DNA of 64,000 nucleotides. Origin: Alistipes sp. GTDB taxonomy: Bacteria; Bacteroidota; Bacteroidia; Bacteroidales; Rikenellaceae. The position numbers and the translations under genes were made by a program. The notes under the pieces were generated by a model that was not told the DNA's origin, made no database searches, and worked only from the letters and a program-made list of their open reading frames with translations. Shown here one piece after another: positions 1 to 64,000 of this stretch (the stretch's first letter is position 1; each line of letters opens with the position of its first letter). The stretch covers positions 124,001-188,000 of the forward strand of contig JAGBEH010000001.1 in assembly GCA_017937125.1 (NCBI GenBank), written 5' to 3'.

Positions 1-396
1 GACAAGGTGGTGGTTACCGATGCGGGAGACTCGGCGAACGTGCAGGCCGGACAGATTATTTCGGTGCGCAAGCTGCGTGACGAGAATTCGAGCCTCAAGC
101 GTCGCGATATGAAACTCGTTCAGGTTCGCGACATCGTGCCTGCGACGTCCAACCAGGTGCTTCAGGGTATTACCCGTGCTGCATTGCAGACGTCGAGCTT
201 CATCTCGGCGGCATCGTTCCAGGAGACTACCAAAGTGCTCAACGAGGCTGCGATTCAGGGCAAGAGCGACCCGCTGGAGAACCTCAAGGAGAATGTCATT
301 TGCGGACATCTCATCCCCGGCGGTACGGGACTTCGCGATTACGACAATCTGGTTGTCGGCGCGAAAGCGGATATGGATATTCTTGCGGCGAAATAA
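1..396 (+). CDS. rpoC: DNA-directed RNA polymerase subunit beta' (C-terminal fragment)
   Basis: This is the last 131 codons of the beta' subunit of RNA polymerase; the gene begins before the window, so the reading frame is open from base 1. Recognisable C-terminal beta' segments are the stretch [20 protein letters not shown], the highly conserved [14 protein letters not shown], and the closing [14 protein letters not shown]. The C-terminal part of beta' helps form the base of the enzyme, where omega binds (family knowledge). The frame closes at a TAA and a strong intrinsic terminator follows 21 bases later, so this is the end of the rpoBC transcript. No frameshift is seen. Confidence 0.97.
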
Positions 397-417
397 CGGC
401 CGTTCGGATAATATTGA

Positions 418-462
418 AAGCGGAGCGGAGATACTCGAAAGAGTTCTCCGCTCCGCTTTTTT
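418..462 (+). terminator. Intrinsic terminator of rpoC
   Basis: The arms AGCGGAGCGGAGA and TCTCCGCTCCGCT flank a short loop and are followed by a run of T. It sits just after the rpoC stop and before the convergent amidase gene. Confidence 0.9.
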
Positions 463-496
463 ATGCGTTTGTACGGCGGTAAATTATCTTGCCGCG

Positions 497-1546
497 TTAT
501 TCGGCTCCGATACTTTGGAATACGAACGGCGCCGAGGGTGTGAAATGGGCGGTGCAGTTGCCTATATATTCATTGTCCGACTCGGGGGCGAGCATTTTGA
601 CTTGCGCACCTTCTGCAAAGTCGGCGTCCTTGAAATCTACCCACAGCAGGAACGGGTAGAGGGTCGATTCGTAGAAGTATCGCAGATTTTTCTGGTCGGA
701 GACCGTGCGCCAACGTGTGGAGGCTATGTTGGGCTCGGAGGGGGTGCTGATGCCGAACGGGACGGAGACGTTGCGTATCACTCCGAACAGGGCTGCAGCT
801 GCCGTGCGCATATCGTCCGTCTTGGGCACTACGCCTATGTAGAATGATGCGCGGACGAAGCGGTCGGCGGCGCGGTTTGTTCCGGGCAGGAATATCAACC
901 CGCCGATATTGTTCCAATAGTCGTCGAGTGCGAGTTGTTGATCGAATACGGGCGAGTTCGTCATAACGGTATAGGCGCGATTGTGATGAATTTTGAGGCG
1001 GCCGTCGATATATTCGAATATGGCGCTGTCGCCCGAAGCGTCCGATATGGAGAGATGGAGCGTCGCCGTGCGCGATCCGTCGGGCATCTTGTCCGTAATG
1101 ACGTCGAATTCGTTGCGGGATAGTGCGGTTACGGCCTCGTTTACCGTAGCGAAATTATCGAGAACGTATTGCGCCCATACGGAAATCGATAGTGCGGGAC
1201 GTTTAGGATTGAGCGCAGGGTATTTCGATTCAGCCAGCCACAGCAGATTGGCTACCAGCCCTTTTTCGTTCATTCCGTCGGTCGTGCAGATGTCGTAGGC
1301 GGCCGTTATGACGCTGCCGTATTTCGAGCGCCATTCTACCGAGTTAGCTCCTGCCGCACCGTTGCGTCTCATTCCGCGAGGAAAGATCCAAAGATTGCTG
1401 TGCGGATTCTCGCTCCAGTCCATAGTTCGGCCTGTCATAACGGTGTTGTTCGGGCCCTGATAGAGAACTCTGGTGCAGGCTGCTGACGTCTCGCAGTCCG
1501 CAACGGCCATAATTGCCGCAAAAATGAATATGAGATGATATTTCAT
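497..1546 (-). CDS. Linear amide C-N hydrolase, choloylglycine hydrolase family
   Basis: An Ntn-type hydrolase of the bile salt hydrolase / penicillin V acylase family, 349 residues. A signal peptide (about 1-23) ends immediately before Cys24, so cleavage would expose Cys24 as the N-terminal nucleophile. Active-site residues keep the family spacing: Arg40 (16 after Cys), Asp43 in TMDW (19 after Cys), Asn197 in TNSP and Arg229 in DRFVR. The signal peptide implies a periplasmic enzyme. It may deconjugate bile salts or hydrolyse other linear amides; the substrate cannot be told from sequence. It is convergent with rpoC and divergent from the HAD gene, so probably monocistronic. A Cys at residue 18 is an alternative but poor lipobox. 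Confidence 0.88.
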   Translation of the reverse strand: MKYHLIFIFAAIMAVADCETSAACTRVLYQGPNNTVMTGRTMDWSENPHSNLWIFPRGMRRNGAAGANSVEWRSKYGSVITAAYDICTTDGMNEKGLVANLLWLAESKYPALNPKRPALSISVWAQYVLDNFATVNEAVTALSRNEFDVITDKMPDGSRTATLHLSISDASGDSAIFEYIDGRLKIHHNRAYTVMTNSPVFDQQLALDDYWNNIGGLIFLPGTNRAADRFVRASFYIGVVPKTDDMRTAAAALFGVIRNVSVPFGISTPSEPNIASTRWRTVSDQKNLRYFYESTLYPFLLWVDFKDADFAEGAQVKMLAPESDNEYIGNCTAHFTPSAPFVFQSIGAE

Positions 1547-1643
1547 AATACGATGTTTTTCGTGTGAGGGAGCAAACCGTATGCCGCCGTATGGGGATTT
1601 ATCGGGAAAATTTCAGTACCTTTATCAGGTAAAATGCAAGACT

Positions 1644-2252
1644 ATGGATATAAGGAATATAATTTTCGATTTCGGCGGCGTTCTGCTCGACTGGAATCCG
1701 CGCTATCTCTATCGCGAAATTTTCGATGACGACGAACGTATGGAGTATTTTCTTGCGCACATCTGTACTACGGAGTGGAATGCGGAGCAGGATGCGGGAC
1801 GTACGTGGGCGGAGGCGGTTGCGGTATTGCAGGCGCAGCATCCCGAGTACGCCGATCTGATACGGTTGTATGCCGACGGCTGGCCGAAGATGTTGAACGG
1901 GGAATTTCCCGAGTCGGTGGCTCTGCTGCACCGCCTGAAAGCTGCCGGATATGCGGTTTACGGTTTGACGAACTGGTCGGCGGAGACTTTCCCCGTTGCT
2001 CTTGAACGGTTCGGGTTCTTGCAGGAACTGGACGGAATCGTGGTTTCGGGCGAAGAGAAGGTGATGAAACCCGACGAACGCATCTATCGCATACTGCTCG
2101 ACCGCTACGGATTGAAGGCTGACGAGTCGGTGTTTATCGACGATAATGCTCCGAATGTGGCCGCAGCCGAACGGCTGGGCATTCACGGCATATTGTTCGA
2201 CAATGCGGATAATGTGGCAGCGCATCTGCGCAAATCGGGCGTGAGGGTCTGA
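1644..2252 (+). CDS. HAD-family (subfamily IA) phosphatase
   Basis: A 202-residue HAD-superfamily hydrolase. Motif I is FDFGGVLLDW, with nucleophile Asp9 but Gly instead of the usual second Asp, as in YihX-like sugar-phosphate phosphatases and haloacid dehalogenases. Motif II is the Thr in GLTNWS, motif III the Lys in EEKVMKPDE, motif IV the acidic pair in VFIDDN. An insert of about 70 residues between motifs I and II is the helical cap. The start at 1644 is chosen because motif I normally lies near the N-terminus and a promoter-like TACCTTTA (1617-1624) sits between this ATG and the upstream in-frame ATG at 1581. The substrate is unknown; sugar phosphates are a guess from the family. Confidence 0.85.
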   Translation: MDIRNIIFDFGGVLLDWNPRYLYREIFDDDERMEYFLAHICTTEWNAEQDAGRTWAEAVAVLQAQHPEYADLIRLYADGWPKMLNGEFPESVALLHRLKAAGYAVYGLTNWSAETFPVALERFGFLQELDGIVVSGEEKVMKPDERIYRILLDRYGLKADESVFIDDNAPNVAAAERLGIHGILFDNADNVAAHLRKSGVRV

Positions 2253-2312
2253 AACGGGGGTGTGCGCTTTATGTCGAAATACGCCGTCGGAGATCTCCGA
2301 CGGCGTATCCCG

Positions 2313-4874
2313 TTATCTCATCTCGGCCCGTCGGCGTCGCCCTTTTTCGGTCTGGGCTTTCCAGTCCGTATTGGCTTCGAGCCAGTCTGTAACCTCGCGG
2401 GAAAGGGTTTCGTTGCGGTCGTACCATCGGCCGCTCTCTATAAGTTCGCGCTTGTAATTGTCTATGCGTTCCGCTATGGGGAACGACGGGCGCGGCAGCA
2501 TTTCTTTCTCTGCGCGCTGCGTGGGGCGTATTATGCGGCGGAATACGCTGTCCTGCGACGGACGGCGCTCCTCCTGCCACGTGAACCCTTGCAGGAACAG
2601 CGGCTGCGTTTCGGGTATCTTGTCCATCGGGTAGATTATGTAAGTCGGACTGCCGCGATAGGTTATTCCCGAAATCTGCTTGTCCTCGATGTAGAATGTC
2701 ATATCCGCACTCTCTATATACATCAGTCCCTGCACCTCGGGCGAACCGTCTTCCTGCATATAATATATCGTCTGCGCATTGCCGTTTACATCGTCGCGAT
2801 AAATTTCGTTGTCGCGGAACCGCGAAACCATCGTCTTGCCCGCCACCTGATTGAAGTGCAGGGTGTCGATCTTGGATATCATCATCGGCTTGCCGATGAA
2901 CTCGGCATAATCCAGAGCTTGGTTCCTGGTGTGGATATCCGTACTCTCGGATGTGATCTGGTTCTGCTCGTGCCATAGTATCGGCTCGATGTACATATGT
3001 ATTACCGAGTCGATCGTGGACGAGGATACGGAGTCGCACACGGCCTGAAAATCGGAGCGATACATCTTTACGTTTCGGTATCCGCGTATCAGACGGTATG
3101 TCGTGTCCGATGCCGACGAATCTGCGGCAAGCGAGTCGGCCGCGAGCGAATCGGCCGACCAGACGGCAAGCAGCGAGTCGTAGCGGGAACCGAAAATCGA
3201 GTCGTAGAGGAGCATATCGGCCGTACTGATGCTGTCGGCCAGTGCCACTGCCGCGGAATCGGCGGGCGGCACTTTGATGCCCTTGCGTGTCAGTCGGTCG
3301 AGCATCTTCTTTTTGCGCAGCTCTTCACGGGCGAGGTTTTTCGCTTTCGTTACGGAGTCGCGCATCTCCTGCCGCTGCAACTGGGCGGTACGCTTGGCCT
3401 GACGGCGGTCGGCGATGGAGTCGAGCTTGATTTTCATAAGCTCTTCCTTCTTTTTACGCTTGTCCTCGGCCTCTTTTTTCTTGCGTTCCTTCTCGGCTTT
3501 CGCTATTTCGAGCAGCTTGGCCTTGCGCTCCTCCTTCGTCATTTCCGAGAGCGGTTTCTCCTGTTCCCCTTCGGCTGTGACCTGTGCGTTGTCTCCGTTC
3601 TGTCCCTCCGCCGTCGTGTCGGTGCTTTCGGACTTCGGACCGTCCGAGCGGGTGCTGTCGGCAAGTTCGGGAGCAGGTATCGTTTCGCGCGTATGCAGGC
3701 TGTCGGCAGCTGCTGCGGGCGCTATCGCCGAACCGTTGTTCTTCTCGGGCCGTATCTTGTCCGCGCCTTTGCGTCGCTCGGGCACCTTGTCCTTTTTGTC
3801 GGATTCGGGGACGGCGCGGTGCGTACTGTCGGCGACGGCTTCGGGCTCCGCGGCAATATCGGCGGAGCGTAAAGCCTCTTCACGGTCCTGAAGCGTCGTT
3901 CTGGTGTGGAGCGTTATGGTGTCGGAGCGCATAAAGAGCGAGTCGCCCTGCTGCGGGTCGTATCCTATGACGGACGGATTGCGGGTGAGAAACGCATCTC
4001 CCGGTTCCTTCCAGTATTCGCCCCAGTCGCCGAAAGCGAGAGTCTTATGTTCCTGGTCGTCGATTTGTATGTCGTTGCGCAGAAGCGCGTATCCGCGTTC
4101 GCGATAGTAATCGAGGCTGTCGCTCCAGACTTCCTGTTTTTCGGTGAGGATATATCCGTTGAGGGTGATTACGTATTTGTTGTCGTCCTTGTCGTATGCG
4201 CCGCGATCGGCATAGAGGTACTCGCCTTTGTCGTTCCAGATGTTGGTGTTGGAGAAGAATCGGGCGTGGTCGGTGGCTATGTTGTAGATGACCGAATCCC
4301 CGTCCATCTGATACTCCTCGCTGCGCATCTCCACATTCTCCACGCATATTATCTCGCGGGTGTCGGCGTAGTAGTAGCCGCGGTCGGATTCGAGCATATT
4401 CTCCTTGTTCGTCACTACACCGCCTCCGCCGAATCGGCCGATGTTCGTTTTGGTGTTGAAACTGAAATCGTAGGTATAGAGCGTCGCATCGCCGTCGATG
4501 ACCTTTACCAATTGCGAGTAGATGCGCGCCTCGTCGATTTCGCCGTTATAGTCGGCGCGGTCTCCGTATGCGTAGGTGTCGCCTTTGTTTATCAGCACGT
4601 TGCCGAAACATTCGAGTCTCTGGTCGTTGTACCGCACGGCGCTGTCGCTCATAATGACGGCGCCGTTGTGGTGTGCCACGAAATTCCCGACCAGACAGTA
4701 TACCGTCGAGTCGTTGCCCGTGTCGTAGGGATATACTATGTCGGCTTTCAGATCTATGAGTTTCTCGTCGGCGGAGTGCGGGTCGGGACGCGTTTGCGCC
4801 GAATCGCCCTCATAGGCGACGGCGAATCCGCTTATGATGCCGACTATAATCAATATGGAGACGAACTTGCGCAC
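2313..4874 (-). CDS. OstA/LptA-like envelope protein with a charged linker
   Basis: An exported protein of 853 residues: signal peptide about 1-20, then an OstA-like N-terminal domain (about 35-330) of repeating beta strands typical of the LptA/LptD jelly-roll. A middle segment (about 340-600) is Pro/Ala/Ser/Asp-rich and then very Lys/Glu/Arg-rich, predicted as disordered plus coiled coil, ending in Asp-Ser-Leu repeats. A second OstA-like beta segment (about 610-800) follows. LptA-type proteins bridge lipopolysaccharide across the periplasm; this role is inferred. It is the last gene of an operon with two parvulin-type PPIases (gap 4 bases), a typical outer-membrane-biogenesis grouping. There is no LptD-like C-terminal barrel. 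Confidence 0.82.
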   Translation of the reverse strand: MRKFVSILIIVGIISGFAVAYEGDSAQTRPDPHSADEKLIDLKADIVYPYDTGNDSTVYCLVGNFVAHHNGAVIMSDSAVRYNDQRLECFGNVLINKGDTYAYGDRADYNGEIDEARIYSQLVKVIDGDATLYTYDFSFNTKTNIGRFGGGGVVTNKENMLESDRGYYYADTREIICVENVEMRSEEYQMDGDSVIYNIATDHARFFSNTNIWNDKGEYLYADRGAYDKDDNKYVITLNGYILTEKQEVWSDSLDYYRERGYALLRNDIQIDDQEHKTLAFGDWGEYWKEPGDAFLTRNPSVIGYDPQQGDSLFMRSDTITLHTRTTLQDREEALRSADIAAEPEAVADSTHRAVPESDKKDKVPERRKGADKIRPEKNNGSAIAPAAAADSLHTRETIPAPELADSTRSDGPKSESTDTTAEGQNGDNAQVTAEGEQEKPLSEMTKEERKAKLLEIAKAEKERKKKEAEDKRKKKEELMKIKLDSIADRRQAKRTAQLQRQEMRDSVTKAKNLAREELRKKKMLDRLTRKGIKVPPADSAAVALADSISTADMLLYDSIFGSRYDSLLAVWSADSLAADSLAADSSASDTTYRLIRGYRNVKMYRSDFQAVCDSVSSSTIDSVIHMYIEPILWHEQNQITSESTDIHTRNQALDYAEFIGKPMMISKIDTLHFNQVAGKTMVSRFRDNEIYRDDVNGNAQTIYYMQEDGSPEVQGLMYIESADMTFYIEDKQISGITYRGSPTYIIYPMDKIPETQPLFLQGFTWQEERRPSQDSVFRRIIRPTQRAEKEMLPRPSFPIAERIDNYKRELIESGRWYDRNETLSREVTDWLEANTDWKAQTEKGRRRRAEMR

Positions 4875-4878
4875 GCGG

Positions 4879-6291
4879 CTATTTCACCCAATGTTTGTTC
4901 ATAAACTCTCCGTTGCGGAATTCGGGGTCGATATAGACGTACATCGCATCGATCTTCTTGTTGAGCCATTTGTTGAAGACCTTCTCCTGCTTGTCCGCGA
5001 CGGCCATATTTTCGAGCCGCAGATAATCGTCCTTGAGCGATGCGGGGTGGGGCGGTATGACCTCCACCAACTTTACGATCTTGCTCAGCAGGTTGCCGAC
5101 GAGGTCCTGGCTCTGGAATGCTGGCGATATTTCTCCTACTTTCAGACGGCGTATGGCGTTGTAGTCTTCGATGCTCTTTCCGGTGCCCATACCGAAATCC
5201 TCCTTAAGGAAACGCGTGGCTGTAAGCTTGGCGTCGAAAGCCTGATAACGCTCCAGAAGGTCGTGGTTCGAGACTATGCCGCCGTTCATCTTCGAGTGGG
5301 CGTCGTCCGAAAATTCGGCCGCGGCCGCCTCGAAGGTTATCGAGTCGCGGCGTATGAGGTCCGCAATGCTGTCGAGCATCTCCATCGGCTCTATAAGCTC
5401 CTCGGTCGTATATGTCGGACGCAGCAGTATGTGTCGGCAATGATAGAGATTGCCTTTCTTGTCTATGAGTTGTATGAGGTGGAATCCGAACTCGGTCTCC
5501 ACTACCTCCGACACCTGCCCCGGTTTCAGTTCCGCCAGCGCGTCGGCGAAAGGCTGGACGAAGCCCGCAAGCTCCATAGGGTCCATCTCGCCTCCGCGGA
5601 TTGCCGACCCGTCTACGGAGTACATCCTCGCCATAACGGCGAATTTGGTCTTGCCGGTTATTATGCGTTCGCGCATTTCGAGCAGACGCTCGCGCGTACG
5701 CTGTTTGGCATCGACCATCGATTTAGGGAATTTGGTTATCTGGGCATATACGTACTGCTCGGCGATCGTCGGCAGGCTGTCCTTGTCGAGGCTGTTGTAG
5801 AAGTGTTCGACCTCTCCGGGGGTGACCGTTACCTTGCCCGTGATTTCATTCTGCATAGCCGCTGCGTAGGACTGCTCCTCGTAGCGCCGACGCAGCATCT
5901 CCCGCAGGTTGAAAATCGGCATATGGTTCTTTGCCTCGAGCGCCGTTATGGACCCCTCCTGTTCGACCATTGCGCTGACGTGGGACTCTACGCGCTGCGC
6001 TATTTCGCCCGTGTTTATCTGCACGGAGTCGATGAGCGCCTGATTATAGAGCAGTTTCTGCAACAGCAGGGCTTCGAGCGCCTCGTTGAGGGGGTCGCGG
6101 TCGGAGGTGTATCCCGCTTCGCGGCGCTGCTCGGTGAGACGTTGGGCCGTCTCCGTCATCTCGGAGTACAGTATCGACGAACTGCCGACCACGGCGACGA
6201 CCTTGTCGAGCATCACCCTCTTTTTCTGCGCATCGGCTCCCGCGGATGCAAACAGCGCAATAGCCAGCAGTAACAATCCTTTTTTCAACAT
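4879..6291 (-). CDS. SurA-like periplasmic peptidyl-prolyl cis-trans isomerase
   Basis: A 470-residue exported protein: signal peptide about 1-21, an N-terminal chaperone segment beginning LDKVVAVVGSSSILYSE (the SurA_N pattern), then two parvulin/PpiC-type domains. The first (about 175-280) contains RGGEMDPMELAGFVQPFADA and ends FGFHLIQLIDKKG; the second (about 285-390) is more diverged, with HILLRP and NGGIVS. A SurA-type helical C-terminus follows. SurA chaperones unfolded outer-membrane proteins and isomerises prolyl bonds. The gene lies 11 bases after another PPIase and 4 bases before the OstA-like gene. Assignment to the SurA family is firm; the specific clients are not known. Confidence 0.9.
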   Translation of the reverse strand: MLKKGLLLLAIALFASAGADAQKKRVMLDKVVAVVGSSSILYSEMTETAQRLTEQRREAGYTSDRDPLNEALEALLLQKLLYNQALIDSVQINTGEIAQRVESHVSAMVEQEGSITALEAKNHMPIFNLREMLRRRYEEQSYAAAMQNEITGKVTVTPGEVEHFYNSLDKDSLPTIAEQYVYAQITKFPKSMVDAKQRTRERLLEMRERIITGKTKFAVMARMYSVDGSAIRGGEMDPMELAGFVQPFADALAELKPGQVSEVVETEFGFHLIQLIDKKGNLYHCRHILLRPTYTTEELIEPMEMLDSIADLIRRDSITFEAAAAEFSDDAHSKMNGGIVSNHDLLERYQAFDAKLTATRFLKEDFGMGTGKSIEDYNAIRRLKVGEISPAFQSQDLVGNLLSKIVKLVEVIPPHPASLKDDYLRLENMAVADKQEKVFNKWLNKKIDAMYVYIDPEFRNGEFMNKHWVK

Positions 6292-6302
6292 ATCAGGTGT
6301 AT

Positions 6303-7181
6303 CTATTCGTTTTTATTCTCTTTTACGTATATGCGCGCGTGGCCGTTTTCGATGGCCGTCCGCAAAATCTCCTCTTCGTGCGCCCGTATTATCTCGCCGT
6401 ACCGCTGCGTTTTCAGTACGCGGGCTATCGTCTCGCGCGTCATCTCCAACGGCTGCACCTCTCCCTTGTTGAGAACCGCCGTGATGCGGAAATAGTATTG
6501 AATCCCGTCGGCGTTCATCTTCTGTACGTCGCTTTTGGTGAGCAGCGAATCGTAATTGCGCGAGCGCATCGTGGGCAACAACGCAAGGAACTCGCCGAAG
6601 TCCGTCCATTCGGTTATTTCGTGCAGCGCGAAATTGTTTTTCGTGCATATGTCGCGGAAATACTGGCGGGCGTCGGGCTTGGTCGATTTCATCGCCTCGA
6701 GCAGTTTGTCCTTGCGGCGGAACTTCTCGCCGAATGCGACCACTACGCCCTTGACGACGGTTTTGTCGAGCCTGAAATCCGATTTGTGGGCGTTGTAATA
6801 GGCTTCGATGTCGGCATCCGAAATTTCGGAATCGGGTTCGGTGTCGATATAGTACTGTTCGATTTTGCGTATCAGCAGCGACTGGCGGTACTCCTCGACC
6901 TTGGCCTCTATGTCGTCGGCCGACGACGGGAAGAGCAGCTCGGCCTCCTGCACCTTCAGCTGTTTGGTTATCCAGCGGTCGATGTACATATCCACGAATT
7001 GCAGGCTGTCGGCACTGGATAACGATTTCGGGACTACGTGTTCGACGTCAGATACGCGCAGGTCCTTGCGACCCACACGGGCCACGGTCATATCGTCCAC
7101 GAAATAGTTCGGCAACTCCTGACAGGATGCGAACCCCATAACGACGACTGCAAACAGTGCTATTTCAGTGAAAAAACGCAT
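6303..7181 (-). CDS. PpiC/SurA-related periplasmic lipoprotein
   Basis: A 292-residue lipoprotein: signal peptide with lipobox GFASC (Cys20), then a SurA_N-like helical chaperone segment (VARVGRKDLRVSDVEHVVPK onward) and a region (about 125-270) in the position of a parvulin domain but with weak catalytic motifs. It resembles the PPIase-like lipoproteins that precede SurA in Bacteroidota. It is first in the three-gene operon with the SurA-like and OstA-like genes. A TATATTTG promoter element lies 12 bases upstream of the ATG, giving a leader of only a few bases. It is more likely a chaperone than an active isomerase, but this is inference. Confidence 0.75.
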   Translation of the reverse strand: MRFFTEIALFAVVVMGFASCQELPNYFVDDMTVARVGRKDLRVSDVEHVVPKSLSSADSLQFVDMYIDRWITKQLKVQEAELLFPSSADDIEAKVEEYRQSLLIRKIEQYYIDTEPDSEISDADIEAYYNAHKSDFRLDKTVVKGVVVAFGEKFRRKDKLLEAMKSTKPDARQYFRDICTKNNFALHEITEWTDFGEFLALLPTMRSRNYDSLLTKSDVQKMNADGIQYYFRITAVLNKGEVQPLEMTRETIARVLKTQRYGEIIRAHEEEILRTAIENGHARIYVKENKNE

Positions 7182-7192
7182 AATCCGAAAGG

Positions 7193-7200
7193 CAAATATA
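7193..7200 (-). promoter_or_regulatory. -7 element TATATTTG of the PPIase-OstA operon
   Basis: An exact match to the Bacteroidota TAnnTTTG element, 12 bases before the start codon of the first PPIase gene. No clear -33 TTG is visible. Confidence 0.6.
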
Positions 7201-7239
7201 AGTATTTTACCCGAATTAACGTGCGACGGGGCGATATTA

Positions 7240-8109
7240 TTACTCTTGTACGGGATATTTTTCCCTGCGCCGTTCGGCTGCGAGACGGCGTGCGAGCGAG
7301 ACGAATCCGGCGAGGCATACGACTGCGGAGATGACGTAGATGCCGATGTATGTGTTGCGGTCGGGGATTATGTCCGAGAAAGTGCTGTCGCCCAATCCGA
7401 ACGATATGGCCGCCAGCGCAAGACAGTTATTGAGGGAGTGGAGGATTATCGACGAGAGTACGGACCGCGACCTGATGCATACGAATCCGAGTATCGACCC
7501 TATTATTAGGGCATTGACCATCGATGTTATCTGGCCGTGAATCGCAGAGAAGAACAGCGACGAGACTATCCATGCCACCGTGACGCCGTATTTCGCACGG
7601 AACGATTCGAGTATGATGCCGCGGCAGAGAAACTCCTCGAACAGCGGTGCGAGGACGACGGTTACGAGGATGGCGAAGAATCCGCGCCCGACGACGTTGG
7701 GCACGTCGGGCAGAAGCGTCAGCAGCGGTTCGATTACGATTTGCGCCGCTATCATCCAGACGAACGATCCGAGGATGAGTGCCGGATCGAGACCCGCCGC
7801 CGAAAAACGGGCGAGTTTGCCGCGCCCTCCGCGCAGGAGTCTGTAGCCGATGATTCCGCAGACGGACAACAGCATCGAGACGGGGTATACGATTACGAGC
7901 GACTGCGCCATTTGCAGTTGGGAGATCAGCGATATGTCGTCGTCGGGACTTTCGAGCAGCGTTATGTCGGGGATTTGCAGCCCGCAGGCCGTTGCCGCTA
8001 TGACGGCGATGTATTGCGATATGAATACCCACGCGCACATTGCGATGAAGTCGAATGCGTTCGGGAATACCCATCGGCGCGATGCGGCGCTTGTCTGTTC
8101 TGTCGTCAT
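7240..8109 (-). CDS. CPBP-family intramembrane metalloprotease
   Basis: A 289-residue polytopic membrane protein of the CPBP (Abi/CAAX prenyl protease-like) family. Motif 1 is FEEFLCRG, carrying the Glu-Glu and Arg expected for metal binding. Motif 2 is the His in FFSAIHGQ. Motif 3 is the His in SSIILHSLNN. At least seven hydrophobic segments surround them. The ATG at 8109 (MTTEQ) is chosen because a TACCTTTG promoter element (8147-8154) lies between it and an in-frame ATG at 8184. Known CPBP members process prenylated proteins or bacteriocin-related substrates; the substrate here is unknown. It is divergent from parA. Confidence 0.85.
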   Translation of the reverse strand: MTTEQTSAASRRWVFPNAFDFIAMCAWVFISQYIAVIAATACGLQIPDITLLESPDDDISLISQLQMAQSLVIVYPVSMLLSVCGIIGYRLLRGGRGKLARFSAAGLDPALILGSFVWMIAAQIVIEPLLTLLPDVPNVVGRGFFAILVTVVLAPLFEEFLCRGIILESFRAKYGVTVAWIVSSLFFSAIHGQITSMVNALIIGSILGFVCIRSRSVLSSIILHSLNNCLALAAISFGLGDSTFSDIIPDRNTYIGIYVISAVVCLAGFVSLARRLAAERRREKYPVQE

Positions 8110-8146
8110 AAAAAATATGGAAATACGTGGCCGCTTTACGGCAGGC

Positions 8147-8154
8147 CAAAGGTA
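8147..8154 (-). promoter_or_regulatory. -7 element TACCTTTG of the CPBP protease gene
   Basis: An exact TAnnTTTG match 38 bases upstream of the chosen ATG. It forms a divergent promoter pair with the parA promoter. Confidence 0.55.
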
Positions 8155-8171
8155 GGCAATTTTCGTGAAAA

Positions 8172-8203
8172 TTGCATATTTCAATTTAATTTTATTAAAT
8201 TTG
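8172..8203 (+). promoter_or_regulatory. Promoter of the parA-parB-DUF5683-mltD operon
   Basis: TTG at 8172-8174, a 21-base spacer, then TAAATTTG at 8196-8203, fitting the Bacteroidota housekeeping consensus. The parA ATG follows 35 bases later. Confidence 0.7.
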
Positions 8204-8238
8204 CCCGATTGTATCTCAAACCGAAAAAGAAGAAAATT

Positions 8239-9009
8239 ATGGCGAAAGTTGTGGCTCTGGCCAATCAGAAGGGCGGTGTCGGCAAGACGACGACGGCGAT
8301 AAACCTCTCGGCTTCAATCGCGCTGCTCGGGAAGAAAGTCCTGTTGCTCGATGCCGATCCGCAGGCTAATGCTACCTCGGGACTGGGCTTCGACATCAAT
8401 ATGGATGGCATTTACGAGTGCATTGCAGGTGTCAAAAAGGCGTCGGAGGTCATTGTCGCAAGCCCCGACGTGAAAAACCTGTGGCTGTTGCCGTCGAGCA
8501 TCGATCTGGTGGCGGCCGATACGGAACTCCCCTCGATGGAGAATGCGCATCGGGTGATAAAAGGCATCGTGGATGAGGTGCGCGACGATTTCGATTATAT
8601 TTTCATCGACTGTTCGCCTTCGCTCGGATATACGACTGTAAATATCCTTACGGCCGCCGATTCCGTGCTTATTCCCGTGCAGTGCGAATATCTGGCGCTG
8701 GAAGGGTTGAGCAAACTGCTCAATACCATCAAGAAAGTGAAGAGCGGGCTTAACCCGTCGCTCGAAATCGACGGATTCGTACTGACGATGTATATGCGCA
8801 ACCGCCTGAACAATCAGGTGGCCAACGAGGTGCGCGAGCACTTCGGACCGCTGGCGTTCGACACGGTCATCCAGCGCAACATACGTCTGGGCGAGGCTCC
8901 TTCGCACGGGAAGCCGATCGTTATATACGATGCGGCGGCCGTGGGGGCGGCGAATTATCTCACGCTGGCGCGGGAGTATCTGATGCGTGAGCGCAAATCG
9001 AAAAAATAA
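8239..9009 (+). CDS. parA: Chromosome-partitioning ATPase ParA (Soj)
   Basis: A 256-residue ParA/MinD-family ATPase. The deviant Walker A motif KGGVGKTT (residues 11-18) has both the signature and catalytic lysines (Lys11, Lys16). Switch I/Walker A' is LLLDADPQANAT and Walker B is FIDCSPSLG. ParA binds DNA nonspecifically as an ATP dimer and moves ParB-parS complexes to separate chromosome origins. The start is fixed by the motif position and by the promoter immediately upstream. It is the first gene of a tight operon with parB (13-base gap). Chromosomal Soj-type rather than plasmid ParA is inferred from the housekeeping neighbours. Confidence 0.96.
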   Translation: MAKVVALANQKGGVGKTTTAINLSASIALLGKKVLLLDADPQANATSGLGFDINMDGIYECIAGVKKASEVIVASPDVKNLWLLPSSIDLVAADTELPSMENAHRVIKGIVDEVRDDFDYIFIDCSPSLGYTTVNILTAADSVLIPVQCEYLALEGLSKLLNTIKKVKSGLNPSLEIDGFVLTMYMRNRLNNQVANEVREHFGPLAFDTVIQRNIRLGEAPSHGKPIVIYDAAAVGAANYLTLAREYLMRERKSKK

Positions 9010-9022
9010 AAAAGACGATATT

Positions 9023-9883
9023 ATGAAACAAAAAGGATTAGGACGCGGTTTGGATGCCATCTTCGGCAACGACGTCATAGATATAAAGGCGAAGCCTATG
9101 TCGGCTATGGCGGAAATAGCCATTGCGGATATCATACCCAATCCGACGCAGCCGCGTCGCGAATTCGACGAGGAGGCGTTGGCGGAACTTGCCGATTCCA
9201 TACGCACGCTCGGCGTCATACAGCCCGTGACGGTCAAGAATAACGGTGACGGCAAGTATATAATAATCAGCGGAGAACGCCGCTGGAGGGCGTCGCAGGC
9301 CGCAGGGCTCGAAACGCTGCCGGCATATATCCGCGAGGTGGACGATGCCGATCTGCACGCTATGGCGTTGGTCGAGAACGTGCAACGTCAGGATCTGAAT
9401 GCCATAGAGGTGGCGCTGGGGTTGCAGCGGCTGATCGACGAGTGCGGACTGACGCAGGACGCGTTGTCTGAGAAGGTCGGTATGAAGCGTTCCACCGTAT
9501 CCAACTATATGCGCCTGCTGAAGTTGCCTGCCGAGGTGCAGCTCGCCCTCAAGGAGGGTGTCATCTCGATGGGCCACGCCAAGGCTATCGCGGGTGCGGA
9601 GGCTGCCAAACAGCTGTCGCTGTTGAGGAAGTGCATCAAAAAGGACTTCTCGGTGCGCCAGATCGAGGAGGCTGTGCGCGGTCTCGCCGATAAGGTCGCG
9701 AAGGCGGCGGTTGAGGACGAGGAGTATCCCGAAACATATTCGCGTCTGGTCGAGCAGCTCGAAAAGGTCTTTTCGGAGGACATCAGCATCAAGCGCGGCA
9801 GAAACGGCGGCGGCAAGATCGTCATCGGATTCGCTGATGATAACGATATAGAGAAGTTTATCGAACGTTTCAAAAAGATATAA
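9023..9883 (+). CDS. parB: Chromosome-partitioning protein ParB (Spo0J)
   Basis: A 286-residue ParB. The N-terminal tag KGLGRGLDAIF is the usual ParA-interaction segment. The CTPase/sulfiredoxin-like domain carries GERRWRASQAAGL and ENVQRQDLN. A helix-turn-helix parS-binding domain (about 130-190) and a C-terminal dimerisation segment follow. ParB loads on parS sites and recruits SMC. The ATG at 9023 is preferred over an upstream in-frame GTG-type start because the conserved N-terminal tag begins there. I saw no canonical parS site in the parts of the window I examined. The DUF5683 gene starts 7 bases after the stop. Confidence 0.96.
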   Translation: MKQKGLGRGLDAIFGNDVIDIKAKPMSAMAEIAIADIIPNPTQPRREFDEEALAELADSIRTLGVIQPVTVKNNGDGKYIIISGERRWRASQAAGLETLPAYIREVDDADLHAMALVENVQRQDLNAIEVALGLQRLIDECGLTQDALSEKVGMKRSTVSNYMRLLKLPAEVQLALKEGVISMGHAKAIAGAEAAKQLSLLRKCIKKDFSVRQIEEAVRGLADKVAKAAVEDEEYPETYSRLVEQLEKVFSEDISIKRGRNGGGKIVIGFADDNDIEKFIERFKKI

Positions 9884-9890
9884 CGTAGGA

Positions 9891-11240
9891 ATGAGGTTGG
9901 CCGTAAGAGTCGGTTTGGCCGTTATGGCTGCTATGGTGACACTGCTGCCCGTGTCGGCGCAGCGTTATCGCGGCGACAGGCGTGTGGTTAAGGGCGGATT
10001 GATGCAGAAGGTCGATTCGCTGGCGGATGCCGCATCCGACAGACGCTCTTCGGCCGTGTCGGACATTGCGGTCGGGCAGCTGTCCGACAGTGCCAAAATG
10101 CGATTGAGGGATTCGCTTGCCTCCGTCCTGCCCGACAGTCTCGCGGCTCCGCATTTCGATTCTCTGGTTACCGTTCTTGCGGCGGCACGCTCGGCGGCCG
10201 CGGATACTCTCGCAACAACCCTTCCCGACAGCCTTGCGGCCGTTATGCGGGATTCGCTCGACGTACGGCATTCCGATTCCGTTTATGCGGATTTGCCCGA
10301 CAGCCTGCGGAGTATGATGACGGATTCGCTCTCGGCGGCGCGCCTCGACTCGTTGTCTGCGGCGGTGCCCGACACTCTTGCCGCCGGCAGGAAGAAAAAG
10401 GAGCGCAAACCTTTCCTTAGCGACTCAATGTCGTTGTCGAAAGTCTGCTGGGTGTCGGCCGTCCTGCCTGGTTACGGCCAGATATACAACAAGCAGTATT
10501 GGAAATTACCGATTCTGTACACGACCTTGGGAACGTCTATGGGAATGTTCATCTATGAGAACGGACGCTACAAACCGCTGAAACGGCAATTCGATGCTAT
10601 GACCAACGAAGGTCTGTCGCGCACTCCCGCCTTGAACCGTTTGCAGACCAATATGATTCGCAGCAATACGCGCAGAGAGCTTTATCTGGGCGCTATGGTA
10701 GTCTCGTACCTCTATTTTATCGGCGATGCGGCGATGTGCTATTCGACCAACGAGGTGTCGAGCGTGAAAAGGGCTACTACGCTTGCTGTGATATGCCCGA
10801 GTGCGGGACAGATATACAACAAAAGCTACTGGCGCGTACCTATCGTGCTGGGCGGTTTCGCCACGACGATATATTGCATCGACTGGAACAACCGCGGCTA
10901 CCAGCGTTTCAAGAAGGCATATCGGCTGCGTGCCGATTACGATAAGAATCCCGACAACTATCCCGGCGGATCGACGGATGAGTTCGGCGGCCGTTATTCG
11001 GCTACATTCCTGAAGAATCTGCGCGACAGCTATCGGCGAAATCGCGACCTGTGCATCCTGCTGACGGCGGGACTGTATGTCTTGCAGATAGTCGATGCCC
11101 ACGTGGATGCGCATCTGCGCGACTACGACATATCGGATGACTTGTCGCTGAACGTAACGCCTATGGTGGATTATGCCTATTCGCCTGCCGTGGGCAAGGT
11201 ACGGCCGACATTCGGAATGAATGTCAGCATTAATTTCTGA
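9891..11240 (+). CDS. DUF5683-domain envelope protein with Asp-Ser-Leu repeats
   Basis: A 449-residue exported protein. A signal peptide (about 1-24) is followed by a low-complexity region (about 40-165) built from repeated PDSL/DSL units spaced 8-15 residues apart. The C-terminal DUF5683 region (about 175-320) has two copies of a glycine-rich hydrophobic motif, LPGYGQIYNKQYWKLPI and CPSAGQIYNKSYWRVPI, each followed by hydrophobic helices. The paired motif suggests an internally duplicated membrane domain. DUF5683 is conserved next to parAB in Bacteroidota; its function is unknown. It is flanked by 7 and 2 bases by parB and mltD, so it is co-transcribed. A role linking chromosome segregation with the envelope is speculation. 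Confidence 0.85.
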   Translation: MRLAVRVGLAVMAAMVTLLPVSAQRYRGDRRVVKGGLMQKVDSLADAASDRRSSAVSDIAVGQLSDSAKMRLRDSLASVLPDSLAAPHFDSLVTVLAAARSAAADTLATTLPDSLAAVMRDSLDVRHSDSVYADLPDSLRSMMTDSLSAARLDSLSAAVPDTLAAGRKKKERKPFLSDSMSLSKVCWVSAVLPGYGQIYNKQYWKLPILYTTLGTSMGMFIYENGRYKPLKRQFDAMTNEGLSRTPALNRLQTNMIRSNTRRELYLGAMVVSYLYFIGDAAMCYSTNEVSSVKRATTLAVICPSAGQIYNKSYWRVPIVLGGFATTIYCIDWNNRGYQRFKKAYRLRADYDKNPDNYPGGSTDEFGGRYSATFLKNLRDSYRRNRDLCILLTAGLYVLQIVDAHVDAHLRDYDISDDLSLNVTPMVDYAYSPAVGKVRPTFGMNVSINF

Positions 11241-11242
11241 CA

Positions 11243-12682
11243 ATGAGAAAAATATATATTGTTACAATGCTCCTCGCGGCAGCAGTCTCGTGCGCGCAGG
11301 AGGTTGGGGCCGAGACGTTGTTCGGCCGCAAACGCAAACATACCACGGCTCTCGACGCCGTGAAACCCGTGCCTGCGGCACCCCCTGCGGAGGAAGCGGC
11401 CGCATCGGAAACTGCGGGACAGGCCCTTAAGGATACGTTGAAGCCCTCCGAACCGCAAGAGGGCGGGGCGGCCGTCGAGAAAAAATCCTTGCCGCATTAC
11501 GATACGGCATTGAAACACGAGCTTACGCCGTCGGAGATGGATTCGCTGGCGGCATTGTGGAACGCCGAGCGCAACAATGCGGCATTCGACCGTTTCTTCG
11601 ATAATTTCATATCGTTCGATATGTTGGAGGGCAGCGTGTCGTCTACGCCCGACTCGGTGTACGTGGAGCGTCTGAGGGCTTTGGCTTCGCCCGTGCAGTT
11701 GCCCTACAATCCTATTGTCAAGAACTATATTGCGAGATACACCGACAGCCGTTGGGGGACGATGAACCGCATATTGTCGTTGTCGAAATATTATTTCCCC
11801 ATTATCGAAGAGGAGTTGCTGCGTGCGGGGCTGCCCGTCGAGCTGCGCGCCCTGCCGATCATAGAATCGGCGCTGTTGCCGCAGGCCGTATCGGTACGCG
11901 GGGCTGCGGGTTTGTGGCAGTTTATGCCCTACACGGGCAAGAGCTATGGGTTGGAGGTCAATTCGCTGGTGGACGAACGTTGCGATGCCGTGCTGTCCAC
12001 GCGTGCGGCCTGCCGCTTCCTGCGCGATCTGTACGATATTTATAATGACTGGACACTCGCCATAGCCGCATACAACTGCGGACCGGGCAATGTCAATAAG
12101 GCTCTTGCACGGGCAGGCCGCGACTGCAAAACATTCTGGGACATATATTATTACCTGCCGTCCGAGACTCGCGGATACGTTCCCGCATTTATCGGAGCGT
12201 CGTATGCCTATGCCTATCACCGTCTGCACAATATGGATGTCGAACCTTCGCCGCTGCCCGTCGCTACGGATACCATAACCGTACGGCGCATAATGCACTT
12301 GGGGCAGGTAGCCGAGACGCTCGACATTCCGATGGATCTGTTGCGCAGGCTCAACCCGCAGTACAAGCTGGATATTATTCCCGCAACCACCCGCAGCTAT
12401 TCGCTGGTTCTGCCGTTGCAGTTCGTATCGAAGTATGTGGAGCGCGAATCGGATATTTTCAGCAAGGATTCTGCCTATCTGAAAGAGTATATAAATCCTG
12501 CGAATATCGACCGCAAGCGTCTCGAACGCCCGGGATTCACCTACACGGTCAAGAGCGGCGATACGTTGAGCGGAATTGCATATAAGTACCACGTATCGGT
12601 AAAGGAGATAATGAAGTGGAACCATCTGCGCAGCACTAAACTCCGCGTCGGCCAGAAACTCCGCATCGAAAGGGCGAGGTAG
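11243..12682 (+). CDS. mltD: MltD-like lytic transglycosylase with LysM domain
   Basis: A 479-residue lipoprotein-type murein hydrolase. The N-terminal signal ends in AAVSC (Cys17). A Pro/Ala/Glu-rich linker (about 40-85) precedes the SLT catalytic domain (about 155-330), where LPIIESAL carries the catalytic Glu208 and GAAGLWQFMPYTG and AAYNCGPGNV are the family motifs. A LysM domain closes the protein (about 436-479, TYTVKSGDTLSGIAYKY). It cleaves peptidoglycan between MurNAc and GlcNAc to form 1,6-anhydro ends. It is the last gene of the parAB operon. A perfect palindromic terminator follows. Confidence 0.94.
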   Translation: MRKIYIVTMLLAAAVSCAQEVGAETLFGRKRKHTTALDAVKPVPAAPPAEEAAASETAGQALKDTLKPSEPQEGGAAVEKKSLPHYDTALKHELTPSEMDSLAALWNAERNNAAFDRFFDNFISFDMLEGSVSSTPDSVYVERLRALASPVQLPYNPIVKNYIARYTDSRWGTMNRILSLSKYYFPIIEEELLRAGLPVELRALPIIESALLPQAVSVRGAAGLWQFMPYTGKSYGLEVNSLVDERCDAVLSTRAACRFLRDLYDIYNDWTLAIAAYNCGPGNVNKALARAGRDCKTFWDIYYYLPSETRGYVPAFIGASYAYAYHRLHNMDVEPSPLPVATDTITVRRIMHLGQVAETLDIPMDLLRRLNPQYKLDIIPATTRSYSLVLPLQFVSKYVERESDIFSKDSAYLKEYINPANIDRKRLERPGFTYTVKSGDTLSGIAYKYHVSVKEIMKWNHLRSTKLRVGQKLRIERAR

Positions 12683-12714
12683 AACCGAAGCGGTCGTGTT
12701 GCGACCGATCGGTT

Positions 12715-12754
12715 ATCGAAAAAGGGTTCATCGTACGATGAACCCTTTTTCGAT
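12715..12754. terminator. Perfect 40-base palindromic bidirectional terminator
   Basis: The two 20-base halves are exact reverse complements, with A-run and T-run at the outer edges. It can stop both mltD (plus) and the LRR lipoprotein gene (minus), which converge here. Confidence 0.9.
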
Positions 12755-12770
12755 GGCGTGTTGTTCGGTT

Positions 12771-14867
12771 TTAGAATGCGTATCCCGTTATCGTTTCGGT
12801 ATATGCGTTCCAAAAATCCGCTGCCTTATATGCGTCGGCCGACTTTGCGGGAACGTATATTTTTGCCGCCGGTGCGATACCTGTGAATGCGGAATAGCCC
12901 AATGTCGGCGGGGTCGTCGGTTTGCAGTAAACCGTTTCGAGGTTGCTGCAATTATAGAATGCGTTTGTACCTATTCCCGTTACGCCGGACGGAATGACGA
13001 CTGTTGTCAGGCTGCTGCATCCGTGAAAAGCATCGCCCTTGATTTCCGTTACGCTGTCGGGTATGGCAATGTTTTTCAATGCATAGCAATTGCAGAACAA
13101 ATAGTCCGGAACGGTGGTTATGCCTTCGGGAATGTTCGCGGTTTCCAGTGCGGAGCAACCGTAAAATACTTGCGAGCCGATATAAGTAACGCTTTCGGGG
13201 ATACGAATGCTTTTCAGGCTGCTGCATCCGGTGAAAGTTCCGGCCTGTACGGACTGTATGCCTTCGGGAATATTCACTGTCGTCAGTCCAGTGCAATATT
13301 TGAATACATAACCTTCGATAGTCGTTACGTTATCGGGAATACGGACGGACTTGAGACTGCTGCAACCGTAAAATGCACTGTCTTTGATAGTCGTTGCACC
13401 GTTCGGAATTTCGATAGCCGTCAATGCCGTACAATCGCCGAATACGCCTTGTTCGATAACGGTTACCCCATGAGGAATATTTATCTCCGTTAAGCGGTTG
13501 CAGGCTTTGAATGCGTTTTTGCCGATGGACGTAACATTTTCGGGAATGTAAACCGATGTCAGGCCCGTACAGTTATGAAATGCGAAATCGCCGATCGAAA
13601 TCAATGTCGGCGGGAAGACGACGTATGCCAGATCGGAACATTTTTCGAAAGTGTATTCTTCGATCGATGTTACGCCGTCGGGAATGGCGATTACGTGCAG
13701 TTTCGAACACCCCCCAAAAGCGAAACGGCCTATCGATTTCAAGTTGCGCGGAATTCGTATGTTGGTAAGGTGTCCGCAGCTCAAAAACGCTCGCTCGTCT
13801 ATCGTTTCGATCTCGTCGGGCAACAAAATGGTCGTCAGTTTGCTGCTCCCTCCGAATGCCGATGTACCGATAGCGGTTACCGTCCCGTCGAACTCGATGA
13901 TGCCGAGTCCGTTTTCGTAAGTGTTGGATACGATGGATGCCCCGAAACCGTCCGATGCATACGGCTCGACCGTTTGTCCGTCGGACGATGTGTAGTAGAT
14001 CTCGTTGGGTGCGGGCTTAAGGGGTGCGGTGTCGAATTCGGACATCGGAACTATATGATTGCGTTCGACCGTCAGCGTTTTGTCCGTGCATTTTGTCATA
14101 CGTGCGCCGAGACAGTCGTCTATGGTCACGGTTATGCCCTTGTCGAATGTCTGCGGCAGGACGGCGATGTAGAAATCCGTCGGTGTTTCGGATAATCGGA
14201 CGCCTTCACCGCAATCGAGAGTGACTGTTCTCGATTGTGTATATGTACTGCTGCTGCCTATGCTGCTCTTCAGAGTCGAATGATTTATGCGGATATTGCC
14301 CGCCAACAGCTCGTCGTTATTACCCTTGAGGGTGATGTTGTCGATTTCTTCGGTGCCGGTGAGGGATATTTTTATCCAGCCGAGAACATTTTTGAATTGC
14401 AGTATCTCATCGTCTCCCGCAGCGACCATAATATGTGTCGTATCTTCCGAATGGCTCTGTACGGCAGGTATTGCGGTTTCGATGCAGGTCGTGTACGGGG
14501 GATCGTAGTAGTATGCGTATTTGCACGCGGGGTCGTAAGGATATACGGCGATGATTTCGTCGATCGGATCGCCTGTTTCGCCGCTTACTTTCGATAATGT
14601 ACCTTCGGTATCGCCCGTTTTGCCGTCGAACTGCCAGCATTCGTTGGCTCTCGATTTGTTGAATACCGAGACCATATCGCCTTCGGTCCAGACGGTATGG
14701 CCGCCGTCGAGTTGAACCCGCGAATTTTCGCCGTCGATTGCGGCATACAGTTTCTCCGACGGAACGGTTGCGTCGGTCGGTCTATTTTCCGCAGGATTTT
14801 CGGTGCAGGCCGCCGATATCGTTGCGACGGCTGCGAGGAGTAAAATCTTCTTCATACGTTTTACCAT
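12771..14867 (-). CDS. BspA-type leucine-rich-repeat surface lipoprotein with fimbrillin-like N-domain
   Basis: A 698-residue lipoprotein with lipobox ISAAC (Cys21). Residues about 30-275 form a fimbrillin-like domain (VWTEGDMVSVF, AVYPYD, FKNVLGWIKIS, VRLSETPTDFYIAVLP), clearly related to the lipoprotein at 48377-50590. From about 310 to 660 there are roughly 14 LRR_5/BspA repeats of 23 residues (for example ALKNIAIPDSVTEIKGDAF). BspA proteins are surface adhesins binding host matrix (family knowledge). The ATG at 14867 overlaps the stop of the upstream microprotein gene (ATGGTAA), suggesting translational coupling; Met5 at 14855 is an alternative start. The leader contains a C10/G10 tract, so expression may vary between cells. 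Confidence 0.88.
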   Translation of the reverse strand: MVKRMKKILLLAAVATISAACTENPAENRPTDATVPSEKLYAAIDGENSRVQLDGGHTVWTEGDMVSVFNKSRANECWQFDGKTGDTEGTLSKVSGETGDPIDEIIAVYPYDPACKYAYYYDPPYTTCIETAIPAVQSHSEDTTHIMVAAGDDEILQFKNVLGWIKISLTGTEEIDNITLKGNNDELLAGNIRINHSTLKSSIGSSSTYTQSRTVTLDCGEGVRLSETPTDFYIAVLPQTFDKGITVTIDDCLGARMTKCTDKTLTVERNHIVPMSEFDTAPLKPAPNEIYYTSSDGQTVEPYASDGFGASIVSNTYENGLGIIEFDGTVTAIGTSAFGGSSKLTTILLPDEIETIDERAFLSCGHLTNIRIPRNLKSIGRFAFGGCSKLHVIAIPDGVTSIEEYTFEKCSDLAYVVFPPTLISIGDFAFHNCTGLTSVYIPENVTSIGKNAFKACNRLTEINIPHGVTVIEQGVFGDCTALTAIEIPNGATTIKDSAFYGCSSLKSVRIPDNVTTIEGYVFKYCTGLTTVNIPEGIQSVQAGTFTGCSSLKSIRIPESVTYIGSQVFYGCSALETANIPEGITTVPDYLFCNCYALKNIAIPDSVTEIKGDAFHGCSSLTTVVIPSGVTGIGTNAFYNCSNLETVYCKPTTPPTLGYSAFTGIAPAAKIYVPAKSADAYKAADFWNAYTETITGYAF

Positions 14868-14983
14868 TCCTGTTCAGGGTCTACGACCGGATTTTCGAGG
14901 CTCGCCGCGCAACCTCGTTCCAACGAAAGTTCGATTACCCGTACCTGCGGCGCGAGGTAGGGGTAAGAAAAACGTGTTTTCAT
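14861..14983 (-). CDS. Microprotein (copy A) upstream of the LRR lipoprotein
   Basis: A 40-residue frame opening at an ATG whose product starts MKTRFSYPY. It contains the core APQVRVIELSLERGCAAS, aligned without gaps to the cores of two other small frames at 48210-48356 and 63790-63918, and ends acidic with Trp (DPEQEW). No signal peptide or membrane segment is seen, so a cytosolic product is likely. Its stop codon overlaps the start of the LRR lipoprotein. The frame remains open upstream to ATG 15148 across the homopolymer, so a 95-residue form with an N-terminal extension is possible. The function is unknown. Confidence rests on the three-copy conservation and matching context. Confidence 0.65.
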   Translation of the reverse strand: MKTRFSYPYLAPQVRVIELSLERGCAASLENPVVDPEQEW

Positions 14984-15090
14984 AATGTGTAATGATTTAG
15001 CGGCCTTGAATGTGTTGTCGATCAAGGCGTTTTCGAATAAGAAAATGAATTCGGTATGGTTTATCCGACGAGATGCGGGGACGTTGAAAT

Positions 15091-15100
15091 CCCCCCCCCC
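15091..15100. repeat. Homopolymer C10 (G10 on the transcribed strand)
   Basis: Ten consecutive C in the leader of the microprotein/LRR lipoprotein transcript, between its promoter element and the 14983 start codon. Such a run is very unlikely by chance and is prone to slipped-strand mispairing. Confidence 0.9.
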
Positions 15101-15157
15101 GATGAATTTCAGGGAGTTAGTGATGCGCGGATGTTGCAATACGTTCATAATCAGGTG

Positions 15158-15165
15158 CAAATATA
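15158..15165 (-). promoter_or_regulatory. -7 element TATATTTG of the microprotein A / LRR lipoprotein operon
   Basis: An exact TAnnTTTG match on the minus strand, giving a leader of about 170 bases before ATG 14983. The region 14984-15264 holds this element, the G10 tract and the divergent mnmE promoter, and nothing else I can recognise. Confidence 0.6.
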
Positions 15166-15221
15166 AAGAGTTTTTGCAAATAGGCGAAATAAATTCGTAA
15201 AATTCTCCGCAGGCGGCGAAG

Positions 15222-15250
15222 TTGCTATTGGTAATAAATGACTACCTTTG
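15222..15250 (+). promoter_or_regulatory. Promoter of mnmE
   Basis: TTG at 15222-15224, an 18-base spacer and TACCTTTG at 15243-15250. Because transcription would begin near 15256, the in-frame ATG at 15238 cannot be the start; ATG 15265 is used. Confidence 0.7.
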
Positions 15251-15264
15251 CAAAAATTTCAGGG

Positions 15265-16593
15265 ATGATCGGACACGATATAATAGCGGCGCCCGCGACT
15301 GCCGCAGGCGGGGCGATAGCCGTAATACGCGTAAGCGGCGACGGGGCTGTGGAGTGCTGCGACCGAATTTTTCGCGGAGGATGCAAACTTTCGGAGGCCG
15401 CTCCTTATACGGTACATTACGGTACGATCGTGGACGGCGAACGCATTGTGGACGATGTTTTGGCGACGGTTTTTCGCGCCCCGCATTCCTATACGGGCGA
15501 GGACGGGGTGGAATTGTCGGTTCACGGCTCGCAATATATTGTTTCGGAGGTGTTGGCATTGCTGCTGCGCAACGGTGCGCGTATGGCGGCGGCGGGGGAG
15601 TTTTCGGCGCGTGCGTTTCTGGCGGGCAAGATGGACTTGTCGCAGGCTGAGGCTGTGGCCGATATGATTGCGGCCGATTCGCGGGCCGCACATGCATTGG
15701 CATCGACGCAGATGCGCGGCGGATATTCGGCGAAATTGGGCGATTTGCGCGAGCGGCTGCTGAAAATAGCGTCGCTGTTGGAACTGGAACTCGATTTTTC
15801 GGAAGAGGATGTAGAGTTCGCCGACCGCGAGGAGTTGCGGCGGACGATGACCGAGACGGCGGCGGAGATCGAATGTCTGGCGGCTTCGTTTTCTCTCGGT
15901 AATGCCATAAAGGAGGGGGTTGCCGTTGCGATTGTCGGTGCTCCGAATGCAGGTAAAAGTACGCTGCTCAACAGACTGTTGGGGGAGAACCGCGCTATGG
16001 TGTCGGAGATCGCCGGAACGACGCGCGACACGATAGAGGAGCGGATGAATATCGACGGTGTGGTGTTCCGTTTTATCGATACTGCGGGATTGCGCGATAC
16101 GGCCGACCGTTTGGAGGCGTTGGGTATCGAGCGTACGCGACGGGCGATAGAGCGGGCGAAAATAGTCATCCAGCTTGTCGAGCCCGATGCGGAATACGAA
16201 CCGCTGAAGGTGGCTGCGGAGCAACGGTTGGTCCTGGCGATAAACAAGATAGATATTCGGCGGCCTGCGATTGTACCCGACGGCGCTGTGCTGATTTCAG
16301 CGCAGACGGGCGAGGGCATCGACTCTCTTTCGGCAGCCGTACGGGCGGCAGTGGATACGAGCGAACTTTATGCCGGTTCGGTCGTCGTCTCGTCTGCCCG
16401 CCACCGCGAAGCGCTCGAAGCGGCCGCTGCCGCCTTGTCGCGGGCTGCGGCTGCGCTCGACGACGGATTGCCGTCCGACTTGCTGAGCGAGGATATACGC
16501 GAAGTTCTCCACCATTTGGGTACGATTACAGGCGAAATCACTACCGACGAAATCCTCGGCAACATATTCTCGAAGTTCTGCATCGGGAAATAA
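15265..16593 (+). CDS. mnmE: tRNA uridine-5-carboxymethylaminomethyl modification GTPase MnmE
   Basis: A 442-residue MnmE (TrmE). The N-terminal folate-binding domain starts DIIAAPATAAGGAIAVIRVSG. The inserted G domain has G1 GAPNAGKST, G3 DTAG and G4 NKID. The protein ends FSKFCIGK with the conserved catalytic-loop Cys of the CIGK motif. With MnmG it installs the cmnm5 group on U34 of certain tRNAs. The start at ATG 15265 places the conserved N-terminus at residue 4-5 and fits the promoter position. A K+ channel gene begins 13 bases after the stop and may be co-transcribed, although the functions are unrelated. Confidence 0.96.
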   Translation: MIGHDIIAAPATAAGGAIAVIRVSGDGAVECCDRIFRGGCKLSEAAPYTVHYGTIVDGERIVDDVLATVFRAPHSYTGEDGVELSVHGSQYIVSEVLALLLRNGARMAAAGEFSARAFLAGKMDLSQAEAVADMIAADSRAAHALASTQMRGGYSAKLGDLRERLLKIASLLELELDFSEEDVEFADREELRRTMTETAAEIECLAASFSLGNAIKEGVAVAIVGAPNAGKSTLLNRLLGENRAMVSEIAGTTRDTIEERMNIDGVVFRFIDTAGLRDTADRLEALGIERTRRAIERAKIVIQLVEPDAEYEPLKVAAEQRLVLAINKIDIRRPAIVPDGAVLISAQTGEGIDSLSAAVRAAVDTSELYAGSVVVSSARHREALEAAAAALSRAAAALDDGLPSDLLSEDIREVLHHLGTITGEITTDEILGNIFSKFCIGK

Positions 16594-16606
16594 TGACCAT
16601 TGTATT

Positions 16607-17371
16607 ATGTTGAAAAGCAGGATATACGAGATTATCGACAGGGACAGCGGCAATGACATCGCGAGCCGTATTTACGATGTGTGGATGCTGGCTTGTATAA
16701 TCGTCAGTATTTTGCCGCTGATGTTCGTGCAATCGTATCCCGTCTTCAGGATTACTGAGGCCGTCACGGTAACGGCATTCATAATAGACTATGTCGCGCG
16801 GTGGTACACCTCGCCGATACTGTTGAACAAGGGGCGGCTGTCGTATTTGATTTATCCGTTTACGCCTATGGCCGTCATCGACCTGTTGTCCGTCCTGCCC
16901 GGATTGAATCTGATCAACGGTACGTTCAAATTGCTGCGGCTGACCCGACTGTTGAGAATAGTCCGCATATTTAAGATATTCCGTTATTCCGACAGGATTG
17001 AAATGTTCATACGGGTCTTGTATAAAGAGCGCAGGGTCCTCCTGTCGGTATTGATGCTGGCTCTGTTCTATATATTTCTGACGGCCTTGGTGATGTTCAA
17101 TGCGGAGCCGCATACCGATCCGACGACGGGCGAGGAGACATTCAACTCCTTTTTCGATGCTCTGTATTGGGCGACCGTTACCCTGACTACCGTCGGCTAC
17201 GGCGATTTATGCCCAGTAACCGACATCGGCCGCATCGTATCTATGGTCTCTTCGTTGTTCGGTGTGGCGATCATCGCCTTGCCGTCGGGAGTGATTACTG
17301 CCAGCTATCTCGAAGAGTTGAGAGAATTGCGGGAGAAGAAAGACGGGCGGACTAAAGACGAAAGAATGTAA
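16607..17371 (+). CDS. Six-transmembrane voltage-gated-type K+ channel
   Basis: A 254-residue ion transporter of the VIC superfamily. Hydrophobic segments S1-S6 are visible. S4 (about 108-126, KLLRLTRLLRIVRIFKIFR) has basic residues every third position, a voltage-sensor pattern. The pore loop contains the selectivity filter TTVGYGD (194-200). S6 is followed by a short charged tail rather than an RCK domain. It probably conducts K+ across the inner membrane. It begins 13 bases after mnmE and converges on the YiiX-like gene with only 22 bases between the stops and no obvious terminator. Confidence 0.9.
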   Translation: MLKSRIYEIIDRDSGNDIASRIYDVWMLACIIVSILPLMFVQSYPVFRITEAVTVTAFIIDYVARWYTSPILLNKGRLSYLIYPFTPMAVIDLLSVLPGLNLINGTFKLLRLTRLLRIVRIFKIFRYSDRIEMFIRVLYKERRVLLSVLMLALFYIFLTALVMFNAEPHTDPTTGEETFNSFFDALYWATVTLTTVGYGDLCPVTDIGRIVSMVSSLFGVAIIALPSGVITASYLEELRELREKKDGRTKDERM

Positions 17372-17393
17372 GGCGGGTGAACCGTAGCGATAA

Positions 17394-18032
17394 TCAGAAA
17401 AACCGATATACCTCTGTCAGAACGGTTTCTTTGGACATATCGTTGGGATTGGTTCCCGATACGCCTTCGGGTATCGGCTCTCCGATTTTTTCGAATAACT
17501 CTATCCAGAACAGCGGCATATTGCCGTCGGCGTCGCGGAAGTTCATCGGACGGGAGGTGAACAGCGGGGTGCCGTCTTTTCTCAGATAACATTCATATAC
17601 CAGTTCGGAACAGTACATTTTCCCGTTCTCGGGCAAATACGACCAATCGTATTCCTCTCCGATATGCCGTTCGGCTCTTGCAATCGCCTCTTCGACGGGA
17701 AAATCGATGTTGGCGCGCTTGACGACGATGCCGGGTTTGCCGTCGATTGTCGGGGCGGCCGAGATGAATTCGTCCCACTCTTTGCGGGCGACCCCTTTTT
17801 CACCCGAGGCATCTATTACATAAGGTTTTCCGTCCCGCATTGCAACGATTGCGACGTGCGAGAATTTTACGGAGTCGTTTTGTGCGGTCGCATCCGTAAT
17901 CGCTTGCGAGAAATCGGAAGTCGCGGCGACCTGAAACAGCAAGTCGCCTTCCTGCGGGGCATATCGTTTCGGAGCGCACGACAATGCCGTGAGTATGAGC
18001 GGTATTATTATCGACAGACGAGCCATATTCAT
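17394..18032 (-). CDS. YiiX/YebB-like NlpC/P60-family cysteine hydrolase lipoprotein
   Basis: A 212-residue lipoprotein: signal with lipobox TALSC (Cys19), then a permuted papain-like (YiiX/YebB) fold with GDLLFQ, FSHVAIV (catalytic His) and MYCSELVYECY (catalytic Cys). These enzymes cleave amide bonds, possibly in peptidoglycan or in lipids or proteins; the substrate here is unknown. The start at 18032 (MNMARL) is chosen because a TATATTTG promoter element (18048-18055) overlaps the longer in-frame ATG at 18050; Met3 at 18026 is also possible. It is convergent with the K+ channel gene. Confidence 0.8.
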   Translation of the reverse strand: MNMARLSIIIPLILTALSCAPKRYAPQEGDLLFQVAATSDFSQAITDATAQNDSVKFSHVAIVAMRDGKPYVIDASGEKGVARKEWDEFISAAPTIDGKPGIVVKRANIDFPVEEAIARAERHIGEEYDWSYLPENGKMYCSELVYECYLRKDGTPLFTSRPMNFRDADGNMPLFWIELFEKIGEPIPEGVSGTNPNDMSKETVLTEVYRFF

Positions 18033-18047
18033 ATTTCGGGTTGCAGG

Positions 18048-18055
18048 CAAATATA
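18048..18055 (-). promoter_or_regulatory. -7 element TATATTTG of the YiiX-like gene
   Basis: An exact TAnnTTTG match 15 bases upstream of the chosen start; it rules out the longer start at 18050. Confidence 0.6.
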
Positions 18056-18258
18056 AGATTTTTTTATTGATTATCGTAACGAGGGGATGATTAGACGTTC
18101 GCGGCCGTAAAATGTCGGTTCGCGGGCGAAATGAGCCCGCAGTATCGCATATTTTGGACGTATGGTATCCGAAACGGTCGGACGGGACCGCTTCGGCGGA
18201 ACGTTGGCACGGATGTTGGTTTTTCGGGACGATACCGGTGAACTTTAATCGGAAACAT

Positions 18259-18672
18259 ATGGAACGAATTGTCAGAATTCTTCAGGACGGCGAGCATTCG
18301 TGCGTTATTGCCAACGGCGCCCATATCGGGGCGTTCGAACGTCGGGGAGTCGCCGACCTTCTGGATATGCTGCATAACAATCCCGAGTTTCTGCGCGGCG
18401 CATCGGTCGCCGACAAGGTCGTTGGCAAGGCTGCGGCGGCGTTGCTCATTACGGGCGGTGTGAAGGCGGTATATGCGGAGATCATCAGCCGCGATGCGTT
18501 GGAACTCCTGAGGGATGCGGGTATCGAAACGTCGTACGGCAAGGAGGTGCGGCGCATCGGAAACCGATTCCGTACGGGGCTGTGCCCGTTGGAAAAATGT
18601 TGCATCAAAACGACGAATGCCGCGGAGTGCGTTGCAGCCGTCGAGGAATTTATGCGGGTCGGGCAGGGCTGA
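18259..18672 (+). CDS. DUF1893-domain protein
   Basis: A 137-residue soluble protein resembling the DUF1893 family (TM1506-like, cytidine-deaminase-like fold). Features are SCVIANGAHIGAFERRGVADL near the N-terminus, GKAAAALLITGGVKAVYAEIIS in the middle, and a Cys pair in CPLEKCC towards the C-terminus. Catalytic activity for the family is not established as far as I know. The ATG at 18259 is chosen because the upstream in-frame residues have no resemblance to the family and cross a GC-rich hairpin-like stretch (about 18124-18140). It is followed by a structured non-coding region before the ECF gene. Confidence 0.72.
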   Translation: MERIVRILQDGEHSCVIANGAHIGAFERRGVADLLDMLHNNPEFLRGASVADKVVGKAAAALLITGGVKAVYAEIISRDALELLRDAGIETSYGKEVRRIGNRFRTGLCPLEKCCIKTTNAAECVAAVEEFMRVGQG

Positions 18673-18988
18673 TGTACCGCGTACGGCTCGGCGGATGTTT
18701 CGGTCCGTTCGCCGCGGCACCGATTTTGCTCGACGGATAATTATATTACGGTAATTTCACTTTTTTGAATTGGCAATTACATACGATTTCGCATCAACGT
18801 CATTACGAAACCCCGCCGTTTGGCGGAGCCGATCCGAAGCCGTTCGCCGAGGGCGGAGCCGGGAAAAACTTCATCGCAGATGCGGGCGGCTCTGCGGCGG
18901 ACTACACGGCCGACTATGCGGCCGCGGGGCGAAGAATCGGCGGGATGTCGGATCGTATGCAATTCCGTTAAATTAAAATTTTAATCAT
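18673..18988 (+). other. Structured GC-rich leader upstream of the ECF S-component gene
   Basis: This is 316 bases without a convincing gene. It contains a hairpin CCGCC-GTTT-GGCGG (18813-18826), a direct repeat GGCGGAGCCG (18822-18831 and 18852-18861) and further GC-rich self-complementary stretches (around 18898-18938), then an AT-rich stretch before ATG 18989. It could be a cis-regulatory leader or riboswitch for the transporter, but I could not match it to a known class. Short frames inside it look like by-products of composition. Confidence 0.4.
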
Positions 18989-19501
18989 ATGAACACAACG
19001 TCAGTCAAACTCTACTCTTTGAATTACGGGCAGGCGAAAACCTATGCGGTTGCGGCTCTGTTCGTGCTCGGCAACATCGCTCTTCCGCAGCTGTGCCACC
19101 TGCTGCCTCAGGGCGGGCAGATCCTCTTGCCGATATACTTTTTTACGCTGTTGGGGGCGTGCAAATACGGCTGGAAGGTCGGCTTGCTGACCGCCGTCGC
19201 GTCGCCGCTGGCCAACAGCCTGATGTTCGGTATGCCTGCGGCTGCTGCGCTGCCTGCGATTCTTGCGAAGTCGGTGCTGCTTGCCGTTGCGGCCGGATAT
19301 GCCGTTGCGCGCTATCGCAAGGTGTCGCTGCTTCTGCTGGCGGGAGCGGTACTGTTCAGCCAGATTCTCGGTACTGCATTCGAATGGGCCGTCACGGGTT
19401 CTCTGTACGGTGCGTTGCAGGATTTCCGAATGGGCGTGCCGGGCATTATGCTCCAGATCTTCGGCTGCTGGGCGGCGGTTAAGTACCTGTTGAGAAAATA
19501 G
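18989..19501 (+). CDS. ECF transporter S-component-like membrane protein
   Basis: A 170-residue protein with five to six hydrophobic helices and the general pattern of ECF vitamin-transporter substrate-binding subunits (small, Ala/Gly-rich, PIYFFTLLGACKYGWKVGLLTAVASPLANSLMFG). S-components bind a vitamin or metal and dock with the shared EcfAA'T energising module, which is not encoded in this window. The substrate cannot be told. It starts after a 316-base structured leader and is followed 8 bases later by an Fe-S aldo/keto reductase, so the two form an operon; a link between substrate and reductase is only an inference. Confidence 0.75.
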   Translation: MNTTSVKLYSLNYGQAKTYAVAALFVLGNIALPQLCHLLPQGGQILLPIYFFTLLGACKYGWKVGLLTAVASPLANSLMFGMPAAAALPAILAKSVLLAVAAGYAVARYRKVSLLLLAGAVLFSQILGTAFEWAVTGSLYGALQDFRMGVPGIMLQIFGCWAAVKYLLRK

Positions 19502-19509
19502 AAACGGTT

Positions 19510-20649
19510 ATGGAGAAGAAACTCGGATTCGGAACTATGCGTTTGCCGCTTACAGATCCCGACGACGCATCGTCCATAGATATTGCGGCCTTTTCGCGAA
19601 TGGTCGATATATTCCTCGAACGCGGATTCACCTACTTCGATACGGCCTATACATATCACGACGGCCATTGCGAGGCCGCTGTGCGCAAGGCTTTGGTCGA
19701 ACGTTATCCGCGCGGAGCCTACTCGCTGACCGACAAACTCCCTACTATGCTTATCGAGAACGAAGAGCAGCAGGAGAGCATATTCGAACGGCAGCTGGAG
19801 AATTGCGGCGTGGAGTATTTCGACCGCTATCTGGTGCATTGCGCTACCGCCGCGTTCTGCGAAAGGGCGGAACGGCTTCGCAGCTTCGATTTCGTGCGGC
19901 GCAAGAAAGAGGAGGGTAAGGTGCGCTCCGTCGGCTTTTCGTTCCACGATTCGCCCGAATTGCTCGAACGTCTGCTCGACGATTATCCGTTTATGGATTT
20001 CGTGCAGTTGCAGATAAGCTATATGGACTGGGAAGATACGCCGATACGCGCCCGCGAATGTTATGAGATCGCCCGCCGCCACGGCAAACCCGTAGTGGTT
20101 ATGTGCCCGTTGAAGGGCGGTATGCTGGCGGATGTCCCCGAATCGGTCGGGCGACTGTTCCGTGCAGCGCGGCCGTCCGACGATCCGATGCTGTGGGCGC
20201 TGCGTTTTGCGGCGAGCCTCGACGGTGTCATTACCGTGTTGAGCGGAATGTCGTCGGTGGAACAGATGGACGAGAATACGGCCCGTATGCGCAATTTCAA
20301 GCCTATGGATGCCGAAGATTACGCCGTTGTCGGCAGGGCCGTCGAGCTCATACGCCGTTCCGTCCCCGTGCAGTGCACCTCGTGCGGCTATTGCGTTCCC
20401 GTGTGTCCCGAACATATTCCTATTTTCGACCTGCTGCACCTGTACAACTCTCAGACGGATGCCGAGATATACGGGTCGGGCGATTTGCGCCCCGAGTATG
20501 CCGTCCGTTCCGACGGATACGGCAAGGCTTCGGATTGCATCGGATGCCGCACCTGTGAAAACTCCTGCCCTCAGCATCTCGCCATCTCGGAGTGGATGGG
20601 ACGCGTGGCGGATGTGTTCGAGCATAACCGTACGGCCGTAAATGCGTGA
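19510..20649 (+). CDS. Aldo/keto reductase with C-terminal two [4Fe-4S] ferredoxin-like domain
   Basis: A 379-residue protein. The TIM-barrel aldo/keto reductase domain (about 1-280) has the catalytic tetrad Asp44 and Tyr49 (FDTAYTYH), Lys76 (LTDKLP) and His110 (YLVHC). The C-terminal domain (about 295-375) has two Cys clusters, CTSCGYCVPVCPEHI and CIGCRTCENSCPQHL, each fitting a [4Fe-4S] site. Such fused enzymes are common in anaerobes and presumably pass electrons between the clusters and a reductase site; natural substrates are unknown. It is co-transcribed with the ECF S-component (8-base gap). Confidence 0.9.
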   Translation: MEKKLGFGTMRLPLTDPDDASSIDIAAFSRMVDIFLERGFTYFDTAYTYHDGHCEAAVRKALVERYPRGAYSLTDKLPTMLIENEEQQESIFERQLENCGVEYFDRYLVHCATAAFCERAERLRSFDFVRRKKEEGKVRSVGFSFHDSPELLERLLDDYPFMDFVQLQISYMDWEDTPIRARECYEIARRHGKPVVVMCPLKGGMLADVPESVGRLFRAARPSDDPMLWALRFAASLDGVITVLSGMSSVEQMDENTARMRNFKPMDAEDYAVVGRAVELIRRSVPVQCTSCGYCVPVCPEHIPIFDLLHLYNSQTDAEIYGSGDLRPEYAVRSDGYGKASDCIGCRTCENSCPQHLAISEWMGRVADVFEHNRTAVNA

Positions 20650-20684
20650 CCGCGCGTCGGTACGGCGTACATACGGAGATAAGA

Positions 20685-20719
20685 ATCGCCCCTGTACCGA
20701 AATATCGGACAGGGGCGAT
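20685..20719. terminator. Hairpin between convergent reductase and crcB genes
   Basis: The 11-base arms ATCGCCCCTGT (20685-20695) and ACAGGGGCGAT (20709-20719) lie between two converging stops. There is no long T run, so terminator function is likely but not certain. Confidence 0.65.
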
Positions 20720-20749
20720 CTTCGTAAGCTGCGGTACGGAGCCTGACGC

Positions 20750-21127
20750 CTACGACGCTTTGACGATCGAGCGTCCGAGCCATACGAGCAGCAGGCCTAA
20801 CAGCAGGCTCAGTCCCGTATATAGGCCGAACCACATCCATTGTTTGTTCTGCACCATCAGATACATATCGTCCGCGAAAGAGGAGAAGGTGGTGAAACCC
20901 CCGCAGAATCCCGTGATGAGCAGGACGTTCATTTGCGGCGATATGAGGTTCGTCTTTTCGGCCAGTCCGAAGAGTATGCCGATGATGAAACTGCCGACGA
21001 CATTGACGGTGAAAGTCCCCCAGGGGAATGCCGACGTCGTTATTACGTGACACAGTTTTCCCGTCAGGAAACGGAGGCAGGTGCCGATAAATCCGCCGAA
21101 TCCGGCGATTAACATTGCTTTGAACAT
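20750..21127 (-). CDS. crcB: Fluoride ion channel CrcB/FluC
   Basis: A 125-residue membrane protein with four hydrophobic helices and the family motifs GGFIGTCLRF near the N-terminus, TFTVNVVGSFIIG, and GFCGGFTTFSSF in the third helix, whose Phe residues line the fluoride pathway. Fluc proteins work as dual-topology dimers that export fluoride across the inner membrane. I looked for a fluoride riboswitch in the upstream 130 bases and saw no recognisable one. It is divergent from the urease cluster. Confidence 0.93.
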   Translation of the reverse strand: MFKAMLIAGFGGFIGTCLRFLTGKLCHVITTSAFPWGTFTVNVVGSFIIGILFGLAEKTNLISPQMNVLLITGFCGGFTTFSSFADDMYLMVQNKQWMWFGLYTGLSLLLGLLLVWLGRSIVKAS

Positions 21128-21167
21128 ATGAGTATTGTTTTTGGAATCGTCGCATACGTTTCAAAAT

Positions 21168-21197
21168 CGATGCCGTTGCATATTCGTTTCGGCATCG
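21168..21197. promoter_or_regulatory. Inverted repeat between crcB and ureA
   Basis: The 8-base arms CGATGCCG (21168-21175) and CGGCATCG (21190-21197) are separated by 14 bases in the divergent control region. It could be an operator for either gene or a hairpin; which is not determinable here. Confidence 0.4.
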
Positions 21198-21257
21198 TAT
21201 TTGACATTTGCGAAATTATACGATTCACCTATCATACAATATTAAAATTACCGTATT

Positions 21258-21560
21258 ATGCATTTGACACCTAAGGAAATCGACAAACTTATGTTGCTCT
21301 CGCTCGGAATGATCGCCGAACGGCGCAAACAGAAGGGATTGAAACTGAATTATCCCGAGGCGGTGGCCTACATCATCTCCACGGCGCTCGAGGAGGCCCG
21401 TGCGGGCAAAACCGTAGAGGAGGTTATGAAGGGCGCGGCCGCAGTGCTGAAAAAGTCCGACGTTATGGAGGGCGTGGCCGATATGATCGACCTCTTGCAG
21501 GTCGAGGCCGTATTCACCGACGGCTCTCGTCTGGTAAGTATCCATCATCCTATAAAGTAA
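21258..21560 (+). CDS. ureA: Urease subunit gamma
   Basis: A 100-residue urease gamma subunit, the usual length. It shows [23 protein letters not shown] at the start, the conserved [10 protein letters not shown], and the end [13 protein letters not shown]. Together with UreB and UreC it makes the (alpha-beta-gamma) urease that hydrolyses urea to ammonia and carbamate in the cytoplasm. It is the first gene of the urease operon; ureB follows after 19 bases. The control region between crcB and ureA holds an inverted repeat but no clear TAnnTTTG promoter. Confidence 0.97.
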
Positions 21561-21579
21561 ATCAAAAAAACTGTTGTCT

Positions 21580-22173
21580 ATGAATACCACACGATCGGCT
21601 CGGCGGTCCGACGGCATGTCGGCTGCGAAGAGCCTGTATCCGAACAAGGCGGGGTTTTCTCCGTCGAAACCCGTGCCCGTAGGGGGCATAATTCTGTCGA
21701 ATGACCCTGTTGAGTACAACACGGGGCGCAAGACCGTAACCGTTACGGTCGTCAATCGCGGGGACCGTCCGATTCAGGTCGGCTCGCATTTCCATTTTTT
21801 CGAAGTCAATCGCTATCTCGAGTTCGACCGCAACGCCGCATTCGGGTGCCATCTCAACATTCCCGCGACTACGGCCGTGCGTTTCGAACCGGGCGACCGC
21901 AAGCAGGTTGAGGTGGTGACTTTCGCCGGCAAGCGCCGCGTGATAGGCTTCAACGGCCTCGTAAACGGATATACGGGCGACGAGGATGCCCCGACATATT
22001 ATCCCGCACGGCTGAAGGCTGTCCGCAGGATGCATGATGCGGGCTTTATGTGCGTCGGTCGCGACTGCAAGGAATCTCACCCTGCGGCGGCGCATAAAGA
22101 GACGCGCGAACCGGCAGTCGCCGCGCACGGTGCGGGCAAAGGTGCGGCAAAGAGTAAAAACGTTAAAAAATAA
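21580..22173 (+). CDS. ureB: Urease subunit beta with extended basic C-terminal tail
   Basis: A 197-residue urease beta subunit; typical stand-alone forms are near 100-130 residues. The core (about 35-150) shows [38 protein letters not shown] and [13 protein letters not shown]. An N-terminal extension of about 25 residues and a C-terminal tail of about 40 residues rich in Lys, Ala and His (ending KSKNVKK) lie outside the family core. The tail may bind metal or mediate assembly, as His-rich tails do in some urease proteins, but this is inference. ATG 21580 is used because the only upstream in-frame option is a TTG. ureC begins 6 bases after the stop. Confidence 0.93.
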
Positions 22174-22179
22174 CCTGTT

Positions 22180-23898
22180 ATGGCAACAATATCACGTCAG
22201 GAATACAACAATCTGTTCGGTCCCACGGTCGGCGATAAAATCAGACTGGGAGATACGGATCTGTACGTAGAGATAGAAAAGGACCTGCGCGAATACGGCG
22301 ATGAAGTCGTGTACGGCGGCGGGAAGACCATACGCGACGGTATGGGTCTGGCAAATACGATGACTTCGAAAGAGGGTTCGCTCGATCTGGTCATCACGAA
22401 CGTGACGATCATAGACCCCGTTCTGGGAGTCGTCAAGGCCGATGTCGGTGTCAAGGACGGCAAGATAGCGGGTGTCGGCAAGGCGGGCAATCCCAATATA
22501 ATGCAGGGCGTGCATCCCGATCTGATAACGAGCACGGCGACCGATGCCATATCGGGCGAGCATCTGATACTTACGGCGGCGGGCATAGACGGACACGTGC
22601 ATATGATAGCGCCCCAGCAGGCGTATGCCGCGCTCAGCAACGGCATCACGACCTTCTTCGGCGGCGGTATCGGCCCTACCGACGGAAGCAACGGAACGAC
22701 CATCACTTCGGGACGCTGGAATATCGAGCATATCCTTCAGTCGCTGGAGGGGCTCCCCGTGAACGTCGGACTTCTCGGTAAGGGCAACTGCTCCGTCGAT
22801 AAACCTCTTGTCGAGCAGATCGAAGCGGGGGCGTGCGGTCTGAAGATACACGAGGACTGGGGTTCGACCCCTGCTGCCATACGGGCCGCATTAGGTGTCG
22901 CCGACCGTTACGATATTCAGGTGGCGATACATAGCGATACGCTCAACGAGGGCGGTTACGTCGAGGATACGATAGCGGCGATGGACGGACGTACCATACA
23001 TACGTACCATACCGAGGGCGCCGGCGGCGGCCACGCTCCCGACCTGCTGAAGGTCGCCTCGATGCCTTATGTGCTGCCTTCGTCCACCAATCCGACACTG
23101 CCGTTCGGAATCAATTCGCAGGCGGAGCTGTTCGATATGATTATGGTCTGCCACAACCTCAATCCGAAAATCCCGTCGGACGTGGCGTTTGCCGAGAGCC
23201 GTGTGCGTCCCGAGACGCAGGCGGCCGAGAACGTGCTGCACGATTTGGGCGTACTGTCGATGGTATCGTCCGACTCCCAGGCTATGGGGCGTGTGGGCGA
23301 GTCGTTTATGCGTACGTTCCAGATGGCGTCGTATATGAAGAACTGCGTGGGCAAGCTGGCCGAAGATGCCGACGGCAACGATAATTTCCGCGTCCTGCGT
23401 TATCTGGCGAAGGTGACCATAAATCCCGCCATAACGTACGGCGTTTCCGACTATCTCGGCTCGATAGAGAAGGGCAAGATAGCCGATTTGGTGCTGTGGG
23501 AGCCGAGCTTCTTCGGAGCCAAACCTAAAATGGTGATAAAGGGCGGCATTATAAACTGGTCGAATATGGGCGATCCCAATGCTTCGCTGCCTACTCCGCA
23601 GCCGTGCTATTACCGTCCGATGTACGGAGGGTTCGGACGTGCGCTGCCCGAGACCTGCATATCGTTCGTGTCCACGGCGGCATACGAAAACGGCGTCAAG
23701 CAGCGCCTGAAACTCGAACGTATGGTTTGCCCCGTGCGCCGTACGCGCCAGCTGACAAAGTTCGATATGGTGCGCAACGGCGGTGTCCCGCAGATAGACG
23801 TCAATCCCGAGACATTCGAGGTGCTCGTGAACGGGGTGAGGGCTTATGTCAAGCCTGCCGAAAAGTTCCCGCTCGGACAACTCTATTGGTTCAGTTGA
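22180..23898 (+). CDS. ureC: Urease subunit alpha (catalytic)
   Basis: A 572-residue urease alpha subunit, full length. Nickel ligands and catalytic residues are visible: His139 and His141 (DGHVHMI), Lys222 (GLKIHEDWG, the lysine that is carbamylated), His251 (VAIHSDT), His277 ([10 protein letters not shown]) and Asp365 ([12 protein letters not shown]). The mobile-flap segment is MVCHNLNP, keeping Cys324 and His325 but with Asn326 where many ureases have a second His. The dinuclear nickel site hydrolyses urea. It is third in the operon, after ureAB and before the accessory genes. All metal ligands are intact, so an active enzyme is expected. Confidence 0.98.
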
Positions 23899-23956
23899 AT
23901 TCCCGTTCGGCGGCGAGGTGCAGACCCTGCCGCCGAACGGATATAAATATGCGACA

Positions 23957-24556
23957 ATGAAGATTTACACCGAAACTAAAGGAAATATCCGTAATCCCGA
24001 GTGGCGCAAACGCGCCGCTGAATGTACGGTAGAATATATAGACCTCGACCGCTGGACGGCGCAAAAGAGCCGTTTCGTGGCCGAGAGCGTCGATGGAAAC
24101 GAGTATGCCGTGGCATTGGCTCGGCATACGCAACTGCTCGACGGCGACATCATAGAATACGATCCCGAAAGGCATACGATAGTTGCCGTGCGTATCGACC
24201 TGAACGAGGTTATGGCCATAGATATGGGCAGGCTGGCGGACGAGAAGCCCGAGACGATTATCCGTATAGCTATGGAACTCGGGCATGCGGTCGGCAACCA
24301 GCACTGGCCTGCGGTCATCAAGGGCACGACGGCATATATTCCGCTGACCGTCGATAAGAAGGTTATGGACAGCGTTATGCGTACGCATCATATCGAGGGC
24401 ATTTCCTACTCGTTCCAGCCGGGGTCGGAGGTAATTCCCTACCTTGCGCCGCACGAGATACGCCGCCTTTTCGGCGGTACGGGTCCCGACGGCAGTACGC
24501 ACCACCATCATTATGACCGCGAGCAGGCCTGCGCCGGGCAGGAGCATACCCGATGA
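23957..24556 (+). CDS. ureE: Urease accessory protein UreE
   Basis: A 199-residue nickel metallochaperone that delivers Ni2+ to the UreDFG-urease apocomplex. The N-terminal peptide-binding domain is followed by the metal-binding domain with ELGHAVGNQHWPAVI, which contains the conserved nickel-binding His. The C-terminus has a short His-rich tail (HHHH near residue 183, plus nearby Cys and His) typical of UreE. ATG 23957 gives a family-length protein; an in-frame start inside ureC is rejected. The stop overlaps the ureF start (ATGA), so the two are translationally coupled. Confidence 0.93.
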   Translation: MKIYTETKGNIRNPEWRKRAAECTVEYIDLDRWTAQKSRFVAESVDGNEYAVALARHTQLLDGDIIEYDPERHTIVAVRIDLNEVMAIDMGRLADEKPETIIRIAMELGHAVGNQHWPAVIKGTTAYIPLTVDKKVMDSVMRTHHIEGISYSFQPGSEVIPYLAPHEIRRLFGGTGPDGSTHHHHYDREQACAGQEHTR

Positions 24557-25257
24557 ACGGAAAGGCGAAGGTGATTATGCGGCTGTTGGAGTTCACCGAC
24601 TCCGCGTTTCCCGTGGGGACTTTTTCGTTCTCGAACGGGCTGGAGAGCGCGGCGGAGGAGGGGCTCGTTTATGATGCCGCGACGCTTGCCGCATATACGC
24701 GGGATATGGCACGCCAGGCTGCATATAGCGACGGTATCGCCGCCCTGCACGCATCGCGTTGCGTCGCGAGGAATGATTACGAAGGCATCCTCGAAGCCGA
24801 CTTGCAGGCGATAATGTGCCGTATGAATGCCGAAGCGCGTCTTATGGCCTGCCGAATGGGCAAGAAACTGGCCGAGTTGGCCGTGCGCATCATTCCCGAG
24901 GCGCAGGCCGACGGTGTCGTCGCGCGGTGGCTCGGCGACATAACGGCGGGGCGCACGGCGGGAACGTATCCGGTGGCGCAGGGATTGGTGTTCGCCGTCT
25001 GCGGGATTGCGGAGCGGGAACTGTTCTGCTCGCATCAGTACGGGGTCATCAATATGATTCTGAGCGCCGCCCTGCGTTGTGTGCGCGTGTCGCACTATGA
25101 TACACAGCGTATCCTGTACGAGTTGAGCGGCGAGACGGATGCGCTGTTCGACGAGGTGCGTACGCTGGATTTCGAGGATATGAACCTGTTCGTCCCGCAG
25201 GCCGACATCCTCGCCGCACTTCACGAAAAAGGGACCAAACGAATGTTTATGAATTGA
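24553..25257 (+). CDS. ureF: Urease accessory protein UreF
   Basis: A 234-residue, mostly helical accessory protein. The family signature near the N-terminus, [21 protein letters not shown], is clear, and the C-terminal region is of usual length. UreF bridges UreD(H) and UreG and regulates UreG GTPase activity so that nickel is inserted only after lysine carbamylation. Its start codon overlaps the ureE stop by four bases and ureG begins 10 bases after its stop, as expected for a stoichiometric complex. Confidence 0.94.
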
Positions 25258-25267
25258 AAAAACGACT

Positions 25268-25930
25268 ATGAACAATACTTGCAGAATAGGAATAGGAGGC
25301 CCCGTGGGGTCGGGCAAGACGGCGCTTATCGAGGCGATTACGCCGCGCCTTCTGGATATGGGATATAAGGTGCTCGTCATCACCAACGATGTCGTGACGA
25401 CCGAGGATGCCAAACACGTGCGCAAAATGCTCAAGGGCGTGCTTGTCGAGGAGCGCATTATCGGCGTGGAGACGGGAGCCTGCCCCCATACGGCCGTGCG
25501 CGAGGACCCGTCGATGAATATAGCCGCCGTCGAGGAGATGGAGGCGCGTTTTCCCGACGGCGATGTGGTGTTGATAGAGTCGGGCGGCGACAATCTGACG
25601 CTTACGTTCAGCCCTGCTCTCGTGGATTTCTTTATTTATGTGATCGACGTGGCTGCGGGCGACAAGATCCCGCGCAAGGACGGCCCCGGCATATCCCAGT
25701 CCGACATCCTCGTTATCAACAAGACCGATCTGGCGCCTTATGTCCACGCCGATCTGGAGGTTATGCGGCGCGATTCGGAGATTATGCGGCCGAACAAGCC
25801 TTTCGTATTCACGAACTGTATGACGGGCGAGGGTATCGACGAACTGCTGGAGCTCATCCGAAAGATGGCTCTTTTCGACATCGATAACGTAAACGGGAGG
25901 GTTGCCGAGACGGCAGCGTCACGGAGATGA
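25268..25930 (+). CDS. ureG: Urease accessory GTPase UreG
   Basis: A 220-residue SIMIBI GTPase. The P-loop is GGPVGSGKT (residues 10-18), the nickel-binding Cys-Pro-His motif is at 72-74 ([11 protein letters not shown]), and the guanine-specificity motif is NKTD. GTP hydrolysis by UreG drives transfer of nickel into urease in complex with UreF and UreD. The start is unambiguous because the P-loop must lie near the N-terminus. The stop overlaps the ureD start (ATGA). Confidence 0.97.
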
Positions 25931-26841
25931 ATCTTGCGGAGGCGAAAGAGATGCGCCCATATCTCGCCGAGCCGAAGGCTATGCCTGTGGGTTCGCCCGG
26001 AAAAACGGGCTATCTGAGGCTGGGGTTCGAACTCGACGACGACGGCAGGTCGGTGATGCGCGAATGGGAGCGCCGCGCTCCGCTCATCGTGCAGCAGGAG
26101 TTGTATTTCGACGAAGAGATGCCCGAAATGCCTTGCGTTTACATACTCTCGTCGGGAGGTCCCAACGTGGACGGCGACCGCTATGAACAGAACTTCATCG
26201 TCCGCAGGAATGCTTTCGCCCACATTTCTACGGGGGCGGCGACCAAGCTGGCGGAGATGCGGTACAACTTTTCGGGGCTGAAACAGCGTTTCGAGCTCGA
26301 GGAGGGCGCCTATCTCGAATATCTTCCCGAGCCGACGATACCGTGCCGTCATACGCGGTTCATAGCCGATACGGTGATTCGTATAGACTCTGCGGCGACG
26401 CTTTTCTACTCGGAGATATATATGAGCGGCCGCAAATATTTCGGCAGCGGCGAGCGGTTTATGTACGACATACTTTCGGTGTGCACCCGCGCCGAGCGCC
26501 CCGACGGCAGGCGGCTGTTTCGCGAGAAGTTCATCGTGCGACCCGAGATGCGGTCGCCCGAAACGCTCGGGGCGATGAACGGTTACGACGTGTTCGCCAA
26601 TGTCATTGTTCTTACGTCTCCCGAGTATGCCGAGACTATTTACGGGCGTACGCCCGCATATATCGACCGCGAACGTCGTTTGGCGGCGGGGATTACGTAC
26701 CTGCCCAATGACTGCGGCCTGCTGTTCAAGGTGCTGGGCGATGAAACGGAGCCGGTCAAGAAGGCCGTGCGCGAGTTCTGTTCGGCAGTGCGGCTCGTCG
26801 TCAAGGGCAAACCTCTGTTCGAGGAGTTCGCGTGGAGGTAA
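25927..26841 (+). CDS. ureD: Urease accessory protein UreD (UreH)
   Basis: A 304-residue UreD/UreH family member. Recognisable features are [24 protein letters not shown] (the family TxAAxKVY-like region), [15 protein letters not shown] and the C-terminal half rich in beta strands. UreD binds apo-urease directly and forms the channel along which nickel travels from UreG. The start overlaps the ureG stop by four bases. It is the last accessory gene, giving the order ureABCEFGD, with the urea transporter next after 33 bases. Confidence 0.92.
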
Positions 26842-26874
26842 TCTGTAAAATGTTTGATAAAAAATAGAAGTTTT

Positions 26875-27939
26875 ATGGCAAATTCAATCGTCAGGACGGT
26901 CGGCGACGGCAGCTCGTCGGGACTGATCAGGGTGCTGTTGCGCGGTGCGGGGCAGGTTATGTTCCAAAACAATGCGTGGACGGGATTATTCTTTTTGGCA
27001 GGCATATTCTGGGGCGCTTATTCCGATGGGCAGGGACTCGTCGGATGGGGCGCTCTGCTCGGGCTTGTCGTATCGACTCTTACGGGTTATATGCTGGGGC
27101 TGCCTGCACGGGACGGCGAACAGGGGTTGTGGGGATTCAACGGCATACTCGTGGGGTGTGCGTTCCCGACGTTTATGGGGAATACCGTGTGGATGTGGGT
27201 GGCGTTGATACTGTGCGCTATGCTTACCGTATTCGTCCGCACGGGTTTCAATAACGTTATGGCTAAATGGAAAGTGAACTCGTTCACCTTCCCGTTCGTA
27301 TTCTGTACGTGGATATTCCTTTTGGCGGCGCGCTCTATGCACGGATTGCCGCCCGAACATATGGCCGTACCTTCGTTGCCCGAATTGTCACTGTCGGGCG
27401 AAAGCCTTCGGTTCGCCGATCTGACCGTATATTGGCTGAAGGGTATCGCGCAGGTATTTCTGATAAATTCGTGGGTGACGGGACTGCTGTTCCTCATCGG
27501 GCTGTTCATCAGCAGCCGCTGGGCGGCGGTATGGGCTGCCGTCGGATCGGCACTGGCGCTGCTTGTGGCCATACTGTTCAAGGCAGCCGGTTCCGACGTG
27601 GTAAACGGTCTTTACGGTTTCAGCCCCGTACTTACGGCGATAGCTTTGGCCACGGTGTTTTACAAGCCCAATTTCTTTTCGGCTCTGTGGGCGCTTTTCG
27701 GTATTGTCATAACGGTGTTCGTGCAGGCGGGAATGAATGTTCTGGCCGCGCCTTTCGGCATAGCGACCCTTACGGCGCCGTTCTGCATTACGACGTGGCT
27801 GTTCCTGCTGCCGCTCATAAAGTTCGATGAAAACGATCATCCCGACCACTCGAACTGGTATGTCGAAAACAAACGTCATTTGGGCGGACGCCGGCGTGTC
27901 GATGCGTCGCGCGTCTCCTCGGACGACGGACGGCAGTGA
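26875..27939 (+). CDS. Urea transporter (UT family)
   Basis: A 354-residue membrane protein of the UT urea-channel family, with two homologous halves of about five helices each. The halves carry GLWGFNGILVGCAFPTF and VNGLYGFSPVLTAIALATVF, the paired motifs of the UT selectivity region, and TAPFCITTW matches the LPxxTxPF-like signature. Such proteins allow facilitated diffusion of urea into the cell. Its position directly after ureD makes it part of the urease operon. ATG 26875 (MANSI) is chosen; an upstream in-frame TTG would add seven residues. A terminator hairpin follows. Confidence 0.93.
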   Translation: MANSIVRTVGDGSSSGLIRVLLRGAGQVMFQNNAWTGLFFLAGIFWGAYSDGQGLVGWGALLGLVVSTLTGYMLGLPARDGEQGLWGFNGILVGCAFPTFMGNTVWMWVALILCAMLTVFVRTGFNNVMAKWKVNSFTFPFVFCTWIFLLAARSMHGLPPEHMAVPSLPELSLSGESLRFADLTVYWLKGIAQVFLINSWVTGLLFLIGLFISSRWAAVWAAVGSALALLVAILFKAAGSDVVNGLYGFSPVLTAIALATVFYKPNFFSALWALFGIVITVFVQAGMNVLAAPFGIATLTAPFCITTWLFLLPLIKFDENDHPDHSNWYVENKRHLGGRRRVDASRVSSDDGRQ

Positions 27940-27959
27940 TTCTGTCGGAGCGGGTACGG

Positions 27960-27997
27960 TTCGCGGGCGTAGGTTATACCTTACGCCCGCGAATTTT
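27960..27997. terminator. Bidirectional terminator after the urease cluster
   Basis: The 12-base arms TTCGCGGGCGTA (27960-27971) and TACGCCCGCGAA (27982-27993) are followed by TTTTATT. The T run overlaps the stop codon of the converging transporter gene. Confidence 0.85.
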
Positions 27998-29933
27998 ATT
28001 CGTTTTTCGATGTTTCCGGCAGTACCTTGCGGCCTGCGAAGAGCGTGACCAATGCTCCGGTCAGCAATACGCCCATCGTCGCCGCCAGTACGGCGAGCAT
28101 CCCGCCGTGTTCGAGCAGCAGGGGCATGCACAGCACTCCGATAACGGCTCCCGTTTTCCCGAATGCCGCCGCCAGCCCCGCGCCTGCACCCCTGTCTTCG
28201 ACGGAGTATATCTGGGAGGGGATGATGAAGGTCATAAGATGCGGGCCTGCGTTTATGAACAGCTCGAATATCATAAATCCGACGACGGCAACCCACGTGT
28301 GCATATGCAGCTCATATGCCGCGAGCAGAAGCCCGAGCCCTGCTATCGACAGGATGAACCCCCAGAATTGCGTGCGGACATGATTCGTACGCCGTATCGA
28401 GAACAGGCCGAGTATGAAGCCTGCGAGTATGAACAGACTGATGTAAACCGTCATTTCCACCGACCCGATAACCTGAAGCACCGTCCCCTTCGCCGCCGAT
28501 CCGGTCTCTATGCCGAGTGCCATAATCAGGGCGGGCAGGAACACTCCTATGCCGTAGACGCCTACGCCTTCGCACGCCCACGGGATGCCGCTGAATGCGA
28601 TTTTACCGATATTTTCCTTGCGGAACAATCCGCCCCATGAGGTCTGCGAGGACTTGGGGCGTGCGTTTTGACGTATATAGTCGATCTTCACGTCCGAACC
28701 GAGAAAATTATGCACCGCGCGTTCCGCCTCGTCGGCGCGTCCGTGCGCCATAAGCCAGCTCGGGCTTTGTGCGAAACGTATGCGTGCGCCAAGCATCACA
28801 ATGGCGGCGAGCGTGATTATGAAGAACAGTTTGTTCCATATCTGCGGATCCTGCCAGCGTTGCAACAGCAGCAGGCAGCCTACGGCGGCGAATATGTTGC
28901 CCAGGGCCGAGAACGCCTTGGCGATGCCCACCATAGTGAGGCGCCACCGTTTGGGCATAATCTCGGATATGTAGTCGGAATCGAGGCTGTACCCTCCGCC
29001 GATGCCGAGACCCATAAGGAACAGGCTGATGACTAACCCCGTGATGCTGTCGGTGTGCATCGCTATCAACGATGCCGTGAGTATCAGTGCGGGACAGAAG
29101 CGGAAGAAGAACAGGTATCCGTACTTGTCGCTCAGACCGCCGAACAATACGGAGCCGACGGTTATGCCTATGAGACTCGTACAGGCTACGGCTCCCTGCT
29201 GCAACGACGTGAGTTCGGGATGCCCGATGATTTGCAGCAGCGGGATGACTATACCGATGATAGTTGCCAGCCCTGCGCCCGTCATCTGGCCGAGAGAGGC
29301 CGTGAGAAGCACTCGGAAGTGCCCCCAGCGCAGCGGCATAGTTTCCATATCTACGGGTTGCCCGTCCTTGTTGGCTCCTATGTGCAACAGCTTTGCGCGC
29401 AGTTTGTTCCAGCGGTCGATAATCCACAGCAGGCCTACGCCGACACCCACGCCGACAGCCGACTCGAAGAAGCGCAGCATACAGTTCGTCGCAGGGTCTA
29501 CGTTCGGCGACATCTGCGATACGAGCATTATTATCAGCAGCGTAATCGTGGCTATATGGCCGTTGTTGTAGATGTTCAGCAGCATGAATATCATCTCCAG
29601 CACGAATACCGACATAAGCATCCCGACCACCGTAAACGGCAGCATCTTGAGATATACGTAAGCTACGAATGCCCCGACGAACGTTCCGAAAACGCGGGTC
29701 AGCCCCAGCTGCAACGACTCCTTGTAACCCGTTTTTTGCAGGACCACCACTACCGAGGTACAGGCGAGCATCGCTCCCATCCAGCGCGACGTGGCGTGGA
29801 ACGACCCCGTTACGTGCATTCCGAGAAGGTATGCGAACAGAATGCCGATGCAGGTGATTATCAGTACGAACGGCTGCACGCGAGAGAATGCGGCGTTTAT
29901 GGCCGTACGGACGGACTGTTTTTTGTTTTCCAT
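27996..29933 (-). CDS. FUSC-like / MFS fusion transporter
   Basis: A 645-residue polytopic membrane protein of two unequal parts. Residues about 1-180 resemble the membrane half of aromatic-acid-exporter/FUSC proteins (ArAE_1-type, with LTRVFGTFVGAFVAYVYL). Residues about 200-640 are a 12-helix major facilitator of the sugar/organic acid porter type, with the loop motif GGLSDKYGYLFFF and the repeated GLGIGGGY segment. No frameshift separates the halves. The substrate is unknown. It converges on the urease operon and is divergent from the TonB receptor. A fusion of these two families is unusual as far as I know. Confidence 0.82.
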   Translation of the reverse strand: MENKKQSVRTAINAAFSRVQPFVLIITCIGILFAYLLGMHVTGSFHATSRWMGAMLACTSVVVVLQKTGYKESLQLGLTRVFGTFVGAFVAYVYLKMLPFTVVGMLMSVFVLEMIFMLLNIYNNGHIATITLLIIMLVSQMSPNVDPATNCMLRFFESAVGVGVGVGLLWIIDRWNKLRAKLLHIGANKDGQPVDMETMPLRWGHFRVLLTASLGQMTGAGLATIIGIVIPLLQIIGHPELTSLQQGAVACTSLIGITVGSVLFGGLSDKYGYLFFFRFCPALILTASLIAMHTDSITGLVISLFLMGLGIGGGYSLDSDYISEIMPKRWRLTMVGIAKAFSALGNIFAAVGCLLLLQRWQDPQIWNKLFFIITLAAIVMLGARIRFAQSPSWLMAHGRADEAERAVHNFLGSDVKIDYIRQNARPKSSQTSWGGLFRKENIGKIAFSGIPWACEGVGVYGIGVFLPALIMALGIETGSAAKGTVLQVIGSVEMTVYISLFILAGFILGLFSIRRTNHVRTQFWGFILSIAGLGLLLAAYELHMHTWVAVVGFMIFELFINAGPHLMTFIIPSQIYSVEDRGAGAGLAAAFGKTGAVIGVLCMPLLLEHGGMLAVLAATMGVLLTGALVTLFAGRKVLPETSKNE

Positions 29934-30042
29934 ATGATTTTTTTATCGATGGCGCACGCAAGAAATGCGCCGAAACGGCATATGGAACCTTATCATATTC
30001 GAAAATGCCCTTTCCTTGGGGTCGCGCTCGTCGAACTTTTAT

Positions 30043-30050
30043 TATATTTG
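30043..30050 (+). promoter_or_regulatory. -7 element TATATTTG upstream of the TonB receptor gene
   Basis: An exact TAnnTTTG match 6 bases before the GTG at 30056. The upstream TTG at 30016-30018 is 24 bases away, slightly far for a standard -33 element. Confidence 0.5.
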
Positions 30051-30055
30051 CAATC

Positions 30056-32428
30056 GTGTTACGCAGATTGATTTGCATATCGTTTGCGGTGCTGTCCGCA
30101 TTGTCGGCCGCCGCTGCGGGATACCGTGTGGCAGGGTGCGTAATAGACCGCGCTACGCGGCTCGGCGTTCCGTATGCCGCCGTCGTCATAGACGGACGCG
30201 AGGAGAAGGGCGGAGCTGCCGATTCTTTGGGACGGTTCGTTATCGACGGCGTCGAACCCGGTATATGCCGCCTGTCGGCCTCGTCGCTGGGGTATGTTCC
30301 GACCGTTACGCCCGAGTATCAGATCTCGGCCGCAACTCCGTTTATCGAAATCGAGCTCGACGAGGACGTCTCCGAAACGGATGCCGTTACCGTCACGCTG
30401 TCGCCTTTCAGACATACGGCCGAAAGCCCTGTCAGTATGCGTGTCATCGGATTGCGCGACATCGAGAAGAGCCCCGGTGCCAATCGCGACGTCTCGCGTA
30501 TAGTCCGCTCGTATCCGGGCGTATCGTTCTCGCCCGTAGGTTACCGTAACGACCTTATAGTGCGCGGCGGCGGGCCGTCGGAGAATGTCTTTTTTATGGA
30601 CGGCATAGAGATTCCCAATATCAACCATTTTGCCACGCAGGGCGCTTCCGGCGGTCCCGTCAGCATAGTCAATTCTGATCTGGTGCGCGAAATAAACTTC
30701 TATACGGGGTCTTTCCCCGCTGACAGGGCGGGGGCCTTGAGTTCGGTGCTCGATTTCAAACTGCGTGACGGGAATGCCGAAAAACAGACCTTCAAGGCTA
30801 CCGTGGGAGCGTCGGATGCGGGTATCAGCGGCAGCGGCCATATAGGCGGCGGGACGACATATCTCTTCTCGTTGAGGCAATCGTATCTGCAACTACTGTT
30901 CAAATTGTTGGGACTGCCGTTTCTGCCGAATTATATCGACGGACAGATAAAGGTCAAGACCCGATTGTCAGAACGCGACGAGTTGTCGTTTCTGGCCCTT
31001 GCGGGCATCGATAAGATGCGGCTCAATACCGACCAGAAGGGCGAATCGGCGGAGTATATGCTCAGCTATCTGCCGCAGTTGAAGCAGGAGACATTCACGC
31101 TCGGCACTTCGTATCGCCATTTCGCGGGGCAGCACGTCCAGACGCTGGCATTGTCCTATAATTACCTGAACAATCGCAATATAAAGTATCGTAACAACGA
31201 CGAGTCATCGCCCGAGAACCTTATCCTTCGGTTGAGGGCGGTCGAGGGCAAGGCCGCTCTCCGATTCGACAACCGCTCGTATCTCGGGCGGTGGACCGTA
31301 CGTGCCGGCGCCGAGATTACTTTCCGCCATTATGCGAATCGGACGTTGCAGCGCCGTTATACGGGTCTGAGCGACCTGATAGACTATCGTACGAAGTTGG
31401 GCACCGTAGGGTGGGGTATCTTCGCCAATGCCGATTACAAGTCTGCCGACGGCCGTTTCTCTTCATCGCTGGGCCTTCGTGCCGACGGATGCGACTATTC
31501 CGCTCGGATGAGCAGTTTCTGGCTCCGTCCGTCGCCGCGCGTGTCGCTCTCTTATGCCTTGGGCGGTGGATGGTCGTTGAGCGGCAGTGCGGGCCTGTAC
31601 TATCAGCTGCCTCCGTTCACGGCGCTCGGCTTCAAGAGCGGCGGCGTGATCGTGAACCGCGACCTCGACTATATGAGTGTGGTCTCGACGGCTGCGGGTG
31701 CAGAGTGGCGCCTGAGGGACAGGCTTATCGTCTCGGTCGAAGGGTTCTATAAGTTCTATACGGATATTCCCTTGTCGGTGGCGGACAATATCCCCCTTAC
31801 GTGCAAGGGCAACGATTACGGCACCGTCGGCGACGAACGTCTGGTGTCGTCGGCGCAGGGGCGTGCCTACGGTCTGGAAATGATGATCCGTTGGCAGATT
31901 TCGGGACGGTTGAATGTCGTGGGGTCGGGAACCCTGTACCGCAGCGAATACCGCAGCCATCGGCACGCGAAATATATCGCCTCGGCGTGGGATAACCGTT
32001 TCGTGGTAAATGCGAGCGGTACGTACGACTTCCCGCACGCGTGGAGCGTCGGTTTGAAACTGAGTGCCATAGGCGGCGCTCCGTATACGCCCTATGACGA
32101 ATACGCATCGTCGCTGAAAGAGGCGTGGAATGCTTCGGGGCGGCCGCAATACGACTATTCGCGTTATAACGAAGGGCGCCTGAAGGCGTTCGCGCAGTTG
32201 GACGTGCGTCTGGATAAGACATTCTATTTCAAAAGATGGATGCTGGGGCTGTATGTCGATTTGCAGAATGTTACTTTCAGCAAACTGCGCCAGCCCGACG
32301 TGCTTATGAGTACGGGTGTGATAGAGAATCCCGAAGCGCCTTCGGCCGAGCAGCGCTATGTTATGAAGAAGATACGTCAGAGCAGCGGAACCCTGATTCC
32401 GACGCTGGGTATAACGATAGAATTTTGA
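30056..32428 (+). CDS. TonB-dependent outer-membrane receptor with carboxypeptidase-like domain
   Basis: About 790 residues. A signal peptide (LRRLICISFAVLSALSAAAA) is followed by a carboxypeptidase-D-like regulatory domain (about 25-105), a plug domain (about 115-225, with RIVRSYPGVSF, LIVRGGGPSENVFFMDGIEI) and a 22-strand-type barrel. It imports a substrate (metal chelate, peptide or glycan) using TonB energy; the ligand is unknown. It has no SusD partner. The start is uncertain: no ATG follows the promoter element, and GTG 30056 would give a nearly leaderless transcript. A CorA gene starts 5 bases after the stop, so metal uptake is a reasonable but unproven guess. Confidence 0.85.
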   Translation: MLRRLICISFAVLSALSAAAAGYRVAGCVIDRATRLGVPYAAVVIDGREEKGGAADSLGRFVIDGVEPGICRLSASSLGYVPTVTPEYQISAATPFIEIELDEDVSETDAVTVTLSPFRHTAESPVSMRVIGLRDIEKSPGANRDVSRIVRSYPGVSFSPVGYRNDLIVRGGGPSENVFFMDGIEIPNINHFATQGASGGPVSIVNSDLVREINFYTGSFPADRAGALSSVLDFKLRDGNAEKQTFKATVGASDAGISGSGHIGGGTTYLFSLRQSYLQLLFKLLGLPFLPNYIDGQIKVKTRLSERDELSFLALAGIDKMRLNTDQKGESAEYMLSYLPQLKQETFTLGTSYRHFAGQHVQTLALSYNYLNNRNIKYRNNDESSPENLILRLRAVEGKAALRFDNRSYLGRWTVRAGAEITFRHYANRTLQRRYTGLSDLIDYRTKLGTVGWGIFANADYKSADGRFSSSLGLRADGCDYSARMSSFWLRPSPRVSLSYALGGGWSLSGSAGLYYQLPPFTALGFKSGGVIVNRDLDYMSVVSTAAGAEWRLRDRLIVSVEGFYKFYTDIPLSVADNIPLTCKGNDYGTVGDERLVSSAQGRAYGLEMMIRWQISGRLNVVGSGTLYRSEYRSHRHAKYIASAWDNRFVVNASGTYDFPHAWSVGLKLSAIGGAPYTPYDEYASSLKEAWNASGRPQYDYSRYNEGRLKAFAQLDVRLDKTFYFKRWMLGLYVDLQNVTFSKLRQPDVLMSTGVIENPEAPSAEQRYVMKKIRQSSGTLIPTLGITIEF

Positions 32429-32432
32429 TGCT

Positions 32433-33455
32433 ATGGATGATTACGGTCTGTTGAGCGAGCAGCTGTTTTATAACGGCGCCAATCGTGCCGATACGGCGAT
32501 ACGGCTCATAAGCTACAATGCCGACAAGGTGATGGAGAGCATTCCCGACGATTTTGCGACGGTGGTGCCTGCCCTCGATCCCGCTTCGGTGCACTGGGTG
32601 CGCGTGCACGGCCTGCGAGATACGGAGCGCATACGTTCCGTGTGTGCAGCATTCGGAATCGATTTTTTAGTGGTGCAGGATATTCTGAACGTGGAGCATC
32701 CGAGCAAGGTCGAGGAGTACGAGAAGTTCAATTTCATCGTTGCCCAATCATTTGCCGACGGCACCCCGACGCACGTGGCACTGATTCAGGGCTCCAATTT
32801 CGTTATGAGCTTCGCCGACAGCGAAACGGCGGTTTTCGATGCGGTTATGAACGTAATTGCGGCCAATGTGCTGAAGATACGCACCCGCACGGCCGATTAT
32901 CTGCTTACCGTGCTGCTGAACAGTCTGGTTACCCGATACATCTTTGTCGCGGCCGCTATCGACGACGAACTCGATGAACTGGAGACCGACCTCATAGCCT
33001 CGTCGGCCGATCGGGACATAGGGGCGCAGATTCAGTCGTTGCGTCGTCGCTATATGGAGCTTAAGCGTGCCGTTGTGCCTCTCAAGGAACAATATGCCAA
33101 GCTCCTGAGGACCGATTCGGGGCTTGTCCGCAAACCCAATCGCCCGTTCTTCAACGACGTGAACGACCATCTGTTCTATGTCGTGCAGTCGATAGACGGA
33201 TGCCGCGAGACGCTCTCGTCCCTTATGGACCTGTACATATCGAACAACGACCTTCGGATGAATGACATAATGAAACGATTGACGGTGGTCTCGACCATAT
33301 TCATTCCGCTGACATTCTTAGTAGGCGTGTGGGGAATGAATTTCGAGTTTATGCCCGAATTGGGATGGCGCTACGGCTATCTTGCGGCGTGGGCGGTGAT
33401 GCTTGTCATCGGCATTGCCGTCTTTCTGTTCCTCCGTTCGAAGAGGTGGCGTTGA
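32433..33455 (+). CDS. CorA-type divalent cation transporter
   Basis: A 340-residue CorA/MIT-family protein. A long cytoplasmic N-terminal domain (about 1-275) with extended charged helices leads into two C-terminal transmembrane helices; the first ends with the signature YxGMN-like motif VGVWGMNFEF (GMN at 301-303). CorA pentamers carry Mg2+ or, in some members, Co2+, Ni2+ or Zn2+. The gene starts 5 bases after the TonB receptor and is probably co-transcribed. Its stop (TGA) directly abuts the stop of the converging MFS gene, with no base between. Confidence 0.92.
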   Translation: MDDYGLLSEQLFYNGANRADTAIRLISYNADKVMESIPDDFATVVPALDPASVHWVRVHGLRDTERIRSVCAAFGIDFLVVQDILNVEHPSKVEEYEKFNFIVAQSFADGTPTHVALIQGSNFVMSFADSETAVFDAVMNVIAANVLKIRTRTADYLLTVLLNSLVTRYIFVAAAIDDELDELETDLIASSADRDIGAQIQSLRRRYMELKRAVVPLKEQYAKLLRTDSGLVRKPNRPFFNDVNDHLFYVVQSIDGCRETLSSLMDLYISNNDLRMNDIMKRLTVVSTIFIPLTFLVGVWGMNFEFMPELGWRYGYLAAWAVMLVIGIAVFLFLRSKRWR

Positions 33456-34679
33456 TTATCTCAGCCTGTGCCTGTCGAAGTGCGGCGTCACGTAGCTGAC
33501 GAACAGCAGCAGCGATATGATTGCCAGCATAGTACCGACGGCATAGCAAACGGCGAAGTTCCACTCGGACAACGCACCGCCGAGCAACATCCCGAATCCG
33601 ATACCGACATCCCAGCCCGTCAGGTATGTGGCATTTGCCGTTGCGCGGCGCGAATTGGGAGCGAGGTTGATGAAGAGCGTGTTGAAGGCGGGGAACATCG
33701 TGCCGAATCCGTAGCCTATCAACATCGCCGATGCGAAATAGACGACATATCCTGCCGCGATGCTTCGTGCGGCAACGGTCGAAAGCAATGCCTCGAATGC
33801 TATGCCGACCGTCGCGATTATGATTCCTTTGCGTATGGTTTGGGTGACGAACCCCTTGTCCACCATCTTGCCCGAACTCAACCGCGATATTATAAGCCCT
33901 GCGGCCATAACGGTGAAGAACAGACCCGAACTCGACGTTATGCCCGATTCCGAAGCGTAGAGAGCCATATAGCTTGTCGTCATACCGTACGGTATCGACA
34001 AGAGGAAGAGCGACAGGCAGGCGGGTATTCCCTCGACCATAAAGAAACGGTCTATCGAAACGGCACGGTTGGGAGTGGGCGACGGCGCCCTGTCGGGAGT
34101 GCGGACGAGCGATGCGAATACGAGCCCTGCGGCGCCCGTGGCGAGCGATGTGAGGAACAGCAGCGTGAAATTGCCCGATGATATTATGAACAGCCCGACC
34201 ATAGGCCCGAATGCCATAGCCGTATTTCCCATAACGCCGTAATATCCGAGGCCTTCGCCGCGCCGCGATGACGGCATCACGTCGATTACGAGCGTGTTGC
34301 CGGTCGTGGAGAGGGTGCCGAATGTGAATCCGTGGAATATCCTCAATGCTATGAACATCCCCAATGTCTCGGTTATGCCTAAATAGCCGATAAACGACAG
34401 CACGAACAGAACGTAGGCTATGATGTAGACTTTCTTGCGGGGGTATGTGTCGGCCATAAACCCTGCGAAAGGCCTTACGCTCAGAACGGCGACCACGTAG
34501 CACGACAGAACCACTCCGATCATCGTCTGGCCGATGCCGAAATTCTCGCGCAGATAGAACGGCAGCGTCGGTACGAGCAGGAAGAACGAGAATGCCATAA
34601 GGAAGGCGGCTATGCAGACGAAGATATAGTTTTTCGACCAAAGTTTGTCTTTGGCTCCGACAGTTGTATTCATACTCAT
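33456..34679 (-). CDS. MFS transporter (drug/sugar efflux type)
   Basis: A 407-residue major facilitator with 12 predicted helices. The loop between helices 2 and 3 carries GFMADTYPRKKVYI, the MFS motif A pattern. Overall it resembles drug:H+ antiporter family 1 (MFS_1). The substrate is unknown. The start ATG at 34679 (MSMNTTVG) is preferred, with 34673 as an alternative; longer frames upstream cross the promoter element and lack a membrane-protein character. The promoter TAACTTTG lies within an imperfect palindrome. Between this gene and the ferritin gene (34680-34972, 293 bases) I see only that palindrome and a terminator hairpin. Confidence 0.87.
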   Translation of the reverse strand: MSMNTTVGAKDKLWSKNYIFVCIAAFLMAFSFFLLVPTLPFYLRENFGIGQTMIGVVLSCYVVAVLSVRPFAGFMADTYPRKKVYIIAYVLFVLSFIGYLGITETLGMFIALRIFHGFTFGTLSTTGNTLVIDVMPSSRRGEGLGYYGVMGNTAMAFGPMVGLFIISSGNFTLLFLTSLATGAAGLVFASLVRTPDRAPSPTPNRAVSIDRFFMVEGIPACLSLFLLSIPYGMTTSYMALYASESGITSSSGLFFTVMAAGLIISRLSSGKMVDKGFVTQTIRKGIIIATVGIAFEALLSTVAARSIAAGYVVYFASAMLIGYGFGTMFPAFNTLFINLAPNSRRATANATYLTGWDVGIGFGMLLGGALSEWNFAVCYAVGTMLAIISLLLFVSYVTPHFDRHRLR

Positions 34680-34689
34680 TGTAACCTTT

Positions 34690-34711
34690 AACCTTTGCGG
34701 GTGCAAAGTTA
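34690..34711 (-). promoter_or_regulatory. Promoter element TAACTTTG within a palindrome, MFS gene
   Basis: TAACTTTG on the minus strand (34704-34711) is one arm of an imperfect inverted repeat whose other arm is AACCTTTGC (34690-34698). The arrangement could be an operator overlapping the transcription start. Confidence 0.45.
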
Positions 34712-34903
34712 AACAAAAAAACGTGCGGTTGTGTCTGTCGGGCTGCATTTGCCGTGCCATAGGGTCGTTGCGGCCGACGGCCGTACGGTTCCGCATCGGC
34801 CGCGGCAGAGGGAGCCGTTGCCTGCCGCGGGAGCGGCATTCCGACAGAACGGGTGCGTAGATATGAAACGGCATCTTTGGGCGCCGAGCGGGCAGTAAAA
34901 TAA

Positions 34904-34941
34904 CGGGAAGATTTCGTTTTCGAAATCTTCCCGCCTTTTTT
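34904..34941. terminator. Terminator hairpin of the ferritin gene
   Basis: The 13-base arms CGGGAAGATTTCG and CGAAATCTTCCCG have a loop of four T. It is flanked by T-rich sequence on both strands and lies 31 bases past the ferritin stop. Confidence 0.85.
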
Positions 34942-34972
34942 CGGCTGTGAACCGATTCTTCGTCCCGCGGAA

Positions 34973-35494
34973 TTATTTTCCTGCGGCGAGCAACGACGGC
35001 TGGGTATATGTACGTGCCGCCAGCTCCTTGTCGATCATATAAAGGCCGAGTTTGCTGTCGTCCACCTGCTCGAGCGAGTTGATGATGTCCGATGCGTTTT
35101 CCTCCTCTTCGATCTGTTCGTCGATGAACCATACCAGCATATTCGACGTCGCGAAATCTTTCTCTTCGGCTGCCATATGGGCAAGGTTGTCGATCATCGC
35201 CGTGACTTTCTTCTCGTGTGCGAGCGTATCCTTGAACGCCTCTAAAGGAGATTCCCACGACGTGCGTACTTCGGCTATCGGAGCGAGTTTGACCTCACCG
35301 CCTCGCGAGAGTACGTAGTTGATGAAGATCTGTGCATGGTCCTGCTCCTCCTTGAATTGGATTGCGAACCAGTTTGCGACGCCTTTGTGACCTTTGGCTG
35401 CGGCATCCAGCGACATAGAGAGATAGAGGTAGGCCGACCACATTTCGGCATTTACCTGCGCATTGATAGCGTCTTGTAATTTCTGACTTAACAT
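34973..35494 (-). CDS. ftnA: Non-heme ferritin
   Basis: A 173-residue bacterial ferritin-like (FtnA) protein. With the ATG at 35494 the ferroxidase residues fall on the canonical numbers: Glu17, Glu50, His53, Glu94, Gln127 and Glu130 (NAEMWSAY, EEQDHAQIF, WFIDEQIEEE). Twenty-four subunits form a shell that oxidises Fe2+ and stores iron, also limiting Fenton chemistry in an anaerobe. An in-frame start 15 codons upstream overlaps the promoter element TATTTTTG (35537-35544) and is rejected. It is a single-gene unit with its own terminator. Confidence 0.95.
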   Translation of the reverse strand: MLSQKLQDAINAQVNAEMWSAYLYLSMSLDAAAKGHKGVANWFAIQFKEEQDHAQIFINYVLSRGGEVKLAPIAEVRTSWESPLEAFKDTLAHEKKVTAMIDNLAHMAAEEKDFATSNMLVWFIDEQIEEEENASDIINSLEQVDDSKLGLYMIDKELAARTYTQPSLLAAGK

Positions 35495-35536
35495 ATTCGT
35501 TGTATTTTCGGTGTTTGTATTCTGTTTTTCCGTTTT

Positions 35537-35544
35537 CAAAAATA
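35537..35544 (-). promoter_or_regulatory. -7 element TATTTTTG of the ferritin gene
   Basis: An exact TAnnTTTG match 42 bases before the chosen ATG. The region up to 35723 holds nothing else I can recognise. Confidence 0.55.
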
Positions 35545-35723
35545 ACTAATTAAACGATATGTTGTACCGCCTTTCCGATTATTAATTCCGACACTGCCAT
35601 AAGTTATTCTTATATATGCCGCAATATCGCGCGGGAACGGTCTTCCGCCGCGTCGTCGTGCTTCGCTCGCAGGCGGCGAAATGTCGTGACGGCCGCCGAG
35701 TGTCCGCACCGACGTATCGCCCG

Positions 35724-35758
35724 AAAAAAACGGACCGAAGAGACGGTCCGTTTTTTTT
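35724..35758 (-). terminator. Terminator of the NhaD-type antiporter gene
   Basis: The arms ACGGACC and GGTCCGT extend into A7/T8 runs, giving a U tract on the minus strand. It lies 4 bases past the antiporter stop. Confidence 0.85.
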
Positions 35759-35761
35759 GTA

Positions 35762-37078
35762 TCAGAAGAATATCAGCTGTGTTATGATGTATATCGGCAG
35801 CAGTACTATGAGCGAGAACTTGTACATATACCCGAGGAAAGAGGGCATTTTCACTCCTTCGCGCTCGGCTATGGCTTTGACCATAAAGTTGGGCCCGTTG
35901 CCGATGTATGTCATCGCACCGAAGAATACGGCCCCGAGCGAAATGGCACGCAGCAGCATCTCGGGAATGCCTGCCACGACGGCGGCATTCTCCGCGACTG
36001 GCAGACCTGTCGCCACGGTGTGGAAGGCGACGGCCGTAGGCGCATTGTCGAGGAATGAACTGAGAATGCCCGTAGAGTAGAAGAACTGCCACGGCTCGGT
36101 CAGCCCCAGAGAGCTTGCATGGGCGTTGAGGTAGATCAATGCGGGTGTCATAGTCGTAAAGATGCCGATGAACAGAATCGCCACTTCGGCTATGGGCTCC
36201 CACGAGAAGTTGTTTGCACGCCGTACGCTCTTTTTGGTCGTGTACAGCGATAGGAAGATTATCGCCGTAAGGATTATCTCGCGCAGGAATTTTATATACA
36301 GCGGTGCATCCTCGCGTCCCATTGCCGGAATGTAGGACTCGTTTATGAATGCTACGGTCGTTACCGTGGCTATTATGTAAAATATGTTTATGGCACCCGA
36401 TAACGACAGGCGTACCTGCTCGTCGTCTTCGTCCTCGTCGTTGCAGACGGTAGGTACCTTGCCCTCGGTCTCTTTGCGGTAAAGGATTTTGTCCGTGACG
36501 AAGTATATGGCCAGCAGCGATGCACCGACGAATGCCCATTCGGGGAACAGATGCGTGAACCACTCGAACGGTGCTCCTCGCAGGTAGAGCAGGAACAACG
36601 GCGGGTCGCCCAACGGCGACAGCACGCCTCCGCAGTTGGCCACGAGCGCTATGAAGAAGCATATCGTGTGGGCCTTGTATCGGCGGCACTTGTTGATTTC
36701 GAGCAGAGGGCGTATCAGCAGCATCGCGGCGCCCGTTGTCCCGATGAACGACGATATGTTGAATCCGATAAGCAGGACTATCGCGTTTATCAGCGGCGTG
36801 GCCGTCATATTGTATTTTATTTTGATTCCGCCCGTTACGACGAACAGCGTACAGAGCAGGATTATGAACGGCAGGTAATCGAAAAAGATCTGGTCTACGA
36901 CCTTGTCGCCCAATCCGATATATGCCATATATGCGGCTGTCGGTATCGACAGCGCCAAGACGAAAATGAGTTTGTTGAGATTCTTCTCCCATTTGTTCTT
37001 GAAGATCAGCGGTGCTACGGCTATTACGAGCAGCATTATTCCGAACGGAATCATCATCCACGCTTCAACCTGTTGCAT
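35762..37078 (-). CDS. NhaD-type Na+/H+ antiporter
   Basis: A 438-residue membrane protein of the ion transporter superfamily (NhaD/ArsB/CitM-like), with about 12 hydrophobic helices. Characteristic features are ISSFIGTTGAAMLLIRPLL, GGVLSPLGDPPLFLLYLRG (the conserved GDPP region), and SSFLDNAPTAVAFH near the C-terminus. NhaD proteins exchange Na+ or Li+ for H+. ATG 37078 is chosen because it follows the TACATTTG element (37106-37113) and begins the hydrophobic protein proper. A highly acidic loop (EDEDDEQ) lies in the centre. Exact ion specificity is inferred from the family. Confidence 0.88.
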   Translation of the reverse strand: MQQVEAWMMIPFGIMLLVIAVAPLIFKNKWEKNLNKLIFVLALSIPTAAYMAYIGLGDKVVDQIFFDYLPFIILLCTLFVVTGGIKIKYNMTATPLINAIVLLIGFNISSFIGTTGAAMLLIRPLLEINKCRRYKAHTICFFIALVANCGGVLSPLGDPPLFLLYLRGAPFEWFTHLFPEWAFVGASLLAIYFVTDKILYRKETEGKVPTVCNDEDEDDEQVRLSLSGAINIFYIIATVTTVAFINESYIPAMGREDAPLYIKFLREIILTAIIFLSLYTTKKSVRRANNFSWEPIAEVAILFIGIFTTMTPALIYLNAHASSLGLTEPWQFFYSTGILSSFLDNAPTAVAFHTVATGLPVAENAAVVAGIPEMLLRAISLGAVFFGAMTYIGNGPNFMVKAIAEREGVKMPSFLGYMYKFSLIVLLPIYIITQLIFF

Positions 37079-37105
37079 ATTGTTTCTTGAATTTTGGTGT
37101 CGCGG

Positions 37106-37113
37106 CAAATGTA
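37106..37113 (-). promoter_or_regulatory. -7 element TACATTTG of the NhaD-type gene
   Basis: An exact TAnnTTTG match 28 bases before the chosen ATG. Confidence 0.55.
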
Positions 37114-37250
37114 ACAAAAATTTTGCAATGTTGTGACGCCCCGTTCGAGACGGAACCGTTTGGAACCGTATTGTGGAAATAACGGATGTTTTTCGCAATA
37201 ATCGCGGTCGGGGGCACGCTCGTCCCGTATGCCGTTCGGTGCATATCGCA

Positions 37251-37281
37251 CAAAAATACCCCGCAACTTTGTGTTGCGGGG
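37251..37281 (-). terminator. Terminator of the sdhCAB operon
   Basis: The minus-strand hairpin CCCCGCAAC / GTTGCGGGG (37259-37281) is followed by a T-rich run (TATTTTTG), 25 bases past the sdhB stop. Confidence 0.85.
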
Positions 37282-37305
37282 CATACGATTACCGTCGTTC
37301 GAATA

Positions 37306-38049
37306 CTAATCCTCGAACTTCGCAGCGAGGAATTCGCGGTTCAGACGTGCGATATGCGCAATGGATATAGCCTTCGGGCATTCTGCCTGACAAGCACCCG
37401 TATTGGTGCAGTTGCCGAAACCGAGCTCGTCCATTTTCGCAACCATAGCCTTGGCGCGGCGTGCGCCCTCGACACGCCCCTGCGGGAGCTTCGCGAGCGA
37501 CGATACGCGTGCCGCCACGAACAACATCGCCGAGCCGTTCTTGCAGGTAGCGGCGCAAGCTCCGCAACCTACGCAGGCCGCAGCGTCCATCGACTCGTCG
37601 GCATCCGCCTTGGGAATGGGTATCGCATTGCCGTCGGGTACCGAGTTGGTGCGTACGGATACGAAACCGCCCGCCTGAAGTATCTGGTCGTATGCGGAAC
37701 GGTTCACCACGAGGTCCTTGATTACGGGGAATGCCGCCGAACGCCACGGTTCGATGGTTATAGTCGCTCCGTCCTCGAACTTGCGCATATAGATCTGGCA
37801 GGTCGTAGCAGCCGTACCGGGACCGTGCGCACGGCCGTCGATATGGAGCGAGCACATACCGCATATGCCCTCGCGGCAGTCGTGGTCGAATGCCACAGGC
37901 TCCTCGCCTTTGTGTACGAGGTCGTTATTCAGGATGTCGAGCATCTCCAAAAACGACGTGTCGGGCGAGATGTTGTCTACCGTATAGGTTTGGAAACCGC
38001 CCTTTGCTTTGGCGTCCTTTTGACGCCATATCTTCAATGTGAATTTCAT
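37306..38049 (-). CDS. sdhB: Fumarate reductase/succinate dehydrogenase iron-sulfur subunit
   Basis: A 247-residue SdhB/FrdB. Three Fe-S clusters are visible: a [2Fe-2S] plant-ferredoxin-type cluster ([15 protein letters not shown] and a later Cys in TTCQ), a [4Fe-4S] site ([11 protein letters not shown]) and a [3Fe-4S]/[4Fe-4S] site ([12 protein letters not shown]). It passes electrons between the flavoprotein and the membrane cytochrome. The ATG at 38049 (MKFTLKIW) is preferred over one eight codons upstream. It is the last gene of sdhCAB, 33 bases after sdhA. In gut Bacteroidota this complex works mainly as a fumarate reductase. Confidence 0.96.
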
Positions 38050-38082
38050 TGCCTGATTTTTAATTAAAGTCAAACGTCAAAA

Positions 38083-40029
<1,947 letters not shown>

Positions 40030-40060
40030 ATCCTGTAAATTTTAATGTTCTTGATAATGT

Positions 40061-40744
40061 TTAGCAGAGCGACTTGATGAAGAATACGACTACTACCGCC
40101 GCGAATCCGACGAACAAAAGCGTCGCTATGATATTGGCTATGCACTTCAGACGGGGATACCACGTATCGTTGGCCCATCCCGCCGTCTGGAACATTGACC
40201 ATACGCCGTGCGTGAGGTGGAACCAGAGAGCTGCCAGCCAAACTAAGTAGAGAGCTACGTAATACCACTGCGAGAAGGTGTACTCGATAAGTGCCGCACC
40301 GTCTACGGGCGACATCCCGAGGGAATTCGTATGGCCGCCCATAATCTCTACCAGCTGCATTTTCGACCAGAAGTTGAACAGGTGCAATGCCAGACCGCCG
40401 AGAACGACGAAACCTATGGCGAGCATATTCTTCGAAGCCCAGTCCACGCCCTTCTCCTGCACCGTCATAGCGTAACGTACGCTGCCGCGGGCACGGCGGT
40501 TCTGAACGGTAAGGATAATCGCATAGACGAAGTGGACCAGCACGCCCGCTGCAAGTACAGCCGTACCTGCCAGCGCATACCAGTTGGCGCCGAGGAACCC
40601 GCAAATCATATTGTAGGCGTCGGCCGACACCAGAGCGGCGAGGTTCATCGACATGTGGAACAGCAGGAAAAGAACCAGAAAACAGCCCGAAACGGACATA
40701 ACGAGTTTTCTTCCCAAAGATGAATTAGTTAAAAAACAGCCCAT
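40061..40744 (-). CDS. sdhC: Fumarate reductase/succinate dehydrogenase cytochrome b subunit
   Basis: A 227-residue membrane anchor with five hydrophobic helices, as in the di-heme type B quinol:fumarate reductases. Conserved His residues that could ligate heme are seen in LLFHMSMNL, VHFVYAI, ALHLFNFW and WFHLTHGVWS. It exchanges electrons with menaquinol. It is the first gene of the operon, with a well-formed promoter (40811-40840, minus strand) and a leader of about 60 bases. The single large anchor subunit rather than separate C and D subunits is typical of this phylum. Confidence 0.93.
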   Translation of the reverse strand: MGCFLTNSSLGRKLVMSVSGCFLVLFLLFHMSMNLAALVSADAYNMICGFLGANWYALAGTAVLAAGVLVHFVYAIILTVQNRRARGSVRYAMTVQEKGVDWASKNMLAIGFVVLGGLALHLFNFWSKMQLVEIMGGHTNSLGMSPVDGAALIEYTFSQWYYVALYLVWLAALWFHLTHGVWSMFQTAGWANDTWYPRLKCIANIIATLLFVGFAAVVVVFFIKSLC

Positions 40745-40810
40745 AATTTTTTAGAATTTGATTATATTTGTGTTCGTGATTTTTCGTCCAATCCGTTGCT
40801 CACGGCAGCA

Positions 40811-40840
40811 CAAAGATAATTATTGTTTGCGGAATAACAA
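40811..40840 (-). promoter_or_regulatory. Promoter of the sdhCAB operon
   Basis: On the minus strand TTG (40838-40840), a 19-base spacer, then TATCTTTG (40811-40818), a close fit to the Bacteroidota consensus. Confidence 0.7.
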
Positions 40841-40966
40841 CATAATAGCCCCAAATTTTGCTCATATCATCGGCCCCGTGCCGAATTTGTACGGCGGCTT
40901 TGCGGGCGGGAAGCGGTGCGGCTTGTGTCGAAGAGGAGGTGAACAGTCGATATTGCAGGCGATTAT

Positions 40967-41500
40967 ATGGATAAGGGAAGCATACGCCGAGAGGTGAAAA
41001 AACGTGTGGCGCAGATGTCGGCCGAGGAGAAATCCGCGGCCTCGCGCCGTATATTCGGGCAGGTTGCGGCATCTGATGAGTTCCGCCGTGCCGAGGTCGT
41101 GGCCGTTTACGCCTCGCTGGCCGACGAACCGCAGACGGCCGAATTCATCTCCGAATGGCAGGGATGCAAACGCATCGTTTTGCCGCGTGTGGAGGGGGAT
41201 GTTATGCGTTTTTACGATTACGCCCCCGAACGTATGCGCAAGGGCGCTTTCGGAATCTCGGAACCTGTGGGCGATGTGCCCTGCCCGCCCGAAAATATAG
41301 ATTTTATGGTCGTTCCCGCCGTTGCGTTCACACGTGCGGGCGAGAGGCTCGGGCGCGGCAGGGGATTTTACGACAGATATTTGTCGCAGGCGGGTTTCCG
41401 CGCCTATACCGTGGGGGTGTGTTTCAACGTGCAGCTTGCGGACGAGCTGCCCTCGGAACCTTTCGATGTCGCGGTCGGGAAGGTGATAAGCGATTCGTGA
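40967..41500 (+). CDS. 5-formyltetrahydrofolate cyclo-ligase
   Basis: A 177-residue enzyme that uses ATP to convert 5-formyl-THF into 5,10-methenyl-THF, recycling a folate storage form. The N-terminal helix KGSIRREVKKRVAQMSAEEK and the ATP-binding signature ERLGRGRGFYDRYL near residue 135 identify the family. It lies alone between the sdh promoter region and a converging DUF5723 gene. A TATATTTG on the plus strand at 40763-40770 is about 200 bases upstream and may or may not drive it. A hairpin at 41590-41623 follows. Confidence 0.93.
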   Translation: MDKGSIRREVKKRVAQMSAEEKSAASRRIFGQVAASDEFRRAEVVAVYASLADEPQTAEFISEWQGCKRIVLPRVEGDVMRFYDYAPERMRKGAFGISEPVGDVPCPPENIDFMVVPAVAFTRAGERLGRGRGFYDRYLSQAGFRAYTVGVCFNVQLADELPSEPFDVAVGKVISDS

Positions 41501-41589
41501 ATCGGCATACGCACCTTGTTCGTCATATGTCACCTTATCTGTCGCCGACGGCATTGCGGAAAACCGCAGTCGGCAGCCATATCGGAACG

Positions 41590-41623
41590 AACGGCGGATT
41601 CCCCCAAAAAGGAATCCGCCGTT
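41590..41623. terminator. Hairpin between convergent cyclo-ligase and DUF5723 genes
   Basis: The 13-base perfect arms AACGGCGGATTCC and GGAATCCGCCGTT flank an 8-base loop. No T run follows on either strand, so it is a terminator-like or mRNA-protecting hairpin. Confidence 0.7.
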
Positions 41624-41641
41624 CCGTATCTGTCTGCGTTG

Positions 41642-43057
41642 TTATTTATTCCTGTTTTTTACTTTGACGCGTCCTGCGGCGACATCGTCTTTGTAGGCTT
41701 TGGAGTATTTGGCACGGCCGAGGGAGAACCCGAGACCGACATACATATTCATAGATTTCATATTGACGGGAATCGGTATGTCGCCGAGCTTCGCGTATTT
41801 GTAATCTATGAAATCGGTCCCTATGAACAGATTGAACGCACGCGGGTGGATGTTCAGCGCAAAACCGAATACTCCGGGGCGGTTATGGTTCAGGAACGTG
41901 TGGCTTACGGTGGCCGTCAGCCAGTTCACGGGCTTGAAGTTGGCCGAGGCCGTCAGCTCGGTATACGAGAATCCCGTTCCGATCTTCGTGTGGGACAGCA
42001 GTCCGAAACTTATGCGGTTGCGAAGTATCGCATATTCGGCGCCGAAATTGAGCGACATATTCAGACGTTTGGTGTAGGAGCCTGCGGGTTTCGTCGCGGT
42101 AAACTCGAAATCTTCGCTCGAGGTCTTTACCTCTTCCGCATCGAAATCGTAACCTTCGTAGAGGAATCCTGCGCGTGCATCGGCATTGAATGTCGTGGCT
42201 TTGTTCCAGCATATGAATCCCAGATCTGTAACTGCCGCCGATACGCGCAGGTGGTCGTCGAGCAGGCGCACCTCTATGCCGAGATCGACGGCGGCTCCTC
42301 CGCTCTTTATGCGGTCCGCCGATATGTGATCGATGTCGAAAACGTCGTCCATCGACAATTTCTCGCCGACAGGGTAACCGGAGTTGGAAAGAATCGAGTT
42401 GCCGCGCAGGTGGCCGCTCATACGTGCTTCGACCAGTTTGTCCGTCACATTGACGTAGAGTTTGTCTACGGTCAGACTCGTCTGCGCGAGGCCGACCAGC
42501 CCCTTGACCCTGAACCCGACGGTAATGAAATCCCTGATCGGAATCGCGGCGCCGAGATAAGCCTCCAGATAGCTGTTTACGCCGATATTCATCCCCGACA
42601 TATCGTAATTTCCCTGCCCGAGCGTCGTTATGAGCGAAAAGAACTGTTTGGGTATGGTTATGTTGGTCTGACCCTTCAGGTTGAGGCCGAACGCCCAGAA
42701 ATAGCGTTTCGAGTGCCCGCCGAATCCGAGCAGGTTGTAGGAACCGTCTAAATCGACCGTGTTGTTTCTGGGCAGTTTCCGCAGGAAATCTTTTTTGTCC
42801 ACGGCATTGTTGAGGAACGTTACCGTACCGTTGTCGGTCGGATAGAGGAAATTACTTACCGACAGATAGTTGTTGTTCATTCCGATTCCTATGCCGCCCA
42901 AAGCGGGGAAGTTGATGTAGCCGCGCGTCGGCGCCAGAGCGGGGTTCATATCCGTACGGAATGTCGAACCCTCCATAAAGTACGACGTCCGCATCTGCGC
43001 CGTTGCCGCAAAGGATGTCGCAATGGCTATTATCGAGATCAAATATATCTTTTTCAT
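41642..43057 (-). CDS. DUF5723-family outer-membrane beta-barrel protein
   Basis: A 471-residue exported protein (signal peptide about 1-21, ending ATAQ). The remaining sequence alternates polar and hydrophobic residues in many short strands with aromatic ends, and begins TSYFMEGSTFRTDMNPALAP, the start typical of DUF5723/PorV-like barrel proteins in Bacteroidota. Its function is unknown; related barrels take part in outer-membrane transport or secretion. The ATG at 43057 (MKKIYLI) is preferred over one four codons upstream. It lies 28 bases after the large lipoprotein gene on the same strand, so the pair is probably an operon. Confidence 0.8.
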   Translation of the reverse strand: MKKIYLISIIAIATSFAATAQMRTSYFMEGSTFRTDMNPALAPTRGYINFPALGGIGIGMNNNYLSVSNFLYPTDNGTVTFLNNAVDKKDFLRKLPRNNTVDLDGSYNLLGFGGHSKRYFWAFGLNLKGQTNITIPKQFFSLITTLGQGNYDMSGMNIGVNSYLEAYLGAAIPIRDFITVGFRVKGLVGLAQTSLTVDKLYVNVTDKLVEARMSGHLRGNSILSNSGYPVGEKLSMDDVFDIDHISADRIKSGGAAVDLGIEVRLLDDHLRVSAAVTDLGFICWNKATTFNADARAGFLYEGYDFDAEEVKTSSEDFEFTATKPAGSYTKRLNMSLNFGAEYAILRNRISFGLLSHTKIGTGFSYTELTASANFKPVNWLTATVSHTFLNHNRPGVFGFALNIHPRAFNLFIGTDFIDYKYAKLGDIPIPVNMKSMNMYVGLGFSLGRAKYSKAYKDDVAAGRVKVKNRNK

Positions 43058-43085
43058 CGTTTCTGTCATTTAGTTATCGGCATCC

Positions 43086-46022
43086 TTATTTGTCGAGTTT
43101 GTCCAAATCTATCGTTATTCCGTCCTTTATCCTCAACTTCAACACTCCCGAAATCATCTGCTGCGAATTCAGGGCGCTGTAGTCCGAACCGTTGTTGCGC
43201 AGGTTGATACCGAATTTCAGCCCGTCCACCGTTTCCAGACGCTTGAGCGAGCCGTCCTCGCCGAGGTCCAGCTTTATGGTTATCGTCGAGGCGGTCGTTT
43301 TTTTGCCGCTCTTCGGGTCGTGTCCCTTGATGATGTTGTCGGTGCCTAATTCGGCCTTGATGTCCGTAGGGTTGCCGTCGGCGTCTACGAATTCGGCGCT
43401 GAGGAGCAGATCGAGGGGTATGTCGGTCGAGAACTCGGCGATGACGGCTATCTCGCCGACGGATATTTCACGGTCCGTTATGTCGGCGAACGTGTCGCCC
43501 AACCCCGTCACCGTGTCTTCGTACGAGATGTCGAGCGAGCGGCCGAATTCGAGCGGAATCGCGACGCTGTATCCGTATGTTATCGTGTACGACGGCTTCG
43601 TGAGATCGACGGTATGCGTCTCGTCGGTTTTGGAGCGTACGTCGAAATCGACGGCTACGGTGGATGGAATCTTGTTCTGCAACAGCCTGCCCAGATCGGC
43701 CGCGATGAACGTTATGCCCTCGCGGTTTTCGAACTGCGCACGGCGGCGTTCGGTCGATATGACGATATGGGAAACCCTGTCGCCCGCTATGCGTACGTTC
43801 TCCACAGTGACCGCATTGTCGGGCATCGCCTCGCCGTTTTCGTCGAACGGGTCGAGTTTTACGCCTGCCTCGAACGATACGCCGACGGGATTGTCGAGGT
43901 CTATCTCGATTATCGGGTCTACGGCCATATCGTCGATTTTAAGCGAGTATTCGGCTATGTCGCCGAGTTCGAGCACCGTCGGTTTTACGGATGTTACCTT
44001 ATAGTCTACCGTTCCCGTGAATTTCGAGACCGCTATGTCGTCGATGTCGAAATCGATGTCTATTTTGGTCTTCGATGCTTCGAGATTTATGTCCGAGCCG
44101 TCGGCTATCGTTATGCCTCCCGTTATGATGAACGTCTCGTCGATTGCCAGTCGTTTTTTGCCGTCGGATTCGGTAATCGCCGGCAGATTTTCTATGGCGT
44201 CTATCTCGATGGTCGCGACGGACAGCGTCCTGTCGGTATTGGGATGCCATTCGAGATTCTCGATACGCAGAATCCTGTCGCCGTTCTCGGCCGTGTATAT
44301 GTTTTTCTGATTATCGGCGGGGCGTATCATCTTTTTCATATTTACCGAAAGGTCTATGGCAACCTTGTCTACGGGGAATGCCTGACCTTCGGCCAGCGAC
44401 AGTCCGATTGTTGCCTTGACCTTGCCGCCGTCTACGGACTCTATGTCCAGACGCTCGATGCCCGTAATCTCGTCGGGCAGATCGACCGTATGGGTCAGAT
44501 GCGGATTGTTCTCGGCGCCGAGATCGAAGTCGAATATCTGCTCGCGCAATGTTATTTCGCTGTGCGCGAGGTCGATGGCGAATGTCGCCGCTTCGATGGA
44601 GGTCGTGACGTTCACGGGCGAGACGTCGGGGGTGATCTCCGACAGCAGGAACACCTGTCCGGCGGGTATTTCGCTTATGCGTACGTCGATCTCGTTTTTG
44701 ACGGTGAATTGCCCGTTCTTTAGCTCCGCATTGCCTTTCGTGCAGTCTATGCTCTTGAGTTCGAGTGCTATTCCGTCCTGAAGGGCGCGCAGGGGGACTT
44801 TCAGGACATTGGTCGCCGTATTGAGATATCCGTTGCGGTCGGCGGCGAATACGAAATTGTCTGGCAGGTCTATCGTGGCGGTGGGAATGTCGCTTTTCAG
44901 CCACTCAAGCCCGCGTACGGACATCCTTATCGGGGCATTCGAGAACACTATATTGTCGATGGACCCGATGCCTTCGGGAATGCCGTTGAACGTATAGACC
45001 ATATCGGTCTTGTGGGATGAAGCGTCTATGCGTATGGTGTTCGTAACCACCTCCACATCCTTGCATACGGGAACTGCGGACATTGAAAATTCGGGTGCAT
45101 ACGAGGAGTTGTAATAGCCCGCTACGGCATCGAACCGAAGCGTGAACTCGTATTTCAATTCGTCTGCTATCTTCAGTATTCCGCCCGTTACGGCCGTATC
45201 GTGCAGGTCTATGCTGCGGATGTAGGCGCGCATATTTATTTTGTCCGCACCCGCCGCGACATCGCCGCCGGTAACGGCTATCGTGCTGCCGACAGGATTG
45301 CCGTTTTCGTCCAGCAACTCGTAACCTGCGGGGAAGACGATTCGTAAATCGTATTTGCCTCCGCCGTTGATGCTCTTCATTCCGTTGAGGGCTAACGCTA
45401 TGTCGAACGGCGTTCCGTATGCCGACGACTTGTCGCCCAGATACAGCTTGTTGATGCGGGCGATTTCGGGCGAAAGCTCGAACGACCCCGTGAACTCGGC
45501 CGTGCCGGACAGGTGTAGCGTTCTGTCGCCGAGAGCGGGAATGGTTCCCGACGGGAGGGATATTCCGCTGCCGATTTCGCTCCGTATCGATATGGGGTTC
45601 AGCGAAGGTGCCGTGTCGAGGTCGGGATAGCCGAGGACGAACGATGACGTCACGCTGCTGAAATCGAACGTAGACGGGATGTCGGGCGCCGAGAACGAGA
45701 CGGGCGTTATACCCGGCGATATTCCCGTAATGTGTGGTATCGATATTCCGTCGATGGCGAATTCGTCTCCTTCGTCGGTGAATTTGATCGTGTAGACTCC
45801 GTCCTGATCTACGAGGTCGGCGATGTCGTTGCCGATGAGTTCCCCGAGACTTTTCGGTTTCACTGTACCGAGCGGCAGAATTACGGTTTCGCCTCCGACG
45901 GTCACCTCTTTGGAGATGTTTTCCAAATCGTAGCCGTCGTCGATACAGGCTGTGCCGAATGCCGGAAGCATAAGCGCAACGGTCGTGTACGCGAATATCC
46001 GTTTGAGGGTAGGTTGTATCAT
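43086..46022 (-). CDS. Large lipoprotein of unknown function (978 residues)
   Basis: Signal peptide with lipobox FGTAC (Cys26), then an acidic start DDGYDLENISKEVTVGGETV. The rest is beta-rich, with many short segments such as DLPDEITGIERLDIES and NITIDLPDNF-like strands that recur at intervals, suggesting tandem immunoglobulin-like or beta-sandwich domains. I do not recognise an enzymatic domain. The start at 46022 fits the signal peptide; the longer frame upstream crosses the promoter element. It is followed by a DUF5723 barrel gene (28 bases), so the two may act together at the outer membrane. The function is unknown. Confidence 0.75.
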   Translation of the reverse strand: MIQPTLKRIFAYTTVALMLPAFGTACIDDGYDLENISKEVTVGGETVILPLGTVKPKSLGELIGNDIADLVDQDGVYTIKFTDEGDEFAIDGISIPHITGISPGITPVSFSAPDIPSTFDFSSVTSSFVLGYPDLDTAPSLNPISIRSEIGSGISLPSGTIPALGDRTLHLSGTAEFTGSFELSPEIARINKLYLGDKSSAYGTPFDIALALNGMKSINGGGKYDLRIVFPAGYELLDENGNPVGSTIAVTGGDVAAGADKINMRAYIRSIDLHDTAVTGGILKIADELKYEFTLRFDAVAGYYNSSYAPEFSMSAVPVCKDVEVVTNTIRIDASSHKTDMVYTFNGIPEGIGSIDNIVFSNAPIRMSVRGLEWLKSDIPTATIDLPDNFVFAADRNGYLNTATNVLKVPLRALQDGIALELKSIDCTKGNAELKNGQFTVKNEIDVRISEIPAGQVFLLSEITPDVSPVNVTTSIEAATFAIDLAHSEITLREQIFDFDLGAENNPHLTHTVDLPDEITGIERLDIESVDGGKVKATIGLSLAEGQAFPVDKVAIDLSVNMKKMIRPADNQKNIYTAENGDRILRIENLEWHPNTDRTLSVATIEIDAIENLPAITESDGKKRLAIDETFIITGGITIADGSDINLEASKTKIDIDFDIDDIAVSKFTGTVDYKVTSVKPTVLELGDIAEYSLKIDDMAVDPIIEIDLDNPVGVSFEAGVKLDPFDENGEAMPDNAVTVENVRIAGDRVSHIVISTERRRAQFENREGITFIAADLGRLLQNKIPSTVAVDFDVRSKTDETHTVDLTKPSYTITYGYSVAIPLEFGRSLDISYEDTVTGLGDTFADITDREISVGEIAVIAEFSTDIPLDLLLSAEFVDADGNPTDIKAELGTDNIIKGHDPKSGKKTTASTITIKLDLGEDGSLKRLETVDGLKFGINLRNNGSDYSALNSQQMISGVLKLRIKDGITIDLDKLDK

Positions 46023-46050
46023 ACGTGAATGATTTTTTGTTAATCCGTCG

Positions 46051-46058
46051 CAAAAATA
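46051..46058 (-). promoter_or_regulatory. -7 element TATTTTTG of the large lipoprotein / DUF5723 operon
   Basis: An exact TAnnTTTG match 28 bases before the ATG. The rest of the intergenic region holds GC hairpins (46167-46211) and the uvrC promoter. Confidence 0.5.
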
Positions 46059-46229
46059 ATAAAATCCGTTCAAAATGATGCATTTTCGTCTTTTTTTACC
46101 TTGATAATAATGTGATCGTTGTTCCCGCTGTCGTGAAAAGGGTGCGGGGCGGGTCGAATCCGTAAACGCGGCTTGGCCGCGAACGTCCCGACCGTCGAGA
46201 GACGGGGCGGGTATTAAATTTGTTCGAAG

Positions 46230-46260
46230 TTGCATATGGTTGCCGAAATTTCTATATTTG
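46230..46260 (+). promoter_or_regulatory. Promoter of uvrC
   Basis: TTG at 46230-46232, a 20-base spacer and TATATTTG at 46253-46260, 7 bases before ATG 46268. A second TAAATTTG at 46215-46222 may be an extra start site. Confidence 0.65.
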
Positions 46261-46267
46261 TTGCGTT

Positions 46268-48109
46268 ATGCCGCGAGTGGAAAAATCATCTCTCAAAGAG
46301 CAGGTGTCTATGCTGCCGTTAAGTCCGGGCGTCTACCAGTTTCTCGACGCTTCGGGCAAGATAATTTATGTCGGCAAGGCCAAAAGCCTGCGCAAGCGCG
46401 TATCGTCGTATTTCGTGGAGAACAGGGACCACAGCGCCAAAGTGCGGGTTATGGTGCGCCGCATCGCCGAGATACGCCATATAGTCGTCGGGAGCGAGAC
46501 GGATGCCCTGCTGCTCGAAAATTCGCTTATCAAGACCTTGCAGCCGCGCTACAACATAATGCTCAAGGACGACAAGACCTATCCGTGGATAGCGGTTACC
46601 AACGAACCTTTTCCGCGCGTGATTTCCACCCGTCGGCTCGTGCGCGACGGCTCGCGCTATTTCGGCCCGTACGGTTCGGTGGCGATGCAGCACGCGGTTC
46701 TCGAGTTCCTGCACGAGACGCTGCCTTTGCGCACCTGCAAGCTCAACCTCGCGCCGTCGGCGATAGCCAAAGGCCGCTATACGCCCTGCCTGCAATATCA
46801 TCTGGGCAATTGCAAGGCCCCCTGCACGGGCGCGCAGACGGCCGAGGAGTATGCCGCACTCGTAGATATGGCCGTGTCGGTGCTGAAGGGCGATTTGCGC
46901 CCCGTACGCGCGTACCTCGAGGGCGAGATGCTCCGTGCCGCCGAAAATCTGAAATTCGAGCAGGCGCAGCGCTATAAGTCTCGGCTCGATGCTTTGGAAA
47001 ACTACCGCAGCCGTTCGGTGATAGTCAGCGCCCGCATAGTGGATGTCGATGTCTTTTCGCTGCTTGCCGACGAGGACGACGATACGGCCTACTGCAACTT
47101 CATACGCATCCGCAACGGCTCGGTCGTGGGGGTGTATACGGTGCGGCTGTCGCGCGGCGTCGAGAGCGACGATGCCGATATGCTCGCGCGCGGAATACAA
47201 CATATCGTAGAGAACATCTCGGGCGAGCTGTCGCGCGAGGTGATAGTGCCGTTTATGCCGTCGGCGGCCATACTGTTCGACGGCGTTACGTTCACCGTGC
47301 CGAAGCGCGGCGAAAAACTCGAACTGCTCGAATTTTCGCTCAAGAGCGCGCGCATCTATCGCGCCGAGCAGCTCAAGAACCTCGAAATCAAGAATCCCGA
47401 ACGGCATACCGAGCGCCTTATGGAGGCTATGCGTCGCGAGCTGCGGCTCGAAAAGCAGCCCCGCCATATAGAGTGTTTCGACAATTCCAATCTTCAGGGA
47501 GCCAATCCCGTAGCATCGTGCGTGGTGTTCCGCAACGGGCGTCCGTCGCGCAAGGAGTACCGCCATTTCAACGTGAAGACGGTAGTCGGCGCCGATGACT
47601 ACGCGTCGATGCGCGAGATAGTTTACCGTCGCTATCGCCGTCTTGTCGAGGAGGGCGCCGAGCTGCCCGACCTTATAGTCGCCGACGGCGGCAAGGGGCA
47701 GATGGGGGCTATTCACGAAGTGTTGGAACATCTGCAATTGGACATCCCCATTGCCGGCCTGGTCAAGGACAGTCGTCACCGCACGGCAGAGTTGCTGTGC
47801 GGCTATCCGCCCGTCTCGGTCGGCCTGCGGCCTACGTCGCCGCTCTTTCATCTGTTCTCGCATATTCAGGACGAGGTGCACCGTTTCGCCGTCACGTTCC
47901 ACCGTCAGAAACGCAGCAATGCCTTTCTTCACAGCGAACTCGAAAATGTCAAAGGGTTGGGACGCAAAAGCATAGATGCTCTTTTCAAACATTTCCGCAC
48001 GCTGTCGCGTATGCGTTCGGCAAGCGAGGCCGAGATCGCCGAGGCGGTCGGTGCCGCGCGTGCTGCGCTCGTCGTTAAGGCGCTGAAGGGCAAAGACGAC
48101 GGGATGTGA
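46268..48109 (+). CDS. uvrC: Excinuclease ABC subunit C
   Basis: A 613-residue UvrC. The N-terminal GIY-YIG nuclease domain has SPGVYQFLDASGKIIYVGKAKSLRKRV. The region with CLQYHLGNCKAPCTG is the conserved Cys cluster. A UVR motif (about residues 205-240) follows, and the C-terminal RNase-H-like domain has ECFDNSNLQGANPVASCVVF and LIVADGGKGQ. The end is the HhH domain (LENVKGLGRKSIDALFKHF). UvrC makes both incisions in nucleotide excision repair. The start at 46268 is fixed by the promoter; an in-frame ATG at 46220 is upstream of it. Confidence 0.96.
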   Translation: MPRVEKSSLKEQVSMLPLSPGVYQFLDASGKIIYVGKAKSLRKRVSSYFVENRDHSAKVRVMVRRIAEIRHIVVGSETDALLLENSLIKTLQPRYNIMLKDDKTYPWIAVTNEPFPRVISTRRLVRDGSRYFGPYGSVAMQHAVLEFLHETLPLRTCKLNLAPSAIAKGRYTPCLQYHLGNCKAPCTGAQTAEEYAALVDMAVSVLKGDLRPVRAYLEGEMLRAAENLKFEQAQRYKSRLDALENYRSRSVIVSARIVDVDVFSLLADEDDDTAYCNFIRIRNGSVVGVYTVRLSRGVESDDADMLARGIQHIVENISGELSREVIVPFMPSAAILFDGVTFTVPKRGEKLELLEFSLKSARIYRAEQLKNLEIKNPERHTERLMEAMRRELRLEKQPRHIECFDNSNLQGANPVASCVVFRNGRPSRKEYRHFNVKTVVGADDYASMREIVYRRYRRLVEEGAELPDLIVADGGKGQMGAIHEVLEHLQLDIPIAGLVKDSRHRTAELLCGYPPVSVGLRPTSPLFHLFSHIQDEVHRFAVTFHRQKRSNAFLHSELENVKGLGRKSIDALFKHFRTLSRMRSASEAEIAEAVGAARAALVVKALKGKDDGM

Positions 48110-48130
48110 TATAATATAATAGGCATTCGA

Positions 48131-48162
48131 TTTGCATTTTTGAAGTGAAATGTCTACTTTTG
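48131..48162 (+). promoter_or_regulatory. Promoter of the microprotein B / lipoprotein operon
   Basis: TTTG at 48131-48134, a 20-base spacer and TACTTTTG at 48155-48162: one of the best consensus matches in the window. ATG 48210 follows about 47 bases later. Confidence 0.75.
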
Positions 48163-48209
48163 TAGAACTGACTTATATATTGAAAAATAACCGAACAATT
48201 TAACTCTTT

Positions 48210-48356
48210 ATGAATTCGACTTATCGTATTTTTAAGGGGAGGGGCATCTACGTCTCTCCCGATCTGTCCGTCCGACGGGTTTTCGCCGAGCGCGGTTTTG
48301 CCATGTCGTCGGGAACGACCGATGAATGGACCAAAGACGAAGAAGAGAATCTTTAA
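48210..48356 (+). CDS. Microprotein (copy B) upstream of a fimbrillin-like lipoprotein
   Basis: A 48-residue frame starting MNSTYRIFKGRGIYV. Its core SPDLSVRRVFAERGFAMS aligns without gaps with the cores of the frames at 14861-14983 (minus) and 63790-63918. The tail is acidic (TDEWTKDEEENL). No signal peptide or membrane helix is present. A strong promoter precedes it and the lipoprotein ATG follows 20 bases after the stop, so the two are co-transcribed. The function is unknown; possibilities are a regulatory leader peptide or a small cytosolic partner of lipoprotein synthesis or export. Three-fold conservation supports real coding. Confidence 0.7.
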   Translation: MNSTYRIFKGRGIYVSPDLSVRRVFAERGFAMSSGTTDEWTKDEEENL

Positions 48357-48376
48357 CCGTAAACACAAGTAAGACT

Positions 48377-50590
48377 ATGAAAAAGACATCGAGATTATTT
48401 GCGTGTGCGGTTATGGCGCTCGCATTCGCAGGTTGCGTGAAAGACGCGGCCGAAGATAATTTTACGACCTGCCCCGTGGAAGGTACGGCCACTGTTTCCG
48501 CATCTATCGAGACTGTGACCAGAACTTCGCTGAACGACCCCGACGAGGGCGTCGCCCAGGTACTGTGGAGCGAAGGGGACGTCATAGGCGTGATTACGTC
48601 CGACGGTACTATCCGCCGTGCCGTGCTTGCCGAAGGCGCGGGAACGACGAACGGACTGTTTACGGTTTCCGATGCCGTCGAGGGCGAAACCTATGATTAC
48701 GCTGTCTATCCCTATATTTATAACGGCAACACGGCATCCAAAAAGACTGTTGCGGGGACGACGTTGTCGTTGAATCTTCCCGCATTCCAGACATATTCCG
48801 CCGACGGCGTGTTCTCGACTTCCACCAATACTATGGTGGCGACGGCCGATGATGGCGGCCGCCTGAATTTCAAGAGCGTTATGGGTTGTCTGGAGTTGAA
48901 GATCTCGGGTTCGCAGACGGTGCGCGGCATTACGGTCAAAAATTCCGTAACCAAAGTCGCGGGAGAGGCCACGATAGACCTCGAGCAGCAGACCCTCGCA
49001 ATGGGTACGGCGAACACCTCTTTCAGTTTCGCATATCTCGAATGCCCCGAAAAGGTGCAACTGAGCGAAACGCCGACCTCGTTCTATGTGCTTCTGCCTG
49101 TCGGAACGTACGACTGCCTGCAAATCGGCATCCTGACAGATGACGGTTCATATGTCCGTTCGGCTACTTCGGCGCATACGGTAAAACGTGCGACCGTCAA
49201 ACCCGTAAATTGCGGCAATCTCGATACGATGATCGACACTTCGTCGGCGATAGATCTTTCGGCTGCCGGATATGCGAACTGCTACATCGTTTCCCCGAGC
49301 GGAAGCGAGCAGGTTTACTCGTTCGAGACCAAGTTCGTGGACGGTACGCCCGTCGAGAACCCGAAACTTCCCGGTTCCGGCGACAAGTCTCTGGCCTTTT
49401 TCTCGCTGATATGGGCCGAGGATTTGAATATCGCTTACGACATACGTTTCGACAAGGCCGAGGGCAAGGTGTATTTCAAGTACGACGGCAAAACGGTCGG
49501 CAATGTGCGCATTGCGGGCTGCAACGACTTTTTCGCATCTGCGGGCGTTGCTTCGAACGTAAAGCGCGCGCTCGAGAGCATCGCATGGGCTTGGCATATC
49601 TGGGCGACGGATGCTCCGTCGGTCGGTATTACGGTCGATGGAAATAACGTGAAGGATCTCGACGGCGACGGAACGATTACTACGGAAGAGGTTGCGCGTG
49701 CCAACAAGATAAATCTTATGGACCGAAATTTGGGCGCTACGTGGGCCCCCAAGAACGTATCCGAGGTGGAGGGTATGACACTTGAGCAGGCTACGGCTTC
49801 TGCGGGATGTTTCTACCAGTTCGGCAATCCGCATCCTTATCCGCGTCAGAAGCAGCTGGGTGAGAATGTCGGCAACTGGCAGTACAGCGCCGTGAAATAT
49901 CGGTTCGGATTCTCGCAGTACGTTCAGGACTGGACGGCGTCGAACGGTTCGAAGACCCATGCTTTGGTCAATATGTATTATCCGATGTATCGTTATGCTA
50001 CTACTTATGTGCCGTCTGTCGTAGGAGGTAATGCCGATAGCAAATATAGCGGCAATCAGTGGCTCAAGGCCGATATTATCGGCGGTAACAGCACTGCGAA
50101 CGAAGCTTCCAAGGATTTGTGTTTGTGGGGCGGACAGGGTTCCAAGACCAATTACGACCCGTGTCCCGCAGGTTGGGTCGTTCCCCATCGCGGCAATATC
50201 TACCAGATGGTTATCGGTGCGACTAAGACCATTAACGGTGCTTCGGTCAGTGTAAACCGTCCGTATTTCCAACTCGGGCCTCGGTCGGGCGAAGTGGCAA
50301 TGGGGTCTTATCTAAGCTATGACGGAGTGGCGTGCGACTGGCATCCGTTCTCGGGATATATGGGAGGCGGTTCGATCGGTGCTTCCGGTACGGCCTGTTA
50401 TTATTGGGGTTGCGGATACTATGGTGCGAGTTATACTACGACATCTACCAAACTCCAATACAATATGGCTTCTTATGCCCGTACGCCGAAGGACCTGCAC
50501 TCATCAGGTGCATATTTGAATAACTCTACTTTAGACTCATGGTGTGTTCTTGCTAACGGTTATCAGGTGCGTTGCGTAAAGCGTAATTGA
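48377..50590 (+). CDS. Fimbrillin-like lipoprotein with FISUMP-type C-terminal domain
   Basis: A 737-residue lipoprotein with lipobox AFAGC (Cys20). Residues about 35-290 are a fimbrillin-like domain (LWSEGDVIGVI, AVYPYI, FKSVMGCLELKISG, VQLSETPTSFYVLLP), homologous to that of the LRR lipoprotein at 12771-14867. The C-terminal part (about 440-737) has NLMDRNLGATW, GCFYQFGNPHPYP, DPCPAGWVVPHRG and a final QVRCVKR, the pattern of FISUMP-type domains. An EF-hand-like loop DLDGDGTITTEE (427-438) precedes it. It is probably surface-exposed; ligand unknown. The start at 48377 fits the signal peptide. It follows microprotein B by 20 bases. Confidence 0.85.
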   Translation: MKKTSRLFACAVMALAFAGCVKDAAEDNFTTCPVEGTATVSASIETVTRTSLNDPDEGVAQVLWSEGDVIGVITSDGTIRRAVLAEGAGTTNGLFTVSDAVEGETYDYAVYPYIYNGNTASKKTVAGTTLSLNLPAFQTYSADGVFSTSTNTMVATADDGGRLNFKSVMGCLELKISGSQTVRGITVKNSVTKVAGEATIDLEQQTLAMGTANTSFSFAYLECPEKVQLSETPTSFYVLLPVGTYDCLQIGILTDDGSYVRSATSAHTVKRATVKPVNCGNLDTMIDTSSAIDLSAAGYANCYIVSPSGSEQVYSFETKFVDGTPVENPKLPGSGDKSLAFFSLIWAEDLNIAYDIRFDKAEGKVYFKYDGKTVGNVRIAGCNDFFASAGVASNVKRALESIAWAWHIWATDAPSVGITVDGNNVKDLDGDGTITTEEVARANKINLMDRNLGATWAPKNVSEVEGMTLEQATASAGCFYQFGNPHPYPRQKQLGENVGNWQYSAVKYRFGFSQYVQDWTASNGSKTHALVNMYYPMYRYATTYVPSVVGGNADSKYSGNQWLKADIIGGNSTANEASKDLCLWGGQGSKTNYDPCPAGWVVPHRGNIYQMVIGATKTINGASVSVNRPYFQLGPRSGEVAMGSYLSYDGVACDWHPFSGYMGGGSIGASGTACYYWGCGYYGASYTTTSTKLQYNMASYARTPKDLHSSGAYLNNSTLDSWCVLANGYQVRCVKRN

Positions 50591-50610
50591 CGCCGTTTGT
50601 CCGACTTTTT

Positions 50611-50646
50611 GCCGAAGGCATCCCTTACCGAAGGGATGCCTTCGGC
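50611..50646 (+). terminator. Hairpin after the fimbrillin-like lipoprotein gene
   Basis: The 16-base arms GCCGAAGGCATCCCTT and AAGGGATGCCTTCGGC flank a 4-base loop, 20 bases past the stop. There is no clear T run, so its strength as a terminator is uncertain. Confidence 0.7.
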
Positions 50647-50709
50647 GGTATATGGTTGATCCGTAGTAAAATAGGTATAAATACGTACGGTGCGGCGCAG
50701 GATAACGGC

Positions 50710-50717
50710 TATTTTTG
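50710..50717 (+). promoter_or_regulatory. -7 element TATTTTTG of the YeiH-type gene
   Basis: An exact TAnnTTTG match 43 bases before ATG 50761. No convincing -33 element is visible. Confidence 0.5.
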
Positions 50718-50760
50718 TCATACGATATACGGAAAACAGAATAAACATACTTTTCGAATT

Positions 50761-52056
50761 ATGAAAAAACGGATTGAACAATTCAAAACAGAGGATTGGG
50801 TGGTGACATTCATCAGCATTCCCCTGTTGATTCTGGCGGGGTTCGCATCGTTTCTGCCCGAGAAAGGTCCCAAAGTCCCCGCGGTTCTTACTACGGGTGA
50901 AGCGTGGATCAATATAGGTGTACTTTTCCTGATAGCGCTTGCGGTGCTGTATGTAGGCAACAAGCTGCTCAACCGCCCTCTGCGCGGATTGCTGCTCTCG
51001 TTTACCGTAGTTTTCGCGGTGTCGATGCTGGCGCAGTGGGTCGCGAAGATCGATGCCGTGAAGTATTACGGCTTCGAAGCCGTCTTTTTCTCGGTGATAT
51101 TCGGATTGATTATCCGCAACTGTTTCCGTATCCCCGACTGGATGAGGCCTGCCGTTCAGGGCGAGTTCTTCATTAAGATAGGTGTGGTTTGTTTGGGCGC
51201 CACTATTCTGTTCCGCGATGTTATGCGCTCGGGAAGCATAGGACTGGTGCAGGCCGTAGCGGTCGTCGCCATAGTGTGGCTCGCGGCTTTTTTCCTCGCC
51301 CGCAAACTTAAGGTCGATGACCGTACGGCTATGACTTTGGCGAGCGGCGTCTCGATATGCGGCGTCTCGGCCTGCATTACCGCAGCCCGCGTGGCGGGTA
51401 CCGACGACAAAAAGCTGTCGTACATAGTGTCGGTAGTGCTTATAGTCGTCGTGCCGATGATTTATCTTATGCCCTACCTTGCCCGTGTGGTGGTACCGCT
51501 GCTTACGGACGACCCTGCCGTGCAGCAGGAGATTGCTGGTGCCTGGATCGGCGGCACGATCGACACTACCAGCGGTGTGGCCGCATCGTCGGAGATGGTC
51601 GGCGAGGAGGCGAACAAGGTGGCGGTTATCGTCAAGGCTACGCAGAACGTGCTTATAGGCGTCGTGGCGTTTTTCATAGCGCTTTACCTTTCGGCTCGCG
51701 GCGAGAGCGGCAAGAGGCAGCGCCCGTCATTCGGCATCGTGTGGGAGAAATTCCCGAAATTCGTGCTCGGGTTTGTCGCGGCATCGCTCGTATTCAGCTT
51801 GTGCCAGTCGTATGACGTATTTCCCGACGCGTCGGCATCGAAACTGGCCGAAACGGGACTGGCCAAGACTTTCTCGACCTTCTTTTTCTCGCTGGCCTTT
51901 GTCTGCATAGGTCTCGATACGCGCCTGAAGGACATAGTGTCGAAAGAGAACCGGAATGCGCTGTATGCCTTCCTCGGGGCGCAGACGTTCAATATAGTCG
52001 TTACGTTCCTGCTGGCGTGGCTGCTGTTCGGAGTGGTCAAACCTATGCTTGCCTGA
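50761..52056 (+). CDS. YeiH-family putative sulfate exporter
   Basis: A 431-residue polytopic membrane protein (about 11 helices) of the UPF0324/YeiH family. Family patterns are FGLIIRNCFRIPDWMRPA, EFFIKIGVVCLGATILF, ASGVSICGVSACITAA, and GGTIDTTSGVAASSEMVGE. It is annotated by homology as a putative sulfate exporter, with limited experimental support. The start at 50761 follows a TATTTTTG promoter element; the frame extends upstream without a credible start. A flavodiiron gene follows with its own promoter element. Confidence 0.85.
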   Translation: MKKRIEQFKTEDWVVTFISIPLLILAGFASFLPEKGPKVPAVLTTGEAWINIGVLFLIALAVLYVGNKLLNRPLRGLLLSFTVVFAVSMLAQWVAKIDAVKYYGFEAVFFSVIFGLIIRNCFRIPDWMRPAVQGEFFIKIGVVCLGATILFRDVMRSGSIGLVQAVAVVAIVWLAAFFLARKLKVDDRTAMTLASGVSICGVSACITAARVAGTDDKKLSYIVSVVLIVVVPMIYLMPYLARVVVPLLTDDPAVQQEIAGAWIGGTIDTTSGVAASSEMVGEEANKVAVIVKATQNVLIGVVAFFIALYLSARGESGKRQRPSFGIVWEKFPKFVLGFVAASLVFSLCQSYDVFPDASASKLAETGLAKTFSTFFFSLAFVCIGLDTRLKDIVSKENRNALYAFLGAQTFNIVVTFLLAWLLFGVVKPMLA

Positions 52057-52074
52057 TTTTTACCGAAAAGTTGT

Positions 52075-52082
52075 TATATTTG
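52075..52082 (+). promoter_or_regulatory. -7 element TATATTTG of the flavodiiron gene
   Basis: An exact TAnnTTTG match 31 bases before ATG 52114, with a TTG at 52049-52051 (23-base spacer). Confidence 0.5.
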
Positions 52083-52113
52083 CGGCATATTTGTTTTGTA
52101 AAGTATAACGGCT

Positions 52114-53277
52114 ATGCAACAGCGCAAAATTACCGATTCGGTCGCCTATGTCGGCGTGGATGACAAGACCATAGATCTGTTCGAGGGGCAGTACGACGTC
52201 CCGAACGGCATATCGTACAACTCTTATGCGATTTTCGACGAGAAAATCGCCGTTATGGATACAGTAGACGCCCGAATGGCGGACGAATGGCTGGCAAATC
52301 TCGATGCGGCACTCGACGGACGTACGCCCGACTATCTCATAGTGTCGCATATGGAGCCCGACCACGCATCGTGCGTAGCTCTGCTCGCGGAGCGGTTCCC
52401 GCAGATGAAGGTCGTCGGCAATGCCAAGACATTCACGATGATAGGGCAGTTCTTCGACATCGATCTGTCGGCGCGTGCGGTAATGGTCAAGGAGGGCGAT
52501 ACGCTTTCGCTCGGCGAACATACCTTGCGGTTCTTTATGGCGCCTATGGTCCATTGGCCTGAAGTGATGGTTACGTACGAGGAGAGGGAGAAATTGCTCT
52601 TCAGCGCCGATGCTTTCGGCAAGTTCGGTGCGCTCGATACCGACGAGGAGTGGCTGTGCGAAGCCCGCCGCTACTATTTCAATATAGTTGGCAAGTACGG
52701 CGCACAGGTTCAGTCGCTGCTGAAAAAGGCGGCGGCATTGGACATCGCCGCTATATTGCCGCTGCACGGTCCGATATTGACCGAAAATCTGGCTTATTAT
52801 CTTGGCAAGTACGACATATGGAGCCGTTACGAGCCTGAAACCAAAGGCGTTTTCATAGCTTATGCGTCGATATACGGCAATACGGCCAAGGCGGCACACG
52901 CACTTGCGGATATGCTGCGCGCAAAGGGCGTGGAAAAGTTAGAGATAAGCGATCTCGCCCGCGAGGATATGGCCGAGGCGGTCGAGAATGCGTTCCGTTA
53001 CGACAGACTGGTAGTCGCCGCGTCGTCGTACGACGGCGGGGTCTTCCCCGTTATGGAACATTTCCTGCTCCATTTGCGCGACAAGGGATTCCGCAATCGC
53101 CGTGTGGCGATTGTCGAGAACGGTTCGTGGGCGCCGTCGGCAGGACGTTGTATGCGTTGTATGCTGTCCGATATGAAAGGTATCGACTTGTGCGATAATA
53201 CCGTGACCGTAAGGTCTGCCTGCAAGCCCGAGACGCTGCGCGAACTCGAAGCTGCGGCCGACTGGCTGACGGCATAG
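52114..53277 (+). CDS. Flavodiiron protein (FprA-type A-type flavoprotein)
   Basis: A 387-residue enzyme: an N-terminal metallo-beta-lactamase-like diiron domain (about 1-245) with the ligand motif HxExDH at residues 79-84 (SHMEPDHA), plus His in MVHWPE, Asp in SADAFG and His in LPLHGPI. A flavodoxin domain (about 250-387) begins FIAYASIYGNTAKAA, the FMN phosphate-binding loop. Such proteins reduce O2 to water or NO to N2O, protecting anaerobes; which dominates here is not evident. It is a single gene with its own promoter element, followed by a strong hairpin. Confidence 0.93.
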   Translation: MQQRKITDSVAYVGVDDKTIDLFEGQYDVPNGISYNSYAIFDEKIAVMDTVDARMADEWLANLDAALDGRTPDYLIVSHMEPDHASCVALLAERFPQMKVVGNAKTFTMIGQFFDIDLSARAVMVKEGDTLSLGEHTLRFFMAPMVHWPEVMVTYEEREKLLFSADAFGKFGALDTDEEWLCEARRYYFNIVGKYGAQVQSLLKKAAALDIAAILPLHGPILTENLAYYLGKYDIWSRYEPETKGVFIAYASIYGNTAKAAHALADMLRAKGVEKLEISDLAREDMAEAVENAFRYDRLVVAASSYDGGVFPVMEHFLLHLRDKGFRNRRVAIVENGSWAPSAGRCMRCMLSDMKGIDLCDNTVTVRSACKPETLRELEAAADWLTA

Positions 53278-53344
53278 GCGGTGCATTTCCGAACGGTCAG
53301 TGCGCATCCGAACAGACGGGATGTTTTGTACAGATAATGCGCTT

Positions 53345-53380
53345 ATTGACGGGCGGCGGAGCAATCCGCCGCCCGTCAAT
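53345..53380. terminator. Perfect 16-base-arm hairpin between flavodiiron and sigma genes
   Basis: ATTGACGGGCGGCGGA (53345-53360) and its exact complement (53365-53380) flank the loop GCAA and are followed by ATTTTC. It separates convergent genes. Confidence 0.8.
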
Positions 53381-53463
53381 ATTTTCGGCGATTATAATGA
53401 TTTTCAACCGACCTTATTCCGCAATTTCGCTCCTTGCGGTTTCGATTTGCGGCTCCATTCCTG

Positions 53464-54018
53464 TTACAGTTTCTTGAATAACGGCATATCTCTGAACCGC
53501 TTTATGGATAGCGAGATGTGCTTTTCTACTGTGCGTTGCGCTATGCCGAGCTCGGCGGCTATCTCCTTGTTGGTCATATCTTCTATTCTGCTCATCCTGA
53601 AAATCTTCGCCGTCTGGGGCGGCAGCGTGTCGCAGAACGACAATACCTCCTCTATCATCATCGTCGCGACGGGCGACTCGTTCGACGAGTCGAGGAAATC
53701 GCGCATAGCCAGATTCTCCCATACCTTGTTCTCCTCCATCGCCTCGATGCTGATGCGATTGTGAGCTATCTTGTTGCGACGCAGATAGTCGTAACACTCG
53801 TTATGCGCCATAGAGAACAGGTACGGCACGACCTTGTCGCGCGAAAGGAACGGCCTGCGTCTCAGAAATTTGTAGAATACCTCCTGAATAATATCGTCCG
53901 CCAATTCCCCCCCCCGAATTATTCCGTTGATATACTGGCATAAACGAGGATAAAGCCGAGTGAAAAGTTCTTTCGTCTCGGCTTCGGTATATTCGAAATA
54001 TTTGGGTCCGAAATTCAC
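53464..54018 (-). CDS. ECF-type RNA polymerase sigma factor containing a G9 tract
   Basis: A 184-residue ECF sigma factor of the Bacteroidota SusCD-associated type. Sigma2 has ELFTRLYPRLCQYI, then ADDIIQEVFYKFL and PYLFSMAHNECYDYLRR. Sigma4 (about 125-180) has the helix-turn-helix MTNKEIAAELGIAQRTVEKH. No ATG lies between the promoter element (54030-54037) and the conserved region, so GTG 54018 (MNFGPKYF) is the likely start. Nine consecutive G (coding strand, 53907-53915) encode part of Arg35-Gly36-Gly37-Glu38; a one-base slip would truncate the protein after about 37 residues. It is divergent from the FecR gene and likely controls the SusCD locus. Confidence 0.88.
   Translation of the reverse strand: MNFGPKYFEYTEAETKELFTRLYPRLCQYINGIIRGGELADDIIQEVFYKFLRRRPFLSRDKVVPYLFSMAHNECYDYLRRNKIAHNRISIEAMEENKVWENLAMRDFLDSSNESPVATMMIEEVLSFCDTLPPQTAKIFRMSRIEDMTNKEIAAELGIAQRTVEKHISLSIKRFRDMPLFKKL
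53907..53915. repeat. Homopolymer C9 (G9 in the sigma coding strand)
   Basis: Nine consecutive C inside the sigma gene, in frame as sequenced. A tract of this length in coding DNA is a typical slipped-strand hotspot. Confidence 0.92.
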
Positions 54019-54029
54019 GATAGCAGTTG

Positions 54030-54037
54030 CAAAAGTA
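54030..54037 (-). promoter_or_regulatory. -7 element TACTTTTG of the ECF sigma gene
   Basis: An exact TAnnTTTG match 11 bases upstream of GTG 54018; it excludes the longer ATG at 54081. Confidence 0.55.
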
Positions 54038-54185
54038 TTATTTTTTCTTACAATACTCCAGCATATGAAAATTTTTAACAAAAATATATCGTTTGCGGGG
54101 TCGGTATCTAAAAAACTTACGTCTACATTATAAAATTACTAAACTTCGGGGTTTGGATTTTTGTGTGAATACGGAAAGATTGAAT

Positions 54186-55196
54186 ATGCAAGACAGAACA
54201 GATAGACTTATAGAGCGCTATTGCTCGGGCAGTCTCGATTGCGACGAAGCGCGGGAACTCGATGCGTGGCTGTCGGAATCGCGGCGAAACCAGATATATT
54301 TCCGTCGGCGCATAGCCGAATACGGATCCGTGCCGTCGCAGCACGCCGAGGAGGTGTGGCGCAAGTTCTCCGATCGGCACAAGACACTGTTCGCCACCGC
54401 ACGCGGCGGGCGGTTCAGAATCTCGGCCGTACGTTGGGCAGCGGGAATCGCCGCAGCGACGATAATAGGTGCATCGGTCGTATTCCGCCCGTTCGGCGGC
54501 GTATGGCAGAACGACGCAATGCCTGCGGAGACGGTCGCGCAGCAGCTCGAATACCGTACGGGCTGCGGCGAGATTCTCAACATCGTGTTGCCCGACGGGT
54601 CTACCGTGTGTCTCAACTCGGAAACGCGGCTGGTAGTGGCCGCCGATTTCGGCAAGACGACGCGCGAGATAGATTTCGACGGCGAGGGTTTCTTCAATAT
54701 CGCCCGCGATACGCAGCGCCCGTTCATCATACATAGCGACAAGGACGATTATACGGTGCTCGGAACCTCGTTCAACCTCCAGTCGTACGCCAACGACAAA
54801 TTCGCCGTGGTTACGCTGCATACCGGATGTTTGCAGGCCAAGGTACGCAAGGACGTGATAGTCCTCGACCCTTGCGAGCAGTTGCAGATAGATGCCGAGA
54901 GCAAGACCATATCCAAACGCGAGGTGAATGTGGACGATTCGATAGGATGGCTCAGCGGCCGCCTTGTATTCTCGGGACTCCCGCTCAGGGACGTGGTGAA
55001 CAAGCTGTCGCGACGTTTTCAGGTGAAAATCAATGTCCACGCCGATCTGGCGCGTCAGCAATATACGGGTGTCGTCGATGAGGAGACGCTCGACGAGGCG
55101 CTGAATATGCTTGTCGTCACGTCGCCGACGAAGATGTGCGTGACGAATATAGACGGCGAATATTTCCTGTCGAAAGCCGCCTGTACGGGCAGATAG
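54186..55196 (+). CDS. FecR-family anti-sigma factor
   Basis: A 336-residue transmembrane anti-sigma. The N-terminal cytoplasmic segment (about 1-75) starts RLIERYCSGSLDCDEARELDAWL, the sigma-binding helical bundle type. A transmembrane helix lies at about 80-100. The periplasmic FecR domain (about 125-225) carries LNIVLPDGSTVCLNSETRL and FDGEGFFNIARD. The C-terminal region (about 265-330) resembles the STN-interacting part. It transmits ligand occupancy of the receptor to the ECF sigma factor. ATG 54186 is used because the upstream frame is not FecR-like. It is divergent from the sigma gene and 68 bases before susC. Confidence 0.92.
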   Translation: MQDRTDRLIERYCSGSLDCDEARELDAWLSESRRNQIYFRRRIAEYGSVPSQHAEEVWRKFSDRHKTLFATARGGRFRISAVRWAAGIAAATIIGASVVFRPFGGVWQNDAMPAETVAQQLEYRTGCGEILNIVLPDGSTVCLNSETRLVVAADFGKTTREIDFDGEGFFNIARDTQRPFIIHSDKDDYTVLGTSFNLQSYANDKFAVVTLHTGCLQAKVRKDVIVLDPCEQLQIDAESKTISKREVNVDDSIGWLSGRLVFSGLPLRDVVNKLSRRFQVKINVHADLARQQYTGVVDEETLDEALNMLVVTSPTKMCVTNIDGEYFLSKAACTGR

Positions 55197-55264
55197 ACAA
55201 TCCCGTACCGACTGATGACGATAAATGAGACTTTAATTTTATAAACTAACCTAAAATCTGATAA

Positions 55265-58200
55265 ATGGCAAACTTAGACAAGTTAAAAAACTGTTGCCCG
55301 AAATTCCGCCGTATGATTGCGGCGGGTTGGGCGATATTGACATTGACTGTGGCCGCACCGGCTTTTGCATTCGATGTCGTGTCGGCACAACAGCCATCGA
55401 CGGTGACTTTGCAGGTCAGCAATGTGCCGCTCGCCGAGGTGCTGAAGTCCATCGAGTCGCAGACTGCCTACACATTTTTCTTCAACAACGAGTTGGTCGG
55501 TGCCGCAGGCCGCGTGACCGTCGATATCGACGGGTCGAGCGTGCGGGAGGCGCTGGACAAGGTGCTCGACGGCAAGAATCTGGTGTACGAGTTCCGCGGC
55601 GACAAAATCCTGATAAAACGCGAGAAGTCGGCATCGCAGCCGAATACTGCCGCTCCGGAACCTGCGGCCGAAGTCTCGAAGGCGCCTGCGACGAACAATG
55701 TCGCGGTAGCCGCCGACGGTACGCGTATGCTGACGCCTGCACCTGCGGGCAAGGCTGCGGTAGTCAGGGGCGTGGTTCTCGACGAGGCGAAAAAGCCTAT
55801 GCAGGGCGTGGGCGTTATCGTCAAGGGTACGCTGACGGGTACCGTTACGGATGCCGACGGTGCGTTCGCCATAAAGGCGCGCCCCAACGACGAGCTGTCG
55901 TTCAGCTTCATAGGTTATAAAACCCAAGATATATTTGTCGGCAACAAGTCTAATATAAATGTCACCCTTGTGGACGAAACGCAGGCCATAGATGAAGTGG
56001 TCGTTACGGCGCTCGGCCTCAAACGCGACGAAAAATCGCTCGGATATGCGGCGACCAAAGTCGGCGGGGACGTCTTCTCGTCGTCTACGACCTCCTCGAA
56101 CTGGCTTTCGGGACTTACGGGACAGGTTGCGGGTCTGACCTTGCAGAAGACGGGTGCCGGTGCGGGCGGTTCGATGCGTGTGACGTTGCGCGGCGAGTCG
56201 TCGCTCGACCTTTCGAATAACGGCGCCCTGTTCGTTATCGACGGCGTGCCGATGTTCAATACCTCGTCGGGCTCGGGCGAGTCCGCCTATGCTATCGACT
56301 ACGGCGACGGTACTGGCGATGTCAATCCCGACGATATAGAGAACATTACGGTGCTTAAGGGTCCTGCCGCGACGGCGCTTTACGGTTCGGAGGCTGCCAA
56401 CGGCGCTATCGTCATCACCACCAAGGCGGGCGACAAGCAGGACGGCAATGTCAGTGTGACATTCACGTCGAATTTCGTGGCCGAGGTGGTCAATACCGAG
56501 CCCGATCTCCAGTATATATACGGTCAGGGCGGTACCAAGGGACACGACACGTTCCATTACGGCGACCCCGTGGACGGTGACGAGCAGACTACGGCGGACG
56601 ATACATGCTGGGGCCCGAAGATGGATGGTACGCCGTACTATCAGTATTACGATGTGAAGCGCGGTATCGGCGTCGATGAAAACGGCGTGCGCGTGAAAAC
56701 CCCGTTCATCAGCTACGGCAACTGGTTCAAGGATTTCTTCAAGACGGGATGGAATACTACCAATTCGCTGTCGCTCTCGGCCAAACTCAACAAGAACAAC
56801 AACATACGACTCTCCATTTCGGATTCGCGCAGCCAGTCCATCACTCCGAATTCGCCCGCGATGCGTCAGTCGTTCAAAATCAACTCACGCAATAAGGTCA
56901 ATAAGTGGCTGACGATGAATACGTCGGTGACCTACTATCGTCGTGATTGCGGCAACCTGCCGCAGATGGGTTACGGCCAGGCATCGGTTATGTACTCGTT
57001 GTGGACTATGACGCCTAACATCAATATGGATTGGGCGCGCGATTACTGGCTCGAAGGCAGCGAGGGCATACAGCTGAAGCCCAATTCGCTGACGGGTGCC
57101 AAGAACAACCCCTATTTCGTGGCATACGAATGTCTTAACACGCTCGACCGCGACCGCGTATACGGAAATACGTCGCTCGACCTGCATTTGTACAAGGGTC
57201 TCGACCTGATGATCCGCGGCGGTGTCGATTTCTCGCGCGACCACCGTACTATGCGCCAGCCCAAAGGCTCCTATTCGCAGCGTTACGGTATGTACCGCGA
57301 GGTCGATGTGAGTTCGTTGCAGACCAGTATGGATTTCCTGCTCAAGTACGGGCGCAAGCTGGGTGCGGGCTTCGATATGAAGCTGAACTTCGGCGGCAGC
57401 ATAATCAACCGTATGTTCCGCGAGACGAACAAGACGGCGGAGCAGCTCAAGCAGCCGGGCGTCTATTCGCTGGCGAACTCCGTGGAGCGCGTCAAGACCA
57501 CGACGTACGACTACGAGCGCCAGACGAACAGCCTTTACGGTTTGATACAGTTCTCGTGGCGCGATGCGATATTTTTGGATATTACGGGACGTAACGACTG
57601 GTCGAGTACGCTGCCCGTAAACAACAATTCCTATTTCTATCCGTCGGTATCGGCGAGCGTGCTGCTCAACGAACTTATCGATTTCGGTACGGCCCGCAAT
57701 ATCGTCAATCTCGTAAAAATCAGGGGCAGTTTCGCACAGGTGGGTCACGATACCAAGCCTTACAGAACCACCGACTATCTGGCTTCGGCCAATTTCCCCG
57801 GGACGTACCAGATTCCTGGAACGATGAACAATGCCAATCTGCGTCCCGAAATCGTCTCCTCGTGGGAGGTGGGTTTCGACCTGAGGATGTTCCGCAACCG
57901 TTTGGGTATCGATTTGGCGTATTACGACAACACGTCCAAGGATCTTATCGTGAATATGCCCGTCAGCTCGGCTTCGGGCGTTACCAAACGTTTCGCCAAT
58001 GCGGGTACCATCCGCAACTACGGATGGGAGTTGCAGGTGAACGGTACGATTATCAAATCGAAGAGCGTGCAGTGGAAAGCATATATCAACTGGTCATTGA
58101 ACCGCAATAAGGTCGTCGATCTGGGCGAGGGCGTCGATTCGTGGATCGTGGCGTCGTACTCGTCGCACGCATATATGACGGCCTACAAGGGCGGGTCGCT

Positions 58201-58897
58201 TTCGGCTATGTACGGCTTGGGCTACAAGCGTGCTCCGAAGGGTTCGTATATCGTCGAGAAGGACGGCAGCATTCAGAACGTTTCGGGTAAGATCATCGTC
58301 GATGAGAACGGTTATCCCCAGTACAGCGACGAGCTGCTCTATGTCGGCGAATGTACTCCCGACTGGAAAGGCGGCTTCGGCACGAGCGTGAAGTGGAAGG
58401 GGCTGACGGTGTCGATAGCGTTCGACGGCCAGCACGGCGGCCACGTATACTCTTATACCAATGCGAAGTTAGGTACGAGTGGCAAGGGCAAGTTCACCCT
58501 TGCGGGACGTTACAACGGTCTGGTGCTCGACGGCGTGAACCAGCTGCCCGACGGCAACTTCATACGCAATACGCACAAGACGGCCGACATCGTCGAATAC
58601 TACGGTCTGGCCTATGCGTTCCAGAACTGCGAGCAGAACTTCGTAAGCACCGAGTTCCTCAAGCTGCGCGAGGTGCGTATCGAGTATGAATTCCCTCGCA
58701 AATTGCTGGCGCGTACCAAATTCATTCAGGGACTGTCTCTGTCGGTGTACGGCCGCGACCTCTATTGCTGGTCGAAGTTCCCGGGCTGGGACCCCGAGGG
58801 CGCGTTTATGCGCGGAGCATCCGTGGTTCCCGGTTTCGAGATGTTGCAGATGCCGGGTACGGCTACTTTCGGCGGCAGCGTGAAGATAGTTTTCTAA
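55265..58897 (+). CDS. SusC-type TonB-dependent receptor with STN signalling domain
   Basis: A 1210-residue outer-membrane receptor. The signal peptide is unusually long (cleavage near residue 35-42). Then an STN domain (about 45-115, VPLAEVLKSIESQTAYTFFF), a linker, a carboxypeptidase-D-like domain (about 165-245, GVVLDEAKKPMQGVGVIVKG), a plug (about 255-385, LTGQVAGLTLQKTGAGAGG, SEAANGAIVITTK) and a large barrel ending GGSVKIVF. The STN domain is characteristic of receptors that signal to FecR, matching the neighbours. The substrate is not evident; no glycoside hydrolase is in the window, so peptide or glycoprotein uptake (RagA-like) is equally possible. Confidence 0.95.
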   Translation: MANLDKLKNCCPKFRRMIAAGWAILTLTVAAPAFAFDVVSAQQPSTVTLQVSNVPLAEVLKSIESQTAYTFFFNNELVGAAGRVTVDIDGSSVREALDKVLDGKNLVYEFRGDKILIKREKSASQPNTAAPEPAAEVSKAPATNNVAVAADGTRMLTPAPAGKAAVVRGVVLDEAKKPMQGVGVIVKGTLTGTVTDADGAFAIKARPNDELSFSFIGYKTQDIFVGNKSNINVTLVDETQAIDEVVVTALGLKRDEKSLGYAATKVGGDVFSSSTTSSNWLSGLTGQVAGLTLQKTGAGAGGSMRVTLRGESSLDLSNNGALFVIDGVPMFNTSSGSGESAYAIDYGDGTGDVNPDDIENITVLKGPAATALYGSEAANGAIVITTKAGDKQDGNVSVTFTSNFVAEVVNTEPDLQYIYGQGGTKGHDTFHYGDPVDGDEQTTADDTCWGPKMDGTPYYQYYDVKRGIGVDENGVRVKTPFISYGNWFKDFFKTGWNTTNSLSLSAKLNKNNNIRLSISDSRSQSITPNSPAMRQSFKINSRNKVNKWLTMNTSVTYYRRDCGNLPQMGYGQASVMYSLWTMTPNINMDWARDYWLEGSEGIQLKPNSLTGAKNNPYFVAYECLNTLDRDRVYGNTSLDLHLYKGLDLMIRGGVDFSRDHRTMRQPKGSYSQRYGMYREVDVSSLQTSMDFLLKYGRKLGAGFDMKLNFGGSIINRMFRETNKTAEQLKQPGVYSLANSVERVKTTTYDYERQTNSLYGLIQFSWRDAIFLDITGRNDWSSTLPVNNNSYFYPSVSASVLLNELIDFGTARNIVNLVKIRGSFAQVGHDTKPYRTTDYLASANFPGTYQIPGTMNNANLRPEIVSSWEVGFDLRMFRNRLGIDLAYYDNTSKDLIVNMPVSSASGVTKRFANAGTIRNYGWELQVNGTIIKSKSVQWKAYINWSLNRNKVVDLGEGVDSWIVASYSSHAYMTAYKGGSLSAMYGLGYKRAPKGSYIVEKDGSIQNVSGKIIVDENGYPQYSDELLYVGECTPDWKGGFGTSVKWKGLTVSIAFDGQHGGHVYSYTNAKLGTSGKGKFTLAGRYNGLVLDGVNQLPDGNFIRNTHKTADIVEYYGLAYAFQNCEQNFVSTEFLKLREVRIEYEFPRKLLARTKFIQGLSLSVYGRDLYCWSKFPGWDPEGAFMRGASVVPGFEMLQMPGTATFGGSVKIVF

Positions 58898-58919
58898 TTT
58901 CAAAGAGAAGCACAGAATT

Positions 58920-60437
58920 ATGAACGTGAATATAATGAAATCGACTGCGGCATTCGTGTTCGCGGCATCGGCTTTGGCGGGATGCGCGGGTTTCGAGGAG
59001 ATGAATAAGAACAAGAATGCCATTCAGAATACTACGGCGACGACATTCGTGCAACCTACGGTTTTCAATTACGAATATCGTATGATCAACAGGTCGTTCT
59101 CGATGACTTCGCAGCTTATGCAATATACGGTCGGCCATCAGCAGAATGCCGACAAGATAAGCAACTACCGTATAATGAACAGCGTTACGGCAGGTTACTG
59201 GAACGACTTCTATACGGTCGGCGGAAATGCGCAGGCGATGCTCGAGCAGGCTCGCAAGGACAAGAACGATGCGGCCGTCGCCATAGCCGAGATATTGAAG
59301 GTCCTCGCCATATCGACGATTACGGATGCCTACGGCGACGTGCCCTATTTCGAGGCTTTGCAGGGTTATACCTCGGGCGGTACGGAGTTTACGCCCCGTT
59401 ACGACAAGCAGAAGGAGATTTATCGCGATCTGTTCCGCCTGCTCGAGGATGCCAATACGTTGCTGGCCAACTCGAAGAACAATTTCGACCCGACCGAGGA
59501 CTATATGTACGAGGGGGACATAAAGAAATGGCGCAAGTTCGGCAATTCCCTTTATCTCAGACTGCTGATGCGCGTGGCCTTGAAGGACGACATAGATGTG
59601 GCGACCGAGAGCCTTTATGCGGTGTCGAAGCTGAACGAGATTTTCTCGTATCCGGCCGATTACCCCGTTTTCGAGAGCCGTGAGGATGCTGCCGATGTGC
59701 CGTTCGACGATACGGTGACGGCTATGCAGACGCCGTTCTTCTCGTGGCGTGCGGGAAGCTGGAACAGCAATATGATCTGCGAGCGGCTTATGAACGAGAT
59801 GTACGATCCCGATGCCGACCTGTCGGATCCGCGATTGAATTTCTATTTCGACAACAAGCGTGTCGGCGCCCCTACGCAGGTGACTTATCAGGAGCTCGTG
59901 CCTTATGTGGATATAGTGGCGCACTATAACCGCGGTCTGCTCCAGAACCGCGACCATTATCCCATTATGTCCTTGTCCGAGATATATTTTATCTATGCCG
60001 AGGCGGCACACAGGAAATGGATCTCGGGAACACCTAAAAGCTACTACGATCGTGCCATCACGGAGTCGATATACGAATGGAATCCCGATGCGAGCGCATC
60101 GACCGTATCGTCGTTCCTGAACCACCCGAACGTTACGCTCGACGGATTGAGGGACGAGGCGGCGCTTGAACGCATAATGACGCAGAAATGGATTTCGACC
60201 GTTCTGGTCGGCATAGAGTCGTGGTGCGATTTCCGCCGTACGGGTTATCCCGAGATGCCCGTCAAGTCGCTTGCGGGCAATGACGGCATATTGCCTACCC
60301 GTCTGCTCTATCCCGCCGACGAGGAGTTCCGCAATCCCGACAATTACAAGGAGGCGGTCAATGATTGGCTCGGCGGCGTGAACAATATGAAGACGAACGT
60401 GTGGTGGGCCGACCATAATCAGAAACGAGTAAAATAA
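58920..60437 (+). CDS. SusD-like nutrient-binding outer-membrane lipoprotein
   Basis: A 505-residue lipoprotein with lipobox SALAGC (Cys22). The sequence shows helical TPR-type segments and the motifs ITDAYGDVPYFEAL, YDKQKEIYRDLFRLLEDAN, and near the C-terminus VLVGIESWCDFRRTGYPEM, as in SusD-like_2 proteins. It forms the lid over the SusC-type receptor, capturing nutrients at the surface. It starts 22 bases after susC, and the next lipoprotein starts 12 bases after its stop. Confidence 0.94.
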   Translation: MNVNIMKSTAAFVFAASALAGCAGFEEMNKNKNAIQNTTATTFVQPTVFNYEYRMINRSFSMTSQLMQYTVGHQQNADKISNYRIMNSVTAGYWNDFYTVGGNAQAMLEQARKDKNDAAVAIAEILKVLAISTITDAYGDVPYFEALQGYTSGGTEFTPRYDKQKEIYRDLFRLLEDANTLLANSKNNFDPTEDYMYEGDIKKWRKFGNSLYLRLLMRVALKDDIDVATESLYAVSKLNEIFSYPADYPVFESREDAADVPFDDTVTAMQTPFFSWRAGSWNSNMICERLMNEMYDPDADLSDPRLNFYFDNKRVGAPTQVTYQELVPYVDIVAHYNRGLLQNRDHYPIMSLSEIYFIYAEAAHRKWISGTPKSYYDRAITESIYEWNPDASASTVSSFLNHPNVTLDGLRDEAALERIMTQKWISTVLVGIESWCDFRRTGYPEMPVKSLAGNDGILPTRLLYPADEEFRNPDNYKEAVNDWLGGVNNMKTNVWWADHNQKRVK

Positions 60438-60449
60438 TCGATTGCAGTT

Positions 60450-63400
60450 ATGAAAAAATATATTTCGATATTTATCGCAGCGGCATTTGCAGCCGTGTCG
60501 TGTACGACGGACGGCACCGATTACGAGCCGTCGTCGCTGACCATCGAACCCGTGCCTGCGTGGGACGTTACGCGCGGTATCACCAGCGCGAGCCAGACCG
60601 TGAAGGTGCAGGTCAATCTCAACGTCCAGACTATCAACTGGCAGGTGTCGTCCGACAGCGAGTGGCTCAAGGTGGACCCCAATGCCGTTTATACGGGTAG
60701 CTCCGAGTTGGAAATGGTAGTCGAGGCCAACGACGCTTTCGACAAGCGTAATGCGGTCCTGACTTTTACGGCAGGCCTCTATACCAAGAAGGTCGAAGTC
60801 GATCAGGCGGGCAATGTATTTATCCTGAGCGACGTATATAAGGTAATGGCTTCGAACGAGACCGAAACGTTCGACGTCGAGGTGCGCACGATGTCCGACT
60901 GGACTATCGAGACTCCCGAGTGGATACGGGCCGAGAAAGTCGGTACGCCCGCTGTTGATGAGCAGGGACAGACGACAACGCTCCTGCGCGTGACCGTAGG
61001 TGCCAACAGCGATGCCGAAGCCCGTTACGATGCCGTGCAGCTGGTTCCGCCCGAAGGATACAATGCCGAATTTACGGTTTTCCAGTTCGGTACGGATGTG
61101 CCGATGGACGAGAATGGCAATATCGCCATACCCGCCGAGGGCAACGTCTCGTTCGATGTCGAGGCGCCGTTCGGCATTATCGCCGATGTCGAAGCGCCCT
61201 ATTGGGTACAATGTACGCAGACCGATTCCGAGGACGGCCTTCATACGAAATACAATTTCTGGATAGGCAAGAATCTCAGCGACACCAAGACGGGTCGCGA
61301 GTGCGTCGTAAAACTGAATATCAAGGATAGCGATGCGTCGGCCGACCTGCCGAACATATCCCAGGATTTCGTGCCGGCGGGCGGTATCGTTACGGGTCTG
61401 GGCTTCAAGATGTTTGCCGAGGCGTACAATACGGGCGACGACATTTCCTACTGGGCGTCGGACAGTGAGGGTTCGCTCGTAGTCAATGTGCTTTCCGATG
61501 TCAATATGAGCGAGGTGGAGTCGTGGACTCCCATCGGCACGGAAGCGCGCCCGTTCGAGGGGCTGTTCCGCGGCAACGGCTGGTTGATTACGGACTGGAA
61601 AGGCGATAACTCCCTTTTCGGTTATGTAGGCAGGAACGGAACGGTTCAGGATATAATAGTTGAAGAGAACTGTACGATGACATTCTCGGGTGCTGCTACC
61701 GCAGAGCGCTTGCAGGGCGTGTTCGTCAGTGTCCTGCGCGGTACGCTCGACAACTGCGTGAACCGTGCGCCCGTTTCCGTAGCGAACGTGAACGCATCGG
61801 CCGCGATGGCGCTCGGCGGTGTCGTAGGCCTGCTCGACGGCGGTACGGTCCGCAACAGCAAGAACGAGGCGGCGATAACGGTCGCGGCGGATGTAAGGTC
61901 TTCGGCGGCTGTCAATATCGGCGGTATTGTCGGCAAGACCGTAAACGAGGCTTCGACGATCGAGGCTTGCTCGAACAGCGGTGCCGTTACGGTCAATGCC
62001 AAGGTTTCCGACTCCGCATCGCTCGGCGTCGGCGGCATTGCGGGCGTGGCGGCAGGCAAGCTGGCCGACTGCTCTACGGGAGAGAAGATATTGAGCGTCA
62101 GCACCGATATGTCGCGCAACGTATATTGCGGCGGCATAGCGGGTTATTCTACGGCTGCCGTGGAGAACTGCGTCAATGTAATGTCGGTCTCCAATACGCT
62201 GTACCGCAGCGGCGACGCGGTTTACAACGAATATACGGGCGGTATTGTCGGCTATCAGGAGTTGGGCAGCGTTAAAGGCTGCACCAACCGCGGCTCGCTC
62301 ATATCCTCTTCGAACCAGCAATACCTCTGTCTGGGCGGTATCGCGGGTACGTTTGCCAACGGCGAGGCCGAAAACAACGTCAATCTGGCCAAGATAGATT
62401 TGCAGGGCGATGCGTCGGCGGCTATCAAGGGCGTGAGATACGCTAAGGTCGGCGGACTGTACGGCTCGTTCAACGCAGCGCAGGGCGCTTCCGACAACGA
62501 CAGCAAGAACAGCGGCCCCATAACCGTAACCAATATCGAGAGCGCTACGAACAACTCGTCGCAATTGCAGTTGGGCGGTATTTTCGGCGACCTGAATTCC
62601 AAAACGCCCGTTTCGTCATTGAGCAACTCGGGCAATATCACCGTAACCCTCATCGCCAACTTCAATCACTTCGCCATAGGCGGTATTGCGGGTGCAACCG
62701 AATGCGGCGTGTCGGATTCGACCAACGAGGGAGCCGTACTGCTCAATAATGTCGCGGTAATTCATAATACCGCGAAGATCTACTACGGCGGTATCGCAGG
62801 CTGGAACAATGCGGGGGAAAACAACATATATCTCAAATGCGTGAACAACGGCGAACTTGCCGTAGCCACGAAATCGACCGAGGTCAATGTGCTTCCTTCG
62901 TTCGTGGGAGGTATTCTCGGATATACCGAGTATCCCGTCACGGTGAAAAGCTGCGACAATAACGGATACGTGAACAACTCGGGAGCCAATAACCGTTACG
63001 ACGGCCTGTTCTCGTCGGCTGGCGGCATCGTCGGCGCCATAGTCGATACGCCTGCCGAAATCGACGACTGCCATTCGACGGCCAATACCCGAAACTATGC
63101 TTACAACCGTACGGTCGCTATGGATAAGCCGAACACGATGTCGCATTGCGGCGGCGTGGTGGGATGTGCCTTAGGCGAGAGCTCTTCGGACATCGTACGT
63201 ATCAGCAACTGCTCCAGCACGGGAGTTCTCGAGAACAAGCGTTCGACGGCGGCGGGTATCGTCGGCTTCGCCCAATACGCCTCCGTTTCCGACTGCCGTT
63301 TCACGGGCAGAATCATCGGCAGCGGTCCTCACTTCGCGGGAGGTATCGCGGGATGTCTCAGCAACTCCACGGTCACGGGATGCGTCGTGAAGTCTACCGA

Positions 63401-63761
63401 TATGTACAGCCACAGCGGTTACGGCATCAACAACCTGAACTATTTCGGTGTTTCCGGTATCGCGGGATATATGTACGATAACTCGTCGATTACCGATTGC
63501 AAGGCGTTTGCCGTGCTCATCCAAAATGCGCAGTCTACGGCTACGCCCGACGAGCACCTCGGTATGGGGCTTATCGGCGGCATCACGGTTCCGACCGCCA
63601 CTGTCAGCAACTGCGGTCTGGGCGGCTCGTTCCACACGGGCGGCGGAGGCAATGCCGCGAACCTGATACTTACGGTCAATTCCGACAATTTCGGGACATG
63701 CATCATCGGCGACGGCAACGCCTCGACGAGCGGATGCTATTATTGGAACGGCCAGGAATGA
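60450..63761 (+). CDS. BACON/GLUG-repeat surface lipoprotein
   Basis: A 1103-residue lipoprotein with lipobox AAVSC (Cys18). Residues about 35-125 are a BACON domain (INWQVSSDSEWLKVDP), and a second BACON-like domain follows at about 130-215 (DWTIETPEWIRAEKV). From about 330 to 1050 the protein consists of many GLUG-type repeats (GGIVGYQELGSVKGCTNRG, MALGGVVGLLDGGTVRNS) expected to form a long beta-solenoid. It is the third gene of the susCD operon, in the place of a surface glycan-binding protein, but GLUG repeats are also found in adhesins. The ligand is unknown. Confidence 0.88.
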   Translation: MKKYISIFIAAAFAAVSCTTDGTDYEPSSLTIEPVPAWDVTRGITSASQTVKVQVNLNVQTINWQVSSDSEWLKVDPNAVYTGSSELEMVVEANDAFDKRNAVLTFTAGLYTKKVEVDQAGNVFILSDVYKVMASNETETFDVEVRTMSDWTIETPEWIRAEKVGTPAVDEQGQTTTLLRVTVGANSDAEARYDAVQLVPPEGYNAEFTVFQFGTDVPMDENGNIAIPAEGNVSFDVEAPFGIIADVEAPYWVQCTQTDSEDGLHTKYNFWIGKNLSDTKTGRECVVKLNIKDSDASADLPNISQDFVPAGGIVTGLGFKMFAEAYNTGDDISYWASDSEGSLVVNVLSDVNMSEVESWTPIGTEARPFEGLFRGNGWLITDWKGDNSLFGYVGRNGTVQDIIVEENCTMTFSGAATAERLQGVFVSVLRGTLDNCVNRAPVSVANVNASAAMALGGVVGLLDGGTVRNSKNEAAITVAADVRSSAAVNIGGIVGKTVNEASTIEACSNSGAVTVNAKVSDSASLGVGGIAGVAAGKLADCSTGEKILSVSTDMSRNVYCGGIAGYSTAAVENCVNVMSVSNTLYRSGDAVYNEYTGGIVGYQELGSVKGCTNRGSLISSSNQQYLCLGGIAGTFANGEAENNVNLAKIDLQGDASAAIKGVRYAKVGGLYGSFNAAQGASDNDSKNSGPITVTNIESATNNSSQLQLGGIFGDLNSKTPVSSLSNSGNITVTLIANFNHFAIGGIAGATECGVSDSTNEGAVLLNNVAVIHNTAKIYYGGIAGWNNAGENNIYLKCVNNGELAVATKSTEVNVLPSFVGGILGYTEYPVTVKSCDNNGYVNNSGANNRYDGLFSSAGGIVGAIVDTPAEIDDCHSTANTRNYAYNRTVAMDKPNTMSHCGGVVGCALGESSSDIVRISNCSSTGVLENKRSTAAGIVGFAQYASVSDCRFTGRIIGSGPHFAGGIAGCLSNSTVTGCVVKSTDMYSHSGYGINNLNYFGVSGIAGYMYDNSSITDCKAFAVLIQNAQSTATPDEHLGMGLIGGITVPTATVSNCGLGGSFHTGGGGNAANLILTVNSDNFGTCIIGDGNASTSGCYYWNGQE

Positions 63762-63789
63762 TATGACACCATTGACTAAATCTAAACAT

Positions 63790-63918
63790 ATGAACAAGAA
63801 AACCAGTGCGTACGAGGCGCCGCAAATTTTATGGAAATTTGTCCTCGCTGAAGAGGGTTTCGCCCTCAGTAATGAATTCTCGCTCGAAGAAGTAGATGAA
63901 AAGGACGGGGAGTGGTAA
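63790..63918 (+). CDS. Microprotein (copy C) downstream of the SusCD operon
   Basis: A 42-residue frame starting MNKKTSAYE. The core APQILWKFVLAEEGFALS aligns without gaps with those of copies A and B; the tail is acidic and ends in Trp (DEKDGEW). It lacks a signal peptide. It begins 28 bases after the BACON/GLUG gene and is followed 28 bases later by another exported-protein gene, the same arrangement as copies A and B. The function is unknown. Confidence 0.7.
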   Translation: MNKKTSAYEAPQILWKFVLAEEGFALSNEFSLEEVDEKDGEW

Positions 63919-63946
63919 CGGATTGTCGAACAGAAAAAAAGAACAG

Positions 63947-64000
63947 ATGATGAAAAAGATTTTTATCGTATTGGGTTTGGCAGTCGGAGTACTGACATCC
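63947..64000 (+). CDS. Start of an exported protein (truncated by the window end)
   Basis: Eighteen codons, MMKKIFIVLGLAVGVLTS, forming a typical signal peptide start; the frame runs off the end of the window. ATG 63950 is an equally good start. By analogy with the two other microprotein loci it is predicted to encode a lipoprotein with a fimbrillin-like N-domain, but nothing beyond the signal peptide is visible. Confidence 0.7.
   Translation, partial: MMKKIFIVLGLAVGVLTS

Follow-up and report, generated by a model that had tools for sequence, protein, structure and literature searches.

Three short open reading frames in a 64,000-nucleotide stretch of Alistipes DNA (the window) belong to a family of small genes which, with a probability of about 0.7, encode precursor peptides for a RiPP-like pathway akin to that of the Linear Polyphosphorylated Peptides (LPP), with one maturation set and about 20 precursors scattered over the genome. 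A modified and probably exported peptide is favored because of the Y-x-x-P...S pattern of the ORFs, their co-occurrence with genes for an RRE, a kinase and a nucleotidyltransferase, and the operon linkage found in other families. On the same three grounds, this reading is better supported than a translational leader or a mere small partner for lipoprotein production, the two roles that had been considered in an earlier note on this DNA.

Copy A (40 aa, 14861..14983, minus strand) has a Y-L-A-P leader, an A-A-S motif and a tail ending in QEW; copy B (48 aa, 48210..48356, plus strand) has a Y-V-S-P leader and an A-M-S motif, and copy C (42 aa, 63790..63918, plus strand) a Y-E-A-P leader, an A-L-S motif and a tail ending in GEW. 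The earlier note had described these frames correctly with regard to coordinates and translations, the gap-free alignment of an 18-residue core across the three copies, and the acidic tails with Trp in 3/3; none of the copies has a match in Pfam or NCBIfam at E ≤ 1. Each copy is followed, as had been claimed, by a gene with a lipoprotein-type signal. Behind copy A this gene encodes BspA-type leucine-rich repeats (12771..14855, minus strand; LRR_5, E 1.4e-120), behind copy B a protein without a Pfam family at E ≤ 0.01 (48377..50590, plus strand), and behind copy C a protein whose gene has its start in the window (63947..64000, plus strand), is cut by the window end and continues in the genome. 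The gaps of 5, 20, and 28 nt for A, B, and C depend on the chosen starts of the lipoprotein genes, all three of which possess an earlier in-frame ATG overlapping the small ORF.

Promoter elements had been proposed ahead of copies A and B; copy B has a pattern match, and copy A one of the two boxes. The promoter-like TTTG-N20-TACTTTTG before copy B (48131..48162, plus strand) is the single match to TTTG-N18-22-TAnnTTTG in the window, where 0.26 are expected and 22 of 100 shuffles give at least one. Copy A is preceded by a TATATTTG box, recognized by eye, and lacks an upstream box at promoter spacing. A run of ten G (15091-15100, minus strand) lies between this box and copy A, whose frame is open upstream through the run; it is possibly a slippage or phase-variation tract. 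Copy C, without a match to the promoter pattern, starts 28 nt past the stop codon of the lipoprotein gene ahead of it, and since genes for a SusC-like receptor, a SusD-like lipoprotein, and a BACON/GLUG lipoprotein precede it on the same strand (55265-63761), it looks operonic.

The family had been described as three-copy, which turned out to be too few: the three copies are the only matches to the family profile in the window, and the genome from which the window comes (2.16 Mb, 12 contigs; the source genome) holds about 20. A single member (P0003) used as query found six further places in the source genome at E ≤ 10 (best E 9.8e-5), which exceeds what a chance resemblance would give. A profile of nine source-genome copies gave 20 matches there at E ≤ 10 (weakest E 0.033), nine of these being the profile's own rows, together with matches in other genomes down to E 1e-10; a 43-row profile, partly built from source-genome copies, also gave 20, at E ≤ 0.01. 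With this latter profile and threshold, homologous short frames were found to be present in related genomes at all three levels searched. Of 180 Alistipes genomes, 140 have matches, with a maximum of 28 places per genome; at the family level the count is 118 out of 200, spread over 7 of the 22 genera, and a sample of 295 genomes across the order yields 13. The 54 named loci are distributed over Alistipes (29), Rikenellaceae (7), Bacteroidaceae (10), Bacteroidales (5), and Bacteroides (3), and Bacteroides rodentium JCM 16496 is among those carrying a family ORF. For the analysis of the motif, 175 profile matches, drawn from the best-scoring loci of the searches rather than from all matches, were reduced to 138 unique ORFs. 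A more distant variant (L247:10865-11044, profile E 8e-4) occurs close to a group of PqqD, nucleotidyltransferase, and kinase genes of a second type; the motif may extend further across Bacteroidota than the profile detects. Family membership of the ORF match in genome G317, where the next gene has no lipoprotein signal, may be doubtful. Plasmids gave no tblastn match at E ≤ 1 with one family member as query. A viral origin of the small ORFs was rejected, as 312 stretches of viral contigs fit the pattern and none of them encodes a relative.

All but one of the 138 unique ORFs accommodate the pattern Y-x-x-P, 11 residues, G-F-A-x-S. Within these 137, Y is found in 135, the P-to-G spacing of 11 in 133, E two positions before G in 132, F in 126, A in 120, Ser (the candidate phosphorylation site of A-x-S) in 131, and Thr in 3, counts that arise partly by construction because the ORFs were gathered with a profile of the same motif. 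The tail behind the motif is variable in sequence and acidic, with 29% D+E against 2.3% K+R, and Cys is nearly absent. RiPP precursors typically display a conserved leader and a more variable core, and the pattern of the small ORFs resembles a RiPP leader. In 33 pairs of relatives, taken from outside the window and chosen for at least 62% protein identity (a choice that lowers the ratio), the pooled pN/pS of the leader stretch is 0.22 and that of the remaining sequence 0.35. Synonymous change is favored in these pairs, and the notion of a real coding family, easily missed in annotation and positioned ahead of genes for exported lipoproteins, is supported.

These features bear on the possibility of a regulatory leader peptide, where the act of translating the small ORF, or a pause at its acidic tail with the aromatic end, would control translation of the lipoprotein gene. 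The short gap to the next gene would suit such a device, as would the presence of W, F, or Y within the last five residues of 120 of the 137 ORFs; in 2000 within-tail shuffles this number averages 71.6 and never exceeds 88. Conservation, however, is strongest in the Y-x-x-P...S stretch and not near the stop, the window contains no Rfam match at the gathering score, and both the co-occurrence with PqqD, kinase, and nucleotidyltransferase genes and the ORF that precedes a kinase gene instead of a lipoprotein gene in genome G043 (see below) would be left unexplained, which makes a regulatory leader improbable.

The leaders of lasso peptides carry YxxP and are bound by an RRE, and as the YxxP motif of the small ORFs recalls these leaders, an RRE was looked for. 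The source genome encodes one stand-alone PqqD domain (C6:124615-124884, 89 aa), which matches PF05402 above cut-off. It further encodes an HprK-like kinase (C6:392258-393157, E 3.7e-87 to a profile of seven aligned relatives, in which GxSGTGKST and LLNDD are invariant), a candidate S26-like peptidase (about C6:391800-392249; of the three catalytic residues, Ser and His do not vary among 11 sequences), an MsbA-like ABC transporter (C6:393150-394856, E 4e-126 to the L211 exporter, whose best match is MsbA with E 3e-77, below the curated cut-off), and a PF14907 nucleotidyltransferase in two copies (C4:537065-538219 and C4:868365-869465). Kinase, peptidase, and exporter score below the curated cut-offs of their NCBIfam models, TIGR04352 in the case of the kinase; for the peptidase, two relatives match TIGR02228 with E 1.8e-8 and 3.3e-7, both below cut-off. 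The two nucleotidyltransferase genes (~537 kb and ~868 kb on C4, loci L232 and L233) are situated, by eye, amid polysaccharide-synthesis-like genes. Against solved structures, PqqD returned one chance-level match (E 0.66) and the peptide profile none at E ≤ 10. In the source genome and in most, not all, of the genus loci examined, PqqD is placed beside a recQ-like gene (by eye); apparent PqqD fusions in frames of 1012-1087 aa (L195-L197) were discarded, as they look, by eye, like accidental open frames beside a recQ-like gene. Radical-SAM-like genes, again by eye, are found near a second PqqD match in genome G347 (L222), possibly a different RiPP system.

Within the 180 genomes of the genus, PqqD is present in 137, the HprK-like kinase in 132, and PF14907 in 122 (121 above cut-off). 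ORF and PqqD are both present in 134 genomes and both absent in 37, with six genomes having the ORF only and three PqqD only; the corresponding numbers are 129, 37, 11, and 3 for the kinase, and 119, 37, 21, and 3 for the nucleotidyltransferase. When the survey is confined to the 70 genomes with at least 90% completeness and at most 5% contamination, ORFs, PqqD, and kinase are found in 54 each, with 0 discordant, and the nucleotidyltransferase in 49; every genome discordant for PqqD or kinase has a completeness under 90%. Genomes G360, G434, and G470 of the genus carry the machinery, with no ORF detected. These counts ignore phylogeny and come with no control family, and Fisher values therefore overstate the case; the ORF-less genomes could be one clade. 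At the level of the order PqqD accompanies the ORF in 11 of 13 ORF-positive genomes, yet it is common overall (183 of 295) and for this reason the order-level data give no support to the association; the ORF matches in G190 and G317 are without PqqD.

Evidence independent of the co-occurrence counts comes from gene linkage. In the source genome the precursors are scattered and the machinery occupies at least three places, with exporter, kinase, and S26-like peptidase genes adjacent. This adjacency recurs in five of six other genus genomes examined and in G441; in the sixth, G454, the exporter alone was called at the locus, and the kinase adjoins it by coordinates. In G043, which represents another family of the order, the small ORF and the genes for kinase, peptidase, PqqD, nucleotidyltransferase, and exporter follow each other in a row, the ORF being located directly upstream of the kinase gene and not of a lipoprotein gene. 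In G342, from the same genus as the source genome, the ORF and its lipoprotein gene stand back to back with a group of PqqD, exporter, and kinase genes. All five machinery genes lie together in G232 (another family) and in G434 (of the genus, no ORF found in this genome), and PqqD, nucleotidyltransferase, and exporter genes are found at a contig end in G062 (another family). In G282, likewise of another family, all five machinery genes, the ORF, and its lipoprotein gene lie within about 12 kb, and in G137 the ORF lies within about 6 kb of machinery genes. One may ask at this point whether the ORFs are real precursors of something and accompany the RRE and kinase genes by an accident of clade history. 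The co-occurrence uncorrected for phylogeny and the order-level PqqD data would agree with such a coincidence, but it does not account for the linkage of ORF and machinery in G043, G342, G282, and G137, and is regarded as unlikely.

With respect to the genes behind the small ORFs, the claim of a position ahead of lipoprotein genes extends well beyond the window. For 124 of the 138 ORFs the next gene is found at -60 to +100 nt, and of these 124 next genes, 116 satisfy a permissive lipobox pattern and 114 a permissive N-terminal signature; among the remaining ORFs, 3 are without DNA, 6 without a passing next ORF, and 5 have the next ORF further off. At the named loci a lipoprotein signal is present in 33 of 34 genes behind an ORF, compared to 54 of 257 other genes. 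A Pfam scan of 38 chosen downstream proteins (both complete window proteins plus 36 selected out of 53 complete ones, omitting all complete minus-strand-locus proteins and nine plus-strand ones) returned LRR_5 (BspA-type) in 10, Mfa_like_1 (fimbrillin-like) in 7, and DUF4465 in 3, with further families in one to nine proteins each. The part common to these lipoproteins is N-terminal, with an early Arg and a later Trp nearly invariant. In the window both complete genes with that N-terminal region follow a small ORF, a descriptive result as the profile was built with both. Exceptions are the copy at L023, which is followed by a SusC-like gene, and the copy of G043 (L077), which is followed by the machinery kinase gene.

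Along these lines, core and lipoprotein distances were compared across 18 pairs of the source genome and found to be correlated (Mantel r 0.37, p 0.0005; double-centred 0.28, p 0.0012); for the leader no such correlation with the lipoprotein is seen (r 0.11, p 0.19), and core-length difference alone gives a correlation of 0.24 with lipoprotein distance. When 115 pairs are compared, double-centring leaves a correlation of 0.19 for the core and one of 0.06 for the leader; when similar lipoproteins are taken out, core and leader arrive at 0.10 and 0.07, and then, with lipoproteins closer than 0.85 removed, at 0.055 and 0.057. The correlation is suggestive, as it fits cognate pairs of peptide and lipoprotein; joint duplication and length effects fit too. 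It could also be read, together with the 33 of 34 lipoprotein signals, in favor of a small cytoplasmic protein that acts as partner or chaperone to the lipoprotein and has no connection with peptide modification. Little weight is given to such a partner, however, considering the correlation from core length alone, the equal behavior of core and leader in the set freed of similar lipoproteins, and the co-occurrence and linkage of the ORFs with the RRE and kinase set. The lipoprotein pairing is the most novel and least explained feature of the family.

Returning to a modified precursor peptide, the following course of maturation can be envisaged from the predicted functions of the genes. The stand-alone RRE (PqqD) would grip the Y-x-x-P leader, the HprK-like kinase would phosphorylate the Ser of A-x-S, and the S26-like peptidase would remove the leader close to A-x-S. 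The MsbA-like ABC transporter would then export the acidic core, and one or the other nucleotidyltransferase encoded on C4 may decorate the phosphate. This single set would serve about 20 scattered precursors, and the fimbrillin-type surface lipoprotein, which is encoded with most precursors studied, presumably acts as partner or acceptor of the mature peptide. There are hints that these bacteria couple a modified peptide to a surface-displayed lipoprotein. The broader proposal, that a single set in each genome acts on as many as about 28 different acidic peptides, most of which are made with, and received or displayed by, their own fimbrillin-type lipoprotein, is tentative and is given somewhat less than even odds; under this proposal, peptide phosphorylation would serve to tag or to assemble the outer surface in gut Bacteroidales. 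Nearly the same gene set as in the LPP clusters of Bacillota is found in Bacteroidales of animal guts, in combination with many scattered, lipoprotein-tied precursors. If the assignment is correct, a new RiPP class enters a major gut phylum, a first concrete lead to LPP function is obtained, and a set of small genes without Pfam or NCBIfam match finds an explanation.

In the literature searched, mostly papers available without subscription, there was no account of the small-ORF family or of LPP in Bacteroidota. Look-ups in the available text of PMC10352776, PMC7533575, PMC7470986, and PMC12710340 retrieved no such account, and in the latter two none of the relevant terms was present. A comparison can be made with lasso peptides of the paeninodin/pseudomycoidin type, which, according to PMC13381572 and PMC7533575, also have an RRE, an HprK-like kinase, and a nucleotidyltransferase as accessory genes; by eye, no lasso cyclase gene is found beside the machinery described here. 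That the small ORFs are precursors of true lasso peptides is highly improbable: their YxxP-type leader is suggestive and the PqqD of the source genome weakly matches lasso PqqD models, below cut-off, but the B2 peptidase (PF13471) has 0 matches in this genome, and the reading was abandoned. A genuine-looking lasso-type cluster (by eye), in which a short PqqD-like gene adjoins an Asn-synthase-like one, is seen in genome G189 (L218), which has no match to the small-ORF profile. As to the SynChlorMet and HprK-related kinase A models (TIGR04248, TIGR04249, TIGR04352), the PqqD of the source genome is weakly similar to ScmD, and related kinases are weakly similar to HprK_rel_A and ScmC, with all SynChlorMet-type scores far below the curated cut-offs.

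The closest relatives are the lpp clusters of Bacillota described by Popov et al. (Nat Commun, May 2026; PMC13381572). According to that article, the RRE requires YxxP, a kinase adds several phosphates to Ser3 of a core that starts with AQS, and a signal-peptidase-like enzyme, aided by the RRE, cuts off the leader; the role of LPP is given there as unknown and the class as restricted to Bacillota, and the string "bacteroid" is absent from the main text. A core beginning with A-x-S, often AQS, would follow in the present family if the cut fell after F. The two systems differ in several points. The host belongs to Bacteroidota instead of Bacillota, about 20 scattered precursors per genome are found in place of the reported one to three per cluster and, unlike LPP, the Alistipes precursors are mostly paired with a surface lipoprotein. 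The machinery is split over several loci in Alistipes, and G043 unites precursor and machinery in one cluster. Of the reported leader consensus YxxPxVLxHQxIxFETxxS, YxxPx[VIL] and the Ser are common to both systems (by eye), whereas the HQ and FET parts are absent and E-x-G-F is present. As the system has neither the exact consensus in its leader nor all its genes in a single cluster, it is termed an LPP-like variant and not a member of LPP. What both have in common is a precursor with a YxxP leader and a Ser close behind, a discrete RRE, an HprK-like kinase, a PF14907-type nucleotidyltransferase, an MsbA-like exporter and, as a candidate in Alistipes, a signal-peptidase-like enzyme, as well as the setting in polysaccharide loci, known by report for LPP and seen by eye for the nucleotidyltransferase genes of Alistipes.
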